Part shown: positions 1 to 64,000 of the stretch, piece after piece | How positions within the stretch are numbered: position 1 is the stretch's first letter | Layout: each line of letters starts with the position of its first letter | Source: an uncultured Collinsella sp. | GTDB lineage: Bacteria > Actinomycetota > Coriobacteriia > Coriobacteriales > Coriobacteriaceae | Direction: 5' to 3' | Length of the DNA: 64,000 bases | Assembly (NCBI GenBank): GCA_934654585.1 | Contig: CAKUGF010000001.1 | Span: 62,001-126,000, forward strand | Notes under the pieces: generated by a model | Seen by the model: the letters and a program-made list of their open reading frames with translations, nothing else | What the model was told of the DNA's origin: nothing | Database searches by the model: none | Position numbers and translations under genes: made by a program

Positions 1-144
1 CCTCCTAGCACTATCACCGGAGGCTTCATGCCCTCGACAGGCGATATGGCAATGTACGCCGCGGCCGCCGCAGCGGTCGCCGGAGCCGCACTCCTCGTGG
101 TCGCGCTCCTGATCAAACGGGGAGGCGGCAACCATAGCGAGTAG
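1..144 (+). CDS. C-terminal end of a sortase-anchored surface protein (partial)
   Basis: Frame 1 is open from the window edge to TAG at 142-144 and encodes the last 47 residues of a protein whose start lies upstream. The tail shows a sortase sorting signal: MPSTG (a variant of LPxTG), then about 20 hydrophobic Ala/Leu/Val residues, then a short basic end (KRGGGNHSE). Sortase would cleave between Thr and Gly and attach the protein to a pilus or peptidoglycan. The backbone pilin gene starts 108 bases downstream and a class C sortase follows at 3684, so this is probably the tip or minor pilin of the same pilus locus. The rest of the protein is not visible, so the pilin role is inference. Confidence 0.75.
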   Translation, partial: PPSTITGGFMPSTGDMAMYAAAAAAVAGAALLVVALLIKRGGGNHSE

Positions 145-252
145 CCAATGGCCCCACAGAGAGCGGGGCGAGACATAACCAAGCAGATGCTTAGACACAG
201 ACAGATGGTTTTAGATCAAATGGACTTCAAGCAGAAGGCAGAGGAAAAGAAG

Positions 253-2079
253 ATGAGTATGAGCAAGAACATCGCACGCCTGGCAGTGACGGCAGGCCTC
301 ACTGCGGCGCTGAGCTTTGGTGGAGTCATGGCCCCTGTGACGGTGGCGTTTGCTGCTGAGGACGGCTCGATTGTGACGTTCAAGGACGATACGTATTCTT
401 CGACTACGACTTACAAGGGCATCCAGATCTTTACGGCTGACGTGGACGGCACTACTGTCAAGAATATTCGGTGGGCAGGTGCTAATGATGCGCAGAAAGA
501 GGCCATTCAGAAAGCCGTCGTAAAAGCAATTAACGACTGGAGTGTGGCTAATCGTAAGGGTACTTATACCAACGAGAATGCTCAGGATGCTGCCGACTGG
601 TTGAGCAAGAATCACGGTGTGACTGTAAACAATGAGCAAGTGGCAAATAACAACGTCCTGAGCATGATCGCCGCTAATCTGGATGGCAGTGGTTTCGATT
701 GGAGGACGACGAACGCGGAAACCCCGGAGCTCAAGGGGCTCGATGCCGGCTACTGGTTGTTCCTCACTAACGCGGTGGATGACACGGCTACCGATAACTC
801 GACCGATGCTTTCTCGGCGCCCGTGTACGCCGTTATTGATGGTACGAATAAGACGGTGACAATTACCCCCAAGAAGAGTGTCCCCACTGTCAAGAAGAAG
901 ATTCTTGATGATAGCAAGGCGAAGGATGACCTCAAGACCGTACCTGAGGGTGATTGGAAAGACGTTGCCGATTCTCAGATTGGCCAGGTGGTGAACTACA
1001 AGCTCACCGGTACCGTTGCGAGCAACTACGCCACCTTCGATACGTATGCATACAAGTTCACCGATAAGCTTTCGACGGGTCTGGATTATGTTGCCGATTC
1101 TGCAAAGGTATTTGCTTTGAAGGGCGACACCTATACTGAAATTAGCAGTGAGAACTATACGGTTATCCCTGCCGACAGTTCTAATGAAAACACCCTGACG
1201 GTGAAGTTTGAGGTCGGCGACGGCGACAAGGGCCTCAAGGACGTCCAGGGCATTGATGCTAACACCCAGATTGTCGTCTTCTACAAGGCCAAGCTTAACA
1301 AGAGCGCTGTTATCGGCAACAACACTGCAGAGAACACCGCGGGTGGCAACCCCAACACCGTTAAGCTTGAGTACTCTAACAACCCGTATGGCAATGGCAC
1401 GGGCGAGACGATTCCGGACACCGTCGCCGACTTTGCGTTCAAGCTCAACCTCAACAAGGTCGACCAGGGCACCGAGAAGGGCCTTGGGGGCGCTGTATTC
1501 ACCATCCAGTCCAATGATACAAACACGATGGGTCAGTACGTTGCCTCGAAGGACGATGCGACTGAGAACATTGTTGCTGGTCAGCTTGTGACCGTCGAGG
1601 GAAACAGCCTTCCCGAGTACGTGAAGTTCACGTCTAGCGAGGTTAGCGGTAAAGAAGGAACGATTGAGGTTAAGGGCCTCGATGCCGGATGCTACAAGGT
1701 CACCGAGATCCAGACTCCCGGCGACAGCTATACTGCTGCCCAGCCCTTCACTTTCACCATCACTCCGACGTACAACAGCAACGGTACGAAGATTGAATCG
1801 CTTAAGGCCGAGTTTGGGCAAACTCGTTCGGACATCGCCTTTGGTGAGCTTAATAACACTCCCGGCGACAATGAACTGACCGGTAAGAACAACACCGGCA
1901 CCAACCCCACTACCGGCGAAGTCACCATCAACGTTGGCAACACCAAGTCCGTCGGCCTCCCGCTGACCGGTCTTAACGGTGTGACCTTCACTTGGATCGC
2001 TGGTGGCGCGGTGCTGTGCATCGGCGTGGCGCACCTCATCCGCAGCCGTAAGCAGGCTGAGGAGTCCGAGCAGGAGTAA
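253..2079 (+). CDS. LPxTG-anchored major (backbone) pilin, SpaH/EbpB type
   Basis: Structural subunit of a sortase-assembled pilus, 608 residues from the chosen start. The open frame reaches back to 148, but ATG 253 follows a GAGG-type ribosome site and gives a normal signal peptide (basic MSMSKNIAR, hydrophobic stretch, Ala-rich cleavage region near FAAED). The pilin-motif region is seen as TITPKKSVPTVKKK, whose lysine would carry the intermolecular isopeptide bond. An isopeptide-forming D2-type fimbrial domain follows (NYKLTGTV, FTDKLSTGLDYV). An E-box-like YKVTEIQTPG lies near the C-terminal domain, then LPLTG, a membrane segment and a basic tail. Codons end in A or T more often than in neighbouring genes, which may mean faster evolution or transfer. 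The partner sortase is at 3684. Confidence 0.88.
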   Translation: MSMSKNIARLAVTAGLTAALSFGGVMAPVTVAFAAEDGSIVTFKDDTYSSTTTYKGIQIFTADVDGTTVKNIRWAGANDAQKEAIQKAVVKAINDWSVANRKGTYTNENAQDAADWLSKNHGVTVNNEQVANNNVLSMIAANLDGSGFDWRTTNAETPELKGLDAGYWLFLTNAVDDTATDNSTDAFSAPVYAVIDGTNKTVTITPKKSVPTVKKKILDDSKAKDDLKTVPEGDWKDVADSQIGQVVNYKLTGTVASNYATFDTYAYKFTDKLSTGLDYVADSAKVFALKGDTYTEISSENYTVIPADSSNENTLTVKFEVGDGDKGLKDVQGIDANTQIVVFYKAKLNKSAVIGNNTAENTAGGNPNTVKLEYSNNPYGNGTGETIPDTVADFAFKLNLNKVDQGTEKGLGGAVFTIQSNDTNTMGQYVASKDDATENIVAGQLVTVEGNSLPEYVKFTSSEVSGKEGTIEVKGLDAGCYKVTEIQTPGDSYTAAQPFTFTITPTYNSNGTKIESLKAEFGQTRSDIAFGELNNTPGDNELTGKNNTGTNPTTGEVTINVGNTKSVGLPLTGLNGVTFTWIAGGAVLCIGVAHLIRSRKQAEESEQE

Positions 2080-2179
2080 CGCTCACTCACCCATCCCTTT
2101 GGCAGGTGGGATGTGATGGCCATGAGACTTGCGGACACTTTTCTCGTCCATCGACGTTCTTGCTTTGCCATTCTCTTTT

Positions 2180-2218
2180 CGGGGCAGACTCCGCGCTGGA
2201 GTTTGCCCCGTTTTTTTT
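2180..2218 (+). terminator. Intrinsic terminator after the pilin gene
   Basis: A 13-bp stem (2180-2192 with 2198-2210, one G-T pair) encloses a 5-base loop and is followed by eight T residues. It ends the pilin transcript, so the sortase further downstream probably has its own promoter. Confidence 0.9.
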
Positions 2219-2363
2219 GGACAACACAGGCAGCCTCCACCGTCCGATGCGGACTCATCCGTCATCGCGTTTTTTGACTCGTATGAGGTTCGGTTTAAGG
2301 TCCGTAGGCGCACGCGCGGTGCGGACGGTGGAAGGCATTTGCGCCGCAACAAGCGCAAATAAG

Positions 2364-2391
2364 AATGCCCGGGGGTCGGATCCCGGGCATT
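2364..2391. repeat. Perfect 10-bp hairpin without a T tract
   Basis: Arms at 2364-2373 and 2382-2391 are perfectly complementary around an 8-base loop. No T run follows, so it is not a clear terminator. It lies in the intergenic space between the pilin and AbiEi-like genes. Confidence 0.6.
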
Positions 2392-2467
2392 TAACAAAAG
2401 CTGAAAACTAGGCCGCCCGCGCTCACGTTCATTTACGCGGGATGCGTCGTTTCCTGTAGCTATTGTA

Positions 2468-2493
2468 TCCCGAATCGCTCCGCCGATTCGGGA
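2468..2493. repeat. Perfect 10-bp hairpin upstream of the AbiEi-like gene
   Basis: Arms 2468-2477 and 2484-2493 pair perfectly around a 6-base loop; CATTTTG follows. It is either a weak terminator or another member of the many palindromes in this genome. Confidence 0.6.
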
Positions 2494-2556
2494 CATTTTG
2501 AAAACTCAAATACGGGCCCATACCTGATAGAAATCACATCATTTCCGAAAATTATG

Positions 2557-2562
2557 TATAAT
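2557..2562 (+). promoter_or_regulatory. Likely -10 box of the AbiEi-like gene
   Basis: TATAAT lies 31 bases before ATG 2593 in a locally A/T-rich stretch. The best -35 candidate (TCACAT, 2534-2539) is poor, so only the -10 box is convincing. Confidence 0.45.
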
Positions 2563-2592
2563 TCCAATATCAACTGGAACTAAGCGAAAAAG

Positions 2593-3561
2593 ATGGAAAT
2601 GAACGAAGCGCTTACCTACTTACAAGAAGCATTGGGCCTCTCCGCCAAGGCTAAAACTTGGCCTGGATCCGCACACTTGCCGCTGTATCTGCGGTCGATT
2701 GAGGTCCGCGCCGTTGACGCAAATGGTTTTTCTTTTTTGCTTGCAAGTTTGCCTACTGGCGTCGGGCTTCCCGAGGCCAAAAGGGTCTATAGCCAGCTAA
2801 CCTTGCGTTCGGAGGCTCCTGTTGTCATTTCGTTCCCTGATGCCGATGCACGCCAGCGCAAGGCATTGGTCGCGCAAGGGATTCCCTTTGTTTGCCCCGG
2901 TAGACAGGCTTTTCTTTCATTTATGGGCGCTGCTTATACGGAGAGAGGCGGTGCCCGGTTTCATAATCGCGCGACCAAGATGTCACCCAACGCGCAGGCT
3001 GCCGCAATCTGGGGAGCAGGTCAGGAGTCATATCATCCCGATGACCTTTGTCGTGCGCTCGGGATTTCGGCAAGCCGTGCGAGCGAGGCCATAACCGAGC
3101 TTGTAGACAGGGGGCTCGCAAGGCGCGAGCGGCGCGAACGGCGTGTCATTGTGTTACCCGTGGCCGTGGATCTTCTGCTCAGTGAGCACATGGCAGAGCT
3201 TTCCTCGCCTGTCTCGAAGGCCATTTTTGCAAGGAAGACACCACGGATCGACTGTCTCGCTGACGCTGGGGAGACGGCGCTCGCTACGCGTTCGATGCTC
3301 GCTGCGCCGGGCATGGAGCAAAAGGCCGTCTTAAGAAGTACATGGCGTGAGCTGCGTGACCTTGAAGTCGCAGACGGGGAGCTGCCGGATAACGAAACGG
3401 CGATGATCCAGGTGTGGCGCTATGCGCCCGTGTTTGCCGACTCCTCCCGTATCGACGACGTTTCACTTGCGCTATCTTTGGCGGCAATCGACGATGAGCG
3501 AATCCAGCTCGAAGTCGATCGCATGTTTGGAAAGGAATATCCATGGCAGGAAGCGCTGTAG
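2593..3561 (+). CDS. AbiEi-like winged-helix protein (type IV TA antitoxin type), orphan
   Basis: A 322-residue soluble protein. A winged-helix/MarR-like DNA-binding segment sits near residues 140-185 (DDLCRALGISASRASEAI, then a basic wing GLARRERRERRV), between an N-terminal alpha/beta domain and a C-terminal helical domain. This layout resembles the AbiEi-type antitoxins that bind DNA and regulate a nucleotidyltransferase toxin encoded just downstream; the assignment is from memory of the family and not from a search. The expected overlapping partner begins at ATG 3543 but stops after 14 codons, so this gene is probably an orphan. It separates the pilin gene from its sortase, an unusual place for such a gene. 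Confidence 0.55.
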   Translation: MEMNEALTYLQEALGLSAKAKTWPGSAHLPLYLRSIEVRAVDANGFSFLLASLPTGVGLPEAKRVYSQLTLRSEAPVVISFPDADARQRKALVAQGIPFVCPGRQAFLSFMGAAYTERGGARFHNRATKMSPNAQAAAIWGAGQESYHPDDLCRALGISASRASEAITELVDRGLARRERRERRVIVLPVAVDLLLSEHMAELSSPVSKAIFARKTPRIDCLADAGETALATRSMLAAPGMEQKAVLRSTWRELRDLEVADGELPDNETAMIQVWRYAPVFADSSRIDDVSLALSLAAIDDERIQLEVDRMFGKEYPWQEAL

Positions 3562-3587
3562 AAGGTCTCCAAGAATTTCGACCGTAG
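3543..3587 (+). pseudogene. Truncated start of an AbiEii-type nucleotidyltransferase gene
   Basis: ATG 3543 overlaps the end of the AbiEi-like gene in the typical coupled arrangement and encodes MAGSAVEGLQEFRP before TAG. The GL-x-x-FR pattern resembles the N-terminus of AbiEii-type toxins as I remember them. Nothing recognisable follows in any frame up to the sortase gene, so the toxin body appears deleted. The fragment is very short, so chance resemblance is possible. Confidence 0.35.
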
Positions 3588-3683
3588 GCGGTGCTTCGGT
3601 CCTGGCTGCGTTGTCCGGGGTAGGGGCTCGCCAATCGGCTATTATTTGTTTAGACAACCTGAGCTGTAGAGGAGTGATCGGCG

Positions 3684-4622
3684 ATGGTGCAGGGCGCCAA
3701 ACACATGAAGAGCGATAACGCTGCGGATAACGGCGGCTCGAGCCCCCAGCTCAAACCTCAACCAAAGCCCAAGCGTCGTCGCAAACGACTGCCGCGTTGG
3801 GCCGACCGGCTCATCACTATCGTCATCATCCTTATTGGCGTGGGCCTTATGACCTGGCCATGGATCTTGGACCGGCTCGAGGCCTCGGGCGTGTTCAACC
3901 AGATCAGCACCGTGTCCAGCACCGTGGACGCGCTTTCCGAAGAGGAGCGCGAGCGCATCCTGTTGCAGGCTCGCTCCTTTAACGAGCAGCTTGCCGGCGA
4001 GGCCACCGAGCTTCCCGCCGACCAGATCGAGCCCTACGATCAGCAGCTTATCTTTGACCGCGACCCTATGATGAGCTGGGTCGAGATCCCCTCCATCGAC
4101 GTGAGCATGCCTATCTACCACGGTACGAGCGAGGAAGTCCTTATGGCGGGCGTCGGCCACCTGGAGGGCACGAGCCTGCCGGTGGGCGGCACCTCGACGC
4201 ATTGCGTGCTCACTGCGCACTCGGGCATGCGCAACCTGAGCATGTTCGACGATATCCACTCGCTGGAGCCCGGCGACCTGGTGCTGCTGCACACCATGAA
4301 CAAGACGCTTGCCTACAAGATGGTGGACTCCGAGGTCGTGCTGCCCGAGGAGATGGAGTCGCTGACTATCGAGCCCGGTGCCGACAAGGTGACGCTCGTC
4401 ACCTGCACACCCTACGGCGTAAACGACCATCGCCTGCTGGTGCATTGCGTGCGCACCAAGTACAACAAGAAAGACGTCGACAAGCAAAAGTCGCTGGCCG
4501 GCCGCCACTGGGGCAAGCGCGAGTTCGCCGTGCTCATCGTGGTCGTGGCCATCCTGCTGTTGCTGCTGGACATCGTGGTCCACGCGATCCGTAAACGCCG
4601 CAAGGCCAAGGCCTCGGCATAG
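3684..4622 (+). CDS. Class C (pilin-polymerising) sortase
   Basis: Membrane transpeptidase, 312 residues, that joins pilin subunits through lysine side chains. A basic N-terminus is followed by a transmembrane segment (residues about 42-60), an extracytoplasmic sortase fold, a second transmembrane segment near 275-297 and a basic tail; the C-terminal anchor is typical of class C. Catalytic residues are His179 (LTAHSGM), Cys241 (TLVTCTPYG) and Arg250 (NDHRLLV). The strand IYHGTSEEVL and the segment GHLEGTSLPVGG are characteristic. A canonical DPF/DPW lid is not obvious. AGAGGAG lies at a suitable distance before ATG 3684. The presumed substrate is the pilin at 253. Confidence 0.92.
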   Translation: MVQGAKHMKSDNAADNGGSSPQLKPQPKPKRRRKRLPRWADRLITIVIILIGVGLMTWPWILDRLEASGVFNQISTVSSTVDALSEEERERILLQARSFNEQLAGEATELPADQIEPYDQQLIFDRDPMMSWVEIPSIDVSMPIYHGTSEEVLMAGVGHLEGTSLPVGGTSTHCVLTAHSGMRNLSMFDDIHSLEPGDLVLLHTMNKTLAYKMVDSEVVLPEEMESLTIEPGADKVTLVTCTPYGVNDHRLLVHCVRTKYNKKDVDKQKSLAGRHWGKREFAVLIVVVAILLLLLDIVVHAIRKRRKAKASA

Positions 4623-4634
4623 CCGTCGTTCAGA

Positions 4635-4669
4635 ACCACCACAATGGGGACAGGCACCTTTGTGGTGGT
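4635..4669. repeat. GGGACAG-core palindrome, copy 1
   Basis: Arms 4635-4644 and 4660-4669 (ACCACCACAA and its complement) flank GGGGACAGGCACC. It begins 13 bases after the sortase stop codon. The same unit in opposite orientation occurs at 40546-40582, and related cores occur after other genes in this window. Confidence 0.75.
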
Positions 4670-4679
4670 CGGGCTTCCA

Positions 4680-4742
4680 AACCGTCCCAACATTCGACGA
4701 AAATCGCGATTTTGCCGAAAAACGTCGAATGTTGGGACGGTT
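4680..4742. repeat. Long hairpin with perfect 20-bp arms
   Basis: Arms 4680-4699 and 4723-4742 are perfectly complementary; one more partial set of pairs extends outward. The 23-base loop itself contains a self-complementary 14-mer (AAAATCGCGATTTT). No coding frame uses it. It follows copy 1 of the GGGACAG family by 10 bases. Confidence 0.8.
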
Positions 4743-4905
4743 TTGGTTGTGGGCGGGATGGTTTTCGCCGCAGGTCCGCCGGGTCGCGCCCTGCCAACCC
4801 GCCGTCCTCGTTACGTTTTCGCTGCATTTGGGTAAAGCGCCTGCTCCAAGCCGGCGTTGCCCTGTATACTAGAGCGGTTTAACTGTTATGCGGAAGGGAG
4901 CGCCT

Positions 4906-5217
4906 ATGGCACTCAGCGAGAAAGACGTGCGCGGCATCGCCGAGTACGCAAAGATCGCACTGACCGATGACGAGCTCGCCCAGATGACGTCCTACATGAA
5001 CGACGCCGTCCAGATGCTCGAGCCCGTCTTGCAATATGACTTGCCCGACGTGGAGCCCACGTTCCATCCCATCGGAAGCCTGTCCAACGTGATGGGCGAC
5101 GACCTGCGCGAGCCCGAGCGCGACCTGCCGCTCGACGTTGCGCTGGAAAACGCAGGCAGCGCGCGTGACCGCTACTTCCGCGTGCCGTCCATTTTGGGAG
5201 AGGGGGAGAGCGAGTAA
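4906..5217 (+). CDS. gatC: Asp/Glu-tRNA(Asn/Gln) amidotransferase subunit C
   Basis: Small subunit (103 residues) that stabilises the GatA-GatB interface in the enzyme amidating misacylated Glu-tRNA(Gln) and/or Asp-tRNA(Asn). The start is ATG 4906 (MALSEKDVRGIAEYAKIAL), preceded by GGAAGGGAG; the open frame extends to 4888 without a ribosome site. The family-typical helix and the C-terminal DYFRVPxIL-type ending (RDRYFRVPSILGE) are present. The stop codon TAA overlaps the gatA start by one base, so the three genes form one operon. A TATACT box at 4865-4870 may be its -10 element. Confidence 0.93.
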   Translation: MALSEKDVRGIAEYAKIALTDDELAQMTSYMNDAVQMLEPVLQYDLPDVEPTFHPIGSLSNVMGDDLREPERDLPLDVALENAGSARDRYFRVPSILGEGESE

Positions 5218-6731
5218 TGGCGCAGAGCTTCGATTCCCTTACCGCCGCCCAGATCGCCGCGGGCGTTTCCGCCGGCGACTTTACCGCTACCGAGGTGGCC
5301 CAGGCCTCCCTTGCCGCCATCGAGGCGCGCGAGGGCGGGGTCCAGGCATTCCTGCAGGTGTCGCCCGAGCTCGCGTTCGAGGCCGCCGCGCGCGTGGATG
5401 CCGACCGTGCCGCCGGAAAGCCGCTGCCCCCGCTCGCGGGCGTGCCGCTGGCCATCAAGGACAACATGAACCTCGTGGGTACGCGCACCACCTGCGCCTC
5501 CCGCATGCTCGAGAACTACCAGAGCGTCTACACCGCCACCTGCGTCCAGCGCATGCTCGACGCCGGCTGCCTGCCCATGGGCAAAGCCAACATGGACGAG
5601 TTCGCCTTTGGTAGCTCTACCGAGAGTTCGGCTTTCCACCGTACCAACAACCCTTGGGATACCGAGCGCGTGCCCGGCGGCTCCTCGGGCGGCTCCGCTG
5701 CCGCCGTTGCCGCGGGCGAGGTCGCGCTCTCGCTGGGCTCGGACACCGGCGGCTCCATCCGCCAGCCGGCGGCGCTCTGCGGCGTGGTGGGCCTTAAGCC
5801 CACGTATGGCGCCGTGAGCCGCTACGGCGTGGTGGCCTTTGGTTCTTCACTCGACCAGGTTGGCCCCTTTGGTCGCACGGTCGAGGACGTCGCGCTGGCC
5901 ATGAACGCGCTTACCGGCGCGGGCCACGATCCGTACGACTGCACCAGCCAGGATTGCGCCGTCGACTTTACCGAGCATCTCAACGACAGCATCGAGGGCA
6001 AGCGCGTGGGCATTATCCCCGCGTTTATGGAGGCCGAGGGCCTGACGCCCGAGGTCAAGGCCGCTGTTCAGCGCGCCGCCCAGGAGCTGCAGAACCAGGG
6101 CGCCGAGCTGGTCGAGGTCGACCTGCCGCACCTGGACGCCGCCATCGCCGCCTACTACGTCATCGGCCCGGCCGAGGCGTTCTCCAACCTGGCCCGCTTC
6201 GACGGCATTCGCTATGGTTACCAGGAGAAAGGCTGCGCCAACCTGTCCGACCAGAGCTCGCTCTCGCGCGCCCACGGCTTTGGTGCTGAGGCCAAGCGCC
6301 GTCAGATGCTCGGCGCCTACCTGCTGAGCTCGGGCGTATACGACAAGTACTACTACGCCGCGCAGAAGGCCCGCACGCTTATCACGCAGGACTACGACGC
6401 CGCGTATGCCAAGGTGGACACCATCCTGATGCCCGCCTCGCCGCGCACGGCCTTTAAGTTTGGCGAGATCAGCGACCCCACGCAGATGTACCTGTCCGAC
6501 CTGTACACCATTTCGCTCAACATTTGCGGCAACGGCGGCATTTCGGTGCCGCTGGGCCTGGGCGAGGACAGCAAGCTGCCCGTTTCTGCCCAGCTGGTGG
6601 GACCTGCGTTTAAGGACCGTCAGCTGCTCACGTTTGCCCGCGCTCTGGAGCGCGGCTTTGCCGATGCCGCCACGGGTGCGCCCGCGCTTTCCGTCGCGCC
6701 CGATTTTGCCGGGAAGGGAGGCGAGCTGTAA
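5217..6731 (+). CDS. gatA: Asp/Glu-tRNA amidotransferase subunit A (amidase)
   Basis: The 504-residue glutaminase/amidase subunit that releases ammonia from glutamine for GatB. The amidase-signature triad is visible: Lys81 (AIKDN), cis-Ser156 within GGSSGGSA, and nucleophile Ser180 (TGGSIRQP). The length is normal for GatA. Its start overlaps the gatC stop and its own stop overlaps the gatB start, implying translational coupling. With GatBC it gives the cell Gln-tRNA(Gln) and/or Asn-tRNA(Asn) by the indirect route. Confidence 0.96.
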   Translation: MAQSFDSLTAAQIAAGVSAGDFTATEVAQASLAAIEAREGGVQAFLQVSPELAFEAAARVDADRAAGKPLPPLAGVPLAIKDNMNLVGTRTTCASRMLENYQSVYTATCVQRMLDAGCLPMGKANMDEFAFGSSTESSAFHRTNNPWDTERVPGGSSGGSAAAVAAGEVALSLGSDTGGSIRQPAALCGVVGLKPTYGAVSRYGVVAFGSSLDQVGPFGRTVEDVALAMNALTGAGHDPYDCTSQDCAVDFTEHLNDSIEGKRVGIIPAFMEAEGLTPEVKAAVQRAAQELQNQGAELVEVDLPHLDAAIAAYYVIGPAEAFSNLARFDGIRYGYQEKGCANLSDQSSLSRAHGFGAEAKRRQMLGAYLLSSGVYDKYYYAAQKARTLITQDYDAAYAKVDTILMPASPRTAFKFGEISDPTQMYLSDLYTISLNICGNGGISVPLGLGEDSKLPVSAQLVGPAFKDRQLLTFARALERGFADAATGAPALSVAPDFAGKGGEL

Positions 6732-8407
6732 TGAAGGAGCTTTCCGAGGTCCTGCAGGATTGGGAGGCCGTGATCGGCTTGGAGATCCACACCGAGCTCA
6801 CCGCACTCGACACCAAGATGTTCTGCAACTGCAAGCTCAGCCACGATGACGAGCCCAACGCCAACGTGTGCCCGGTGTGCCTGGGCCTGCCCGGCGCCCT
6901 GCCGGTGCCCAACAAGCGCGCCATCGAGAGCATCGTCAAGGCCGGTCTCGCCACCAACTGCGAGATTCAGCGCCACTCGATGTTCTACCGCAAGCACTAC
7001 TTCTATCCCGACATGGCCAAGAACTTCCAGACCACGCAGGGTCCGGTCGCCTTTGCCATGTACGGCCATCTGGACCTGGACGTGACCGGTCGCGGTGCTG
7101 CCGAGCGCCCCGACTGCGCGTTTGGCGAGGCCGAGGCCCAGAGCCTGGCGAGCGCCTCGGCCAACGCTGAGGGTCTGTCCACGTCCATGTCGTCGACCAT
7201 GCGCGAGGGCAACCAGCGCGCCGGTCACCTGGCCAGCTACGACGCGTCCAACCTGCAGATGCCCGAGCGCCGCGAGGACGGTTCCTACACGGTGCCCATC
7301 CGCATCCTGCGCATCCATATGGAGGAGGACGCCGCCAAGATGGTGCACGTGGGCGGTGCCGAGGGCCGCATTACCGCCGCGGCCGAGTCGCTCGTCGACT
7401 ACAACCGCTGCGGCACGCCGCTGATCGAGCTCGTCACCGAGCCCGACCTGCGCACGCCCGAGGAGGCCCGCCTGTTTATGGAGAAGCTCCGTCGCATCTT
7501 TGTGACGCTGGGCATTTCCGACTGCTCCATGGAGAAGGGCTCCATGCGCTGCGACGGCAACGTGTCGCTGCGCCGCCGCGGCGAGACCAAGCTGGGCACC
7601 AAGACCGAGCTCAAGAACCTCAACTCGTTTAAGAGCCTGCACGACGGCCTTGCCTACGAGATTTGCCGCCAGGCCGAGGTGCTCGAGGAGGGCGGCATCA
7701 TCTATCAGGAGACCCGCCACTGGGAGCCCAGCCGCAAGCGTACCGTGGTCATGCGCGTGAAGGAGACGGCCGACGACTATCGTCTGTTCCCCGATCCCGA
7801 CCTGGCGCCGTTCGATCTGGACGACGAGTTTATCGACCGCTGCCGTGGCGAGATCCCCGAGCTGCCCGATGCCAAGCGCGCCCGCTTTGAGGCCGACTTT
7901 GGTATTAAGACGGCAGACGCCGAGCAGATTGCCGGCGACCCCGAGTTCGCCGAGTTCTTTGAGGCCGCCGCTGCCGGTATGGCCGGCAAGGAGGCCCAGA
8001 CGGTCGCGAACCTGCTGGTCAACGAGATGATCGCCTATCTTAAGGGCGCGGGCGTGTCGCTTGCCGAGTCCGGCATTGCACCGGCTCAGGTGGCCGCACT
8101 TGCCAAGCTGCTAGCGACCGATACCATCAGCTCCAACCAGGCGCACGAGGTCTTTGGGGCCATGGCCCAGACCGGCGACGACCCCAACAAGATCGTCGAC
8201 GAGCGCGGTATGCGCCAGGTGAGCGATGCCGGCGCGCTGCAGCCGATCGTGGACGAGGTGCTGGCAAACTGTGCCGAGCAGGCGCAGCAGTACCGCGACG
8301 GCAATCAGAAGGTCATCGGCTTTTTGGTTGGCCAGTGCATGAAGGCGAGCCGCGGCAAGGGCAACCCGAAGCTCTTCAACGAGTTGCTGAGAACGTCGCT
8401 CTCGTAA
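6731..8407 (+). CDS. gatB: Asp/Glu-tRNA amidotransferase subunit B (kinase/tRNA binding)
   Basis: A 558-residue subunit that phosphorylates the misacylated tRNA and transfers ammonia to it. It opens with the conserved VIGLEIHTEL; a Cys pair (MFCNCKL) and CPVCLGLPGALP form the metal site. The C-terminal YqeY-like tail domain reads LVGQCMKASRGKGNP. The start ATG shares its A with the gatA stop. Length and order are standard. The transcript continues into the structured element at 8411-8546 and ends at the terminator at 8594. Confidence 0.96.
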   Translation: MKELSEVLQDWEAVIGLEIHTELTALDTKMFCNCKLSHDDEPNANVCPVCLGLPGALPVPNKRAIESIVKAGLATNCEIQRHSMFYRKHYFYPDMAKNFQTTQGPVAFAMYGHLDLDVTGRGAAERPDCAFGEAEAQSLASASANAEGLSTSMSSTMREGNQRAGHLASYDASNLQMPERREDGSYTVPIRILRIHMEEDAAKMVHVGGAEGRITAAAESLVDYNRCGTPLIELVTEPDLRTPEEARLFMEKLRRIFVTLGISDCSMEKGSMRCDGNVSLRRRGETKLGTKTELKNLNSFKSLHDGLAYEICRQAEVLEEGGIIYQETRHWEPSRKRTVVMRVKETADDYRLFPDPDLAPFDLDDEFIDRCRGEIPELPDAKRARFEADFGIKTADAEQIAGDPEFAEFFEAAAAGMAGKEAQTVANLLVNEMIAYLKGAGVSLAESGIAPAQVAALAKLLATDTISSNQAHEVFGAMAQTGDDPNKIVDERGMRQVSDAGALQPIVDEVLANCAEQAQQYRDGNQKVIGFLVGQCMKASRGKGNPKLFNELLRTSLS

Positions 8408-8410
8408 GCG

Positions 8411-8546
8411 GGAACCGAGGGGCCGGGCGCAGGGCCTTGCCTCTCAATTTCGAACAGTCCTGACTCACGACGGAGGCGCCACTGGCGCCTCCTGTTCGTG
8501 CGGAACTCATTGAGAGGCAAGGCCCTGCGCCCGGCCCCTCGATTCC
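8411..8546 (+). ncRNA. Structured 3'-UTR element A: long hairpin with conserved core
   Basis: Arms 8416-8448 and 8509-8541 are perfectly complementary over 33 bp and extend outward with one mismatch to 8411 and 8546. Inside is an asymmetric core (ACAGTCCTGACTC on the 5' side, CGTGCGGAACTC on the 3' side) and a 9-bp apical hairpin at 8472-8492 with loop ACT. The same core, with different arms and a different apical stem, occurs on the minus strand at 30139-30280. It begins 3 bases after the gatB stop and lies before the gatB terminator, in sense orientation. It could be a functional RNA or a non-autonomous hairpin element; no family is known to me. Confidence 0.7.
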
Positions 8547-8593
8547 GTGACGACTCGGCCGTTCGGGTCAGGTGGGCTGAATGGAATTTGGTG

Positions 8594-8624
8594 AATGAGG
8601 GCGCCGATGGCGCCCTCATTTTTT
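8594..8624 (+). terminator. Intrinsic terminator of gatCAB
   Basis: A perfect 12-bp stem (8594-8605 with 8609-8620) with loop GAT runs into a T tract. It lies 187 bases past the gatB stop, beyond element A, and touches the end of the convergent araC-type gene. Confidence 0.9.
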
Positions 8625-9621
8625 ATATATGTTGGGAGCGCCAGGTGGTGGGGGTGGTGCCGGTGTGTTGCTTGAAGGCTTGGGCGAAGGCGGCTTGTTG
8701 GGGGTAGCCTAGACGCTCTGCCACCTGCGCTATCGTGAGCGCGCTATCTGCCAAAAGGTCCTGCGCCCGCTCCATGCGGCGCCTTCGTATGTAGGCGCCC
8801 AGGGATTCACCGGTTTGTGCCTTAAAGGTGGCGCACAGTTTGGAACGGCTTGTGTAGAGCCTCTCGGCCACCTCGTTGATACCCACATGTCTGCCTCTGT
8901 CGAGCGCGCGCTCAACAAAGGCAGACGCTTCCTCGGCAATGGTCACGCTGGCGCGCGTGTCTGCCGCCTGCCGCGCCTGCTTGTGGGCCGCGCGCGAACA
9001 GGCGAGCTCCGCGACCATGGTCCCCACGATGCCCTGCATATAGACGTGTCCGCCTACGGTGCGGGCGCGGTCCTCGTTAATCCGGCGCAGCGTGTGGCAA
9101 ATGGCGGACGTCGCCTCTTCGTGCCACGGTTCGGCAAACGCATCAAAGATTCCCGCAAACTCGGTGGGGTAGCGGTGTTCCAACTCGTCAAAATACCCGG
9201 GCAAAAAGAGCACCGAGCGCGAGTGATAGAGCTGCCCTGCAAACAGCGGGCTTAGCTCCTCGCCACAGTTATCCTGGATAAAGCTGCAAACGGCATTGTT
9301 TGGCCACGGTCCATGCAGGGGTTTAAGGTTCGCAGGCGTTATGCCAGCCTCGGGCATGCATGTAAGTGTGGGCGCGCTGACCTCGCTCACGCAGGCGTAC
9401 GGCTCGGGTGTGTATTCGGCCAGGTGCATGTCGCGCGTCGGGGTAATGAAATGCTCCATGACGATGCAGCTGGGGGAGAGAGGCATGATCCATGCGCGGC
9501 CGTGCGCCCGGTCGTTTGCCACCTCGCCGGTAAAGACGGCGCCCTTGCCGGTAAGCTCCAAGCCAAACTGCTCAAACTGCGGTGCGTAGAGCTCGGTTAT
9601 GTCGGTCGCTGCCCGCCGCAT
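8623..9621 (-). CDS. AraC-family transcriptional regulator
   Basis: A regulator of about 332 residues. The C-terminal third has the two helix-turn-helix units of the AraC family (INEVAERLYTSRSKLCATFK, then the region YIRRRRMERAQDLL through IAQVAERLGY); the N-terminal part would bind a ligand. The open frame starts at 9705, but ATG 9621 (MRRAATDITELY) or TTG 9627, which sits 6-7 bases from GGAAGGGG, is more likely because longer versions run into the divergent promoter region. It faces an ABC exporter pair across about 120 bases, an arrangement like YbtA with YbtPQ, so it probably controls those genes. The ligand is unknown. Confidence 0.85.
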   Translation of the reverse strand: MRRAATDITELYAPQFEQFGLELTGKGAVFTGEVANDRAHGRAWIMPLSPSCIVMEHFITPTRDMHLAEYTPEPYACVSEVSAPTLTCMPEAGITPANLKPLHGPWPNNAVCSFIQDNCGEELSPLFAGQLYHSRSVLFLPGYFDELEHRYPTEFAGIFDAFAEPWHEEATSAICHTLRRINEDRARTVGGHVYMQGIVGTMVAELACSRAAHKQARQAADTRASVTIAEEASAFVERALDRGRHVGINEVAERLYTSRSKLCATFKAQTGESLGAYIRRRRMERAQDLLADSALTIAQVAERLGYPQQAAFAQAFKQHTGTTPTTWRSQHI

Positions 9622-9740
9622 TTGCAAAAGCGTCCCCTTCCTTTGCGAAAACGTCCATGCCTGGCTTGATTGTGAGCCATGGCTAACAATCAATGATAAG
9701 TTCATTACGGTTAACTCTCAAGCCGTTAGAAAGGAATCTC
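9622..9740. promoter_or_regulatory. Divergent promoter region, araC-type gene / ABC exporter
   Basis: This 119-base gap holds both promoters and, probably, the AraC operator. It is relatively A/T-rich around 9680-9720 (ATGGCTAACAATCAATGATAAG). The exporter ribosome site AAAGGAA is at 9730-9735. I could not fix -35/-10 boxes with confidence. Confidence 0.4.
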
Positions 9741-11567
9741 ATGGCAAAGGGATCAAAAAAGGAAGGTGGCGGTATCGGCGAGCTGCTCGCGTATGCCGGT
9801 AACCGCAAATTCCTAACGTATTTGGGCATGGTGCTTTCGGCGCTCTCGCAGCTGCTGAGCTTTGGCCCGTACGTGTGCATTTGGCTTGTCGCGCGCGATT
9901 TGATCGCCGTGGCACCTAACTGGAGTGAAGCCTGCGACATCGCGATGTATGGCTGGTGGGCCGTGGGCTTTGCCCTGGCAAGCATCGTAGCTTATTTCGT
10001 GGGGCTCATGTGCACGCACCTGTCTGCGTTTCGCTGCGCGTCCAATATCCGCAAGACTACGAGCGAGCACCTGCTTAAGCTGCCGCTTGGCTACTTTGAC
10101 ACGCATGCCACCGGAGAGCTGCGTCGTGTTGTAGACGGATGCGCCGCCTCCACCGAGACTTTGCTCGCACACATGCTGCCCGATATCGCAGGCGCCGCCG
10201 CCATGGTCGTGGGCCTGCTCGTGTTGCTTTTTGCTCTCGATTGGCGTTTGGGTGCTGCGTGCCTCATCTCGGTCGTCATTTCGTTTGGCGCCATGGCCAC
10301 CATGATGAGCGGCAAGGGCGCCGAGTTCATGAAGGCCTACATGGGTGCGCTGGTCAAGATGAACAAGACTGGCACCGAATACGTGCGCGGTATTCCCGTG
10401 GTCAAGGTGTTTCAGCAGACGGTCTACTCTTTTAAGGCTTTCCACGATGCGATTGCCGAGTACGCGCGCCTGGCGCAAGACTATGCGGGTACGTTCTGCC
10501 GCGGCCCGCAGGTGCTCAACCTTACGGCGTTAAACGGCCTCGTGGCGTTCTTTTTGCCTGTGGCGCTGCTGTTGGCACCAGGCGAGACAGACTTCCCGCA
10601 CTTTTTGACCAACTTCACCTTTTACGCGATCTTTTCGGCCGTGGTGCCGACGGCTATGACCAAGCTTATGTTTGTGAGCGAGGCATCTCAGATGAGCGCC
10701 GATTCGCTGGCCCGCATCCGCAGCATTATGGAGTCCCAGCAGCTTCCCGTGCCCGCTCAGCCCAAGCATCCTGTTGGCAGTGATGTACGCTTTGATGACG
10801 TGAGCTTTACGTACAAGGGTGCCGAGGCGCCCGCTGTCAACCATGTGAGCTTTAACGTTTCTGCCGGTAGCACCCTTGCACTGGTGGGTCCCTCGGGCGG
10901 CGGAAAGTCGACGTGCGCGAGCCTGATCCCGCGTTTTTGGGATGTCTCCTCGGGCCGCGTGCTCGTGGGCGGCGTGGATGTCCGCGACATGGATCCTCAC
11001 GAGCTCATGGACCAGGTTGCCTTTGTGTTCCAGACCAACCAGCTGTTTCGCCAGACGCTTGCCGACAACGTGCGTGCCTCCAAGCCTACGGCCACTGATG
11101 ACGAAGTGCGTGCGGCCCTCTCCGCGGCCCAGTGCGACGACATCGTGGCCAAGCTCCCGCAGGGTATCAACACCATGCTCGGTGCTGGCGGGGCATATCT
11201 TTCGGGCGGCGAGGTGCAGCGCGTGGCGCTTGCCCGTGCCATCCTCAAGGACGCGCCCATCGTGGTGCTCGACGAGGCAACGGCTTTTGCCGATCCCGAG
11301 AACGAGGCGCTCATCCAGCGCGCCTTTAGCAAGCTGGCGGCGGGCCGCACCGTCATTATGATCGCGCATCGACTTTCGACCGTGGTGGGCGCCGACCAAA
11401 TTGTGGTGCTCAACCAGGGCGGCGTTCAGGAGTCGGGCACCCATGCCGAGCTGCTGAGCCGGCATGGCCTGTACGCCAAGATGTGGGCCGAGTATGAGCA
11501 GGCCGCGAGCTGGAAGATCACTGCCGCGACCGCAGATGTTGCCGCCGCGAAGGGAGGCGAGGCTTAA
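9741..11567 (+). CDS. ABC transporter, fused permease/ATPase (first of a pair)
   Basis: A half-transporter of 608 residues: an N-terminal six-helix type IV exporter membrane domain and a C-terminal ATPase with Walker A GPSGGGKST, signature LSGGEVQR, Walker B IVVLDEAT and the H-loop IAHRLS. ATG 9741 follows AAAGGAA; the frame is open to 9693. The next gene starts directly after its stop, and both are half-size, so they form a heterodimer. The Walker B region reads DEATAFADPE. The pair and the divergent AraC regulator resemble the YbtPQ/IrtAB group, which act on siderophores; substrate and direction are not shown by the sequence. Confidence 0.88.
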   Translation: MAKGSKKEGGGIGELLAYAGNRKFLTYLGMVLSALSQLLSFGPYVCIWLVARDLIAVAPNWSEACDIAMYGWWAVGFALASIVAYFVGLMCTHLSAFRCASNIRKTTSEHLLKLPLGYFDTHATGELRRVVDGCAASTETLLAHMLPDIAGAAAMVVGLLVLLFALDWRLGAACLISVVISFGAMATMMSGKGAEFMKAYMGALVKMNKTGTEYVRGIPVVKVFQQTVYSFKAFHDAIAEYARLAQDYAGTFCRGPQVLNLTALNGLVAFFLPVALLLAPGETDFPHFLTNFTFYAIFSAVVPTAMTKLMFVSEASQMSADSLARIRSIMESQQLPVPAQPKHPVGSDVRFDDVSFTYKGAEAPAVNHVSFNVSAGSTLALVGPSGGGKSTCASLIPRFWDVSSGRVLVGGVDVRDMDPHELMDQVAFVFQTNQLFRQTLADNVRASKPTATDDEVRAALSAAQCDDIVAKLPQGINTMLGAGGAYLSGGEVQRVALARAILKDAPIVVLDEATAFADPENEALIQRAFSKLAAGRTVIMIAHRLSTVVGADQIVVLNQGGVQESGTHAELLSRHGLYAKMWAEYEQAASWKITAATADVAAAKGGEA

Positions 11568-13325
11568 ATGTTCGCCTCATTCCAAAAGAAGTATTTCCTG
11601 TCCGACAAAGGTATCGCCGGCGTAAAGCGCGGCATATTCTGGACCACACTCACCAATCTCATCACCATGGCCGGCATGGGCTTTTTGTTCCTGGTCATGG
11701 CCGGCTTTGTCGAGCATCTCGCCAGCGGGACTGACCTGCCGGATGCCCTGCCGATCGTGGGCGGCCTCCTGGTCTTTTTCGTGCTGCTCTTTGCCTCTAA
11801 CTGGCAACAGTACTACTACACGTACTGCATCTTTTACGAGGAGTGCGGCAAGCAGCGCATGGGGATTGCCGAGCGCTTGCGCAAACTGCCGTTGTCGTTT
11901 TTCGGCCGTCGTGATCTGGCCGATCTAACCGAAACCATCATGGGCGACGTTCAGACTATGGAGCATGCCTACAGTCATGTGCTGGGAGAACTCTGGGGCG
12001 CCATCATCGCAAGCGCCATCGTGTTCGTGGCGTCGCTGTTCTTTTGCTGGCAGCTGGCGATTGCGGCGTTTTGGAGCGTGCCCGTGGCCTTTGCCGTGCT
12101 GTATCTGACACGCGGGCCCATGACCCCGGTGTTCGACCGCGTGCGCGCCGAGAAGGTCAAGGTCACCGAGGCGATTCAGGAGACGCTCGACTGCGTGCGC
12201 GAGATTCGCGCGACCAATCAGGAGACGCATTATCTTGAGGGCCTCAACGCCGTGATTGATGCCGAGGAGCGCGAGACCACTAAGGGAGAACTCGTTAACG
12301 GGCTTTTGGTCAACTCCGCCTTTGTCATTTTGCGTCTGGGGATCGCTTCCACGCTGGTAACGGGCGCCGCGATGGTCGCCGCCGGCCAGGTCGACTTCAT
12401 GGTGATGTTCGCCTTCCTGCTCATGGTGAGCCGCATCTACGCGCCGTTCGACCAGGCCCTCATGCTCGTCTCCGAGCTGTTCGCCGCTGAGTCCTCCGCC
12501 AAGCGCATGCGTTCCATCATGGAGGAGTCCGTGGCGCAGGGTGACGAGAAGTTTGAGCCTGCGGGCCACGACGTGGTGTTCGATCACGTGGCATTTGGTT
12601 ATGGTGCGGGCGAGGACGGCCGCGCCGGCGAGAAAGTTCTTACCGATGTGAGCTTTACCGCTAAGGAAGGCGAGGTCACGGCACTGGTCGGTCCTTCGGG
12701 TTCTGGCAAGTCTACGGTGAGCCGACTGGCCGCGCGCTTTTGGGATGCCACCGCGGGCAAGGTTACCGTGGGTGGCGTGGATGTTGCGGGCGTGGACCCC
12801 GAGGTATTGCTGCGCGACTACGCCATTGTGTTCCAGGACGTGCTGCTCTTTGACGACACGGTGATGGGCAATATCCGCCTGGGCCGTCGCGATGCCACCG
12901 ACGAGGAAGTCCTCGCGGCCGCGCGTGCCGCCAACTGCGACGAGTTCGTAAGCCGCATGCCGCAGGGCTATGACACCATGATTGGCGAGAACGGCTCCAA
13001 GCTGTCCGGTGGCGAGCGCCAGCGCATCTCCATCGCCCGTGCGTTGCTCAAGGATGCGCCGATCGTGCTGTTGGACGAGGCAACGGCGAGCTTGGATGTA
13101 GAGAACGAGACCGTGGTGCAGCAGGCACTTTCTCGCCTGCTCGCCGGCAAAACGGTCATCGTGATCGCTCATCGCATGCGCACGGTTGAAAATGCCGACA
13201 AGATCGTCGTGCTCAAGGACGGCGTGGTTGCCGAGCAGGGCACTCCGGCACAGCTCAAGGCAGCGGGCGGAGAATTCGCCCGCATGGTCGCACTGCAAAA
13301 GGAAGCAGCAACCTGGCAGCTGTAA
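11568..13325 (+). CDS. ABC transporter, fused permease/ATPase (second of a pair)
   Basis: Partner half-transporter, 585 residues, starting at the base after the previous stop codon. The membrane domain is followed by an ATPase with Walker A GPSGSGKST, signature LSGGERQR, Walker B IVLLDEATASLD and H-loop IAHRM. Both ATPase halves carry a full motif set; the glutamate after Walker B (DEAT) is present in each. It is expected to work in the cytoplasmic membrane as a heterodimer with the product of 9741-11567. A GGGACAG-core palindrome follows its stop codon after 3 bases. Confidence 0.88.
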   Translation: MFASFQKKYFLSDKGIAGVKRGIFWTTLTNLITMAGMGFLFLVMAGFVEHLASGTDLPDALPIVGGLLVFFVLLFASNWQQYYYTYCIFYEECGKQRMGIAERLRKLPLSFFGRRDLADLTETIMGDVQTMEHAYSHVLGELWGAIIASAIVFVASLFFCWQLAIAAFWSVPVAFAVLYLTRGPMTPVFDRVRAEKVKVTEAIQETLDCVREIRATNQETHYLEGLNAVIDAEERETTKGELVNGLLVNSAFVILRLGIASTLVTGAAMVAAGQVDFMVMFAFLLMVSRIYAPFDQALMLVSELFAAESSAKRMRSIMEESVAQGDEKFEPAGHDVVFDHVAFGYGAGEDGRAGEKVLTDVSFTAKEGEVTALVGPSGSGKSTVSRLAARFWDATAGKVTVGGVDVAGVDPEVLLRDYAIVFQDVLLFDDTVMGNIRLGRRDATDEEVLAAARAANCDEFVSRMPQGYDTMIGENGSKLSGGERQRISIARALLKDAPIVLLDEATASLDVENETVVQQALSRLLAGKTVIVIAHRMRTVENADKIVVLKDGVVAEQGTPAQLKAAGGEFARMVALQKEAATWQL

Positions 13326-13328
13326 GAA

Positions 13329-13357
13329 TGTGACAAAGTGACAGTCCCTCTGTCACA
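13329..13357. repeat. GGGACAG-family palindrome, copy 2
   Basis: Arms TGTGACAAAGTGA (13329-13341) and TCCCTCTGTCACA (13345-13357) flank CAG, with two mismatches. It is closely related to the unit at 14829-14867 and starts 3 bases after the ABC transporter stop codon. It may also act as a weak terminator. Confidence 0.7.
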
Positions 13358-13395
13358 CTTCATTGTATATGATGAAAATGTAACAAAACTGCCCT

Positions 13396-13472
13396 AAAAC
13401 TTCCGTAAATGTGATAAATATCACGTTTTACCCAGGGTAAAATGTGAGAAATCTCACATTTACGGAAGTTTT
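13396..13472 (+). promoter_or_regulatory. Nested inverted repeat with two dyad operators before a DUF4143 gene
   Basis: Outer arms 13396-13414 and 13454-13472 are perfectly complementary over 19 bp. Within or overlapping them are two dyads of the same form, GTGATAAATATCAC (13411-13424) and GTGAGAAATCTCAC (13444-13457), 33 bases apart or about three helical turns. The right arm ends 16 bases before ATG 13489. The spacing suggests an operator for a dimeric or tetrameric regulator, or an RNA hairpin in the leader. Confidence 0.55.
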
Positions 13473-13488
13473 TTGCGGGAGGTCGGTC

Positions 13489-14838
13489 ATGCAGCGGGAT
13501 ATCATCGCCAAGCTTAATGCTTGGAAGGCGTCGGAGTATCGTAAGCCGCTCATCCTTAAAGGAGCGCGTCAGGTTGGAAAGACGTGGGCGCTCAAGGAGT
13601 TCGGCCGCGCCTCGTATCGCAACTGCGTATACCTGACGCTGGAGGAGCCATCTCCCGGGGTTCAAAGCGAATATGCGCAGTTTTTCGAGGGCACGCGTGA
13701 TCCGCGGCGCATTATTTCAAATCTATCCTTGGCGTTTGGCCAGCCCATCGATCCTGGCGAGACGCTGCTTATTGTTGACGAGATCCAGGACTGCCCCTCT
13801 GCAGTTGGTGCTCTCAAGTATTTTTGCGATGAGGCCCCCGAATATCACGTTGCGTGCGCAGGGTCTTTGCTGGGTGTTCGCTTGTCCCGCGAGACGAGTG
13901 CCTTTCCGGTGGGAAAGGTCGAGTTCATGGAGATGCGCCCCATGAGCTTTTCTGAGTTTTTAAAGGCCGAAGGCGCCTCAAACTATGATGCGTATCTTGG
14001 CGGTCTGGATCAGATCGAGGCGGTACCGGATTTCTTTCATGTCAGACTCGTCGAGCACCTTCGCCGCTATTTTGCATGCGGTGGCATGCCGGAAGCTCTT
14101 GGTCGGTGGGTCGAAACGGGTGATATTGCTCAGGTTGATAAAGTGTTATCCGACCTCTTGGATTCCTATGAGCGTGATTTTGCCAAGCACGGTGGTCGTG
14201 CACAGTTCGCTAAGCTTTCGCAAATTTGGAACTCAATTCCAACGCAGCTGGCGCGCGAGAATAAAAAGTTTGTTTGGGGTGCGGTTCGCGAGGGGGCTCG
14301 TGCCCGCGAATATGAGGACGCTCTGGAATGGCTCGCCGATGCCGGTCTGATCACGTCGGCGCGACTTAATACCGGCGGCGGAATACCGCTCTCGGCCTAC
14401 GATGATCTCAAGGCCTTTAAGGTTTACTGTCTTGATGTTGGCTTGCTGCGCCGTATGGCAAAGCTCGATGCTTCGGCATTCGCCATCTCGGACGCGATTT
14501 TTTCTGAGTTCAAAGGCTCGTTTGCCGAGAACTACGTGCTTCAGGCGTTGCTTCCGCAGCTGGATGCCGCTCCGCGCTATTGGACTAACGAGAAACCAAA
14601 GCATGAGGTCGATTTTTTGATTCAAGTCGGAAACAATATTGTTCCCGTTGAGGTCAAATCGGGGGAGGTCATTCATTCCAAGAGTCTGAAATACTATGCC
14701 GACAAACATGCGGAGACGACCCCGTTGAGAGTCCGTTACTCCCTTAAGAACCTGAGGCTTGACGATGGGGTGCTCAATATTCCGCTGTATTTGGCCGACC
14801 GATCCGTCCCTCTTATCAAGAAAGCGCTCGCAGCATGA
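13489..14838 (+). CDS. AAA-type ATPase with DUF4143 domain (copy 1)
   Basis: A 449-residue protein. The N-terminal AAA_14 ATPase has Walker A GARQVGKT (residues 25-32) and Walker B LLIVDEIQ (Asp97-Glu98), and the family-typical CAGSLLGV. The C-terminal DUF4143 region ends with a nuclease-like pattern: HEVDFLIQ, then PVEVKSG, as in PD-(D/E)xK folds. Start ATG 13489 follows GGGAGG; the upstream frame would read through the inverted repeat. These proteins are common in gut bacteria and archaea, often in several copies, and have no established function. A full paralogue lies at 57459 and a fragment of a third near 56846. Confidence 0.85.
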   Translation: MQRDIIAKLNAWKASEYRKPLILKGARQVGKTWALKEFGRASYRNCVYLTLEEPSPGVQSEYAQFFEGTRDPRRIISNLSLAFGQPIDPGETLLIVDEIQDCPSAVGALKYFCDEAPEYHVACAGSLLGVRLSRETSAFPVGKVEFMEMRPMSFSEFLKAEGASNYDAYLGGLDQIEAVPDFFHVRLVEHLRRYFACGGMPEALGRWVETGDIAQVDKVLSDLLDSYERDFAKHGGRAQFAKLSQIWNSIPTQLARENKKFVWGAVREGARAREYEDALEWLADAGLITSARLNTGGGIPLSAYDDLKAFKVYCLDVGLLRRMAKLDASAFAISDAIFSEFKGSFAENYVLQALLPQLDAAPRYWTNEKPKHEVDFLIQVGNNIVPVEVKSGEVIHSKSLKYYADKHAETTPLRVRYSLKNLRLDDGVLNIPLYLADRSVPLIKKALAA

Positions 14839-14867
14839 CAAAGGGACAGTCCCTTTGTCATGCTGCG
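14829..14867. repeat. GGGACAG-family palindrome, copy 3 (perfect 18-bp arms)
   Basis: Arms 14829-14846 and 14850-14867 pair perfectly around CAG. The unit includes the stop codon of the DUF4143 gene (14836-14838), so it supplies the last codons of that protein. No T tract follows. Confidence 0.85.
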
Positions 14868-14900
14868 GGGCAGTGCGGATCGTTGTCTAATACTTTTCCT

Positions 14901-15042
14901 AGAAGTGAACGACCTTATTTGGACCCACGAAGCATCGACACATTTTGGAGGTTGTTTCCTGCGGTTTTGTCGAGTTTTTCCTGCGGTTTTGCTGCCGAAA
15001 AATGCGGATGCTTCGGGGGTCCGATTTTGCTCGTTCACTTCT
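14901..15042. repeat. Long imperfect inverted repeat, 142 bp
   Basis: Arms 14901-14936 and 15007-15042 match at 30 of 36 positions, with a block of five mismatches in the middle. The interior carries TTTCCTGCGGTTTTG twice in direct orientation. It has no coding frame that spans it and looks like a miniature mobile element or structured RNA. The 3' flank up to 15170 shows no gene. Confidence 0.65.
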
Positions 15043-15176
15043 CGGGAAAACCATTCACCTTCAATCCGCCGGAGAGGGAAGGCCTCTTCTTTGGCGTCAC
15101 GGGTATGTGTCGTGGCGAACGGATCGCTGAAAACTGGATGCTCGGAGCCCTATAGTTTCCAAAAAGTTAACCGTTG

Positions 15177-15205
15177 TTGACCTGATTTGTTAGATAAACT
15201 AAACT
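15177..15205 (+). promoter_or_regulatory. Sigma-70-type promoter of the DUF6110/P-ATPase genes
   Basis: TTGACC (15177-15182) and TAAACT (15200-15205) are separated by 17 bases. About 75 bases of leader follow, including two small hairpins at 15245-15258 and 15260-15274, before the ribosome site GGAGAG. Confidence 0.6.
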
Positions 15206-15291
15206 CTTTTCCAAAAGTGTGCTCGAGCAAACTTATCAACTCGGGTGCTAAGGCACCGTGCCGCAGTTGTTGCGGAAAAGGGAGAGACATC

Positions 15292-15537
15292 ATGAAGAAG
15301 TCCACGTTCAATACCCTGCTTGTCGGTGGCGGTTTTCTGCTTGGCACGGCCGGCATCAAGCTGCTCACCAGCGCTCCGGTAAAGAACGCTTGCGTGCAGG
15401 GCATCGCGTGCGGCATGCGCGTCAAGAACGGCTACCAGGACATGGTCGAGCAGGCCAAGGCCGAGGTCGACGACATGGTTGCCGAGGCTGCCTATATCAC
15501 CCAGAGCGAAGCCGCTGCGGACAAGGCAGCCGAGTAG
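15292..15537 (+). CDS. DUF6110 family small membrane-associated protein
   Basis: An 81-residue protein starting at ATG 15292 after GGAGAG. It has an N-terminal hydrophobic segment (TLLVGGGFLLGTAGIKLL) and an acidic, helical C-terminal half (QAKAEVDDMVAEAAYI). I recognise it as the DUF6110 type, which occurs next to metal-transporting P-type ATPases; the function is not known. The ATPase gene starts 18 bases downstream, so the two are co-transcribed. The open frame begins at 15187, but that start lies inside the promoter. Confidence 0.75.
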   Translation: MKKSTFNTLLVGGGFLLGTAGIKLLTSAPVKNACVQGIACGMRVKNGYQDMVEQAKAEVDDMVAEAAYITQSEAAADKAAE

Positions 15538-15555
15538 CGCTCCCAGGCACAAACA

Positions 15556-17631
15556 ATGAACTTCTCGATTCTTACCGAGATCCCCGGCAGGACCCGCCTC
15601 CAGTTGGCGGGTCCTGTGCCAGAGAGCGATCTCGATGCGCTTCTAAAGCTCAGCGGTGAAATCGACGGCGTGCGCAAGGTGCGCGTCTACGGACGCATCG
15701 GCCAGATGGCGCTCGAATACGACGAGCCGAGCCGCGACGCCGTGCTGACCGCTGTCGGCGCGCTCGATGCCCAGGCCATCGCCGACGCCAAGTCGGGCTA
15801 CGTGATGCAGCTCGAGCCACGCAAACATAAGCTTGTCATGGATCTGGCGACGCTCGTCGGCACCCATTACGCGCGCCGTTGGTTTTTGCCCACGCCGCTG
15901 CGTGCCGTCTTTGTCGTGGCCGGCTACATGGCCTTTTTGCGCGCCGCTCTCCGCGAGCTCGCGCAGCCGCGCCTGACCGTTCCCGTGCTCGACGCGTCGG
16001 CCATCGGCATCTCGTTCGTCAAGCGCGACGTCGACACCGCGGGCCAGACGATGTTCCTGCTCAACGTGGGTGAGCTGCTCGAGGACTACACGCGCGCCAT
16101 GAGCGAAAACGAGCTCATTAACTCGCTGCTCGACGTGCCCGACAAGGCGCAAAAGGTTGTCGGCGACACCGAGGTGAGCGTTGCCGCCACCGAGCTAGAG
16201 CCCGGTGACCTAGTCGCCGTGCGCACCGGTATGTCCATCTGCATCGATGGCGTGGTCGAGCAGGGGAGCGCCATGGTCAACCAGGCGACCCTGACCGGCG
16301 AGCCGCTTGCCGTCGAGCGCAGCGCGGGCGACGACGTGTTTGCCGGTACCGTCGTCGAGGATGGCAGCATCCTGGTGCGCGTGCGCGCCAACACGGCCCA
16401 GACCAAGCTGCGCTCGATCGTCTCGCTCGTTCAGACGGCCGACTCGCTTAAATCCGAGGGCCAGTCGCACATGGAGGACCTCGCCAACAAGATCGTTCCG
16501 TGGAACTTCCTGCTTGCGGGCCTGGTCGCGCTCACCACGCGCAGTCTCATTAAGACCTCCGCGGCGCTGATGGTCGACTACTCGTGCGCGCTCAAGCTCA
16601 CGGGTTCGGTCGCCGTCATGACCGCCATGAGCGACGCCGCCAAGATGGGCGTCATGGTCAAGGGCGCCAAGTACTTTGAGTCGTTTGCCAAGGCCGATAC
16701 CATTGTCTTTGACAAGACCGGCACGCTGACCGAGGCCCAGCCGCGCCTGGCCTGCGTGCTGACGACCGACGGCTGGAGCGAGGACGAGATCCTGCGCCTT
16801 TCTGCCTGTCTGGAGGAGCATTTCCCGCATCCGGTGGCACGCGCCGTCGTCAACGCCGCGGGCGAGCGCGGGCTCGAGCATCGCGAGCGCCATGCCGCCG
16901 TTGAATACATCGTGGCGCACGGCATCGCCTCTTCGATTGAGGATCGTCGTGCCATCATCGGCTCGGCGCACTTTGTATTTGAGGACGAGCATGCCCAGCT
17001 TGAGGCGGAAACTCAGGAGCAAATCGAGTCCCAGATGCAGGGTCTGTCGCCGCTGTACCTGGCAGTCGACGGCAAGGTCGTCGGCGTGCTCGGTATCGAG
17101 GATCCGCTCAAGTCCGGCGTGCGCGAGGCCATCGCCGACCTGCATGCGCTGGGCGTCAAGCATGTCGTCATGCTCACGGGCGATTCCGAGCGCACCGCCG
17201 CACGCATTGCGCACGAGGCGGGAGTCGACGAGTTTAAGGCCGAGCTGCTGCCCGAGGACAAGTACGCCTACGTGGAGCAAATCAAGCGCGAGGGCCGTCA
17301 CGTCGCCATGGTGGGCGACGGCGTCAACGACTCACCGGCGCTGGGTCTGGCCGACGTGGGCCTGGCCATGGGCGGCGGAAGCGACATCGCCAAGGAGGTC
17401 GCCGACATCATCCTGACCGACACGGATCTTGCCGCGATTGTTCGCCTGCGCCGCATGAGCCAGGGGCTCATCGACCGTCTGACGAGCTCGTATTCCAAGG
17501 TGATGCTTACCAATTCGGCGCTGCTGGCGCTCGGCATTACCGGCGCGATTACGCCGCAGACGTCGTCGCTCCTGCACAACGGCTCGACGATTGCGTACAG
17601 CCTGGGCAACGCGAAAGCATATCTGCGCTAG
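15556..17631 (+). CDS. P1B-like heavy-metal-translocating P-type ATPase
   Basis: Membrane ion pump, 691 residues. The actuator motif TGEP, phosphorylation site DKTGTLT (Asp386), HP locus (FPHPVA) and hinge GDGVND are all present. A short N-terminal HMA-like ferredoxin fold lacks the CxxC metal site. The usual CPx motif of the translocation helix is replaced by SCA (Ser343-Cys344-Ala345, in DYSCALKLTG), so the transported metal cannot be read from the usual rule. No clear ribosome site precedes ATG 15556; translation may be coupled to the DUF6110 gene 18 bases upstream. A terminator follows directly. Confidence 0.88.
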   Translation: MNFSILTEIPGRTRLQLAGPVPESDLDALLKLSGEIDGVRKVRVYGRIGQMALEYDEPSRDAVLTAVGALDAQAIADAKSGYVMQLEPRKHKLVMDLATLVGTHYARRWFLPTPLRAVFVVAGYMAFLRAALRELAQPRLTVPVLDASAIGISFVKRDVDTAGQTMFLLNVGELLEDYTRAMSENELINSLLDVPDKAQKVVGDTEVSVAATELEPGDLVAVRTGMSICIDGVVEQGSAMVNQATLTGEPLAVERSAGDDVFAGTVVEDGSILVRVRANTAQTKLRSIVSLVQTADSLKSEGQSHMEDLANKIVPWNFLLAGLVALTTRSLIKTSAALMVDYSCALKLTGSVAVMTAMSDAAKMGVMVKGAKYFESFAKADTIVFDKTGTLTEAQPRLACVLTTDGWSEDEILRLSACLEEHFPHPVARAVVNAAGERGLEHRERHAAVEYIVAHGIASSIEDRRAIIGSAHFVFEDEHAQLEAETQEQIESQMQGLSPLYLAVDGKVVGVLGIEDPLKSGVREAIADLHALGVKHVVMLTGDSERTAARIAHEAGVDEFKAELLPEDKYAYVEQIKREGRHVAMVGDGVNDSPALGLADVGLAMGGGSDIAKEVADIILTDTDLAAIVRLRRMSQGLIDRLTSSYSKVMLTNSALLALGITGAITPQTSSLLHNGSTIAYSLGNAKAYLR

Positions 17632-17651
17632 CATTTTTGCTTGAGTTTATG

Positions 17652-17697
17652 GCCCGCGCCCGGGCGGCATTGCCGTCGTCCGGGTGCGGGCTTTTTT
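17652..17697 (+). terminator. Intrinsic terminator after the P-type ATPase
   Basis: GCCCGCGCCCGG (17652-17663) pairs with CCGGGTGCGGGC (17680-17691) around a 16-base loop and is followed by six T residues. The -35 box of the next promoter starts only 5 bases later. Confidence 0.9.
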
Positions 17698-17701
17698 GCG
17701 T

Positions 17702-17749
17702 TTGACCGTGTGCTATCAGCCCTATATAGTGATGCTAGCAATGATAGCA
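17702..17749 (+). promoter_or_regulatory. Promoter and operator of the RelB-like/PIN pair
   Basis: TTGACC (17702-17707) and TATAGT (17725-17730) are 17 bases apart. TGCTATC (17711-17717) and its complement GATAGCA (17743-17749) flank the -10 box, and a further palindrome TGCTAGCA lies at 17733-17740. Three related half-sites over the promoter suggest autorepression by the ribbon-helix-helix antitoxin. Confidence 0.65.
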
Positions 17750-17770
17750 GGCGAGAGGAGCGTGATCGAT

Positions 17771-18124
17771 ATGAGTGTTGCTGGCAGCATGGCGCAGGTA
17801 AATGTTCGCGTGGATCGCTCGGTTAAAGAACGCGCCGAGGAGGCGCTGCGGCTTTCGGGCGGAACGCTGCCCGAACTCATCAAAAAGGTCGTGGCCAAGG
17901 TTGCGCAGGGCGGCGGTTCGTGCGAGGAAATCCTCGAGGCCGTTAACGACCGACAGCGGGGTGCCGTGTTAGATTCGCCGTTTGCTGCTTCCTGGGCGGC
18001 GGCGGATCAGCTTTACGCGGACTTGGGTATCGATGCGTCGCCTGCATCCGATGCCCGCGATTGGGACGCAATCTATTCCGAAACCATGGACGAGCACTAT
18101 CGCCAAAAGGGGATGATCCTGTGA
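17771..18124 (+). CDS. RelB/DinJ-like ribbon-helix-helix antitoxin
   Basis: A 117-residue protein. The segment AQVNVRVDRSVKERAEEALR is the beta strand and first helix of the ribbon-helix-helix fold of RelB/DinJ antitoxins. The C-terminal half (DSPFAASWAAADQLYADLG) would wrap the toxin. ATG 17771 follows AGAGGAG; an in-frame GTG at 17762 is an alternative. Its last codons overlap the PIN gene by four bases (GTGA), which is typical of a TA operon. Pairing a RelB/DinJ-type antitoxin with a PIN toxin is unusual, because RelB normally partners RelE/YafQ. Confidence 0.75.
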   Translation: MSVAGSMAQVNVRVDRSVKERAEEALRLSGGTLPELIKKVVAKVAQGGGSCEEILEAVNDRQRGAVLDSPFAASWAAADQLYADLGIDASPASDARDWDAIYSETMDEHYRQKGMIL

Positions 18125-18636
18125 GCGGGGCTCCCCTCAAAATAATGGTGGACGCCAACGTATGGGTTGATTCGTTTTGCGCTGACCATGCCGAGTCGCT
18201 TGCCGCGCGTGCGTTTATTGGACAGGCGACGGAGACGGGGGCATTGCTGTTCTTTCCGGTGCATATCGCCAAGGACGTGCTGTACGTTGTCCAACACGAG
18301 CTGAAGCGTAGCGTTCTTGCCAGTGGGGGAGCGCTCGACGAGGCATCTGCCCGTGCAATTTGCGATGCGGCGTTGGCGTTTGTTCGGAACATGACCGAAA
18401 ACGCTACAGCCGTGGGTGCAGATGCGTCGGACCTTTGGCTGGCCGACAAATACTTAGCGCTCCATCGCGATTACGAGGACAACTTGGTGCTCGCCGCGTG
18501 CAAGCGCGCGCAGGTCGATTACTTGGTGACCAACGATCGCAAGCTGCTCGAACATGCCGATCTTGCAGCAAAGACCCCGCGCCAAATGATGCCGATTCTG
18601 GCTTTGGCCGAACGCGGCGGGCGGGTATCCCGATAG
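18121..18636 (+). CDS. PIN-domain (VapC-like) ribonuclease toxin
   Basis: A 171-residue protein starting at GTG 18121, overlapping the antitoxin stop. The PIN acidic residues are visible: IMVDANVWVDSF at the N-terminus, an acidic pair in the region YLALHRDYEDNLVLAAC, and LVTNDRKLL near the C-terminus. PIN toxins cleave RNA, often tRNA or rRNA, using Mg2+. The target here is unknown. A strong hairpin ends the transcript at 18687. Confidence 0.82.
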   Translation: MSGAPLKIMVDANVWVDSFCADHAESLAARAFIGQATETGALLFFPVHIAKDVLYVVQHELKRSVLASGGALDEASARAICDAALAFVRNMTENATAVGADASDLWLADKYLALHRDYEDNLVLAACKRAQVDYLVTNDRKLLEHADLAAKTPRQMMPILALAERGGRVSR

Positions 18637-18649
18637 CGTCTGGCTGTCT

Positions 18650-18687
18650 GCGTGGCCTTCGGAACGTTGGCGCTCCGAAGGCCACGC
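18650..18687. terminator. Bidirectional terminator hairpin between convergent genes
   Basis: Perfect 14-bp arms 18650-18663 and 18674-18687 with a 10-base loop sit between the stops of the PIN gene and the minus-strand gene ending at 18697. Only a short T-rich stretch (CATCCTTT) follows on the plus strand. Confidence 0.65.
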
Positions 18688-18696
18688 ATCCTTTAA

Positions 18697-19131
18697 TTAC
18701 AAGAGCTCAGCCTTGATGACGGGGGCTTCGGCGAGCTTCTCGGCGGCCTTTTCGTCGGAATCGTTTAGTGCTGCCAGGCTGCGGTAGACCCACTCGTTGA
18801 CCTGGGTGTTCTTGACGCCTGCGGTCTGCATAAGGGCGCCTACCTCGCGGATTGCTGCGAGCAGATCGGCTTTGGGACCCGCGAGCTCAACAAAGACATC
18901 GTGATGTGCGGTGACGCCGCGGTTCTCGCTCACGTGGTCGATAAAGCCCTTGACGGTCTCAAGCTGCTGGGCGAGAGCTGCGTCATCGTCAGCGTTCAGC
19001 GCGACGAGTGCGTTCGACACCGTGAGGGCGGGATGTCCGCAGGGAACAAAGCCCTCAATGACATCCATGGCTTCGGTAATGGTAGCGCCCAGGCCAACAA
19101 GGGCATTGACGAGCTGCTGTTTGGTATTCAT
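18697..19131 (-). CDS. Hypothetical protein, about 144 residues
   Basis: The chosen start is ATG 19131 (MNTKQQLVNALVGLGATI), 6 bases after AAAGGA; the frame stays open to 19452 but without a ribosome site. The product is a mainly helical, acidic, soluble protein with no Cys pairs, signal peptide or membrane segment; GFVPCGHPAL carries one Cys. I do not recognise a family. It has normal GC-rich codon use, so it is likely a real gene. It is transcribed away from the tmRNA gene. Confidence 0.6.
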   Translation of the reverse strand: MNTKQQLVNALVGLGATITEAMDVIEGFVPCGHPALTVSNALVALNADDDAALAQQLETVKGFIDHVSENRGVTAHHDVFVELAGPKADLLAAIREVGALMQTAGVKNTQVNEWVYRSLAALNDSDEKAAEKLAEAPVIKAELL

Positions 19132-19368
19132 ATCGGTCCTTTCGACGAGTCGATTTTGCTTGGCGAAAATATACGTGACGCGATCGGTAGCAAAAGTGCG
19201 AAGTGCAGCGCACATTATGGTCTTCACAGCTCGTGCATAGAACAGCTGTCCGCTTTCAGAACGTGGTAAGATAACACTCCACAAGCGGGGCTCGCCTCGC
19301 ATGTTCCTTGAAAAGTCGACGGGTGTTGGGTGCTCGTGCCCAATGCCATCCAGACTTTCCCGACATTC

Positions 19369-19732
19369 GGGGGCGACTGGTTTCGACACGATAGCTCTGA
19401 GAGAGGAAGCAAGCCGAGGTCTCCTCGCCTCGTTAAACAGGGGTACCGTCAAATTGAATTGACAACAACTCTTCTTTTGAGCCTATGGCTCTCGCTGCTT
19501 AGTTTATAGCGGCGCGTCAACCCGGTGATTTCCCCGACACCGGCGCGACGTCATTTTAGGGGAATGCTCCTGCGCACGTAATCGGTATGGTGCAGGCTAA
19601 GACCGAACCGGTTAGGACGCCGCGAGCGTGTCGCTGCGCGCAAAGCGTCCGAGACGAAACCAGCGACTGAGCTTGGAGATGCCAATCAGGGGGCTTTCGT
19701 GGACCGGAGTTCGATTCTCCGCGCCTCCACCA
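19369..19732 (+). ncRNA. ssrA: Transfer-messenger RNA (tmRNA)
   Basis: Rescues stalled ribosomes and adds a degradation tag. The 5' end GGGGGCGACTGGTTTCGACA pairs with the 3' acceptor CGCCTCC followed by ACCA; the T-arm GGAGTTCGATTCTCC is encoded before it. The tag frame is read from about 19461 to TAG 19500-19502 and gives DNNSSFEPMALAA, ending in the usual ALAA; the exact resume codon is inferred. The one-piece gene is 364 bases, normal for tmRNA. A terminator follows after 10 bases. Confidence 0.95.
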
Positions 19733-19742
19733 ATAGTTATAG

Positions 19743-19774
19743 GCAGGTAGATATTCGTATCTACCTGCTTTTTT
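19743..19774 (+). terminator. Intrinsic terminator of tmRNA
   Basis: GCAGGTAGATA (19743-19753) pairs perfectly with TATCTACCTGC (19758-19768) around a TTCG tetraloop, followed by six T residues. Confidence 0.95.
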
Positions 19775-19789
19775 ATTACGTATTGATAC

Positions 19790-19921
19790 CGCGGAGAATC
19801 GAACTCTATGCAGGGCGCGAGCGTTAAGCAAACGCGAAGCGTTTGTAGCGAGCGGGCGAGGGCGGCGGCAGCCGACCGAAGCCGGTGCGGGTTCGCGAAG
19901 CGAACACGCGGATTCTCCGCG
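19790..19921. repeat. Inverted and direct copies of the tmRNA 3' end
   Basis: Positions 19790-19806 are an exact 17-base inverted copy of the tmRNA T-arm region (19707-19723). An 11-base direct copy, GATTCTCCGCG, lies at 19911-19921. Between them are small hairpins such as GCAAACGC-GAA-GCGTTTG. The tmRNA 3' end is a common integrase target, so this may be a leftover attachment region; it could also be a palindromic repeat that captured the sequence. The stretch from 19922 to 20096 shows no gene, only the repeat fragment AGCCCCGTCCCAAATT. Confidence 0.5.
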
Positions 19922-20096
19922 CAAAGCCCCGTCCCAAATTGACTACTCCCGTTGACGCCCTCGCGGAAACCCTGTCCCAGAATCGTCCTTCAAACTGGGA
20001 TGGACTTTCCGCCCCGTTCCCCAACTCCAAAAACCGTGCGTCCTCCATTCCAAAATTGGGTAGAAGAAGGCCAAAACGCAATGGCAGGAGGTCAAC

Positions 20097-20975
20097 ATGA
20101 CTGCAGAAGATAAGGCGAAAAATGCCGGCAAGGTCGCGCTCGTTCTGGAGGGCGGCAGCTTCCGCGGGCAATTTACCGCAGGCGTGCTCGACGTCCTCAT
20201 GGAGGCTGGCGTCGAGATCCCGGCGGTGTACGGCGTATCGGCCGGCGCTCTTAACGGTGTGAACTACAAGTCGCACCAGATCGGTCGCGTTAACCGCATC
20301 AACCTGGCCTTCTGCAATGACAACCGCTATATGGGCGCCGCGTCGTTTGCATCCACGGGCTCTATCGTCGGCTATGATTTCATTTTCAACGACGTGCAGG
20401 ACCGCCTGGACCCCTTCGATAACGAGACCTTCGACGCGAGTCCCATCGAAATGTATGCCGTCGCGACGGACATGCTGTTTGGCACCGCTGCCTACCTGCC
20501 CGTCAAAAACGCCATGCTCGATATCGATTACGTGCGCGCCTCGACCTCGTTGCCGCTGGTGACGCCGCCGGTCGAGATCGATGGTCACAAGTACGTCGAT
20601 GGCGGCGTGGCGGATTCGGTGCCCGTGGAGCACGTGCTGGAGGAGGCCGGATACGATCGCGCGATTGTCGTGCTTACGCAAGACCGTTCGTACGAAAAGG
20701 GACCCTACGAGTTTATGACGGCCGCGCGTGCGCGCTACGGCGATTACCCCTATCTGCTCGAGGCTATCGAAACGCGCCACGATCGTTACAACGTCCAGCG
20801 CATGCATCTGTGGAAGTATGAGCGCGAGGGCCGCGCCCTGATCGCGGCGCCGCAAAAACCGGTTGAGGTCGGCCACGTGGAACATGACACGGCCAAGCTG
20901 CTCGACCTGTATATCCAGGGCCGCCGGGAGGCAAAGCGTTTGCTCGCGGAAATTCAGGAGTTCGTCGAGCGCTAG
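20097..20975 (+). CDS. Patatin-like phospholipase
   Basis: A 292-residue soluble esterase of the patatin family (YjjU-like). The oxyanion loop reads GGSFRG, the nucleophile elbow GVSAG gives Ser48, and the catalytic Asp168 lies in DGG. Ser48 and Asp168 form the dyad. There is no signal peptide, so it should act in the cytoplasm or at the inner membrane face. ATG 20097 follows a strong AGGAGG. Its natural lipid substrate is unknown. Confidence 0.88.
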   Translation: MTAEDKAKNAGKVALVLEGGSFRGQFTAGVLDVLMEAGVEIPAVYGVSAGALNGVNYKSHQIGRVNRINLAFCNDNRYMGAASFASTGSIVGYDFIFNDVQDRLDPFDNETFDASPIEMYAVATDMLFGTAAYLPVKNAMLDIDYVRASTSLPLVTPPVEIDGHKYVDGGVADSVPVEHVLEEAGYDRAIVVLTQDRSYEKGPYEFMTAARARYGDYPYLLEAIETRHDRYNVQRMHLWKYEREGRALIAAPQKPVEVGHVEHDTAKLLDLYIQGRREAKRLLAEIQEFVER

Positions 20976-21114
20976 GGCGGCCGACCCGCAAAAGGCGACA
21001 AAAGACAGGGGCCTAGAGGACCATTCGCCCGCCGAATAGCCTCTGGGCCCATCCCGTGAAAACACCGGGCATGGACGACATGTGCAGAAACTCTGGTCGG
21101 AGCCAAAATACCTG

Positions 21115-21142
21115 TTGACTCGGGCGGCGAGCGGGGTAATAT
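21115..21142 (+). promoter_or_regulatory. Promoter of rplM-rpsI
   Basis: TTGACT (21115-21120) and TAATAT (21137-21142) are 16 bases apart. The resulting leader of about 60 bases contains GCAGAGCCCCGTGAATCTCTG, which could fold as an L13-binding leader. Confidence 0.7.
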
Positions 21143-21208
21143 GGACGGGTTACTTGCAGAGCCCCGTGAATCTCTGTAACAACACGTACTGTACATGGAG
21201 GAGTCTAA

Positions 21209-21652
21209 GTGATTTCGAAATCGACTCACTACGCCAAGCAGGGCGAGGTCCAGCGCAACTGGGTTCTCGTCGACGCCGATGGTGCTGTCCTGGGCCGTCT
21301 TGCCACCCAGATCGCAATGATCCTGCGCGGTAAGAACAAGCCCCAGTTCACGCCCAACAGCGACTGCGGCGACTTCGTTGTCGTCATCAACGCCGATAAG
21401 GTCCAGCTTACCGGTAACAAGGCCGACACGAAGACCTATTATCGCCACAGCGGCTACAACGGCGGCCTCAAGGCTGAGAGCTTCCGCCAGGCTATGGAGA
21501 AGCACCCGGAGAAGGTCATCGAGCGCGCCGTTCGCGGCATGCTGCCCAAGACCACCCTCGGCCGTGCCCAGATGACCAAGCTTAAGGTCTACGCTGGTGC
21601 CGAGCATCCGCACGCTGCCCAGAACCCCACGAAGATTGAGCTGGAGGCTTAA
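21209..21652 (+). CDS. rplM: 50S ribosomal protein L13
   Basis: Large-subunit protein of 147 residues, the normal length. It starts at GTG 21209 after GGAGG. The family core [17 protein letters not shown] and the C-terminal [16 protein letters not shown] are clear. The gene precedes rpsI by 2 bases, the conserved bacterial order. The upstream leader is a likely site of autogenous control. Confidence 0.97.
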
Positions 21653-21654
21653 AG

Positions 21655-22050
<396 letters not shown>

Positions 22051-22080
22051 GGTTTTATCTCCTTTCGAGATACAATGTAC

Positions 22081-22125
22081 AAGCGGGGCCTGCCGATTGC
22101 TCGGCGGGTCCCGCTTTTCTTTTTC
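22081..22125 (+). terminator. Intrinsic terminator of rplM-rpsI
   Basis: A 15-bp stem (22081-22095 with 22102-22116, two wobble pairs) with a 6-base loop is followed by TTTTCTTTTT. Confidence 0.9.
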
Positions 22126-22173
22126 GACTAGGGTGGGCGGCTGCGTTTTGCCCACTTGGGAAGGAGCGATCCT

Positions 22174-23511
22174 ATGCCCCAGAACATCTTCGGCACCGAC
22201 GGCGTCCGTGGCGTCGCCAACGCCGATCTCTCGTGCGAACTCGCGTTTCGCCTGGGCCGCGCGGCGACCAAGTTCCTTGGTCCGGACATCTGCATCGGTC
22301 GCGACACGCGCCTTTCGGGCACCATGCTCGAGAGCGCTCTGACCGCTGGCATTATGGCCGAGGGCGGCCGTCCGCACTGCTGTGGCGTTATCCCCACGCC
22401 GGCCGTGGCACTGCTCACCGTTCAAAACGAGCTCGATGGCGGCATCGTCATTTCCGCTTCGCACAATCCGCCGGAGTTCAACGGCATCAAGTTCTTTAGC
22501 CGCAAGGGCATGAAGCTTCCCGACGCAGTCGAGGAAGAGATCAGCGCCTGGGTCATGTCCGAGGAGGCCATGGCTGCCGACACACTGCCGACCGGCGCCG
22601 GTGTGGGCCACATCATCAAGATGAAGGACGCTCGCAAGGCATACGTCGACCATGCCATCAGCACGCTCGACGGCCTCAAGCTCGACGGCCTGGTCGTTGC
22701 CGTCGACTGCGGTCACGGCGCTTCCTGCCAGACCACGCCCGCCGCGCTTCAGCGCCTGGGCGCCACGGTCCACGCTATCAACACCGACTACTGCGGCACC
22801 GACATCAACGTCGAGTGCGGCTCCACGCACCTCGAGCCCCTGCGCGAGCTCGTGCTGCGCACCCATGCCGATATCGGCCTGGCCCACGATGGCGACGCCG
22901 ACCGCGTGCTGTTTGTGGACAGCGAGGGCAACGAGATCGACGGCGACTACATCCTGGCCATCTGTGGCTCAGACCTTGCCGCTCGCGGCAAGCTCGCCAA
23001 CTCCGAGATCGTCTCGACCGTCATGTGCAACCTGGGCTTCTCTATCGCCATGAAGGAGCAGGGCTTTGAGATGGTCCAGACTGCCGTGGGCGATCGCTAC
23101 GTTCTTGAGCGCATGCTCGCGGACGGCGCCGTCATCGGCGGCGAGCAGTCCGGCCATATCATCTTCCTGGAGCACAACACCACCGGCGACGGCCTGGTGA
23201 CGGCTCTGCAGCTGCTGGCCGTGCTCAAGCGCACCGGCCGCACGCTTACCGATCTTGCCGGCATCATGAAGAAGTACCCGCAGGTACTGGTCAACGTGCA
23301 TTCCGACAACAAGGCCGGTCTGGACGATTGCCAGCCCATCTGGGACGCCGTCGCCGCCGCCGAGAAGGAGCTCAACGGTCGCGGCCGCATCCTGGTGCGC
23401 CCGAGCGGCACCGAGCCGCTGGTTCGCGTCATGGCCGAGGCCGAGACGCACGAGCTCACCCAGCGCGTTGTCGACGACATCGTCGAGGTTGTCAAGCGCG
23501 AACTTCCCTAA
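22174..23511 (+). CDS. glmM: Phosphoglucosamine mutase
   Basis: Converts glucosamine-6-phosphate to glucosamine-1-phosphate for UDP-GlcNAc and cell-wall synthesis; 445 residues. It opens with FGTDGVRG; the phosphorylated serine is Ser96 in SASHNP; the metal loop is DGDADR, and the sugar and phosphate loops GEQSGH and RPSGTEP are present. ATG 22174 follows AAGGAG; the frame is open to 22156. The next two genes (PTS IIA and nagB) also concern hexose and amino-sugar supply. Confidence 0.96.
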   Translation: MPQNIFGTDGVRGVANADLSCELAFRLGRAATKFLGPDICIGRDTRLSGTMLESALTAGIMAEGGRPHCCGVIPTPAVALLTVQNELDGGIVISASHNPPEFNGIKFFSRKGMKLPDAVEEEISAWVMSEEAMAADTLPTGAGVGHIIKMKDARKAYVDHAISTLDGLKLDGLVVAVDCGHGASCQTTPAALQRLGATVHAINTDYCGTDINVECGSTHLEPLRELVLRTHADIGLAHDGDADRVLFVDSEGNEIDGDYILAICGSDLAARGKLANSEIVSTVMCNLGFSIAMKEQGFEMVQTAVGDRYVLERMLADGAVIGGEQSGHIIFLEHNTTGDGLVTALQLLAVLKRTGRTLTDLAGIMKKYPQVLVNVHSDNKAGLDDCQPIWDAVAAAEKELNGRGRILVRPSGTEPLVRVMAEAETHELTQRVVDDIVEVVKRELP

Positions 23512-23582
23512 TGGTCAAAAACGGGTGCCAAGTGGTAAACTGTTAAGGCTATTTTGATTGATTGGTATGTCCGAGGGGGAGC

Positions 23583-24080
23583 ATGTTCACTAAAGTCCTG
23601 AGGTCTTTTGGTATGCGTGGTCGAGTCCTTACGCTGGATGCTCCCATCTCGGGCGACGTTATTCCGCTGTCCGAGGTCAATGACCAGACGTTTGCCACTG
23701 GCCTTTTGGGTCAGGGCGTGGCGATTCAGCCCACGGGCACACGTGTGATCGCGCCGGCGGACGCTAAGGTCGAGGCTATTTTTCCCACGGGACATGCCGT
23801 TGCGCTCAACACGGTCGATGGCCTGGACGTGCTTATTCATGTTGGCCTGGACACCGTTCAGCTCGAGGGCAAGCATTTTACCGTGCACGCACAGGTGGGC
23901 GACATCGTCCATAAGGGCGACGTGCTCATCGAGTTCGATCGCGAGGCAATTGCTGCCGAGGGCTACGATGTGACGGTTCCTATCTTGGTGTGCAACTCTG
24001 TTGAGTTCTCGAGCATCAAGGGCTCTATTGGCGAGCATGTCGAGGAGATGGACCAGCTCATCGTTGCTCGCGAGCGCTAG
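23583..24080 (+). CDS. PTS system glucose-type IIA domain protein
   Basis: A 165-residue stand-alone EIIA(Glc)-like protein. The phosphorylated histidine is His86 (VLIHVGLDTVQL) and the supporting histidine is His71 (GHAVAL). It accepts phosphate from HPr and passes it to IIB of a glucose or GlcNAc permease that is not in this window; it may also regulate other transporters. ATG 23583 follows GAGGGGGAG. The gene stands alone, separated from glmM by 71 bases and from nagB by 272 bases. Confidence 0.9.
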   Translation: MFTKVLRSFGMRGRVLTLDAPISGDVIPLSEVNDQTFATGLLGQGVAIQPTGTRVIAPADAKVEAIFPTGHAVALNTVDGLDVLIHVGLDTVQLEGKHFTVHAQVGDIVHKGDVLIEFDREAIAAEGYDVTVPILVCNSVEFSSIKGSIGEHVEEMDQLIVARER

Positions 24081-24352
24081 TAAGCGCGCTTGGCCTTTAG
24101 CCTACAATTCAAACACGTTTACGGAGGGCGCCCTTGAAAGAGGACGCCCTCCGTGGCAAGATGGGAACTGTCCGAGGCCAAACGGCCTTGGGTCGCCGTG
24201 GACGGGCAGGGGCCTCGACGCGGTTGGACACGAGACATATACATTACGCGACCTCGCCCTGGTGGCCGCACACGTTGGTTGCGGCCGACGCGGGCCGCGG
24301 GCAAGTGCTTGTAAGGGGAGCCTTGCCTCTCTTGTATGAGAAAGGACGCGTA
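24081..24352. other. Structured non-coding stretch before nagB
   Basis: No gene is seen in these 272 bases. A 9-bp-stem hairpin lies at 24122-24153 (CGGAGGGCG paired with CGCCCTCCG). Short outer arms TTGGCCT (24088-24094) and AGGCCAA (24175-24181) enclose it. A further hairpin GGCCGCA/TGCGGCC lies at about 24262-24284. Read on the minus strand, the first hairpin and its flanks vaguely resemble the core of element A. The region may be a nagB leader or a degraded repeat; it matches no amino-sugar riboswitch that I know. Confidence 0.4.
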
Positions 24353-25081
24353 ATGAAGATCATTAAAGCTAAAGACTACGAGGATATGAGCCGTAAGGCC
24401 GCCAATATCATCTCGGCGCAGGTTATCCTCAAGCCCGATTGTGTGCTGGGCCTTGCCACCGGCTCCACCCCGATCGGCGCTTACAAGCAGCTTGCCGCCT
24501 GGTATGAGAAGGGCGACGTTGACTTTGCCGAGGTCAGCACCTACAACCTGGACGAGTATCGCGGCCTTTCGCATGACGATCCCCAGAGCTATCACTACTT
24601 TATGCGTGAGAACTTCTTCGATCACATCAACATCGATCTGAACAACACGCATGTGCCCGACGGCTCCAACCCCGACGCCGCCGCTGCCTGCTCCGAGTAC
24701 GACAAGATCGTCGCTGCCGCCGGTTACCCCGATCTGCAGCTGCTCGGCATCGGTAACAACGGTCACATTGGCTTCAACGAGCCCGACGATCACTTCTCCA
24801 AGGGCACGCACTGCGTCGACCTTACCGAGAGCACCATTCAGGCCAACAGCCGCCTGTTCGACAGCATCGACGACGTGCCCCGCCAGGCCTACACCATGGG
24901 CACCCAGACCATCATGTATGCCCGCATGATCTTGGTTGTCGCCAACGGCGAGGCCAAGGCCCAGGCCGTGCATGACATGTGCTATGGCCCGGTTACGCCC
25001 GAGTGCCCGGCCTCGATTCTGCAGCTGCACACCAACTGCGTCGTGGTCGCCGACGAGGCTGCCCTTTCGCTCTGCGAGTAA
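24353..25081 (+). CDS. nagB: Glucosamine-6-phosphate deaminase
   Basis: Converts glucosamine-6-phosphate to fructose-6-phosphate and ammonia, the last step of amino-sugar use; 242 residues. It has the sugar isomerase signature LATGSTP, YNLDEY, and the catalytic loop GIGNNGHIGFNEP with the conserved Asp/His pair. ATG 24353 follows GAAAGGA; longer upstream frames run through non-coding sequence. It works against glmM in controlling the amino-sugar pool. No allosteric C-terminal extension is present, so it is the short Gram-positive type. Confidence 0.95.
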   Translation: MKIIKAKDYEDMSRKAANIISAQVILKPDCVLGLATGSTPIGAYKQLAAWYEKGDVDFAEVSTYNLDEYRGLSHDDPQSYHYFMRENFFDHINIDLNNTHVPDGSNPDAAAACSEYDKIVAAAGYPDLQLLGIGNNGHIGFNEPDDHFSKGTHCVDLTESTIQANSRLFDSIDDVPRQAYTMGTQTIMYARMILVVANGEAKAQAVHDMCYGPVTPECPASILQLHTNCVVVADEAALSLCE

Positions 25082-25111
25082 CGACTCCGCGAAACCATAT
25101 TGCGCTCCGAG

Positions 25112-25139
25112 AGGCTCCCGCTTTGCGGGGGCCTTTTTT
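25112..25139 (+). terminator. Intrinsic terminator of nagB
   Basis: AGGCTCCCGC (25112-25121) pairs with GCGGGGGCCT (25125-25134), with one wobble, around TTT; T residues follow. Confidence 0.9.
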
Positions 25140-25548
25140 GCTGGGCAAGCGACTTGTCGGCACGCGGCCGTTAGGCGCGGGGCGCGGCAACATCCTCATC
25201 AGAAGCGAAGTGTGCACAAGTCAGATAACGTGATGCATTCAATACCATATAGTATGCAAAATAGCTACTAAATAGTCGCAGGCGGTAGCGGGGAATAGGC
25301 GAGTTGCGCAACTCAAATAAAACGGTTCCTTTACGGTAAACTGCCTAACAGATGGGACATTTCAGCAAGCTATTTGACCTGCATAAACAGTTGTCTGTCG
25401 AAGGAAAAACAACGAGCAGTGCCCGCTGTACAAAAACTTGCCGAATGCGTACCGACAAGCAGCCAAAAACATGGTGCCACGCTATTCATAGGGTGGCAGA
25501 TGTGGTCGTGCGGTTACGGTATCCATGTGGTCGAGTTGAGGAGCGGGC
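25140..25548. promoter_or_regulatory. Long A/T-rich upstream region of the STAND/SARP regulator
   Basis: No gene is seen in these 409 bases, which are richer in A/T than the surroundings. A perfect 14-bp palindrome GAGTTGCGCAACTC lies at 25301-25314, and a partial dyad around CATATAGTATG at 25245-25255. These are candidate operator sites. No convincing -35/-10 pair was found. GAGGAG precedes ATG 25549. Confidence 0.4.
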
Positions 25549-28548
25549 ATGGTACAGGATCTGGGTAATACGGGCGACCTCGAAGTGATGTCGATGGGCG
25601 GAGGCTATATGATTCGCCGCGATCGGCTGATGAACGAGCTGATTATCAAGGGCCGCCAAGCCGGGATCGTGCTCGTTTACGCACCCGATGGATTTGGTAA
25701 GACCTCGGTGCTGATGCAGTATGTCCACGAGGTCAAAAGCGATTACACGCGAGGGTCGGTGCGCGTTATCGAGGCCGACCGGGCCATTGGCCGCGAGGTG
25801 TTCATACAACTCGAGGTGGTTGCAGAGGAGCTCAAGGATAAGCCGCATTCGCTCATCGCCATCGATAACGTGCCGGTCTTCGACCAGCGCGATACCGAGG
25901 ATTTTATCGATACGATTCGTGGTCTGCGCGCGTCGGGGGTGGGCGTTCTTTTGACGTGCCGCCCGTCAAACCGTCTGCTTATCCGCGGGCTGGGGGATTC
26001 GGTAAAGGTCAACGCGCAGATGCTCAAGGTGCATGCCTATGAGTATTCGGCATGGGCATCGGCTTTTTCGATCAGCACGTCGCTCGATTTTTACCAGCTT
26101 ACGCAAGGCGTGCCCGAGCTGGTCTCGGCGTTGCAGACGGGGCTGTACGGCCAGGGTGACGTTGCCCAGCTGCTCGAAAACGAGATTGTCAATGTATACG
26201 GCGCGGTGCTTGCCGACTTGGCGTCTCTCGAGAACAACACGCTGTTTAACGTTGCGGGCCTTATGGTCTTAATGGGCGAAGGTAATATCGCAGAGCTCGA
26301 GGCGTGCGGCGTGCGGCTATCGATGGTTGACCAGTCATATCTGGTGCGCGACTATCCCATCTTTGGCATTGACCCGGTCGACCGGAGTTTTGCCTGCTTG
26401 GGAACGGAGGACAATGCGCGACTCAGGCTGCGCAAGCTGATCGCCGAGATCAGCCCCGAACTTATACGACGCGCTGCTCGCATTTTAATCAAGGCGGGCC
26501 GATGCGACCTGGCGATGGATCTGGCGGATGCCTTTTTAGACAGGAATGTCGTGCTCGAGCTTGCCGGGCAGTACGGGGTCGACCTGGCCTTGACTGGACA
26601 CGGGGCGGACGTTTGCCGCGCAGCGTTGGGGGCGATGAATGCCGATGGATTGTCATACGAGCCGACGCCGTCCGAGGCACTCGGCGTGTATCTGTCGGCG
26701 GTGAGCATTTCCAACGCCAAGTTGGCCCGATGCATGGCGGCTGTTATCGAGCGGGCTGGCGAGCGCGCCGCGCAAGAGATCGACCCGCTCGCCTGGAGGG
26801 TGGCCCAGGCGCTTACCATCGTTTGCTACGGACAGAGCGGGCTGGGGCTCCCCACGACGCTTTCGTTTCCGGACCGCGCGTCATCGTGTGACGTGCTCGA
26901 CATGTTGTCGGCGCATATCGAGATAAAGCGCCGTCTGGCCGAGCGTGCGGATGTGGGCGATGCGTTTGACGGGCTTGCGGAGCACGGGGCGTACGATTGC
27001 GAGCTGGATATCGCCGGCTTATTTATACGGGCAGACCGGATGCTGGTGGAACTATTTGACGGTTCGTTTGCGGGAACCGATGCGCGCGATGACGAGCTTG
27101 CCCTCATGGTCGAGGCGCTCGACGTTCATAGCCTGCGGGCGCTGACGATTTGGGTGCGCATGGTTTTGGCTGCGCGCCGCCTGCTTGCCGGCTTGCCGGT
27201 GACCGACGAAGCGGCGTTTAGCGAGATCGATCGGTTTGCCGTGCGCGTGCGCGACAATCGGCTTCAGCTCTTTGGACTTTTGCTCGAAGGATGGCAATCG
27301 ATGTCCGAGGGGCGCCCTGTCAACGCAAAGTTCCGTGCCGTTCAGGTGCTTAAGCTTGTCGACGAAACGGTGACGTATATGCGAGATAACGCGCTGCTGC
27401 TGGAGCGCGTGGCATTTTTGCGAAACACGTCGATGGTTACGGTGCGCGAGGAGGCGGAGCTGCTCGATATAAGCCAGACGCAGGTTCGCGGCTCGGAGGC
27501 GTGGACGGTGGCACTGCACTTGGCTTCCGCGGGCCGCGACAGCGATTTGGCGGCGTGGATGTCCATGAACCGCCCAGGAATGCTGGAGCCGTCGTATCGA
27601 CTCTTTGCGCGCCTTGCCATGCATTGTCTGGGCGAGTCTGGCGCAAGAATCCGCAAGAAGCTCCCGGTGCGCGAGCTTTCGAGATACACGATGCGCGACG
27701 ATTTGGACGAAGCGCACGAGCGGCTGTTTCAGGTCGAAGAAGTCGAGGCCGTCGATACGATCGAGCATATCGAGATCCGCATGTTCGGGGCGTTTCGCGC
27801 CGAGCGCGACGGGTTTCCCATCACCGATAAGATGTGGCGTCGCAAGAAGGCGGCGACGCTTGCGGAGCGCCTCGCGTTGAGCATGGACGCGCTGGTCGAC
27901 CGCGAGACCCTGGCCATGGAGCTGTGGCCCCATGCCGAGTTCAACCGTGCCCGCAACAACCTGTATTCGACGATATCGCGCCTGCGCTCGGCCTTGGGGC
28001 CGACGCCAGACGGCAAGTCGTGCGTGCTGATCCAAAACGAGTGCATTGGGCTTAACGGCGACTACGTTAAGACCGACGTGCGGCTGTTTGAGCAGATGAC
28101 CCGCGAGATCCTGGGAAATCGTGGGGGAGCGCGCGGGCCTCACCTAGTGGAGCTGTGTCTAAAGGTCGAGCAACTCTACACTGGCTCGCTCTATATTCCC
28201 AATGGCTGCAATCCGACATACTTTGTGCGCATGCGCCAGATTATGCAATCTAAGTTTATCGACAGCATGATTCGCGGGGCGAATGAGGCGCTGGAAGAAA
28301 ACGACCTGCAGTCGGCGATATGGTTGGTCGAGGCAGGACTTCGCCAGGAGACGGCGCGCGAGGATATGGTTCGTTGCGCCATGCGCGTCTATAACGCCGC
28401 AGGCCGCCGTCGCGACATCATCGATTTGTACAGCGGGCATGTCCATCATCTAAAAGAGCAGATTGCAGGCGTGCCCGAGCCCGAGACGCGGCGTCTATAT
28501 GAGCGTTTGGTTGAAGGCAGGCTTAAGCGCATGGCGGTCGTGCGATAA
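25549..28548 (+). CDS. Large STAND-type ATPase regulator with SARP (wHTH-BTAD) C-terminus
   Basis: A 999-residue transcription factor. Near the N-terminus is a P-loop, APDGFGKT (residues 45-52), and a Walker B-like SLIAIDNVPV, as in MalT/STAND ATPases. A long helical middle probably forms TPR-like repeats. From about residue 738 an OmpR-type winged helix follows (IRMFGAFRAERDGFPI, then NNLYSTISRLRSALG), then a bacterial transcriptional activation (BTAD) region to the end. Usual SARP proteins carry the DNA-binding domain first; here it is near the C-terminus. Its target genes are not evident, because both neighbours are housekeeping genes. It may answer an intracellular ligand. Confidence 0.78.
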   Translation: MVQDLGNTGDLEVMSMGGGYMIRRDRLMNELIIKGRQAGIVLVYAPDGFGKTSVLMQYVHEVKSDYTRGSVRVIEADRAIGREVFIQLEVVAEELKDKPHSLIAIDNVPVFDQRDTEDFIDTIRGLRASGVGVLLTCRPSNRLLIRGLGDSVKVNAQMLKVHAYEYSAWASAFSISTSLDFYQLTQGVPELVSALQTGLYGQGDVAQLLENEIVNVYGAVLADLASLENNTLFNVAGLMVLMGEGNIAELEACGVRLSMVDQSYLVRDYPIFGIDPVDRSFACLGTEDNARLRLRKLIAEISPELIRRAARILIKAGRCDLAMDLADAFLDRNVVLELAGQYGVDLALTGHGADVCRAALGAMNADGLSYEPTPSEALGVYLSAVSISNAKLARCMAAVIERAGERAAQEIDPLAWRVAQALTIVCYGQSGLGLPTTLSFPDRASSCDVLDMLSAHIEIKRRLAERADVGDAFDGLAEHGAYDCELDIAGLFIRADRMLVELFDGSFAGTDARDDELALMVEALDVHSLRALTIWVRMVLAARRLLAGLPVTDEAAFSEIDRFAVRVRDNRLQLFGLLLEGWQSMSEGRPVNAKFRAVQVLKLVDETVTYMRDNALLLERVAFLRNTSMVTVREEAELLDISQTQVRGSEAWTVALHLASAGRDSDLAAWMSMNRPGMLEPSYRLFARLAMHCLGESGARIRKKLPVRELSRYTMRDDLDEAHERLFQVEEVEAVDTIEHIEIRMFGAFRAERDGFPITDKMWRRKKAATLAERLALSMDALVDRETLAMELWPHAEFNRARNNLYSTISRLRSALGPTPDGKSCVLIQNECIGLNGDYVKTDVRLFEQMTREILGNRGGARGPHLVELCLKVEQLYTGSLYIPNGCNPTYFVRMRQIMQSKFIDSMIRGANEALEENDLQSAIWLVEAGLRQETAREDMVRCAMRVYNAAGRRRDIIDLYSGHVHHLKEQIAGVPEPETRRLYERLVEGRLKRMAVVR

Positions 28549-28580
28549 AAAAAGGGGCGCCCAGGAAACCCGGACGCCCC
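28546..28580 (-). terminator. Intrinsic terminator of the yhbY gene
   Basis: On the minus strand GGGGCGTCCGGG pairs imperfectly with CCTGGGCGCCCC around TTT and runs into eight T residues at 28553-28546. It overlaps the end of the convergent regulator gene. Confidence 0.8.
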
Positions 28581-28603
28581 GTAGGCATACGATGTGTGAG
28601 TGC

Positions 28604-28903
28604 TTAGACGAGCTTGATCTTCTCGATGTCCTTGCGCGAGGACTCGCGATACAGCGAGAACTTGCGACCGATGACCTGGACGACCTCGGCGTGGCAGCGC
28701 TCGGCGAGCTCCTCGGCGGCCTCGCGGGCAGAAAGGCTGGAGCCGTCCAGCACGGAGCACTTAACGAGCTCGTGCTTCTCCAGGTAGGCGACCGTCTGCT
28801 CGACGGTGCCCTCGTTGACGTCGGACTTGCCGATGATGATGGCGGGGTTGAGGTGATGGGCCATGCTGCGAAGCTGCTTGACCTGGGCTCCTGTCAGTGC
28901 CAT
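28604..28903 (-). CDS. yhbY: YhbY-type (CRM domain) RNA-binding protein
   Basis: A 99-residue single CRM-domain protein associated with pre-50S ribosomal subunits. It shows LTGAQVKQLRSMAHHL, the family loop IIGKSDVNEG (the GxxG-type RNA-binding loop is altered to GKSD here, near the usual GKxGL) and the C-terminal VQVIGRKFSLYRES. Length and order of elements are normal. It stands alone on the minus strand with its own terminator. Confidence 0.9.
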   Translation of the reverse strand: MALTGAQVKQLRSMAHHLNPAIIIGKSDVNEGTVEQTVAYLEKHELVKCSVLDGSSLSAREAAEELAERCHAEVVQVIGRKFSLYRESSRKDIEKIKLV

Positions 28904-29085
28904 GGGTTCTCGCTTTCTATGTTATGGGGCGCCCCGCGATGGGGCCTTAATCTACGTGAGCTGTCCCACGATAGCGCAGGAACGGTGCGGTGTGGAGCGC
29001 GTTTGCCCAGTTCAAAAAGAATGCGGATGCCGAGCGGGAGAACAGCGCGGGTTACAAGCGGACGTGTACGGCGGCCGAAAGCGGT

Positions 29086-29973
29086 CTATGGACGGCTCGA
29101 AGAGACCGGCTCCCATGCAATAAACGCCCAACGGACCTTGCGGACGTGGTCGAGCATGTAGCGCCCCTGCGGCACGCCCTTGGACCCCGGCTCGCCGGCA
29201 TGGGGATTCTCAATCATATGCTGGGCGACGTAGACGCGCAGACGGTCGATCTTATCCTCGCTACCGTGCTCGAGCATGCGGGAGAAGTCCGCCACGCCCG
29301 CCTCAAGGCTATCGAAGGTATCGCGACGAGGTGATTCAAAGTACGTAACCTGCGGCAGGGCACCCATCTGAATGAGAATGTTAAAGGCATACACAAAGCC
29401 ATTACTGCAGGTAACCGAGGCGCCAATGGCGTTCATCAAGTGCAGGTCATAACGCGGGCTGGAGTTGGCGACCATGGTGACAGCACAACGCCGACGAGCC
29501 GTACGGTCAAGCTTGGCGAGCGCGCCCCTCAGATCGTTTGTCGTAATCGAGCGACTGGCAAAGGCAACATCGACCGCTTTCGCGACCGGTCCAACCAAAC
29601 TCCAGTCATCATCCCAAGCAAGCTCAAGCGGCGTAATGCGACCCTCGAGCCCATAGTACTCAATGCCGGCATCAAGCGTGCCCAACATAGCAGGAGAGAA
29701 GTCAGCAGCAATCACAGGATGCCCAGCTTGAGCAAGCGGAATAGCAATCGACCCAGCCCCACACCCCATATCCAGCACCGACTCGCCGGGCTGGAGTGCC
29801 AACAGCTTCATAAAATCCCGGGCATACGGAGCAGTCTCAAGCGGCCGAAAATGCCGAGCCCTTTTATCCCACTCAAAAGAATCATCAGCCCGCCGCCGAG
29901 CAGCCTGCAGGCGCATCCATTCATCATTCCAATCCGCAGAAAGCAGCTCAGAACGAATCAAATCATCAGCCAC
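29086..29973 (-). CDS. Class I SAM-dependent methyltransferase
   Basis: A 295-residue methyltransferase starting at GTG 29973, 7 bases after AGGAGG. Motif I is VLDMGCGAGS, followed by VIAADFSPAML with the acidic residue that binds the ribose of SAM. The substrate is unknown; the N-terminal DWNDEWMRLQAARRRADDS is shared with a group of anaerobe methyltransferases found beside metal or corrinoid genes, by memory only. Codon use changes along the gene: the first 50-60 codons mostly end in T, and the last third mostly in C or G. That may reflect a recombined or recently acquired 5' part. Confidence 0.82.
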   Translation of the reverse strand: MADDLIRSELLSADWNDEWMRLQAARRRADDSFEWDKRARHFRPLETAPYARDFMKLLALQPGESVLDMGCGAGSIAIPLAQAGHPVIAADFSPAMLGTLDAGIEYYGLEGRITPLELAWDDDWSLVGPVAKAVDVAFASRSITTNDLRGALAKLDRTARRRCAVTMVANSSPRYDLHLMNAIGASVTCSNGFVYAFNILIQMGALPQVTYFESPRRDTFDSLEAGVADFSRMLEHGSEDKIDRLRVYVAQHMIENPHAGEPGSKGVPQGRYMLDHVRKVRWAFIAWEPVSSSRP

Positions 29974-29992
29974 GGGCCATCCTCCTCACAAC

Positions 29993-30024
29993 AAAAAAGC
30001 GGCCCCTCCCAAAAGAAGAGCCGC
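29993..30024 (-). terminator. Minus-strand terminator beyond element B
   Basis: On the minus strand GCGGCTC pairs with the complementary GGGCCGC region (30024-30018 with 30005-29999) and is followed by TTTTTTGTTG. It would end transcripts coming from the DUF711 gene after passing through element B, and it lies just upstream of the methyltransferase. Confidence 0.7.
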
Positions 30025-30138
30025 AACCAGCATATATCAGAAAGAACCGATCCAACGCCAAACCACCGCATCAGCCAGGATGGGCAGAAGCGAAGCGACT
30101 GCCAAAGGGACAGAACCCAACTGAGGTCCCGTTGTGCG

Positions 30139-30280
30139 GGAGCCCCGCCGCCGGGCGGCAGACATATAAGGTCGATCGCGAGTTCCGCACGAGCCGGAGA
30201 GCACTTAATGTGCTCTCCGTGCGAGCCAGGACTGTCCGAGCAGGCGACCTTATATGTCTGCCGCCCGGCGGCGGGGCTCC
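30139..30280 (-). ncRNA. Structured 3'-UTR element B: same core as element A
   Basis: Arms 30139-30174 and 30245-30280 are perfectly complementary over 36 bp. Read on the minus strand, the interior has ACAGTCCTGGCTCGC, ACGGAG, an apical hairpin GGAGAGCAC-ATTAA-GTGCTCTCC, then CGTGCGGAACTC. These match element A (8411-8546) in the core, while arms and apical stem differ and remain paired. It starts 16 bases after the DUF711 stop codon and precedes the terminator at 30024-29993, in sense orientation. Between 29974 and 30138 no gene is seen; CAAAGGGACAG at about 30098 belongs to the GGGACAG repeat family. Confidence 0.7.
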
Positions 30281-30296
30281 TCGCCCGTATCCCCAG

Positions 30297-31661
30297 CTAG
30301 TTCTTCAGCGAGTTCAGTGGCGCCGGGAATCGACCACCGCGATGGGCAAGCACGGTGCCGGCGTTGGGGTTCACCGGCATGATGGGCGCACGGCCGAACA
30401 GGCCGCCGTACTCGACGCAGTCGCCCACGCCCTTGCCGATGGCGGGAATCACGCGGACGGCCGTGGTCTTGTTGTTGATGACGCCGATGGCCATCTCGTC
30501 GGCAATGATGCCGGCGATGGTCTCGACCGGGGTGTCACCGGGGATGGCGATCATGTCCAGGCCGACGGAGCACACGCAGGTCATGGCCTCGAGCTTCTCG
30601 AGCGAAAGCGCGCCGGCCTCGACGGCGGCGATCATGCCGGCGTCCTCGGACACGGGGATAAAGGCGCCCGAGAGGCCGCCCACGCTGGAGCTGGCCATGA
30701 CGCCGCCCTTCTTGACGGCATCGTTGAGCATGGCGAGCGCGCAGGTCGTGCCCGGGCCGCCGCAGGTGCCCACGCCGATGATCTCGAGGATGCGGGCAAC
30801 GGAGTCGCCAATGGCAGGCGTAGGTGCCAGCGACAGGTCGACGATGCCCTTCTCGACACCCAGGCGGCGGGCGGCCTCGCGGCTCATGAGCTCGCCGGCA
30901 CGGGTGATCTTAAAGGCGGTCTGCTTGATCTTCTCGGCGACCTCCATCATCGAGGCGGAGTCGGGGAGCGTCTCCAGGGCAGCAGCCATAACGCCGGGGC
31001 CCGAGACACCAACGTTGATGACGGCGTCGGCCTCGCCGCCGCCGTGGACGGCGCCCGCCATAAACGGGGAGTCCTCGACCATGTTGGCAAAGCAGACAAA
31101 CTTGGAAGCGCCGACGGAATCCTGGTCGGCCGTGAGCTTGGCGGCGTCGATGATGGTCTGCGCGGCCATGAGTACGGCGTCCATGTTGATGCCGGCGCGC
31201 AGGCTGGCGACGTTGACGCTGGAGCAGACGCGGCTCGTGGTGGCGAGCGCCTGCGGAATGGACTGGATAACGCGGCGGTCGGCATCGCCGATGCCCTTCT
31301 GGACGAGCGCGGAGAAGCCGCCCAGGTAGTCGATGCCGAGGGTCTCGGCCGCGCGGTCGAGGGCGTGCGCGATGGGGGTGAGGTCCTCATCCTTGCAGCA
31401 AGCGGCGATCTGCGCCACCGGGGTGACGGAAACGCGCTTGTTGACGATGGGGATACCGTACTCGCGCTCGAGGTTCTCGGCGGTCTCGACCAAGTGCTCA
31501 GCCGTGTGCGTCACGTGGTCGTAGATCTTCGTGCACATGCGGTCGAGGTTCTCGTCACCGCAACCCATGAGCGAAACACCCATGGTGATGGTCCTGATGT
31601 CGAGGTTCTGCTCCTCAACCATGCCGCGGGTTTCCGCGATTTCTGCAGGCGTGATCGCCAT
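30297..31661 (-). CDS. DUF711/UPF0210 (PFL) family protein
   Basis: A 454-residue protein from ATG 31661 ([14 protein letters not shown]), preceded by AGGAG; the frame is open to 31718. It shows the family regions [27 protein letters not shown] and [12 protein letters not shown]. Proteins of this family have a fold related to pyruvate-formate lyase and glycyl-radical enzymes but no established activity. In many bacteria the gene is preceded by a small ACT-domain gene (UPF0237); none is seen here. It lies downstream of metH on the same strand, with a hairpin between them. Confidence 0.9.
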
Positions 31662-31706
31662 CCTTGCGCTCCTATCTGCCAAAACGAGCATAGTCCCCTT
31701 TATTCT

Positions 31707-31744
31707 AACGTGCCGCACGCGCCAAGTGGCACATGCGGCACGTT
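31707..31744 (-). terminator. Hairpin between metH and the DUF711 gene
   Basis: Arms 31707-31717 and 31734-31744 (AACGTGCCGCA and its complement) pair perfectly around 16 bases. It lies downstream of metH and upstream of the DUF711 start. The T tract is weak on both strands, so it may be only an attenuating structure. Confidence 0.5.
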
Positions 31745-31769
31745 TTGGTGCGGGGTTGTTTCCGTTGTG

Positions 31770-34325
31770 TTACCGGCCAAAGACCTCTTCGGCGATGCGC
31801 GCGCTCTCGGCGGCGTCCTTGGCGTAGTAGTCCGCGCCGATCTGCTTGGCGTATTCGGGGGTGAGCACGGCGCCGCCCACGATAATCTTGACGCCCGGAA
31901 CTTCGGCATGGAGCAGCTTGATGGTCTCCTCCATGGCGACGACCGTGGTGGTCATAAGCGCCGAGAGGCCGACGAGCTTTATGTCGCGCTCCTTGACGGT
32001 CTTGAGCACCTCCTGCGGATCGACATCGCGGCCCAGGTCAAAGACGGTGTAGCCGTAGTTGTCGAGCAGCATCTTGACGATGTTCTTACCGATATCGTGG
32101 ATGTCGCCCTTGACGGTGGCCACGCAGATCTTGCCCTTGTCGGCAATCTCGCCGGCGGGCATCAGACGCTTGATGGTATCGAAGCCCACGCGCGCTGCTT
32201 CTGCCGAGGCCATGAGCTGCGGCAAGAAGAATTTGCCCTGGTCAAAGAGGACACCGACCTCGTCGAGGGCGGGGATAAAGTGGTTATTGATGAGGTCCAT
32301 GGCGTCGTGGTCGGCCAGCAGACGCTCGGTTTCGGCCGCGATCTCGCCCTTGCGGCCCGAGACGACCATGTGGCGGATGGGGTCGTCGTCAGGGCTTGCG
32401 GTGGTGCCTGCGGCAGGCGCGGCATCGCTCGTTGCTGCCTGGGCGGCCGTTGGGTTCGCGGCGATCTTGTACGGGTCGGTCCAGCCGGCGTAGCGCTCGA
32501 TGTATCCGGTCGAGCCCTCGTCCTCAACGCTCAGCACGCGATAACTGTAGACGGTGTCCATAAAGCGCTTGGAACCGGGGTTCATGATGGGGGCGTCCAG
32601 GCCAGCGCCAAAGGCGGCGGCCAAAAAGACCGAGCCCAACAGCGGGCGGGCAGGCAGGCCAAAGCTGATGTTCGATACGCCGAGCGCGCACTTGACGCCC
32701 AGGCGCTCCTTGCACAACGACATGGCGCGCAGGATCTGCTCGGCCTGACGCTGGTTGGTCGAGGCAGTCATGACCAGGCAGTCGATGAGGATACGGTCCG
32801 GGCCGATGCCGTAGCGGGCGGCCTCGGCCACGATGCGCTCGGCAATGGCAAAGCGGGCCTCGGCGGTGTCGGGGATGCCGCCCTCGTCGAGCGTGAGGCC
32901 GACGACGTTGGTGCCGTAGTGGGCGACCAGTGGAAGGATCTCGTCCATGATCTGCTGCTTGCCGTTGACCGAGTTGATGATGGGCTTGCCGGCATAGCGG
33001 CGCACGGCGGCCTCGACGGCGGCGGGGTCGGTGGAGTCGATCTGTAGCGGCAGCAGCGTGGAGCCCTGGAGCTGCTCGGTCGCTTGCTGGATGACCTTGA
33101 CCTCGTCGATCTCGGGCAGGCCCACGTTGACGTCCAGGATGTCGGCGCCCTGCTCCTGCTGGCTGATGCCCTGGCTCACGACGTAATCCAGGTCGCCGTC
33201 GCGCAGGGCCTGCTGTAGGCGCTTTTTGCCGGTGGGGTTGATGCGCTCGCCGATGACGGCGATCTTGTGGCCGTCGCAGGGAAGGTCCACAACCGTTTGG
33301 GCGCTCGTGACTGACATGCTGGGCTTGCGGTGACGCGGGCTGGGCGTGTGGTTGTCGATAAGCGTGCGCAGCGCTGCCATGTGCGCCGGCGTGGTGCCGC
33401 AGCAGCCGCCCACGACGCTCACGCCGTCCTCGATCATGCCGGCGACGGCCTCGGCGTATTCGGGGGCCTGGATGTCAAAGACGGTGTTGCCGTCATCATC
33501 CACGCGGGGCAGTCCTGCGTTGGCCTGCACCATGACGGGCTTGTCGGTGACAGTGAGCATGCGCGCGGCGAGTCCTCGGAGCTCGGCCGGGCCCTGGCTG
33601 CAGTTGATGCCCAGGACGTCGGCGCCGATGGCGTCGAGCGTGATGGCGGCGACCTCGGGGCTCGTGCCCAGGAAGGTGCGGCCGTCTTCCTCAAAAGTCA
33701 TGGTGGCAAAGACGGGCAGGTCGGAGTTCTCGCGGCAGGCGAGGACGGCGGCCTTAATCTCGGCCAGGTCGGTCATGGTCTCGATAATAAAGAGGTCGAC
33801 GCCCGCAGCGACGCCGGCGCGTACCTCCTCGGCAAAGAGGTCATAAGCCTCGTCAAAGCTGAGGGTACCTAGGGGGCGCAGCAGGGCACCGATGGGGCCG
33901 ATGTCGCCGGCGACGTAGCGGGCGCCGGCCTCGCGGGCGCAGGTGACGGCCGCGGCAAAGACATCTGCCACGGTGGCGGCGCCGTCGAGTTTGTGGGCGT
34001 TCGCGCCAAAGGTATTGGCGGTGATCACATCGCAGCCGGCCTCGACGTACTGACGCTGGATATCGGTGATGACCTGGGGCTCCTCAAAGTTGAGGAGCTC
34101 GGGCAGGGCGCCGGCTTTCATGCCGGCCGCCTGCAGCATGGTGCCCATGCCGCCGTCAAACAGTAGGTGCCCCGTGCCCTCAATGGCGGCGCGCAGGCGA
34201 TCGTCCTTAATGCGCAGGTCGTCGATTGCGCGCGTCTTGTACGTGGCACCGTTGCAACGTGCAGTATTGACGGGCGCCGCCAGCGCGGTGCCGTCGGAAT
34301 CATGAGTGATAAGCGGAGTAAACAT
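31770..34325 (-). CDS. metH: Cobalamin-dependent methionine synthase, without activation domain
   Basis: An 851-residue enzyme that transfers a methyl group from methyl-tetrahydrofolate to homocysteine. Domains in order: homocysteine-binding barrel (FDGGMGTMLQ; zinc cysteines in INCSQGP near 241 and GGCCGTT near 307-308), pterin-binding barrel (VIGERINPTGKK), then the B12 cap and Rossmann domain with DIHDIGKN, whose His near 743 ligates cobalt. A linker rich in Ala/Pro precedes the B12 domain. The SAM-binding reactivation domain is absent and encoded separately just upstream. ATG 34325 follows AGGAG, 9 bases after the activation gene. Confidence 0.93.
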   Translation of the reverse strand: MFTPLITHDSDGTALAAPVNTARCNGATYKTRAIDDLRIKDDRLRAAIEGTGHLLFDGGMGTMLQAAGMKAGALPELLNFEEPQVITDIQRQYVEAGCDVITANTFGANAHKLDGAATVADVFAAAVTCAREAGARYVAGDIGPIGALLRPLGTLSFDEAYDLFAEEVRAGVAAGVDLFIIETMTDLAEIKAAVLACRENSDLPVFATMTFEEDGRTFLGTSPEVAAITLDAIGADVLGINCSQGPAELRGLAARMLTVTDKPVMVQANAGLPRVDDDGNTVFDIQAPEYAEAVAGMIEDGVSVVGGCCGTTPAHMAALRTLIDNHTPSPRHRKPSMSVTSAQTVVDLPCDGHKIAVIGERINPTGKKRLQQALRDGDLDYVVSQGISQQEQGADILDVNVGLPEIDEVKVIQQATEQLQGSTLLPLQIDSTDPAAVEAAVRRYAGKPIINSVNGKQQIMDEILPLVAHYGTNVVGLTLDEGGIPDTAEARFAIAERIVAEAARYGIGPDRILIDCLVMTASTNQRQAEQILRAMSLCKERLGVKCALGVSNISFGLPARPLLGSVFLAAAFGAGLDAPIMNPGSKRFMDTVYSYRVLSVEDEGSTGYIERYAGWTDPYKIAANPTAAQAATSDAAPAAGTTASPDDDPIRHMVVSGRKGEIAAETERLLADHDAMDLINNHFIPALDEVGVLFDQGKFFLPQLMASAEAARVGFDTIKRLMPAGEIADKGKICVATVKGDIHDIGKNIVKMLLDNYGYTVFDLGRDVDPQEVLKTVKERDIKLVGLSALMTTTVVAMEETIKLLHAEVPGVKIIVGGAVLTPEYAKQIGADYYAKDAAESARIAEEVFGR

Positions 34326-34334
34326 CGAGGGCTC

Positions 34335-35123
34335 CTAATGGCTGGAATAGCAGGTGGTGTGGGCGGCGCGGAAGCGGCAGTGCTCGCGCATGCGGCAGAT
34401 GTTGCAGGTGGGGCGGGTCTGGGCGTCGTGGACCTCGCCGTCGAACAGGCCGATCACCGCGGTCACGCTTTTGGTGGGCATAAGCAGGCTGGTGGGCGTG
34501 ACGGTGAGTCCAATGAGCCGCGTGGCGTTGAGCGCATTCACGATCGAGCGCTGGGCCGAGAGCGGGCAGTCGCCGTAGCCGGGGCTAAAGCGCCAGTTGC
34601 CGGCGAGCCCGTGTGCGGCAGCGTCCACCTTGACCTGCTGGTCCATCTGCTCAACGGCGGCCTCAACATATGCCGAGCACGCGGCGTCGAGCACAGCGCC
34701 CTCCAGGGGCTGCTGGGCTCCGGTGGTTCGCAGGCGGCGCTCGGCGGCCATCCCGAGGGTGCAGACCATGAGCGCCGCCAGGCGGGCGTCCTTAAGATGA
34801 CGATAGATATCGCGACCCCGCAGCTCAACATTGGTGCCAACTAGGCAAATGCAAGGCTCGCCCTGCTCGTCGATGCCCGTGGCATCGACGGCAAAGACGC
34901 GGCGCACGCCACGGGGCTCAATGTCGAGCTCCAGCCGCTCGACCACAAGCTCAATACGTCGTGACAGCTCGGGCTCAATCTGCTGGCCGCCGTAGCCCAG
35001 ATACCGAAGCATCTCGGCGCGGTCGACGCGGGGGTGGTGGGCAGCATCGACACGGTAAAGCGCCGGCGACGCAAGGTCGGCCGGCACTTCGACAGCGGTT
35101 GTATCGATGTGCGGTTTTTCCAT
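34335..35123 (-). CDS. Methionine synthase activation-domain protein
   Basis: A 262-residue stand-alone equivalent of the SAM-binding C-terminal domain of MetH. It contains RFSPGYGDCPLSAQ, the SAM-binding signature of the activation domain. The C-terminus has an unusual Cys-rich end (CNICRMREHC, then TTCY), which could hold a metal or iron-sulfur centre; such tails are known in split activation proteins of anaerobes, as I recall. It starts at ATG 35123, overlapping the metF stop by one base, and precedes metH. It should reactivate the oxidised cob(II)alamin form of the enzyme. Confidence 0.85.
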   Translation of the reverse strand: MEKPHIDTTAVEVPADLASPALYRVDAAHHPRVDRAEMLRYLGYGGQQIEPELSRRIELVVERLELDIEPRGVRRVFAVDATGIDEQGEPCICLVGTNVELRGRDIYRHLKDARLAALMVCTLGMAAERRLRTTGAQQPLEGAVLDAACSAYVEAAVEQMDQQVKVDAAAHGLAGNWRFSPGYGDCPLSAQRSIVNALNATRLIGLTVTPTSLLMPTKSVTAVIGLFDGEVHDAQTRPTCNICRMREHCRFRAAHTTCYSSH

Positions 35124-35995
35124 TACCCCAGGCGCTCCATAATGGTCGCGGCGATTGCAGGACGGTTCATAGTGTACAGGTGCAGACCGTCGGCACCGTG
35201 CTCCTTGAGGTCGCAAAGCTGGCGGGCGGCATAATCCACACCGGCAGCCTGCAGACTCTCGGGGTCGTTCTCGTACTTGGCGAGGATCTTGATGACGGGG
35301 GAGGGCAGCGATGCGCCGCACATAAAGACCATGCGGCTGATCTGCGACTTTCCCATAAACGGCATGATGCCCGCGGTGACGGGCACAGTGATGCCTGCCT
35401 TGTCGGCGAGCTCGCGGAAGCGGTAGAAGCACTCGTTATCAAAGAAGAGCTGCGTCACAAAGAAGCTCGCGCCGGCGTCTTGCTTTTGCTTGAGGTATTC
35501 GACCGAGAGGTTCAGATTCTCGCAGGCGATGTGGCCCTCGGGGTAGGCTGCGGCGCCCACGCAAAAGCCGGCGTCGACGAGCTCGGGGATGAGGTCGCGA
35601 GCATAGGCGTAGTCAGAGGCGGGCTTGTCGTCCTCGGTCGCGCCGGCGGGAAGGTCGCCGCGCAGGGCCAGCACGTTTTCCACGCCGGCCGAGCGGTACT
35701 CGTCGATCTTGGCGGCGATATCGGCATGCGTGCGGCCCACGCAGGTGAGGTGCGCCACCGAGGGCGTATCGAATTCGCTCGAAATCATATGCGCGATGGG
35801 TGCGGTGGTGGCACCGTTGCCCGAGCCACCAGCAGAGCAAGTGACCGAGACAAAGCTCGGCGAAAGCCTGCACAGGTTGCCCGCCACCTCGCGAGCCGTA
35901 TCGAGGGTAAGCTCGCCCTTGGGCGGGAACATCTCAAACGAAACGGGCGTGGTGCCCTGGGATGCTGCCTGCTTAAAAACCTCGTCGACGCGCAT
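35123..35995 (-). CDS. metF: Methylenetetrahydrofolate reductase
   Basis: A 290-residue flavoprotein producing methyl-THF for MetH. FEMFPPKGE carries the catalytic Glu of the family; VSVTCSAGGSG, HLTCVGRT, LALRGD and FFVTQLFFD are typical. ATG 35995 follows AAAGGAGC; the frame is open to 36058. It is the first gene of the metF - activation protein - metH operon on the minus strand. No S-box or cobalamin riboswitch is seen upstream; the leader contains the long inverted repeat at 36141-36198. Confidence 0.93.
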   Translation of the reverse strand: MRVDEVFKQAASQGTTPVSFEMFPPKGELTLDTAREVAGNLCRLSPSFVSVTCSAGGSGNGATTAPIAHMISSEFDTPSVAHLTCVGRTHADIAAKIDEYRSAGVENVLALRGDLPAGATEDDKPASDYAYARDLIPELVDAGFCVGAAAYPEGHIACENLNLSVEYLKQKQDAGASFFVTQLFFDNECFYRFRELADKAGITVPVTAGIMPFMGKSQISRMVFMCGASLPSPVIKILAKYENDPESLQAAGVDYAARQLCDLKEHGADGLHLYTMNRPAIAATIMERLG

Positions 35996-36140
35996 ATCGT
36001 GCTCCTTTAGATATTTAGTGCGATGTGTTGTAAGGATTCTACAGCACCACTGTGCCACGGTGGAGTTTTACTCGCTATTTAGGGATACCAATCAAAGATG
36101 CCTTGCTATCGGCTTTCCCTATAGCAGAGCGGTCAACGGA

Positions 36141-36198
36141 GGACGGGGCTATATTGACTGGTATCTGATGTGAAATACCAGTCTTTATAGCCCCGTCC
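36141..36198. repeat. Inverted repeat of the CCCCGTCCC family
   Basis: Arms 36141-36164 and 36175-36198 match at 22 of 24 positions. The right end continues into CCCAAATTAACTACC. The string AGCCCCGTCCCAAATT followed by (A/G)ACTAC also occurs at 19925-19946 behind tmRNA, so this is a dispersed repeat. Confidence 0.65.
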
Positions 36199-36418
36199 CA
36201 AATTAACTACCCTAAAATCATGCGGGGAGGTCTGCAATTTATACAGTTCGTTGGCTGTTAAGGGTGGCAATAATCCTGCGATGCGGTAACCTCATTGATT
36301 GGTTTCGTGACCGCAACATAACGGTAATGTTGCGGAAACACGACGAGCCTAATCTATGACTCGTTCGTTAGTAATCAACACCGCATCTCACGCGGTGCCG
36401 ATACGAAGGGAGTTCCGT
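36199..36418 (+). promoter_or_regulatory. Upstream region of glnN
   Basis: No gene is seen in these 220 bases, which are A/T-rich. A hairpin CCGCAACAT (36311-36319) / ATGTTGCGG (36327-36335) lies about 85 bases before the start codon. GGTAACCTCATTGATTGGTTTC just before it has the look of an inverted half-site pair and could bind a nitrogen regulator. The ribosome site is AAGGGAG. Confidence 0.4.
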
Positions 36419-38506
36419 ATGGCCGATCTTACTGACCGCTTCGGGACCATGGTGTTCTCTGAGGAAGTCATGAAGGACTACCTCCCCAAGGACATTTGGA
36501 AGCGCCTTGCTGCAACCCTCGAGGACGGTGAGCCGCTCGACCTGGATGTGGCCAACGCCGTTGCCCACGCCATGAAGGTCTGGGCCATCTCCAAGGGCGC
36601 GACGCACTACGCGCACTGGTTCCAGCCGCTTTCGGGCATTACTTCCGAGAAGCACGACAGCTTCCTCGAGCCCAACCACGACGGCACCGCCATTACCAAG
36701 TTTACGGGCAAGAACCTCATCCAGGGCGAGCCCGATGCCTCCAGCTTCCCCAACGGCGGTCTGCGTGCCACCTTCGAGGCCCGTGGCTACACCGCTTGGG
36801 ATCCCACCAGCCCCGCTTTTATCAAGGACGATGTCCTGTGCATCCCCACGGCTTTCTGCTCCTACACGGGCGAGGCCCTGGACAAGAAGACCCCGCTGCT
36901 GCGCTCCATGACCGCGCTCTCGCGTGAGTCCAAGCGCGTTTTGGCGCTGTTTGGCAAGGCCCCCAAAAAGGTCGTTCCTTCCGTGGGCGACGAGCAGGAG
37001 TACTTCCTGATCAAGAAGGACGCTTACCGCAAGCGCAAGGACCTGGTCATCACCGGCCGCACCCTCTTTGGTGCTGCTCCCTGCAAGGGTCAGGAGCTCG
37101 AGGAGCACTACTTTGGCGCTATCCGCCCCACCGTCTCGGCCTATATGAAGGATCTGGACGATGAACTGTGGGCGCTTGGCATTCCTGCCAAGACCAAGCA
37201 CAACGAGGTCGCTCCTTGCCAGCATGAGCTCGCACCGGTCTATGGCGAGGTCAACGAGGCCATCGACCAGAATCTGGTCATGATGGAGAAGATGAAGCTC
37301 ATTGCCTCCCGCCACGACTTGGTCTGCCTGCTGCACGAGAAGCCCTTCGAGGGCATCAACGGTTCGGGCAAGCACAACAACTGGTCGCTTGGCACCGAGT
37401 CCGAGAATCTGCTCGATCCGGGCGACACCCCGCTCGACAACCTGCAGTTCATCGTCTTCCTCACCGCGGTGATCGAGGCCGTCGATAACTATCAGGAGCT
37501 CCTGCGTGCCTCCGTTGCCTCGGCCGGCAACGATCATCGTCTGGGCGCCAATGAGGCTCCTCCGGCGATTATGTCCATCTTCCTGGGCGACCAGCTTACC
37601 GAGGTCGTCGAGAAGATCATCGATGGCAAGGCTTCCGTCCATGCCACGCGCGGCGTGCTCGACCTGGGCGCCGATACCCTGCCCAAGCTGATGCAGGACA
37701 ACACCGACCGCAACCGCACCTCCCCGTTTGCCTTCACCGGCAACAAGTTCGAGTTCCGTGCCTGCGGCTCCGAGCAGAACGTCTCCGACTCCAACCTGGT
37801 GCTCGATGCCGCCGTGGCCAAGTCGCTCAAGTCCTTCGCCGATGCCCTTGAGGGTACGCCCGAGGATGATTTCCAGGACGCCGCGCTCGAGTACTGCAAG
37901 AAGGTCCTGACCGACCACCAGCGCATCCTCTTCTCCGGTGACGGTTACTCCGATGAGTGGCCCGTCGAGGCCGAGAAGCGCGGCCTTGCCAACAACAAGA
38001 CCACGGCCGACGCCCTGCCCGCCTTTGTTTCCGATAAGGCTATCGCGCTCTTTGAGGAGACGGGCGTCCTGACCAAGGCCGAGGCCCAGTGCCGTTACGA
38101 CTGCAAGCTCGAGAAGTACAACAAGCTCATGAACATCGAGGCTACCACGATGGTTCGCGAGGCACGTCGTACCTATCGCCCGGTCATTACCGCCTACGCC
38201 ACCAAGGTCGCTAAGGGCCTGGAGACTATTCGTGCCGCCGGTGCTGAGGCTGCCATGCAGTGCGAGCAGAACACGCTCAACAAGCTCTGCAACGGTATCA
38301 CCGCCATCAACGACTCCATCAAGGCGCTCGACGCCGTGCATCAGAAGGCCGAAGCCCTCGATGGCCAGGAGCAGGCCAACGTGTATGCACACGAGGTCGT
38401 TCCCGCTATGGATACGCTGCGTGCCGCCGTGGACGCAATGGAGGAGATCGTGGCCGCCGACTACTGGCCGGTTCCGACCTACGACGACATCCTGTTCTAC
38501 GTGTAG
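36419..38506 (+). CDS. glnN: Glutamine synthetase type III
   Basis: A 695-residue enzyme that makes glutamine from glutamate and ammonia. The length and the motifs [40 protein letters not shown] and [11 protein letters not shown] identify the large type III (GlnN) group. ATG 36419 (MADLTDRFG) follows AAGGGAG; the open frame starts at 36356. Type III enzymes are not controlled by adenylylation. The gene stands alone with its own terminator and is the only glutamine synthetase here. Confidence 0.95.
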
Positions 38507-38537
38507 AACGTAACCGATATATCGTCATGGTATTGAG

Positions 38538-38569
38538 CCGGGGTCCGCATCGCGCGGGCCCCGGTTTTT
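38538..38569 (+). terminator. Intrinsic terminator of glnN
   Basis: CCGGGGTCCGC (38538-38548) pairs with GCGGGCCCCGG (38554-38564), with one wobble, followed by TTTTT. Confidence 0.9.
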
Positions 38570-38644
38570 GTTTGCGAAGGATGCTTTGGAGTCTGTTTTG
38601 TCTCCGATTCGCCTTGGTCATAAAGGGTCGCGGGCAAAAAACGT

Positions 38645-38834
38645 CAAATATGAGTACTGTCACAAGACCTGTAGCATTATATTTTTGCAAAATATGTAGT
38701 GTTACGCAACATATGTCCAAGTACTTAGCTGATAAACGCCTGCAGTTCTACCGCTGCAGGACGTTTTGACGTCTAAATCACCTTCTGAAGGCGTGAAATC
38801 GCTGTTACCAAAATGGTAACAGTACTCATATTTG
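38645..38834. repeat. 190-bp element with perfect 16-bp terminal inverted repeats
   Basis: CAAATATGAGTACTGT at 38645-38660 has its exact complement at 38819-38834. The interior is A/T-rich and holds hairpins CCTGCAG/CTGCAGG (about 38740-38762) and GTTACCA/TGGTAAC (38804-38820). On both strands the repeat opens a short frame beginning MSTVT; the plus-strand frame (38653-38772) gives 39 residues with a CKIC motif. Neither frame has a clear ribosome site. It looks like a miniature mobile element beside which the IS3-type element landed. Confidence 0.55.
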
Positions 38835-38841
38835 CCATTTG

Positions 38842-40136
38842 GGGGTGCGGACAGAAAGTTGGACCGCGAGGCGGTCCGGACTGGAGGTTCGCATGTACAG
38901 CAGGGAGAAGGTCGAGCTCTTCCTCCTGGCGACGGAGGACGGCATGGGGCCGACCGCCGCCGCGGAGTTCGCGGGGGTCTCGGTGGGCGCGGCCAAGAAG
39001 TGGGCCACGGGGCACCTCCCGCACAGCTATACCGGCGCGCGCTGTAGAATCGGGGCGAGGAAACCGCGCCGGAAGGAGGCCAGCTTGGGCCAGGACAAGT
39101 CGATCTACACCCCGCCCGCCACCGGCCCGCTCGCCGGGCTCAGCGAGGACCAGATAGAGAACCTTCTGCTCAGGGCGGTGTTGGCCGACCTAAAAGCGGA
39201 AGGGTGGGACCCGGCTTCGATCTCGAACAGGAGCAAGTGCGAGCTCGGCGAGAGATTGAGGCGGGCGACCGCCCTGCCCCTCCGCTCGATCACAGGTTTC
39301 TTGAGGATATCGAAGAGCTCCTATGAGTACTGGAGGCCCCGCGTCGCCGAGCCGCGCGACCGCGACGCCGACATACGCGCCCACGTGGTGCGCATCTTCG
39401 GCGAGGGGTCCGGCTGCTGGGGCTACCGCACCGTCTGGGCGCGCCTCCGCCGCGAGGGCGTCGAGGCGAGCGAGAAGCGCGTGCGCCGCGTGATGCGCGA
39501 GGAGGGCCTCGAGGTCGTCTACAACAAGAGGCGCGCCCGGGGCTACAGCTCCTACGCCGGCGAGGTCTCCAAGGCGCCGGAGAACCTCGTGAACAGGAAT
39601 TTCCGCGCCGACGAGCCCAACCGGCTGTGGCTCACCGACATCACCGAGTTCAGGCTCCCGGGCGGCCGGAAGGTCTACCTGAGCCCGATCGTCGACTGCT
39701 TCGACGGGATGCCCGTCGCCTGGTCGGTCGGGCTGCACCCCGACAAGCGCCTCGCGAACTCGAGCCTGCTCAAGGCCCTCGCGGCCAGGCCGGCCGGCGC
39801 CCGCACGACGATCCACTCGGACCGCGGCGGCCACTACCGCTGGCCGGAGTGGATCGGGATCTGCCGGGAGAACGGCCTGGTCAGGAGCATGTCCGCCAAG
39901 GGCTGCAGCCCCGACAACTCGGCCTGCGAGGGCTTCTTCGGGCGGCTCAAGAACGAGTTCTTCCACTACAGGGACTGGGAGGGCGTGACGCCCGAGGAGT
40001 TCATGGCCAGGCTCGAGGCCTATCTCGTGTACTATCGTGAGGAGCGGATAAAGAAGTCCCTCGGGTGGCTGAGCCCGATGGAGTACCGCAGGAAGCTTGG
40101 ATACGCCTAGGCGGTCCAGGAAATCGTCCGCACCCC
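38842..40136 (+). mobile_element. IS3-family insertion sequence
   Basis: About 1.3 kb, with ends GGGGTGCGGAC (38842-38852) and its complement GTCCGCACCCC (40126-40136); the similarity continues inward (TTGGACCG at the left, CGGTCCAGG at the right). If the ends are taken as TG...CA, the element is 38846-40132. No convincing target duplication is seen. It carries one transposase gene. The left flank is the 190-bp element and the right flank a tRNA-like T-arm. Confidence 0.85.
38893..40110 (+). CDS. IS3-family transposase (single uninterrupted frame)
   Basis: A 405-residue DDE transposase. An N-terminal helix-turn-helix (GPTAAAEFAGVSVGAAKKW) binds the ends; the central HTH_21 region reads YRTVWARLRREGV; the rve catalytic core has Asp in WLTDITEF, Asp in IHSDRGGHY and Glu in SACEGFFGRLKNE. 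The usual IS3 layout has two overlapping frames joined by frameshifting; here both parts are in one frame. ATG 38893 follows GGAGG; the frame is open to 38839, before the IS end. It appears intact and may be active. Confidence 0.9.
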   Translation: MYSREKVELFLLATEDGMGPTAAAEFAGVSVGAAKKWATGHLPHSYTGARCRIGARKPRRKEASLGQDKSIYTPPATGPLAGLSEDQIENLLLRAVLADLKAEGWDPASISNRSKCELGERLRRATALPLRSITGFLRISKSSYEYWRPRVAEPRDRDADIRAHVVRIFGEGSGCWGYRTVWARLRREGVEASEKRVRRVMREEGLEVVYNKRRARGYSSYAGEVSKAPENLVNRNFRADEPNRLWLTDITEFRLPGGRKVYLSPIVDCFDGMPVAWSVGLHPDKRLANSSLLKALAARPAGARTTIHSDRGGHYRWPEWIGICRENGLVRSMSAKGCSPDNSACEGFFGRLKNEFFHYRDWEGVTPEEFMARLEAYLVYYREERIKKSLGWLSPMEYRRKLGYA

Positions 40137-40163
40137 TGCCGGGTTCGAATCCCGGCATATGGA
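40137..40163 (+). pseudogene. tRNA-like 3' fragment abutting the IS
   Basis: CCGGG-TTCGAAT-CCCGG (40139-40155) is a canonical tRNA T-arm, followed by CATATGG and A, which would be an acceptor strand and discriminator. No matching 5' half (CCATATG...) lies on the other side of the IS. So this is a truncated tRNA gene or a look-alike. A terminator follows at 40169. Confidence 0.4.
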
Positions 40164-40168
40164 TAGCA

Positions 40169-40201
40169 AAAAGCCCGTCACCGCTTGGGTAACGGGCTTT
40201 T
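40169..40201. terminator. Bidirectional terminator
   Basis: AAAAGCCCGT (40169-40178) pairs with ACGGGCTTTT (40192-40201). T tracts are present in both directions, so it serves tRNA-Glu on the minus strand and anything reading rightward out of the IS. Confidence 0.85.
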
Positions 40202-40210
40202 CATTTCGAA

Positions 40211-40287
40211 TGGTGCCCCCAACGGGATTCGAACCCGTGATATCCACCTTGAAAGGGTGGCGTCCTTGGCCGCTAGACGATGGGGAC
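40211..40287 (-). tRNA. tRNA-Glu (anticodon TTC)
   Basis: On the minus strand the sequence starts GTCCCCATCGTCTAGC and ends GGGGGC-A-CCA, with the T-arm ACGGGTTCGAATCCCGT. The anticodon loop CTTTCAA sits in the stem CCACC/GGTGG and gives TTC. CCA is encoded. The first acceptor pairs include one G-T wobble. The charged tRNA is also a substrate relative of the GatCAB pathway. Confidence 0.95.
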
Positions 40288-40388
40288 AGCGGGAAAGAGT
40301 ATAGCAGACTTTTTTGTCGGCGCGTATATCGTTGGCAAACTGGAAAACCACCACACAGGAGTGGATCGTCTATCCCGATCATCAAACA

Positions 40389-40443
40389 TCTCAATCTGTA
40401 ACATCTGGACGTGTATATCAGCTCTATCTGTTACAGATTGAGA
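40389..40443. repeat. 55-bp palindromic unit, copy 1
   Basis: TCTCAATCTGTAACA (40389-40403) and its exact complement (40429-40443) flank 25 bases. A second unit of identical length follows at 40470-40524 with one base of the arm changed on both sides. Confidence 0.8.
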
Positions 40444-40469
40444 CAGAAGGTGTAGGCCTGGTCGAATAA

Positions 40470-40524
40470 TCTCGATCTGTAACAATACGACGGCTTTTGG
40501 CGGTCTAGATGTTACAGATCGAGA
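40470..40524. repeat. 55-bp palindromic unit, copy 2
   Basis: TCTCGATCTGTAACA (40470-40484) and its exact complement (40510-40524) flank 25 bases. Compared with copy 1, the A of the left arm is G and the matching T of the right arm is C, so pairing is preserved. The inner 25 bases differ. The period between copies is 81 bases. Confidence 0.8.
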
Positions 40525-40545
40525 CAAACTAGCGGGGTGGGTCAA

Positions 40546-40582
40546 AACCACCACAAAGGTGCCTGTCCCCTTTGTGGTGGTT
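40546..40582. repeat. GGGACAG-core palindrome, copy 4
   Basis: Perfect 14-bp arms 40546-40559 and 40569-40582 flank TGCCTGTCC. It overlaps the stop codon of the minus-strand murT-gatD gene. Its sequence is nearly that of copy 1 at 4635-4669 in inverted orientation. Confidence 0.85.
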
Positions 40583-42758
40583 AGGGGAGGAGTTTCATGG
40601 CGGCGTCGTGGGCGGCGTGTTCGTAGGTGTCGTCGAGGGGCTTGAGCGGCAGCAAGGCTGTGGTCTGCGCGTCTCCGCGGCGCTCTAGGGCGTGGGCGAT
40701 GAGCCAGTCGGCGAGCTCGGGGTTCTTGGGCAGCGCCGGGCCATGCAGGTACGTGCCGATGACGCCCTTGTAGATGAGGCCCTCAAAGCCATCGTCGCCG
40801 TTATTGCCGGTGCCCGTGACGACGGACGTTCCGAGCGGCGTGGCATCGGCATCCAGAAGCGTGCGGCCGCCGTGGTTCTCGAATCCCACGAAGGGCTCGG
40901 GTGCCAGGTCGGTCTTGACGGCAACGTTGCCGATCAGACGGTCGGAGCCGCGCACGGTCTCGGCGGCAATGGCGCCTAAGCCTTCAATGCGATCTTCGCC
41001 CATGTAGTACGAGCGGCCGAGCAGCTGGTAGCTGCCGCAGATGGCGAGCAGCGAGCCGCCGTCCTCAACGTAGGCCGCGACCTTGTCCTTCTGGGCGAGC
41101 AGCTCGTGCGCCACGGCCAGCTGGTCGCGGTCGGCGCCGCCGCCCATCATGACGATATCGGCATCGGCAAGATCGAGCGTCTCGCCCATGCGGACCTCGT
41201 CCACGCGCACGGGAATGCCGCGCCAGGCGCAACGGCGCTCGAGCGCGATGACGTTGCCGCCATCGCCGTACAGATTGAGGGCATCGGGATACAGATAGAC
41301 GATGCGCAACGGGCGCGAAAGCTCGACCGGCGCGACATCGGTGGGGGCAGCGCTGCCATCGGCGCGCGCTACAGCGCGGGCGGTAACCGTGCCCGCATCG
41401 GCGTCCTTCAGCTCGTCGAGCTCCTTGACTAGCGGCGGGAAGGCCGTGTAGTTGGCGACGGCATAGAAGGTGTCATCGGCGGCCTCGTCTGCCACGGCGC
41501 CAATTGCCTGCGCGACATCCGAAATAATTGCGGCGTCGATACCAGCGTACTTGAGGCGCACCTGCATGTCGTGTGCGCGTGTGCCGCCGGCAAAGGCAAC
41601 AAGCCCCGGCGTGTCGGCGATGCGTTCAAAGTCGACGTCGTAGATCCACGAGACATCGTGGCCATCAGCATCGTTGTCATTAAGGAAGAAAGCGCAGAGC
41701 CTGCCGCCTGCTGTCTTAATGGATTGGATCTGGCGGTCAAAGCCCACGGGGTTCTTGGCCAGGTTGGCCTCGACGGTGCGGCCGGCAATATCCCAGCGAC
41801 CCATACGGCCACCCGCGGGCACGTAGGCGTCGAGCGTGGGCTGCAGGCGTGCCGTGTCGACACCCAGCTCGCGCGCGGCAAAGAAGGCGGCGGCGACGTT
41901 ATAGACCATGTACAGGCCGTTGTAGCGCGTGGCGATGTGCACGGCGGGCGCGTTGGCCTCGGGTCCAAAGGCCAGGTCAAAACCGTAGCCGTCGCAGCCG
42001 AGCTCCACGCCCGTCACGCGACGGACCAGCGCGGGGCGACCCCAGCCACACGAAGGGCAATGATAGGCGCCCAGCTGTCCGTACTGCACATAGTCGTATT
42101 CCAGCGGGGCGTTGCACTGCGAGCAAAAACGCGAGTCGCTAATGCGGTCGGACTCGGTGCCCGTGGCGCCGTCGATGCCAAAGGCGATGCTCGTGTTGGG
42201 GACGCGCGCGGCGATCGAGGCGCACAGCGGATCGTCGGCGTTGTAGATGAGCGTTGTCGTCGGAGAGAGCTCCAACGCATGGGCGATGACGTCTTGGGTA
42301 TGGTCGATCTCGCCGTAGCGGTCTAGCTGGTCGCGGAACAGGTTGAGCAGCACAAAGTACGTCGGCTTGAGCTTGGGCAGAACGCGTACGGTGTAGAGCT
42401 CGTCGCACTCAAAAACGCCCACGCGCTTGCCGCTGCTGGTGTGCTTAAGGCCGCCGCGGGCCTCGAGCAGAGCACCCACCACACCAGGCTCCATATTGTT
42501 GCCGGCGCGGTTGCACACCACGGTAGCGCCGCTGGCAGCAACGGCGTCGGCGATGAGGTTGGAGGTGGTGGTCTTGCCATTAGTACCGGTAATCACTACG
42601 CTGCGGTCGACAAGGCCGGCGAGGTCGCTCAGCAACTCGGGGTCGATCTTCATGGCGATGCGGCCGGGGAGTACGCCGCCCTGGCGCTTAAGGATAGAGC
42701 GCAGTCCCCAGCGAGCGATATCGCTCGAGGTGCAGGCAAGAGATGAGCGGAGGTTCAT
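40581..42758 (-). CDS. Fused MurT-GatD lipid II isoglutaminyl synthase
   Basis: A single 725-residue protein that joins two enzymes usually encoded separately. The N-terminal MurT part has the Mur-ligase P-loop GTNGKTTT (58-65), a zinc ribbon with CSQC and CPSC (about 210-235) and the DUF1727 region (NDNDADGHDVSWIYDVDF). From about residue 490 a GatD-type glutamine amidotransferase follows, with nucleophile Cys near 574 (AICGSYQLLG) and His near 671 (YLHGPALP). Together they amidate D-Glu of lipid II to D-iso-glutamine. The summed length of separate MurT and GatD is similar, and no stop or frameshift lies at the junction. ATG 42758 follows AGGA. Confidence 0.9.
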   Translation of the reverse strand: MNLRSSLACTSSDIARWGLRSILKRQGGVLPGRIAMKIDPELLSDLAGLVDRSVVITGTNGKTTTSNLIADAVAASGATVVCNRAGNNMEPGVVGALLEARGGLKHTSSGKRVGVFECDELYTVRVLPKLKPTYFVLLNLFRDQLDRYGEIDHTQDVIAHALELSPTTTLIYNADDPLCASIAARVPNTSIAFGIDGATGTESDRISDSRFCSQCNAPLEYDYVQYGQLGAYHCPSCGWGRPALVRRVTGVELGCDGYGFDLAFGPEANAPAVHIATRYNGLYMVYNVAAAFFAARELGVDTARLQPTLDAYVPAGGRMGRWDIAGRTVEANLAKNPVGFDRQIQSIKTAGGRLCAFFLNDNDADGHDVSWIYDVDFERIADTPGLVAFAGGTRAHDMQVRLKYAGIDAAIISDVAQAIGAVADEAADDTFYAVANYTAFPPLVKELDELKDADAGTVTARAVARADGSAAPTDVAPVELSRPLRIVYLYPDALNLYGDGGNVIALERRCAWRGIPVRVDEVRMGETLDLADADIVMMGGGADRDQLAVAHELLAQKDKVAAYVEDGGSLLAICGSYQLLGRSYYMGEDRIEGLGAIAAETVRGSDRLIGNVAVKTDLAPEPFVGFENHGGRTLLDADATPLGTSVVTGTGNNGDDGFEGLIYKGVIGTYLHGPALPKNPELADWLIAHALERRGDAQTTALLPLKPLDDTYEHAAHDAAMKLLP

Positions 42759-42803
42759 GAAGTCGTTCCTAACGTGAATGACATGGTCGGGGCGATCGCG
42801 TCG

Positions 42804-43847
42804 CTAAAAGCCGTAGCGGCGCGCAAATTCCTGGGCGAGCTGCGATACATCTTCGCAGGCGTTGGCCCAGGGGGCAAAGTCGGGGGTGTCCGAGATAATG
42901 CCGTCGGCCTCCCAAACTGTCTGGTGCGAAAGGTCCCAGGGGTCGCGCGGCTCGGGTCGGCAGGGAAGATACGGCGTCTGGTACATGGGGTTCAGCAAGA
43001 AGAACGCGCCACCCTCGCAACGGTTAGCGAACTCACGCAGCGCGCGTGTCGCCGGGCGCATCTTGTTTGTTTTGAACAGCAGAATCGTGCGGGCGAGCAG
43101 GTACCAAGGAGAGTTTTCGAGTGCGTCTGCCCCCATCTGTTCCTCGAGCTGATGCGCCAGGGCAAAAAAGCCGTCCTGGTCTTCCAGGCGGGCGAGGGCG
43201 AGCAGCACGGTGCCGGCGGCTCGGGTGGGATAGCCTTCCGCCTTAAGAACACGGCGAGCATAGTTGGCGGCGGCGCGGTAACGAGCGCTCGCCATGCACA
43301 GCTGCGAGATGGCCTCGAGTGTGTGAAGCCACCCGATAAGCGCCGGCTCGCTCACGGTGAGATTTGCCGCCGTCGCACCGTCGGCCAAAACATTATTGGC
43401 CCAGTAGTGCGGGGCCTCCATATCAAACCCGGGCACGCTCTGTCGCAGGTAGTCGGCCGTGCTCGTCTCGAGCTTCATCAGGTCGCCCAGGCAGGCGTCG
43501 ACGGGCGTGTCCGCTAGGATGATGGCGAGCAGCTGGGCATCGACGGCCAGCGCATCGATGCGGACGATCTTGAGCAGTTCATCACGCATATCGTCGAACA
43601 GGCGGTTGCGCGTCTGCTCAAACTCCTCGTCGCTGCCCATGTCCTCGATGCGATGGAGCTCGTCGAGCAGGTGGCGATGAACACCGGCATAGGACAGCAG
43701 CGCCTGAGCATGCTCGGTCTGCGCATACTTATGAGGATTCGCACTAATGTCGTTATGGACAAGCTCGCGTGCTGCATCGGTGAGCTCGGGGTGCGATGCC
43801 AAGTAGGTGCGCTCCAGGTAGGCAGGGATGTAGACGCTCGGATCCAT
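42804..43847 (-). CDS. Helical-repeat (TPR-like) protein of unknown function
   Basis: A 347-residue soluble protein rich in paired helices: ASARYRAAANYARRVLKAEG, RAAGTVLLALARLEDQDG and WYLLARTILLFKTNKMRPA look like TPR-type repeats. There is no signal peptide. It begins in the TAATG overlap with the previous gene and ends 45 bases before murT-gatD, so all three form an operon. Both upstream proteins are similar in length and repeat style and may be distant paralogues or partners. I do not recognise a named family. Confidence 0.6.
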   Translation of the reverse strand: MDPSVYIPAYLERTYLASHPELTDAARELVHNDISANPHKYAQTEHAQALLSYAGVHRHLLDELHRIEDMGSDEEFEQTRNRLFDDMRDELLKIVRIDALAVDAQLLAIILADTPVDACLGDLMKLETSTADYLRQSVPGFDMEAPHYWANNVLADGATAANLTVSEPALIGWLHTLEAISQLCMASARYRAAANYARRVLKAEGYPTRAAGTVLLALARLEDQDGFFALAHQLEEQMGADALENSPWYLLARTILLFKTNKMRPATRALREFANRCEGGAFFLLNPMYQTPYLPCRPEPRDPWDLSHQTVWEADGIISDTPDFAPWANACEDVSQLAQEFARRYGF

Positions 43848-44923
43848 TAGAGGTCCCCTCCCTTAAACGGCAGGCCCTGCTCGGCCGCGCGCAGGATACG
43901 CTCGTCGATCTGGGAGCGCACGATGTCGTTGGTGGCGACCCAGGCGGCAAAGCTGGCGTTGTCGGGGGCGCCCAGGCCCTCCTGCAGCACCGGCGTCGCC
44001 TCGGACAGGGCAAGAACGAGCTCGTCGGTGGAGCCTGCACCCACGTTGACGCGGGCATAGATGCCATCGGGAAACTCAGTTTGGAAGTAGAGCGCCTCGG
44101 CCGCGTGCGGGCACGAGCGCGTCAGGATGCGCAGGTAATGCTCGGCACCCTCGTAGTCCAGCTCGCGCCAGGCAGCGCTCATCAGCGCGATGAGCGTCCA
44201 CGGGTCCAAGTCGCGTTCTGCATCCTTGGGACGACGGCGCAGCGGCGTGTTGGCGAGATAGGGGACGGAGTGGGCAGAGCGAAAGCGCTTGAGCTCCTCA
44301 GCGGGGTATTCGAGCTTTGCCATGGCGAGCATTGCGGTGTGGCGGACGCCGGCAGGATCGTTGGGGGCAAAGTCGAGGCTGCGGTTTGCGGCTTCGAGCG
44401 ACATGCGGTAGCGGCCGCTAATGAGCGCGCGCGATGCCAAGGCGGCAAGCCAGCGCAGATAGGGACGGCGGGTCAGGTCGCCTGCGGCCTCGCGCTCGTA
44501 GGGGTCCTGCGCCGAGGCAATCTTGAGCGCCAGATCGTGCTCCACCTCGTCGCACTTGGACACCAGATACTGCACGTATTCCTCGTTGGATTCGGCGGTG
44601 AGCGCCGTCAGCATGCGCTGGGCATCCCAGTTAGCCGGATCGAGCGCGGCTGCCTCGCGGAGCATGTTCTCGGCTGCGGCTTCTTCTTGCTCTGCCTGGG
44701 CGTCGTCGGGGATAAAGGGGATGCGGTAGTCGACAGCCTCGACCACCTTGGCAATGAGGTGCCCGGCGCGGTCGCGGTCGTGCACGATGAGCGGCGCGGG
44801 GTCGCGGGTGAATTGCTCCATCAGACGCTCGACGGCGGGGCCGTCGGTGAGCGGGATATTGTCGCGGCGCAAGGCCTCAAGAACGAGGCGATGGCAATCC
44901 TCTTGAATGGGGTCGAATGCCAT
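43847..44923 (-). CDS. Helical-repeat (TPR-like) protein of unknown function, first gene of the murT-gatD operon
   Basis: A 358-residue protein from ATG 44923 (MAFDPIQEDCHRL), 4-5 bases after AAGGAGG; the frame is open to 44953. TPR-like segments include NMLREAAALDPANWDAQRML, GRYRMSLEAANRSLDFAPND and LDYEGAEHYLRILTRSCPHA, with the Pro at the repeat ends typical of TPR. The N-terminal part mentions no catalytic motif. Its stop overlaps the start of the next gene (TAATG). Co-transcription with murT-gatD suggests a scaffold or regulatory role in cell-wall work; this is inference. Confidence 0.6.
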   Translation of the reverse strand: MAFDPIQEDCHRLVLEALRRDNIPLTDGPAVERLMEQFTRDPAPLIVHDRDRAGHLIAKVVEAVDYRIPFIPDDAQAEQEEAAAENMLREAAALDPANWDAQRMLTALTAESNEEYVQYLVSKCDEVEHDLALKIASAQDPYEREAAGDLTRRPYLRWLAALASRALISGRYRMSLEAANRSLDFAPNDPAGVRHTAMLAMAKLEYPAEELKRFRSAHSVPYLANTPLRRRPKDAERDLDPWTLIALMSAAWRELDYEGAEHYLRILTRSCPHAAEALYFQTEFPDGIYARVNVGAGSTDELVLALSEATPVLQEGLGAPDNASFAAWVATNDIVRSQIDERILRAAEQGLPFKGGDL

Positions 44924-45424
44924 GGGGCCTCCTTTGCTGCGGTTAGGGTTCAAATGTCTCTATATAAGGTTCTAGTTTACCCGCATGTGGAGCGCCGAGG
45001 ACGTCACGCTGCGACATGCACTGTTGCACCACGAAGGCGGCTGTCACACAGGCGTCTGCGCGCTGACTATGCGACTGGTATCACGGTGCCGTAAACGGTC
45101 GATTTTGGGCGGCGAACGGCGTGCGTTTTGGAGGCAGGCAGCGGCGGAAAATGCGTATAGCCAACTCTGATAAAACGTTTGCCCAGCTTGGGACAATAAA
45201 CGCAATGCAAGAGTTTTCTGGGATAGAAAAAACGTTTCATCATTGGTAGCTTTGGATGAATATCTGACCAACCAGAACGGTAAAATAATGCATGTCCGAG
45301 CGTTGAGACGTTTAGACATCGCGTGTCGCCATCGCCGGCGGCGCGCAAATACGGTCCTGACGGAGCCAATCGGGTGCTCCGTTATATACACAAGTCTAAG
45401 AGGGGCTTGTTTAGGAGGCACAGT
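44924..45424. promoter_or_regulatory. Divergent intergenic region before the alcohol dehydrogenase
   Basis: No convincing gene is seen in these 501 bases. The perfect palindrome AAACGTTT occurs at 45173-45180 and 45230-45237, both preceded by A-rich stretches, and could be paired operator half-sites. TAAAAT (45281-45286) is a possible -10 box. The long leader contains a G/C-rich part at about 45330-45380. GGAGG before ATG 45425 is strong. Confidence 0.4.
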
Positions 45425-46648
45425 ATGGGACGTTTTACCAATCCTCGCGATCTGTACTTTGGTGAGGGCGCTCGCCACGAGGTGAAGAACCTCAAGGGCA
45501 AGAAGGCCATCATCGTTTCTGGCGGCAGCTCCATGCGCCGCGGCGGGTTCCTGCAGGACGTCGAGGCCGACCTCAAAGAGGCCGGCATGGAGGTCAAGCT
45601 GTTCGAGGGCGTCGAGTCCGACCCGTCCATCGAGACGGTCATGAAGGGCGCCGAGGCCATGCGCGAGTTCGAGCCCGACTGGATTATCGCCATCGGCGGC
45701 GGCTCGCCCATCGATGCCGCTAAGGCCATGTGGGTCTTCTACGAGTATCCCGAGGAGTCCTTCGACAACATCATCCAGCCGTTCAGCTTCCCCGAGCTGC
45801 GCCAGAAGGCTCATTTCTGCGCCATCTCCTCGACCTCCGGCACCGCTACCGAGGTCACCGCGTTCTCCGTCATTACCGACTACGCCAAGGGCATCAAGTA
45901 CCCGCTGGCCGACTTCAACATCACCCCTGATGTCGCCATCGTCGACCCCGAGCTCACCTACACCATGCCCGCCAAGCTGTGCGCTCACACCGGCATGGAT
46001 GCTCTGACCCACTGCATGGAGGCCTACGTTTCTACCTTCGCCTCTATGTTCACCGACGCCAACGCTCTGCACGGCATCCGCGAGATCGTCGAGTGGCTGC
46101 CCAAGTCCTATGCTGGCGACCATGAGGCCCGTCAGCACATGCACGAGGCTCAGTGCATCGCCGGTATCGCCTTCTCCTCGGGCCTGCTCGGCATCGTTCA
46201 CTCCATGGCTCACAAGACCGGTGCCGCCTTTGAGAACGGCCACATCATCCACGGTGCTGCTAACGCCATGTACCTGGGCAAGGTCATCCAGTGGAACTCC
46301 AAGGACCCGCGTGCTGCCGAGCGTTACGCTTACGTGGCCAAGGAGATCCTGCATCTTCCCGGCGAGACCAACGAGGAGCTCATCGCTGCGCTCGTCCAGA
46401 AGATTCGCGACCTCAACGACCAGCTCAACATTCCGCAGTCCATCAAGGATTACGCGAATGGTGGCGTGAAGGTCGACGCCGAGAACCCGCAGATGGTTTC
46501 CGAGGAGGAGTTCCTCGCCAAGCTGCCCGAGATCGCCGCGAACGCCGAGACCGATGCCTGCACGCCCGAGAACCCGCGTGAGACCAAGGCTGCCGACTTC
46601 GAGAAGATCCTCAAGGCCTGCTACTACGACACCGACATCGATTTCTAA
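45425..46648 (+). CDS. Iron-containing alcohol dehydrogenase
   Basis: A 407-residue group III dehydrogenase (butanol-dehydrogenase-like). The NAD(P)-binding GGGSPIDAAKAMW and the metal-binding region are clear: HTGMDALTHCMEAY, HSMAHKTGA and HIIHGAANA supply the Asp/His ligands. It reduces aldehydes to alcohols, regenerating NAD(P)+ in fermentation. ATG 45425 follows TAGGAGG; the upstream frame to 45323 has no ribosome site. The product is of normal length, with strongly biased high-expression codons. Confidence 0.93.
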   Translation: MGRFTNPRDLYFGEGARHEVKNLKGKKAIIVSGGSSMRRGGFLQDVEADLKEAGMEVKLFEGVESDPSIETVMKGAEAMREFEPDWIIAIGGGSPIDAAKAMWVFYEYPEESFDNIIQPFSFPELRQKAHFCAISSTSGTATEVTAFSVITDYAKGIKYPLADFNITPDVAIVDPELTYTMPAKLCAHTGMDALTHCMEAYVSTFASMFTDANALHGIREIVEWLPKSYAGDHEARQHMHEAQCIAGIAFSSGLLGIVHSMAHKTGAAFENGHIIHGAANAMYLGKVIQWNSKDPRAAERYAYVAKEILHLPGETNEELIAALVQKIRDLNDQLNIPQSIKDYANGGVKVDAENPQMVSEEEFLAKLPEIAANAETDACTPENPRETKAADFEKILKACYYDTDIDF

Positions 46649-46670
46649 TCGACTCTTGTTATCGTAACGA

Positions 46671-46710
46671 GGGGCTCCGCACGTATCCGTACGGAGCCCC
46701 TTTCTTTTTA
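46671..46710 (+). terminator. Intrinsic terminator of the alcohol dehydrogenase
   Basis: GGGGCTCCGCACG (46671-46683) pairs with CGTACGGAGCCCC (46688-46700), with one wobble, around TATC and is followed by TTTCTTTTT. Confidence 0.9.
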
Positions 46711-46732
46711 ATTATTAGAGAATGGGATAAAA

Positions 46733-47833
46733 ATGGCTGCAATCTTCAATAGCCCCAGCAAGTACATCCAGGGCCCGGACGAGCTGGCCAAGCTCGGCTC
46801 CTATGTCGAGCCGCTCGGCGCTAAGGCCCTCGTCATCGTGACGCCTTCGGGCAAGAAGCGCGTCGGTGCCAAGATCGAGGGCGGCTTTGCCGAGGCTAAG
46901 GCCGAGCTGCTGTTTGAGGACTTTAACGGCGAGTGCTCCAAGGGCGAGGTCGATCGTCTGGTTGCGCTCGCTCGCGACAACGGCTGCGACATCATCGTTG
47001 GCGTCGGTGGCGGCAAGATCCTCGACACCGCGAAAGCCGTTGCCTACTACCTGGAGTCTCCGGTCATCATTTGCCCCACCATCGCTTCGACCGATGCCCC
47101 GTGCTCGGCGCTCTCGGTGCTCTACACCGATGACGGCCAGTTCGACAAGTACCTGTTCCTTAAGGCGAACCCCAATATCGTCCTTATGGACACCACGGTC
47201 ATCGCCGCAAGCCCGGTGCGCCTGACGGTGGCGGGCATGGGCGATGCGCTCGCAACCTACTTTGAGGCCCAGGCGACGCATGATGCCGACGGTGGCACCT
47301 GCGCTGGCGGCAAGGGCGGCATGGCCGGTCTGGCGCTCGCCAAGCTCTGCTACGAGACGCTTATGGCCGATGGCGTCAAGGCCAAGGTCGCGCTGGAGAA
47401 GGGTGCGCTCACGCCTGCCGTCGAGCATATCATCGAGGCCAATACGCTGCTTTCGGGCATTGGCTTTGAGAGCTCGGGCCTTGCTGCTGCTCATGCCATC
47501 CACAATGGCCTGACGATGCTGCCCGAGTGCCACGGCATGTACCACGGCGAGAAGGTCGCCTTTGGCACTATCGTCCAGCTGGTACTCGAGGATGCTCCGA
47601 CTGAGAAGCTTGAGGAAGTCTTGGGCTTCTGCATTGAGCTGGGCCTGCCGGTCACGATGAAGGAACTTGGCGTTGCCGAGCTTACGCGCGAGCAGGCCAT
47701 GATTGTTGCCGAGGCCGCCTGTGCGCCCGATGACACCATGTGCAATATGCCGTTTGAGGTGACGCCCGAGATGGTCGCCAACGCCATCCTGGGTGCCGAC
47801 GCGCTGGGCCACTACTATCTCATGGACGAGTAA
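46733..47833 (+). CDS. gldA: Glycerol dehydrogenase
   Basis: A 366-residue Zn/NAD-dependent enzyme oxidising glycerol to dihydroxyacetone. It opens with SPSKYIQGP, has the NAD loop GVGGGKILDTAKA, the Asp ligand in AGMGDALATYFEA, and His ligands in AAHAIHNGL and CHGMYHGEKVAFG. The start is ATG 46733. It is transcribed alone, with terminators on both sides. A paralogue follows at 47981. Confidence 0.93.
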   Translation: MAAIFNSPSKYIQGPDELAKLGSYVEPLGAKALVIVTPSGKKRVGAKIEGGFAEAKAELLFEDFNGECSKGEVDRLVALARDNGCDIIVGVGGGKILDTAKAVAYYLESPVIICPTIASTDAPCSALSVLYTDDGQFDKYLFLKANPNIVLMDTTVIAASPVRLTVAGMGDALATYFEAQATHDADGGTCAGGKGGMAGLALAKLCYETLMADGVKAKVALEKGALTPAVEHIIEANTLLSGIGFESSGLAAAHAIHNGLTMLPECHGMYHGEKVAFGTIVQLVLEDAPTEKLEEVLGFCIELGLPVTMKELGVAELTREQAMIVAEAACAPDDTMCNMPFEVTPEMVANAILGADALGHYYLMDE

Positions 47834-47848
47834 ATCAAGCTAAGGAAG

Positions 47849-47880
47849 GGGCAAAGCCAGCAGATGGCTTTGCCCTTTTT
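47849..47880 (+). terminator. Intrinsic terminator of gldA
   Basis: GGGCAAAGCCA (47849-47859) pairs perfectly with TGGCTTTGCCC (47865-47875), followed by five T residues. Confidence 0.95.
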
Positions 47881-47884
47881 GCTA

Positions 47885-47949
47885 TGGTGCAAACTAACCT
47901 GTCCCCATCGCACCAGGTTGGTGCAAAGGAGTCAGGTTAGTTTGCGCCA
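47885..47949. repeat. CTGTCCCC-core palindrome between the two gldA genes
   Basis: Arms 47885-47901 and 47933-47949 match at 16 of 17 positions; the interior starts with the TCCCC that continues the CTGTCCCC core (GGGGACAG on the other strand). It is placed like the other GGGACAG units, right after a gene and its terminator. Confidence 0.7.
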
Positions 47950-47980
47950 ATGTTGAGTGATTGAAAGGGTGGGGTCTCGT

Positions 47981-49048
47981 ATGTCGCTGCCTATGGTTTA
48001 CGGCGGTCCCGGTCGGTATGTTCAGGGGCCGGGGGAGCTTTCGCGCCAGGGCAGGTATTTGTCGTGGTTGGGCTGCGCCGCCTATGTCTTGTTTGACCAA
48101 GGTACCGAGGATCGGCTGTGCAAGCAGATAGTTGATGGATTCCTAGACGATGGCATGAGTGAGCCGTTCTTTAAGGTCTATGACGGCCCATGCACGGAGG
48201 CGGCTGTTATTGAAATGGCCAAGGAGGCCCAGGCCGAGTATTGCGACATGGTGGTCGGTATCGGCGGTGGCAAGATGCTCGACATCGCCAAAGCCGTTGC
48301 GCATTTTGCCGAACTTCCGCTGTGCGTGTGCCCCACGGCGGCATCGATGGACGGTCCGTGCAGCGCGATTTCGGTGCTGTATCACGAAGATGGGTCGTTT
48401 GACTACTATCTGACGCTTGCGAAGAACCCTGACCTGGTCGTGGTTGATACCGACGTGGTCGCCGCGGCGCCGTTGCGCATGACGGTTGCCGGCATGGGCG
48501 ATGCGCTGGCAACGTACTTCGAGGCCCGCTCGTGCGTTATGGCGCGGGGCACTAACGAGCATGGTGGTACGCCGGGGCACTTGGCCTTGGTCGCTGCCCG
48601 CGCCTGCTACGACGCGCTTATGGAGTGCGGTGTCGCTGCTAAGCGTGACCTCAAGAAGGGGCGCATGTCGCCAGCCGTTGAGCGTCTGATCGAGTGCAAC
48701 ATTCTGCTTTCGGGCGTTGGCTTTGAGAGCGGCGGCTTGGCGCTGGCGCATGCCATCGCCAACGGCCTGACGATTCTGCTCGAGTGTAAGGCCATGCACG
48801 GCGAAGCCGTGGCGTTTGGCTTGGTAGTCCAGCTTCGCCTGGAGCGTGCGCCCGAGCTTGACCAGGTGCTCGAGTTTTGCCAGCGCGTCGGCCTGCCGAC
48901 GACGCTCGAGGAGCTGGGCCTTGGCGAGATTTCCGATGCCGACCTGCAGAGTGTTGCGGACGCAACTTTTAAGAACGAGCGCAATATGGCCAACGAGCAG
49001 GCCAAGGTGACCAAACAAAAGCTCGTGCAGCTCATGCGCGAGGCATAG
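47981..49048 (+). CDS. Glycerol dehydrogenase-like protein (paralogue)
   Basis: A 355-residue relative of the preceding gldA product. It keeps the NAD loop GIGGGKMLDIAKA, the Asp in AGMGDALATYFEA and the His residues in ALAHAIANGL and CKAMHGEAVAFG. The C-terminus differs and ends in a basic helix (EQAKVTKQKLVQLMREA). The residues needed for catalysis are present, so it is likely an active dehydrogenase on glycerol or a related polyol. ATG 47981 follows a G-rich site (GGGTGGGG); the frame is open to 47957. Confidence 0.85.
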   Translation: MSLPMVYGGPGRYVQGPGELSRQGRYLSWLGCAAYVLFDQGTEDRLCKQIVDGFLDDGMSEPFFKVYDGPCTEAAVIEMAKEAQAEYCDMVVGIGGGKMLDIAKAVAHFAELPLCVCPTAASMDGPCSAISVLYHEDGSFDYYLTLAKNPDLVVVDTDVVAAAPLRMTVAGMGDALATYFEARSCVMARGTNEHGGTPGHLALVAARACYDALMECGVAAKRDLKKGRMSPAVERLIECNILLSGVGFESGGLALAHAIANGLTILLECKAMHGEAVAFGLVVQLRLERAPELDQVLEFCQRVGLPTTLEELGLGEISDADLQSVADATFKNERNMANEQAKVTKQKLVQLMREA

Positions 49049-49199
49049 CTTGGCACTTGATTGGCCTTGTGCAATCGAGGCGGCGATAGACCATAGGCTA
49101 TTTGCCGCAAAGATGCGCCGCATGGAATTTGCCCGAGGCGTGGGCCGATGGCGTATCATTATCACTTGCTTGTTTGCACTGCTCAGGGAGGGGCCGCGC

Positions 49200-50453
49200 A
49201 TGGCGCAGGAACACGATCTGTTTGATGACATCATCGAAATCAGCAAGGGCTTGGATTTCTTTAAAGACCCACTTGGCGGCGTGACCGACGCGCTCGATCC
49301 GTCGGCACCGCAGTGGAACCCTGCCGACTACAAGGAGCGCCCGCGCGGAAACACCATTCCGTGCCTGGCCTGCAAAAACGAGAAGAGCGGCTGCACCGCG
49401 TGCATGGATGTGTGCCCGGTAAACGCCATCGAGGTCGAGGAAGACGCTATCGAGATTCTCGACACCTGCCGCAAGTGCGGTCTGTGTGCCGCTGCCTGCC
49501 CGACCGAGGCGATTATCTCGCCGCGTCTGGCGCCCAAAAACCTCTACGACGACATTGTCTCGGCGGCCACGAGTCACGAGACCGCCTACGTTACCTGCAC
49601 GCGTGCGTTGAAGCGCATGCCGCGCGAGAACGAGGTCGTCGTCGCCTGCGTGGGCGATATTACGGCCGAGACCTGGTTCTCGGTACTTGCCGACTATCCC
49701 AACGTGAGCGTGTACCTGCCGCTGGGCGTTTGCGATAAGTGCCGCAACACCGGTGGCGAGGATATTCTGGGCGAGGCCATCGCTACCGCCGAGGAGTGGG
49801 CCGGTACGGGCATGGGCTTGGAGGTCGACCCCAAGAGCCTCAAGTGCCATAAGCGCCGCGAGTACGAGCGCAAAGAGTACATGGAAAAGATCGCCCGCAC
49901 CACAGGCTTGACCGTGACCAAGCTCAACCCGGCAACGGCGGCACTTGCATCGGTGACGCAGAAACTGAAGGCTCATCGTCATCAGATTACCCAACTCGAG
50001 CGTACGCTCAACACCATGTGCGGCACCACGACGGCCAAGCGCCGCCGTACGCTGACGCATGGCCGCCAGCTGGTGCTCTCGACGCTGCAGAGCCACCCCG
50101 AGCTTGCCCAGAATATGCAGGTGACAACACCGGAGTGCGATTTTGACAAGTGCACGTCGTGTGGCGAATGCGTCAATGTGTGCCCCACGTTTGCCTGCGA
50201 TTTGGTGGGAAGCGGCCGCTTTGCACTGGAGTCCACGTACTGCCTGGGTTGCGGCGCCTGCGTCAAGGTTTGCCCCGAGCATGCGCTCAAGCTCGTTGAG
50301 CACGATGCGTCCAACCTGGTCGTCGTCGATCCCGAAGCCGAGGAAAAGGCCGCCCGGAAGGCCAAGGCCCACGAAGAGGCCCAGAAGGTCAAGGCCGAGG
50401 CAAAGGCGAAGCTCGATAAGATGCTCGACCAAGTGGAGAAGCTCGCAGACTAG
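49200..50453 (+). CDS. Ferredoxin-type 4Fe-4S protein with two cluster domains
   Basis: A 417-residue cytoplasmic protein. The N-terminal half has ferredoxin-like Cys clusters (CLACKNEKSGCTACMDVCP and CRKCGLCAAACP). A middle domain of about 200 residues contains CDKC and lacks recognisable cofactor motifs. The C-terminal half has another pair (CTSCGECVNVCP and CLGCGACVKVCP), then a charged helix rich in Lys/Glu. It probably transfers electrons between redox enzymes; the partner is not encoded nearby. ATG 49200 follows AGGGAGGGG. The open frame to 49050 has no ribosome site. Confidence 0.85.
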   Translation: MAQEHDLFDDIIEISKGLDFFKDPLGGVTDALDPSAPQWNPADYKERPRGNTIPCLACKNEKSGCTACMDVCPVNAIEVEEDAIEILDTCRKCGLCAAACPTEAIISPRLAPKNLYDDIVSAATSHETAYVTCTRALKRMPRENEVVVACVGDITAETWFSVLADYPNVSVYLPLGVCDKCRNTGGEDILGEAIATAEEWAGTGMGLEVDPKSLKCHKRREYERKEYMEKIARTTGLTVTKLNPATAALASVTQKLKAHRHQITQLERTLNTMCGTTTAKRRRTLTHGRQLVLSTLQSHPELAQNMQVTTPECDFDKCTSCGECVNVCPTFACDLVGSGRFALESTYCLGCGACVKVCPEHALKLVEHDASNLVVVDPEAEEKAARKAKAHEEAQKVKAEAKAKLDKMLDQVEKLAD

Positions 50454-50566
50454 CTAGCGACCGAATCTCTGCTTCATTTGCGCCGCCGTGGTGTCTGGGT
50501 TCGCCCGGATGCTGCGGCGGCGCTATACTTATGCAGTTTGAAATACTTGTACCAAAAGGAGCTGTC

Positions 50567-51643
<1,077 letters not shown>

Positions 51644-51654
51644 GGACGACGCGT

Positions 51655-52038
51655 ATGTTCAAGTATGGAAAAAAGGCCGGCTATATGGGTATCGCGCTGC
51701 TCGTGCTTGCGGTGCTTCCGCTCGTGGTTGCGGCATGTGTCCTTCCCAACATTGGACCCGAGGTGGCAACGAAGTTCAACGCCGCCGGCGAGGCGACGCG
51801 CTGGGGCAAGAGCTACGAGCTGCTGGCGTTGCCGGTGCTCAATCTGCTGCTCGGCGTGGCGACGTACTTTACCGCCGGTCGTCAGGCTAAGAACAACGAC
51901 GACTCTGCCGTGATGGCGCGTCTTACGTGCGAGCGCTATCTGCGCAACGGTTGCATCACGGGTGTGTTCCTCAATGTGATCAACGTCTACTTTATGTACT
52001 CGGCAATTACCGGTACGGGCTTTGGGCTGGGGTTCTAG
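51655..52038 (+). CDS. DUF1648-type small membrane protein
   Basis: A 127-residue integral membrane protein with about three hydrophobic segments (ALLVLAVLPLVVAACVL, LLALPVLNLLLGVATYF, and a final ITGVFLNVINVYFMY). The loop PNIGPEVATKFNAAGEATRW has the pattern of DUF1648, found in SdpI-like immunity and regulatory membrane proteins. The complete SdpI fold is not present. It follows ychF by 11 bases. Function unknown. Confidence 0.7.
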   Translation: MFKYGKKAGYMGIALLVLAVLPLVVAACVLPNIGPEVATKFNAAGEATRWGKSYELLALPVLNLLLGVATYFTAGRQAKNNDDSAVMARLTCERYLRNGCITGVFLNVINVYFMYSAITGTGFGLGF

Positions 52039-52047
52039 CTTGGCCCT

Positions 52048-52437
52048 TTAGGCAACGAGCCTGCAAGCATATTCGATGGCTGCTGCGAGGCCGCCGCTCG
52101 ATCGTGGTTTAAAGACCACGTCGGCGGCGGCCTCGTTTTCGTATCCCGCACCGCGTAGCGTGAGGGCGACGGCAGCCTCTAACAGCAACGGAAGGCCGCG
52201 CTGCGTGGTGGCGATGACGGCGGCCTGGTCGAGTGTGCAGCTGTGCTGTTGGCAAAGTGATGCGAGCTCGCCTTGCTTTGGGTTGGGGAGTGGCACCGCG
52301 TCAACGCGACTTGATAGCAGCGCAAAGGCCGTGCGCTCGTCGGGCGTAAGCTGGTCGGCCTCGATAACGACAAGAGCAATCGGCGTGTTGCGTCGGCGGC
52401 AATCTGCGCGCCGTACGTAAATCGAAGAACCCGACAT
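52048..52437 (-). CDS. Small HAD-like protein lacking the catalytic aspartate motif
   Basis: A 129-residue protein from ATG 52437 (MSGSSIYVRRADC), 7-8 bases after AGGAG. The C-terminal half (AAVIATTQRGLPLLLEAAVAL, then a VVFKP region) resembles the end of Cof-type HAD phosphatases, where GDxxND and K(x)AD motifs normally sit; those acidic residues are missing. The N-terminal DxDxT is absent too. So it may be a binding-only relative or a shortened gene. It is divergent from the XRE regulator, with which it shares the palindromic promoter. Confidence 0.5.
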   Translation of the reverse strand: MSGSSIYVRRADCRRRNTPIALVVIEADQLTPDERTAFALLSSRVDAVPLPNPKQGELASLCQQHSCTLDQAAVIATTQRGLPLLLEAAVALTLRGAGYENEAAADVVFKPRSSGGLAAAIEYACRLVA

Positions 52438-52460
52438 AGAAAACTCCTGTATATTCGGCA

Positions 52461-52484
52461 AAACGTAAACTATAGTTTACGTTT
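52461..52484. promoter_or_regulatory. Perfect 24-bp palindromic operator in a divergent promoter
   Basis: AAACGTAAACTA and its exact complement meet at 52461-52484 with no spacer. The centre ACTATAGT supplies a TATAGT -10 box on both strands, so a protein bound here would control both flanking genes. It resembles the C-box style of small XRE controller proteins. Confidence 0.75.
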
Positions 52485-52513
52485 ATGTTCGGCTCCATTT
52501 CAAACTCGGCTGC

Positions 52514-52732
52514 ATGGACGAACGTGCGAAACAGATTCTTGGCAGGCGGGTCGAAGAGACACGCAGAGACCTTGGCATCTCCAAGGTTGATTTTTGTGTG
52601 GCGACAGGAATCAGCCGACCCTACCTCGACCGAATCGAAGATGGAACGGCAAATTTCACGCTCAAGGTTCTATTTAAGATCGCGCCCGCACTCGGCATGA
52701 CGGTGTCAGAGCTTCTCGAGGGTATCGAATAG
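52514..52732 (+). CDS. Small XRE-family (HTH_3) regulator
   Basis: A 72-residue single-domain DNA-binding protein. The helix-turn-helix covers RRDLGISKVDFCVATGISRP and YLDRIEDGTANFT; the final SELLEGIE closes the five-helix fold. Size and architecture match restriction-modification controller proteins and stand-alone antitoxin-type XRE regulators, but no R-M gene is nearby. No Shine-Dalgarno site precedes ATG 52514, so translation may be weak or start differently. It probably binds the 24-bp palindrome 30 bases upstream. Confidence 0.82.
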   Translation: MDERAKQILGRRVEETRRDLGISKVDFCVATGISRPYLDRIEDGTANFTLKVLFKIAPALGMTVSELLEGIE

Positions 52733-52767
52733 GGCGTTCCCCCGCTGCGTTTGACGCTCTTTGGGCG

Positions 52768-53011
52768 GGTCCCCCTGGCTGCGATGTGCAAAATCGCGAG
52801 TATTCAGCACCTGTTCAGCCGTAGATGGTAGCCCGAGCGGCTGGTGTTGCCTTTTTAACGGTATTTAATCCACACGCTAAATAAAAATGAGGAATTAATA
52901 TTTACTAGACGGCCCCTTCGTCTTAAAAGTTCGTCTAACAATCGGCCGATTCTGTGCCTCCGGCGGAGAAATTGCAGAATACTCCGATTTTTGCACGGCC
53001 CGAGGGGGACC
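52768..53011. mobile_element. MITE-like element with about 40-bp imperfect terminal inverted repeats
   Basis: The segment 52768-52808 and the complement of 52974-53011 share GAATACTC, CGATTTT, GCAC and AGGGGGACC in the same order. The 165-base interior is clearly A/T-rich (CTAAATAAAAATGAGG and similar) and contains no gene. Size, structure and composition fit a miniature inverted-repeat element. It fills most of the gap between the XRE gene and the asparaginase gene. Confidence 0.5.
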
Positions 53012-53053
53012 ACCTGCCGTTTGAGGCTGAAATAAGTGGAACTGCCTTAGGGA

Positions 53054-54067
53054 TTACGCCATCGGCATGCGATCGTGGTTGACCTGGCTGTAGAACAGGC
53101 GCTGGATTTCGGCCGCATCGCGTGACTGGCCGAGTGCCCACATGGTTTTGGCCACGAGCGTCTCGGTGGTCATGTCATCGCCGCGCAAAATGCCCGGATG
53201 GTCGGCGTAGGCGCGACCGACCTCATAGACACCCAGGTCAAGACCCTCTTCGGGAACCTGCGTGGTCATAACGACAGTACGGCCCGAATCGACCCAGCGG
53301 AAAATCGCCTCCTGGAATGACTCGCCCGACTCGCCAAACTCGGGAATACCGCCAATGCCAAAGGTCTCAAGGATTACAGCATCGTAGCTGTCGGCAAGGG
53401 CGTCGAGGATACCCGGGTTCACGCCGGGCGTTAGCTTAAGGACAAACACGCGCGGGTCGATGCTGTCGTAGAAACGCACCGGGTTTTCGCCCTGATGCGT
53501 GCCGTGAAGCCCGTTGCGCACGATGCGGTCGTTGCGGATATAGGCGATGGGCGGATAGTTGACGCTAATGAACGCGTTAAAGCTCATGGTGCGCTGTTTG
53601 CGGGCGCGCGTGCCGGCAATGGCGACGCCGCCAAACACGATCGAGACATCGTGCGAGTGCTCGTCGAGCGCATAGAGCAGGCTCTGGTACAGATTGAGCT
53701 TGGCATCGGTAAAGGGGTTGCCCATGGGCTTTTGCGAGCCGGTGAGCACGATGGGCTTGGGGCTGTCCTGAATGAGGTAGGAGAGTGCCGCCGCGGTGTA
53801 GCTCATGGTGTCCGTGCCGTGCAGAACCACGAAGCCGTCGTGGTCGGCGTAGCCCTCGACGATGACATCGCGGATGCGCATCCAGTCGCTGGGGCGCATG
53901 TTAGTGCTGTCGATGTTCATGGGCTGCACGACGTCGAGTTCGCAGAGCCCCGAAATCTCGGGAACGCTTTGGGCGAGCTCCTCACCGGTCAGGGCGGGGG
54001 AGAGGCCGTTGCCGTCCTCGGTCGATGCGATGGTGCCGCCCGTGGCGATGAGAAGGATGCGCTTCAT
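53054..54067 (-). CDS. ansA: L-asparaginase, type I (cytoplasmic)
   Basis: A 337-residue amidohydrolase turning asparagine to aspartate and ammonia. The first catalytic Thr lies in ATGGTIAS and the second triad in VVLHGTDTMSYTAAALS. There is no signal peptide, and the length fits the type I dimer/tetramer group. ATG 54067 follows AGGAATACC; the frame is open to 54139. It stands alone on the minus strand, divergent from guaA. Confidence 0.93.
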   Translation of the reverse strand: MKRILLIATGGTIASTEDGNGLSPALTGEELAQSVPEISGLCELDVVQPMNIDSTNMRPSDWMRIRDVIVEGYADHDGFVVLHGTDTMSYTAAALSYLIQDSPKPIVLTGSQKPMGNPFTDAKLNLYQSLLYALDEHSHDVSIVFGGVAIAGTRARKQRTMSFNAFISVNYPPIAYIRNDRIVRNGLHGTHQGENPVRFYDSIDPRVFVLKLTPGVNPGILDALADSYDAVILETFGIGGIPEFGESGESFQEAIFRWVDSGRTVVMTTQVPEEGLDLGVYEVGRAYADHPGILRGDDMTTETLVAKTMWALGQSRDAAEIQRLFYSQVNHDRMPMA

Positions 54068-54334
54068 TCTGGTATTCCTATCGTATTTGCCGCCACAGAG
54101 GCGGAGTCGTTCGGCAGTATTGTGGCACAGGGCGTCCAATGTTCAAACGTATTACATCATCTGTAACGTTTGGTAACACTTCAGATTGCCTCGAATGGGG
54201 CGCGGCTCGTGCGTTTGCCGTGCGCTGATGGCTATGACGGGCGCAGAACCGCTGGTTACGTGTACACTATGAAAGTTATTTTCGTTCATTCGCGCGGGCG
54301 GGCACCGGCTCCCCGCCAACAAGAGGGGGAAACC

Positions 54335-55933
54335 ATGGATCAACATGCTTCCGCAAAGGTCCTCGTACTCGACTTTGGTGCGCAGTACGGTCAGCTCATT
54401 GCCCGTCGCGTCCGCGACCTCAACGTGTATTCCGAGATCGTTCCCTGCGACATCTCGGCCGACGAGATTCGCGAGATGAAGGCCTCTGCGCTCATCCTTT
54501 CCGGCGGCCCGGCTTCTGTGTATGCCGAGGACGCTCCGTCCATCGACCCCGCCATCTTTGACCTGGGCCTTCCCGTCCTGGGCTTTTGCTACGGCCATCA
54601 GATCACGGCCGTGACGCTCGGCGGCAAGGTCGGTCACTCCGAGGTGGGCGAGTACGGCCGCGCCACCATCACGCGTACGGCCGGCGCCAAGCTCTTTAAC
54701 TCCACGCCCATGGAGCAGACCGTGTGGATGAGCCACCGCGACGCCGTGTCCGAGGTGCCCGAGGGCTTTACCGTTACCGCCAGCACCGACGTGTGCCCGG
54801 TTGCCGCCATGGAGTGCGCCGAGCGCAAGATCTTCACCACGCAGTTCCACCCCGAGGTCAAGCACTCCGAGTACGGTCAGCAGCTGCTGAGCAACTTCCT
54901 GTTTGAGATTTGCGGTCTGGAGCCCAACTGGAGCATGGACAACCTGGCCGAGACCATGACAGCGGACTTCCGCGAGAAGGTTGGCGACGACCGCGTGATC
55001 CTGGCCCTGTCCGGTGGCGTTGACTCCTCTGTCGTGGCCGCTTTGGGTGCTCGCGCTGTGGGTAAGCAGATGACCTGCGTGTTCATCAACCACGGCCTGC
55101 TGCGCAAGGGCGAGCCTGAGCAGGTGGAGGAGGTCTTCACCAAGCAGTTCGATGTCGACTTTATCCACGTTCACGCCGAGGACCGCTATGCCGAGCTTTT
55201 GGCCGGCGTGACCGAGCCCGAGGAGAAGCGCCGCATCATCGGTACGCAGTTCTGGAAAGAGTTCTTCGCCGTGGCGCAGCAGCTCGAGACCGATGGCAAG
55301 CCGGTTAAGTACCTGGCTCAGGGCACCATCTACCCCGACATCATCGAGTCCGGCGCTCGCAAGACGGGCGGCAAGACGGCCACCATCAAGAGCCACCACA
55401 ACCTGATCCCGTTCCCCGAGGGCGTGCACTTCGACCTCATCGAGCCGCTCGACCACTTCTTTAAGGACGAGGTCCGCGCGCTTGGTCTGGCGCTGGGCCT
55501 GCCGGGTCATATCGTGTTCCGCCAGCCCTTCCCGGGTCCGGGTCTGGCCATCCGCATCATCGGCGCGGTCGACAAGGAGAAGCTCGAGATCCTCAAGAAC
55601 GCCGACGCCATCGTGCGCGAGGAGCTCGACGCCTACAACCAGCGTCTGTTTGAGCAGACCGGCGAGCGCAATTCCGAGCACAGCTGCTGGCAGTATTTCG
55701 CCGTCCTGCCCGACATCAAGTCCGTCGGCGTTATGGGCGACGAGCGTACCTATCAGCGCCCGATCATCCTGCGCGCCGTCGAGTCCAGCGACGCCATGAC
55801 CGCCGACTGGGCCAAGCTGCCCTACGACGTCCTGGCCCGCATCTCCGGCCGCATCGTGGCCGAGGTCCCCGGCGCCAACCGCGTATGCTACGACATCACG
55901 TCCAAGCCCCCCGCGACGATCGAGTGGGAATAG
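54335..55933 (+). CDS. guaA: GMP synthase (glutamine-hydrolysing)
   Basis: A 532-residue enzyme converting XMP to GMP. The N-terminal class I amidotransferase has Cys in GFCYGHQ and the His/Glu pair in TQFHPEV; the ATP pyrophosphatase domain has the P-loop LSGGVDSS; the C-terminal dimerisation domain ends in KPPATIEWE, the standard terminus. The start is ATG 54335 after AGAGGGGGA; upstream frames have no ribosome site. A TACACT box at 54262-54267 may be its -10 element. It has its own terminator. Confidence 0.97.
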   Translation: MDQHASAKVLVLDFGAQYGQLIARRVRDLNVYSEIVPCDISADEIREMKASALILSGGPASVYAEDAPSIDPAIFDLGLPVLGFCYGHQITAVTLGGKVGHSEVGEYGRATITRTAGAKLFNSTPMEQTVWMSHRDAVSEVPEGFTVTASTDVCPVAAMECAERKIFTTQFHPEVKHSEYGQQLLSNFLFEICGLEPNWSMDNLAETMTADFREKVGDDRVILALSGGVDSSVVAALGARAVGKQMTCVFINHGLLRKGEPEQVEEVFTKQFDVDFIHVHAEDRYAELLAGVTEPEEKRRIIGTQFWKEFFAVAQQLETDGKPVKYLAQGTIYPDIIESGARKTGGKTATIKSHHNLIPFPEGVHFDLIEPLDHFFKDEVRALGLALGLPGHIVFRQPFPGPGLAIRIIGAVDKEKLEILKNADAIVREELDAYNQRLFEQTGERNSEHSCWQYFAVLPDIKSVGVMGDERTYQRPIILRAVESSDAMTADWAKLPYDVLARISGRIVAEVPGANRVCYDITSKPPATIEWE

Positions 55934-55951
55934 CTGATATTCGGCGGTTGC

Positions 55952-55987
55952 AAGCCCCTGACCTGCGAATACAGGCCAGGGGCTTTT
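55952..55987 (+). terminator. Intrinsic terminator of guaA
   Basis: AAGCCCCTG-A-CCTG pairs with CAGG-C-CAGGGGCTT around CGAATA and is followed by TTTT. Confidence 0.9.
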
Positions 55988-56027
55988 CATTTGGCAGCTT
56001 CAGGGCAATCTTTAGGCAACCCTTACG

Positions 56028-56119
56028 GCATCGCAGGGATTCATGTCAGCACTGATCAATGCCTGCGATGCTTTTGCTTGCGCTGCACGAGCGTGGAAAT
56101 ACGGACACACGAGCGTGGA
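56028..56119. repeat. Small repeats downstream of guaA
   Basis: GCATCGCAGG (56028-56037) has its complement at 56062-56071. ACGAGCGTGGA occurs twice in direct orientation at 56087-56097 and 56109-56119, a 22-base period. No gene is seen from 55988 to 56136. Confidence 0.5.
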
Positions 56120-56136
56120 TTTTCAGACGCATGCTG

Positions 56137-56210
56137 AATGAGAGTGGATAATCTCCCACTTTGAACCTTTCTTGGAGCTCAAAGTGGGAGATTTTCCACT
56201 CTCATTTTTT
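56137..56210. repeat. Long inverted repeat ending in a T tract
   Basis: Arms 56137-56164 and 56179-56206 match at 27 of 28 positions, with a 14-base loop; six T residues end at 56210. It directly abuts the 5' end of a truncated flavodoxin-type gene, so it may mark the point of insertion or deletion. Confidence 0.75.
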
Positions 56211-56680
56211 CGGCATGTGCCGTGACCGCGCGCGAGGGCGGCCATACGGTTGAGATCGTCCGCGTTGCCAGCAAGAAGATCGCTGGTTGCCTGTGATGCC
56301 AGTACTGCTTTGCCCATGAGGGCGCCTGCGTACAGAAGGATGGCGTGGCCGACGTGATCGAGTCGCTGAAAGACGCCGACATGGTTGTATTCGCTTCGCC
56401 TATCTACTGGTTTGATATTACCGCGCAGGAGAAAGCGGCCATCGACCGCCTGTACGCCTTTGGTGCCACGGGATTCCCGTTCACTAAGACGGCCCTTTTG
56501 CTCGACAGCCACAGTGAAGGCGTCTATGATGCGGCGATCGCTATGTACAAGTCCACATGTGAGTACTGCAAGTGGGGGGACCAGGGCATTGTCACCATCA
56601 GCGTCATGACCGAGCGCGATAGCATGGCCTCCTCGCCTAAGCTGGAAGAGGTGCGAGAGCTCGCTCGCAAGCTTGCCTAA
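56209..56680 (+). pseudogene. Decayed NAD(P)H-dependent flavin oxidoreductase
   Basis: The frame reads TAREGGHTVEIVRVASKKI then GCL, a TGA stop, CQYCFAHEGACVQKDG and onward to TAA at 56680. The GCxxCxxC pattern, the FASPIYWFDI flavin-binding loop and the length of the rest match iron-sulfur flavoprotein or NADPH-dependent FMN reductase relatives. The first 25-30 residues with the flavin phosphate loop are missing, replaced by the inverted repeat. The internal TGA takes the place of a residue that is usually Gly or Ala. The downstream part has a potential restart at 56345. Confidence 0.7.
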
Positions 56681-56692
56681 GAACAAGAAGAA

Positions 56693-56759
56693 TGCATGGC
56701 AATCAGCGCTAGCGGAAGTGCTCGCGGTCCTTATCAAGAGGATTGCTGATTGCCATGCA
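56693..56759. repeat. Inverted repeat with perfect 15-bp arms
   Basis: TGCATGGCAATCAGC (56693-56707) and its exact complement (56745-56759) enclose 37 bases. It lies between two pseudogenes and carries no gene. Confidence 0.75.
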
Positions 56760-56810
56760 CTTGGCTATCTCCGAGACCCTGCCGGGGCAGGAATCGAGCT
56801 GAAGGCTGCG

Positions 56811-56845
56811 GGTCAAAATCGGGAATATGACTCCCGATTTTGACC
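56811..56845. repeat. Hairpin with perfect 14-bp arms
   Basis: GGTCAAAATCGGGA (56811-56824) and its exact complement (56832-56845) enclose 7 bases. The DUF4143 fragment begins right after it. Confidence 0.75.
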
Positions 56846-57192
56846 GGTTGGCGTTTGTGCGAGGTTATGGACTCCATAACAGGAGGCGATTGCCGGAGCA
56901 ATTGCGAAACGGGGCTGCGGCTGGGCATATATTTGAGACATTCGTTGTCTCGGAAATACTGAAAAGCTTTATGAACGCGGGGAAGAGCCTTCGTGACGTA
57001 TGGTTCTACCGGGATCAAAAGAAGCGCGAAATCGATTTGCTCATCCAAGAGGGTCATATCTTACATCCCGTCGAGGTGAAGATGTCTGCTACGGTGGGTA
57101 GAGACGCGGTGAAGAACTTTTCCTGTATTGAAAGTCTGTCTGGCTATGAGATCGGGTTTGGGCACGTTGTCTGCCAAACTTCTGATCCATAG
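56846..57192 (+). pseudogene. C-terminal fragment of a third DUF4143 ATPase
   Basis: Only the end of the protein remains. GAAAGHIFETFVVSEILKSF, VWFYRDQKKREIDLLI and HPVEVKMSA match the C-terminal nuclease-like part of DUF4143 proteins. The ATPase domain is absent, and the 5' end abuts a hairpin. The sequence belongs to a different subtype from the two complete copies in this window. The frame from ATG 56827 runs through the hairpin and is unlikely to be a real start. The stretch 57193-57376 shows no gene. Confidence 0.75.
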
Positions 57193-57376
57193 CTCATTAC
57201 CAAGGATGTCCAGGCAGTTCCCGTGTGGAGCATATGATTTGTGTGGCGGCGGAACTTTGCTTGAGTCATCGACGCCATTTCTTTTGCATCTTTTGCTGCC
57301 CTTTGCAACTTTTGCTAATTTTTGCAAGTTTTGCTAATGACTGGCCAAAGGGAGTCGAAGCATTGATGCTGACATT

Positions 57377-57422
57377 TTTTAACGCAGAAAAATAATCGAA
57401 AAGCAATTATTCTGCGTTAAAA
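57377..57422 (+). promoter_or_regulatory. Inverted repeat before the second DUF4143 gene
   Basis: TTTTAACGCAGAA (57377-57389) has its exact complement at 57410-57422, and pairing continues inward with a two-base bulge (ATAAT/ATTAT). The right arm ends 36 bases before ATG 57459. It has the same position as the repeat before the first DUF4143 gene but a different sequence. Confidence 0.55.
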
Positions 57423-57458
57423 TATTGCTAGACAGTAGTTCATGAGGAAAGGACGCTC

Positions 57459-58748
57459 ATGCGCCGGAAAGCAGACAGGCTCCTTAAGGAATGGCGAGAC
57501 AAAATCGATAGGAAACCTCTGTTGGTCAAGGGCGTTCGCCAGTGCGGCAAGACCTATCTGCTCAGAACATATGCACGGGATCTTTTCGAGTCGGTCGTCT
57601 ATATCAATCTCGAGAATGACCGATCGGCTCGGGCTGACTTTTCGGGCGGTCTCGATCCTCATTCGATTGTGCGTGCGATTGAGGCCCGCACGGGACAGCG
57701 CATCGTACCGGGTAAAACCCTGCTATTCATTGACGAAGTCCAGGCATGCGAGGAAGCGCTTACTTCCCTTAAGTACTTTTGCGAAGATGCCCCCGAGTAC
57801 TATGTCGCGGCTGCCGGGTCGCTCCTTGGGGTTGCTATTAATCATCAGTCGTATTCGTTTCCCGTTGGAAAGACCGATTTGATCGAGATGGCTCCGCTCG
57901 ATTTCGAAGAGTTTCTTTGGGCGATGGGGCACGACCGGCTGGCTGACGAGATTCGTTCGTCATTCGAATCGATGGACCCTCTTGCTCCGAGCCTTCACGA
58001 CAAAGCGCTGGGGCTCTATCGACAGTATCTTGTTATTGGCGGAATGCCTGAGGCTGTCCAAACGTATGCTGAGGTCCAGTCGGTCATCGATGTCGCCGAA
58101 AAGCATCGGATTATCCTCGACGGCTACTCTGCCGACACCAATAAATACGCTGATGAACGTTTGAGTGCAAAGACGCGCGCGTGCTTCGATTCCATCCCGC
58201 AGCAGCTTGCCAAAGAGAATCGTAAATTTCAATACAAGGTGGTGCGCTCGGGAGGCAACGCGTCTCTATTTGGAGACGCCCTCGATTGGCTTGTATTGTC
58301 AGGCACCGTGAAGCGTTGCAGCCTGGTTGGGCAGATTGAAAGTCCTCTAGAGGCGTTCGTTAACCCTTCGTCTTTTAAAATCTATCAGGCGGATACGGGG
58401 CTGCTTGTCTCCAAGGCAGGTGCTCAGCGAGCCGACATTCTCGCTGGAATCGGTGGCACATTCATGGGTGCGCTTACCGAAAACTACGTTGCCCAACAAC
58501 TTTCAGCCATTGGCTATCCACTGCATTATTGGGCTCGAGATAATCGTGCGGAAATTGACTTTGTAGTAGAGAAACAGGGATGCCTGTCTGCGATTGAAGT
58601 CAAGGCGGGGGAGAACACGAGATCTCGCAGCCTGTCCTCACTTAAAAAGACCCATCCGGGCGTGCGCCTTATCAGGCTTTCGACTAAGCCCTTTGGAATG
58701 AACGATGGGCTTACGTCTGTTCCACTTTATGCGGCATTTTGTCTATAA
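57459..58748 (+). CDS. AAA-type ATPase with DUF4143 domain (copy 2)
   Basis: A 429-residue paralogue of the gene at 13489. Walker A is GVRQCGKT (residues 25-32), Walker B LLFIDEVQ (Asp92-Glu93), then AAAGSLLGV. The DUF4143 part contains ENYVAQQLSAIGY and the nuclease-like AEIDFVVEKQG with AIEVKAGE. ATG 57459 follows AGGAAAGG. The N-terminal layout is nearly identical to copy 1 while the rest is diverged, so the duplication is not recent. The function of the family is not established; it might act on nucleic acid or defence-related targets. Confidence 0.85.
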   Translation: MRRKADRLLKEWRDKIDRKPLLVKGVRQCGKTYLLRTYARDLFESVVYINLENDRSARADFSGGLDPHSIVRAIEARTGQRIVPGKTLLFIDEVQACEEALTSLKYFCEDAPEYYVAAAGSLLGVAINHQSYSFPVGKTDLIEMAPLDFEEFLWAMGHDRLADEIRSSFESMDPLAPSLHDKALGLYRQYLVIGGMPEAVQTYAEVQSVIDVAEKHRIILDGYSADTNKYADERLSAKTRACFDSIPQQLAKENRKFQYKVVRSGGNASLFGDALDWLVLSGTVKRCSLVGQIESPLEAFVNPSSFKIYQADTGLLVSKAGAQRADILAGIGGTFMGALTENYVAQQLSAIGYPLHYWARDNRAEIDFVVEKQGCLSAIEVKAGENTRSRSLSSLKKTHPGVRLIRLSTKPFGMNDGLTSVPLYAAFCL

Positions 58749-58769
58749 GGGAGAGCTCCTATAACGCAA

Positions 58770-58806
58770 GAGGCCCGGAGCGCAGGATTGCTGCGCTCCG
58801 GGCCTC
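58770..58806. terminator. Hairpin between convergent genes
   Basis: Perfect 16-bp arms 58770-58785 and 58791-58806 around GATTG separate the DUF4143 gene from the topoisomerase gene on the opposite strand. The T tract is weak on both sides. Confidence 0.6.
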
Positions 58807-58845
58807 GTCGTCATGCGAGTTTATGGCGAATCGACTGCCGCTGTC

Positions 58846-61086
58846 CTAGTCAAACAGGCTCGGCATGTCGTTTTCCTTCATGAGGGCGCCGGCGGAAGGT
58901 AGGCTCTGCGCGGTGAACTTCTCGGCGGAGACACCGGCACCGAGGATTTCCTCGGTCGTGCCGACGGTGGTGACCGAACGGCCCTTCTTGGCGGTAAAGG
59001 CCTGGACGCCTTGCGTGTTGGTGGTCGTCTTGGTCTTGAGCAGCGACGTGTTGAAGTTCATGAGGCGGTAGTCGCTCGAGACGAGCGCGATGTCGCGATC
59101 CTCCTTGAGCACCTGGGCATACAGCAGCTTGCTGCCGCCGTAGATGGCGTTCTTGAGGCGCTTACGGTTGGTCTTGGTGACGTATCCGGAGAGTGCGACG
59201 CGCACCACGCGGCCGTTCTCAAAGACAAATAGCGCGTCGGCCTTGTAGTCCTCGGGGTCGATGACCCAGATGACACTCTCGTCGGGTTCCATCTCAAGAT
59301 CGGTCGGCAGGTACGAGCCCAGCTGGGCGGACTTGGTGTCCTCAAACGCCGCGACCTTGCACTTGTACACCTGGCTCTTGTTGGTAAAGACCAGCAGTTC
59401 GTGCGTGTTGGAGGACGGGAACTCAATAAAGGGCTTGTCGCCGTCCTTGTACTTGAGCGTTGCGGCCTTCTTGAGCACGCGGTCGGTCATCTTTTTGAGG
59501 TAGCCGTCGCGCGAGAGCATGATGGTCACCGGGTACTCCTCGACCTCGGGCTCCAGACTCACTTCGATAACCTCATGGGGCTCAATCCTGCCCGTGCGGC
59601 GCGGCATCACGTACTTCTTGTTGACGGCGGCCAGCTCATCGCTGATGACCTTCTTGATGTTCTTCTCGCTGGAGAGGATCTCCTCAAGCTCGGCGATCTC
59701 ACCTTCGAGCTTGGCGATGTCCTTGGTGCGGTTGAGGATGTACTCCTCGTTGATGTTGCGGAGCTTAAGTTCGGCAACAAACTCGGCCTGGGTCTCATCG
59801 ATGTCGAAACCCTTCATAAGGTTGGGCACGACCTCGGCCTCGAGCTTGGTGCCACGGATGATAGCGATGGCCTTGTCGATGTCGAGCAGAATCGCCTCAA
59901 GGCCGTGCAACAGGTGCAGACGCTCGGACTTTTTGCCCAGGTCAAAGTTGATGCGGCGGCGCGTGGACTGAATGCGCCACGCGACCCACTCGTGCAGGAT
60001 CTGGCGAACGCCCATAACGCGGGGGTAGCCGTCGACCAGCACGTTAAAGTTGCACGAGAACGAATCTTGCAGCGTGGTCGAGCGGTAGAGCTTCGCCATG
60101 AGCTTATCGGGATCGACGCCGCGCTTAAGGTCGATAGCGATGCGCAGGCCCGAGAGGTCGGTCTCGTCGCGGATGTCTGCGATTTCCTTGACTTTGCCCT
60201 CTTTGGAGAGCTTGACGATGCGCTCGATGATGACATCGGTCTTGGTGGTGTAGGGAATCTCGTAGACCTCGATGATGCGCTCTTCGGGAATCCAGCGCCA
60301 GCGGGAGCGAATCTGGAAGCTACCCAGACCGGTCTCGATGATCTTTTCCATCTCCTCGCGGCGGTAGATAATCTCGCCGCCGGTCGAGAAGTCGGGCATG
60401 GGCATGTACTCGAGCAGGTCGCAGTCGGGATCCTTGAGGTAGTGCATGGTGGCTGTGCAGACCTCGTTGAGGTTAAAGCCGCAGATGTCGGACGCCATGG
60501 CGACGCCGATGCCCTTGTTGGCCGAGACGAGGATGTTGGGGAACGTGGTGGGCAGCAGGCGCGGCTCCTTCATGGCGCCGTCGTAGCTGTCGATGAAGTC
60601 GACTGGGTCCTTGTCGATATCCTTGAAGATCTCGGCACTGATGGGGGAGAGCTTGGCCTCGGTATAACGCGAGGCGGCGTAGCTCAGGTCGCCCGAGTAG
60701 TACTTGCCAAAGTTGCCCTTCGACTCCACGAAGGGGGCGAGCAGCGCCTCGTTGCCGGTGGCCAGACGCACCATCGTCTCGTAGATCGCGGCGTCGCCGT
60801 GCGGGTTGAGCTTCATGGTCTGGCCCACGATGTTGGCGCTCTTCTGGCGCTCGCCCTTGAGCAGGCCCATCTTGTACATGGTGTAGAGCAGCTTGCGGTG
60901 CGAGGGCTTAAAGCCGTCGATCTCGGGGAACGCACGCGAGACGTTGACGCTCATGGCGTAGGGCATGTAGTTGACCTCGAGCGTCTGCGTGATTGGCTGG
61001 TCGGTGACCTCGGAGTGCAGGCCGATGACGTTCTCGGCGTTGACCTGCTTTTTCTTTGGCTGGTTCTTCGTCTTCTTCTTTGCCAC
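58846..61086 (-). CDS. Type II topoisomerase A subunit, divergent ParC/GyrA
   Basis: A 746-residue DNA breakage-reunion subunit starting at GTG 61086, after GAGGAAA. The catalytic tyrosine is Tyr141 (AASRYTEAKL). The quinolone pocket reads HGDAAIYET: the position of GyrA Ser83 is Ala99 and that of Asp87 is Glu103. A Lys-rich N-terminal extension (KKKTKNQPKKK) is present. The C-terminal domain has beta-pinwheel-like repeats but no GyrA box, so it is more ParC-like. It is encoded 45 bases after the B subunit, so the pair is an operon and works as a heterotetramer. Confidence 0.85.
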   Translation of the reverse strand: MAKKKTKNQPKKKQVNAENVIGLHSEVTDQPITQTLEVNYMPYAMSVNVSRAFPEIDGFKPSHRKLLYTMYKMGLLKGERQKSANIVGQTMKLNPHGDAAIYETMVRLATGNEALLAPFVESKGNFGKYYSGDLSYAASRYTEAKLSPISAEIFKDIDKDPVDFIDSYDGAMKEPRLLPTTFPNILVSANKGIGVAMASDICGFNLNEVCTATMHYLKDPDCDLLEYMPMPDFSTGGEIIYRREEMEKIIETGLGSFQIRSRWRWIPEERIIEVYEIPYTTKTDVIIERIVKLSKEGKVKEIADIRDETDLSGLRIAIDLKRGVDPDKLMAKLYRSTTLQDSFSCNFNVLVDGYPRVMGVRQILHEWVAWRIQSTRRRINFDLGKKSERLHLLHGLEAILLDIDKAIAIIRGTKLEAEVVPNLMKGFDIDETQAEFVAELKLRNINEEYILNRTKDIAKLEGEIAELEEILSSEKNIKKVISDELAAVNKKYVMPRRTGRIEPHEVIEVSLEPEVEEYPVTIMLSRDGYLKKMTDRVLKKAATLKYKDGDKPFIEFPSSNTHELLVFTNKSQVYKCKVAAFEDTKSAQLGSYLPTDLEMEPDESVIWVIDPEDYKADALFVFENGRVVRVALSGYVTKTNRKRLKNAIYGGSKLLYAQVLKEDRDIALVSSDYRLMNFNTSLLKTKTTTNTQGVQAFTAKKGRSVTTVGTTEEILGAGVSAEKFTAQSLPSAGALMKENDMPSLFD

Positions 61087-61131
61087 GATTTCCTCTTGAA
61101 CTTCTTTAGGGCCGTCGTTATCGATTTACTG

Positions 61132-63129
61132 CTACTGCAGGTCCAGCTGGTCCAGGTATTCCTTGCCGTGCTCGGAGATATGGCGCTTGCGGCCCGCCTC
61201 GTCGTTGCCCAGCAGCAAGTTGAACATGGTTTCCATCTTGGTGACGTCCTCGGGCTCCACCTTGATCAGACGGCGCGTCTCGGGGTTCATGGTGGTGAGC
61301 CACATCATGTCCGGATCGTTCTCACCAAGACCCTTGGAGCGGTTGATCGAGCACTTCTGGTCGCCAATCTCTTTAAGGATGCCGTTCTTCTCGAGCTCGG
61401 TGTAGGCAAAGTAGGTTTTCTCTTTGCAGTTGATCTCGTAGAGCGGCGACTCGGCAATATACACGTAACCCTCGTCGATAAGCGTGGGCACCAGGCGGTA
61501 GAGCATGGTGAGCACGAGCGTGCGGATGTGATAACCGTCGACGTCGGCGTCCGTACAAATGATGACCTTGTTCCAGTTGAGGTTGTCCAGGTCGAAGGCG
61601 CCAAGATTCTTGATGCGCTTGTCCTTGATCTCCACACCGCAGCCCAGCACGCGCATGAGGTCCATGATGATGTCGGACTTAAAGATGCGCGGGTAGTCCT
61701 CTTTCAGGCAGTTGAGGATCTTACCGCGGACGGGCATAACGCCTTGGAACTCGGCATCACGCGAGGTGCGAATGGCGCCTGCTGCCGAGTCGCCCTCTAC
61801 GATGTAGATCTCGCGGCGGCTCTTGTCCTTGGAGCGGCAATCGATGAACTTCTGCACGCGGTTGGACATGTCGGTCTTCTGCTGCAGGTTGGTCTTGATG
61901 CTCTGACGCGTCTTCTCGGCATTCTCGCGCGAGCGCTTGTTGATGAGCACCTGCTCCATGATCTTATTGGCGGCGTCCTTGTTCTCGATCAAGTAGGTCG
62001 AGAGGCGCTCCTTAAAGAAGGCGGTCATGGCCTGCTGGATAAAGCGGTTGTTGATGGCCTTCTTAGTCTGGTTCTCGTAGGACGTCTGGGTGGAGAAACA
62101 GTTGGTCACGAGTACCAGGCAGTCCTGAACGTCCTGCCACTTAATGCCGCTCTCGTTTTTGTTGTACTTGCCCTGTTGCTTAATGTAGGCATCGATGGCG
62201 CTGGTCAGAGCACTGCGAGCCGCCTTCTCGGGCGAGCCGCCGTTTTCGAGCCATGATGAGTTGTGGTAGTACTCCTGCATCATGAAGGTGCGCGAGAAGC
62301 ACATGCACGCGGTGATCTTTACGTTGTAGTCGGGCAGGTCCTCGCGATCGCGACCGCGACGGTCGGCCTCGATAAAGAAAGGCTCGGTGAGGTAGTCGGT
62401 GCCGACCTTCTCGAGCACGTAATCCTCGATGCCCTTGGGATAGCAGAAGTCCTCTTCGGTAAATTCGCCATCGTCGCCCTCAATACGCAGGCGGAAGGTC
62501 ACGTTGGCGTTGACCACGGCCTGGCGGCGCATGGTCTCGCGATACCAATCGTGGGGAATGCTGATGGAGGTAAAGACCTCAAGGTCGGGGCGCCACTTGA
62601 TGGTGGTGCCGGTGCGGCTCTCGTCGCTGGGCTCAATCTCGAGTGCCTTCTTCTTGGCACCGACGACCTTGCCCTTCTTAAAGTGCAGGGAGTACTTGTT
62701 GCCGTCGCGCCAGACGGTGACGTCCATGTACTCGGAAGCGTACTGGGTCGCGCAGGAGCCCAGACCGTTGGTGCCGAGCGAAAAGTCGTAGTCGCCACCC
62801 TGGTTGTTGTTGTACTTGCCGCCGGCGTAGAGCTCGCAAAAGACGAGCTCCCAGTTAAAGCGCTTCTCGGAAGGGTTCCAGTCGAGCGGGCAGCCGCGGC
62901 CGTTGTCCTCTACCTGGATAGAGCCATCACGAAAGGCGGTAAGGGTGATGAGCTTGCCGTAGCCCTGACGCGCCTCGTCAACGGCGTTGGACAGGATCTC
63001 GAACGCGGCATGCGCGCAGCCGTCGAGTCCGTCCGAGCCAAAGATGACGGCAGGGCGCAGGCGTACGCGCTCCTCGTCCTTGAGCTGACGAATACTGTCG
63101 TTACCATAGTTTGCGGTGTTTTTTGCCAT
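61132..63129 (-). CDS. Type II topoisomerase B subunit, divergent ParE/GyrB
   Basis: A 665-residue ATPase subunit. The GHKL ATP site is visible (EILSNAVDEA, DNGRG, GTNGLGSCATQYAS), and the TOPRIM domain has EGDSAAGA and the acidic TDADVDGYHIRT. The usual bacterial EGDSAGGSA is changed to EGDSAAGA, and MPVRGKILN replaces LPLRGKILN, so this is a divergent lineage and not standard GyrB. The C-terminus has the MWLTTMNPETRRLIKV end of the family. ATG 63129 starts the operon; the A subunit follows. Confidence 0.87.
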   Translation of the reverse strand: MAKNTANYGNDSIRQLKDEERVRLRPAVIFGSDGLDGCAHAAFEILSNAVDEARQGYGKLITLTAFRDGSIQVEDNGRGCPLDWNPSEKRFNWELVFCELYAGGKYNNNQGGDYDFSLGTNGLGSCATQYASEYMDVTVWRDGNKYSLHFKKGKVVGAKKKALEIEPSDESRTGTTIKWRPDLEVFTSISIPHDWYRETMRRQAVVNANVTFRLRIEGDDGEFTEEDFCYPKGIEDYVLEKVGTDYLTEPFFIEADRRGRDREDLPDYNVKITACMCFSRTFMMQEYYHNSSWLENGGSPEKAARSALTSAIDAYIKQQGKYNKNESGIKWQDVQDCLVLVTNCFSTQTSYENQTKKAINNRFIQQAMTAFFKERLSTYLIENKDAANKIMEQVLINKRSRENAEKTRQSIKTNLQQKTDMSNRVQKFIDCRSKDKSRREIYIVEGDSAAGAIRTSRDAEFQGVMPVRGKILNCLKEDYPRIFKSDIIMDLMRVLGCGVEIKDKRIKNLGAFDLDNLNWNKVIICTDADVDGYHIRTLVLTMLYRLVPTLIDEGYVYIAESPLYEINCKEKTYFAYTELEKNGILKEIGDQKCSINRSKGLGENDPDMMWLTTMNPETRRLIKVEPEDVTKMETMFNLLLGNDEAGRKRHISEHGKEYLDQLDLQ

Positions 63130-63493
63130 GCTCGCTCTCTTGGTGCTTCCTCTTGTGCATTTAAGTCGTATAGATAGTCAAGGTAGCATAGCCCAGCCCG
63201 TGAACGATTCCATCCAACACGAAATCCATCGAACAATCGTTCGGAGATGGAGCTAAAGTATTTAGTTGCAGCTCGGCATTGTTAAACGAATTTGGATACA
63301 GATGAGTTTTATTTAATAGAGACACAGATCTACTAAACAAATTCGAATGATCGAGCTTGAAATGAGTCCAGCGAATTGCTGCGCTAGGAAACACGTTTAC
63401 TCGGACAAAACCGACTCGGTACTGTCCGAGTAAACGGTATATGACAAAGCCCCGCGCTCTTTAGCAGAACGCGGGGCAAGAGAGGCGGATGGC
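63130..63493. promoter_or_regulatory. Upstream region of the topoisomerase pair with hairpin and terminator
   Basis: No gene is seen in this A/T-rich gap. GTTTACTCGGACA (63395-63407) has its exact complement at 63423-63435, with GACTCGGT in the loop. GCCCCGCG (63449-63456) and CGCGGGGC (63470-63477) form the terminator of the minus-strand gene ending at 63494, with TTTGT following on that strand. The promoter of the topoisomerase operon should lie between 63160 and 63390. Confidence 0.55.
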
Positions 63494-64000
63494 CTAGCAG
63501 CTCGGAACTTGCAGCGAAGTGTTGAGCCAATCGCTGTCCGGACGGCTGATCAGGCGTGCGTTGTTGTAGGCCATCTTCATGGTCAGGATCGTCTGGCCTA
63601 TGTAGGCGCCGGATTCCATGAGTTCGACCACCAGGGCAACATCGGGTCGGTCGTTTTCGGTCAGGTCGAGCGGCAGCAGCAGACTCATGGTGTTCTTGGT
63701 GGGGTAGAACGCCGGAACGGCGGTCTTAAAGTTCCACTCGACACGCTTCTGGGCGAGCTCAATGGCATCGTCGAGCCTGTTGATCAGGCGGCGCTTCACC
63801 TTGGCGTTGTCCTCTACTGCCTCGCGCAGCTCGTCGTAGGCGGCCTTCTTTGATGCGTCGTCATCTGCGTTAACCGCCCTCGACAGCGCCTCGAGCGCAT
63901 CGCTGCTTCCGCGCAGCTCCTCGGCAAGAAACGCCTCGGGCAGGCGGTCGATGTTGTCGAGCAGAATATGGTCAACGTCGCGTTGGAGTGTCCTGTTGCC
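63494..64000 (-). CDS. DUF3825 domain protein, C-terminal part (partial)
   Basis: The frame is open from the window edge to TAG at 63494-63496, about 168 residues visible. RTLQRDVDHILLDNIDRLPE, then RVEWNFKTAVPAFYP, and the end AYNNARLISRPDSDWL match the C-terminal region of DUF3825 proteins as I know them. Such proteins may carry an OST-HTH/LOTUS or nuclease-linked N-terminus, which lies outside the window. An internal GTG at 63799 is not the real start, because coding continues upstream. A terminator follows. Confidence 0.75.
   Translation of the reverse strand, partial: GNRTLQRDVDHILLDNIDRLPEAFLAEELRGSSDALEALSRAVNADDDASKKAAYDELREAVEDNAKVKRRLINRLDDAIELAQKRVEWNFKTAVPAFYPTKNTMSLLLPLDLTENDRPDVALVVELMESGAYIGQTILTMKMAYNNARLISRPDSDWLNTSLQVPSC

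Follow-up and report, generated by a model that had tools for sequence, protein, structure and literature searches.

MITEs carry terminal repeats that are common to their copies. They are short, inverted-repeat, multi-copy and non-autonomous, and Rickettsia palindromic elements (RPEs) are dispersed palindromic repeats of ∼150 bp that lie in frame in unrelated genes, according to the sections of PMC10969869 on these elements. RAYTs are reported from gammaproteobacteria, and the passages of PMC2817692 on their distribution give no homologs in other major lineages. The mitochondria of Nematomorpha contain long coding palindromes (extracts of PMC6649704). Palindromes can also be reshaped in place: template switching is reported to homogenise the arms of inverted repeats and invert the spacer (extracts of PMC8604942), and to make perfect stems and multi-base compensatory changes in RNA genes (extracts of PMC8794818).

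Here we show that element A, a hairpin 3' of gatB in Collinsella, belongs to a dispersed family of palindromic repeats in Coriobacteriales and is not a gatB-specific RNA. This family of gut Coriobacteriales is apparently new to the literature, as no description of it was found in open-access papers. Its many copies are found in gut bacteria (Collinsella, Gordonibacter, Adlercreutzia and Paraeggerthella) and enter conserved genes in frame. In this family, the concerted evolution of inverted repeats can be followed in many natural replicates and with its intermediates (chimeras and one flip). The family also carries a caution: paired changes, which commonly serve as proof of RNA structure, can arise by DNA copying.

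Elements A and B and the DNA behind gatB

The window is the whole stretch of DNA that was analysed (64 000 nucleotides of an uncultured Collinsella sp.). Element A and its neighbours are on the plus strand. Upstream is gatB (6731–8407, stop codon at 8405–8407; Pfam GatB_N, E = 4e-101, and GatB_Yqey, E = 7e-44). The locus-specific 5' arm (8411–8448) pairs with the 3' arm (8509–8546) at 37 out of 38 positions and the inner 33 pairs are unbroken, which bears out the 33-bp perfectly complementary arms reported in a first-pass annotation. Between the arms, three parts can be told apart by sequence: the 5' strand of a conserved internal loop (8449–8466, with AGTCC at 8456–8460), which is kept in other copies; an apical stem-loop, GGAGGCGCC-ACT-GGCGCCTCC (8472–8492), which is variable among copies; and GGAACTC (8502–8508), the 3' strand of the conserved core helix, which is conserved in copies and is also where half-copies start. 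R1, a covariance model of the core built from 39 sequences, matches 8449–8510 with 75.7 bits (E = 1.3e-18). A separate terminator-like hairpin followed by a T-run lies downstream (8593–8621; recognised by sequence, with a partial weak model match).

Element B (30139–30280, minus strand; 36 out of 36 arm nucleotides paired) is a second copy, in the 3' region of a DUF711 gene (30297–31661, minus strand; Pfam PF05167, E = 5e-182) and sense to that gene. R1 matches its core at 30178–30240 (minus strand) with 81.0 bits (E = 4.7e-20). These two are the only strong core copies in the window, the next best scoring 16.7 bits. Comparison of the two agrees with the earlier observation that they share the core and differ in arms and apical stem.

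The best perfect inverted repeat in the window is 36 bp long and belongs to element B; 20 first-order Markov randomisations of the whole window gave a longest repeat of 16 bp, and 18 of them had none of at least 14 bp. The predicted RNA fold of 8391–8566 has −126.4 kcal/mol (z = −12.2 against shuffles). At the gathering score, Rfam models found tmRNA and tRNA only in the whole window, and element A had sub-threshold Rfam matches only, mostly to microRNA hairpins; the core, which the first-pass annotation had called unrecognised, thus matches no Rfam family.

The DNA 3' of gatB (8547–15050 in the window; L151–L172 in related genomes) is an apparent hotspot whose accessory content differs among related genomes: an AraC-type regulator and an ABC transporter are found in the window and a DUF4143-type ATPase in L151, and neither is found in L154. 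Some genomes have tandem half-copies of the element's 3' end within this stretch. A 38-nt inverted repeat (13396–13472) stands upstream of a DUF4143/AAA_14 gene in the window, and very similar sequence adjoins gatB in L151, L158–L160 and L162. An imperfect 55-nt inverted repeat (14894–15049, 76%), whose sequence is also found near gatB in L171, is perhaps another dispersed repeat.

Anatomy, distribution and placement of the copies

Common to the copies is a folded core, CAGTCC...GCGGAACTC, which is flanked by locus-specific arms. From the outside in, the order is arms, asymmetric internal loop, helix AGTCC/GG-A-ACT, short second helix and apical stem. The core is ∼60 nt long and the minimal core ∼27 nt; the minimal form, CAGTCCTCGCTTCGCTGCGGAACTCGC, is found without the apical stem in L281 and L283. 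Arms have a median length of 27 nt (maximum 49) and a G+C content of 0.68 over 138 distinct pairs, and these arms of up to 49 bp are perfect in one copy. Over 102 distinct arm pairs, 2846 out of 3007 arm positions are Watson–Crick, a fraction inflated by the fact that arm ends were defined by pairing. The copies listed for genome G001 share no arms between loci.

The short second helix switches as a unit among copies (GC/GC or AA/UU), and the pairs of the apical stem covary. Three out of five measures of core-helix covariation, including the covariation score (reached by 0 out of 500 shuffles), beat all 500 shuffles; the observed values of the other two were reached by 60 and 232 shuffles. The core helix is intact in 38 out of 41 copies from stretches of three genomes, a collection in which mismatches were allowed. 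The invariance of the AGTCC/GGAACT helix in alignments A1 and A2 (which include 39 of 48 dereplicated elements) is by construction, as the collecting pattern fixed those letters.

Copies from Eggerthellaceae (e.g. L047, L068 and L127) have a conserved stretch in the 3' arm, TTGGTG..CACC, where A.C mismatches result, as though sequence counted for more than pairing at this place. Two facing copies, ∼100–250 nt apart and with unrelated arms, are found in L365, L375, L385 and L386. Two close copies in L144 (∼1761–1842) have a common 3' arm and are likely a tandem duplication.

The exact core pattern was found in 32 out of 98 related genomes, and a reversed-pattern control in none of the 98. R1 matches 125 out of 296 Coriobacteriia genomes (E ≤ 0.001), many of them with at least 18 matches, so the covariance-model search proposed in the first-pass annotation did yield numerous further copies. 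Within a sample of the phylum, 14 out of 296 genomes match (E ≤ 1e-6). All 14 belong to the same order as G001, a genome made up of contigs from Collinsella records; chance may account for the weak matches seen elsewhere in the class, in other families. A scan of one genome per species gave at least 120 stretches with the core pattern. Taxa among the 80 stretches listed are Collinsella, Gordonibacter, Adlercreutzia, Paraeggerthella and Rubneribacter, and the others of these 80 come from family-level Coriobacteriaceae or Eggerthellaceae records and from one 'uncultured actinobacterium'.

A phage or plasmid carrier was considered and rejected on searches of IMG/VR, a phage collection and plasmids. 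The tight core pattern was found in no IMG/VR contig; the loose pattern was found in 42, roughly the number expected by chance on an approximate estimate, and the best of them scored 28.5 bits compared with 75–81 bits for the copies in the window. There was no core match in the phage collection, and the single plasmid match is to C. aerofaciens DNA, in a 900-kb record that was submitted as a plasmid. Three contigs of G001 (L372, L373 and L374) run out right at the element core or a few bases from it, so copies may interrupt assembly from short reads.

Copies are found after genes, before genes, on both strands and in frame within genes. Sense copies lie 3' of the stop codons of gatB, DUF711, nrdD, S58 peptidase, alaS and manA, and antisense copies lie within ∼110 nt of the start codons of thrB, cysS and a serine dehydratase gene. 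For 87 distinct inner-arm types, the gene 5' of the core runs in the sense direction in 45 and antisense in 34, and its strand is unclear in eight, as called by a codon score trained on the window (most scanned genes have a Pfam match on the called strand; 29086–29688 of the window has none). Five copies were found in 290 kb of the annotated 900-kb C. aerofaciens record, two sense and three antisense, all of them between annotated protein genes (the annotation table lists no RNA genes). The first-pass annotation placed element A in sense orientation between a stop codon and a terminator. This is correct for element A itself (stop codon at 8405–8407, hairpin at 8593–8621) but fails as a general rule, given the 34 antisense arm types and the in-frame, pre-start and flipped copies. 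A gene-specific gatB riboregulator was likewise rejected, because copies adjoin many unrelated genes.

In-frame insertion is seen in unrelated reading frames (gatA, tsaB-rimI-tsaD and a DUF1385 gene). The gatA (Amidase) frame reads through the element in three Eggerthellaceae loci. In this family, some copies within gatA and TsaB-RimI-TsaD leave the frame free of stops. 30 loci of the TsaB-RimI-TsaD gene were fetched, 28 of them with a parsable frame, and six of the 28 have the element in frame in one linker, once reversed (L305 is not counted, its copy being 110 codons before the TsaB motif and probably pre-start); L285, of the same genus, and other TsaB-RimI-TsaD genes have a short linker instead. 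For the DUF1385 gene, five out of six other genomes of the family give alignments that are split in two or cover a later piece only, and these alignments skip most or all of the element-bearing stretch. The tsaB-rimI-tsaD gene of L039 has one copy plus an apparent second, decayed in-frame copy (by eye on the protein).

Change at single loci and its possible causes

Our single-locus comparisons use one genome per species, and so compare close species, not strains; the genomes are mostly 90–97% identical in the neighbouring gene. At SDR-rpiB, the 68-nt core of one genome (L130 and L220, forward) is the exact reverse complement of that of another (L023 and L227), and the arms differ at one base. 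Three out of 14 genomes have this element forward, one has it reversed and 10 are without it. Inversion of the core between the same arms was seen at this one locus. Core orientation is the same at gatB in 22 out of 22 close genomes (presence was read from the alignment and variant cores are included), at DUF711 in 22 out of 22 close loci (sense), and at thrB in 21 out of 21 readable close loci (reversed; two by eye). Four more distant genomes have sense copies at DUF711 with other arms (two by eye), and a further four DUF711 loci are without the element; at thrB, L333 and L338 are reversed, L337 is forward (by eye), and L332, L334, L335 and L339 have no element.

There are 13 distinct arm pairs in 22 gatB loci, seven in 20 DUF711 loci and six in 20 thrB loci, and the different arms of related genomes at these loci are mostly paired. 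The gatB arms form at least four sets, some with common inner or outer parts, and the thrB arms four sets and one chimera. Chimeric arms (half from each haplotype, or with one half lost) are found in L263, L310 and L170. The tsa genes of L280 and L281 have the same flanks around different arms and a different core. Pairwise arm differences are compensated in 420 cases vs 336 uncompensated at gatB (756 in total), 28 vs 62 at DUF711 (90, chimera included) and 73 vs 49 at thrB (122); these counts, from 22, 20 and 20 loci, include chimeras and are not independent. RNA wobble pairs are not in excess among the mismatches of Collinsella-type arms (33 A.C vs 37 G.T). In the family taken as a whole, A.C exceeds G.T (61 vs 34 after removing duplicates; 45:21 on the sense side and 31:14 on the antisense side of genes), which we think stems from the conserved stretch of the Eggerthellaceae 3' arm. 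A search for target-derived arms at gatB, DUF711, SDR-rpiB, thrB, tsaBD and the DUF1385 gene gave no alignable empty site, and a weak hint of such an arm at gatB in L175. Among the loci compared, no clean alignment to a close empty site was obtained, and no target-site duplication was seen.

We consider it somewhat probable that the family is a MITE- or RPE-like repeat, and that template switching during DNA replication is what keeps its arms matched. The repeat would have spread to intergenic and in-frame genic sites as a small non-autonomous element moved by a putative enzyme. Once a hairpin is in place, the replication fork could switch template between the arms; one arm would then be copied from the other, which would keep the two matched as they change together, and the core would sometimes be inverted. 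The AGTCC/GGAACT helix would be kept because it is needed for propagation or by a protein that binds folded DNA, which is the weakest step. Template switching is reported to homogenise arms and invert the spacer, and we found concerted arm changes and one exact core inversion as well as chimeras; blocks of paired change, exact spacer inversion and chimeric intermediates fit switching between the arms. Several observations count against it: many arm differences are uncompensated, wholly new arms at one site exceed simple homogenisation, a core flip between the same arms was seen at a single locus, the family-wide excess of A.C over G.T is not wholly accounted for, and the orientation at DUF711 is constant, although frequent neutral flipping would randomise it. 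The intact core helix together with this fixed orientation requires either selection or recent spread, and the core may act as RNA or bind protein. We infer mobility, since neither a transposase nor a target duplication nor a clean empty site came to light.

A possible but rather doubtful alternative is a selected structured RNA, in which a duplex with an internal loop in a 3' UTR or leader controls mRNA processing, stability or protein binding; arm sequence would be free and pairing selected. The sense copies after stop codons at gatB, DUF711, nrdD, S58 peptidase, alaS and manA, the orientation kept at DUF711 across genomes, the conserved internal loop and the covariation score of the core helices (not reached by any of 500 shuffles, although two other measures are not beyond shuffles) agree with it. 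Against it are the antisense position of 34 out of 87 arm types to the gene on their 5' side and of three out of five C. aerofaciens copies, the in-frame copies within genes, the exact core inversion at SDR-rpiB and the absence of an Rfam family. Moreover, pairing selected on RNA would favour G-U steps, and Collinsella-type arms have no G-U excess (33 A.C vs 37 G.T). The first-pass annotation had also read element A as a selected structure. Arms do vary between copies and yet remain paired, the asymmetric internal loop is kept, and the core helices covary; but paired changes in the arms are poor evidence of a selected RNA here, since template switching at the DNA level yields the same pattern plus spacer inversion. 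Overall, that earlier reading is partly supported.

It is unlikely that the core acts as a self-priming foldback. In this reading, on entry into a site the 3' strand GGAACT would anneal to the AGTCC of the same core and prime a copy of the 5' flank, giving each copy a perfect second arm made from target DNA. If true, this would be a mobile element that makes inverted repeats afresh at each target instead of carrying them.

A recombination site, with an attachment-like folded core at which accessory DNA enters at GGAACTC and leaves half-sites, appears still less likely. 3' halves that start exactly at GGAACTC do recur downstream of gatB with the 3' arm of another type (L107, L153, L156, L164, L169 and L171, where L107 and L169 show the same half-site), and the DNA beyond them varies among genomes. 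These half-copies suggest breakage at this point. However, the gatB half-sites follow a related spacer and so may go back to one ancestral event, no recombinase was identified, and a half-site scan outside gatB gave L050 and L144 only, both ambiguous. Ordinary terminators that are alike by chance are very improbable: the copies do lie close to gene ends, but out of 138 distinct arm pairs one has a T-run after the 3' arm, a terminator of its own follows element A separately, and the core sequence is common to the copies.

Comparison with known systems

Among candidate RNAs of the human microbiome (PMC8040213), palindromic ones are set apart as terminators or REP-like in the sections on them; none of those described there matches the repeat family, and the sole mention of Collinsella in these sections is for a candidate upstream of L7/L12. 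The family resembles REP/REPIN in being composed of dispersed extragenic palindromes, some in facing pairs; a GT(A/G)G head before the palindrome was not seen by eye in A1 and A2. The Y1 (IS200-like) transposase family PF01797 is present in 13 out of 29 genomes; it is absent from nine element-rich genomes (G006, G033, G091, G132, G145, G149, G199, G265 and G324), which carry from 11 to at least 18 scored copies, and no core was seen at 20 Y1 loci (L340–L359). A RAYT/IS200 engine was rejected for now on account of these nine genomes and 20 loci.

With template-switch hairpins and quasi-palindrome correction the family has in common arm homogenisation, spacer inversion and multi-base compensatory change; but the cases in the extracts of PMC8604942 and PMC8794818 concern individual sites where arms or spacers are short, whereas here we have a dispersed family with a conserved core and arms of up to 49 bp. 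By description (PMC10969869, in the sections on these elements), the family works most like MITEs and RPEs. It is, like MITEs, a short, inverted-repeat, multi-copy and non-autonomous repeat, but its arms differ by locus and neither a target duplication nor a parent transposon was found. It is, like RPEs, dispersed and in frame in unrelated genes, but it belongs to another clade, its copies share the core only, between locus-specific arms, and it shows concerted arm change and core inversion.
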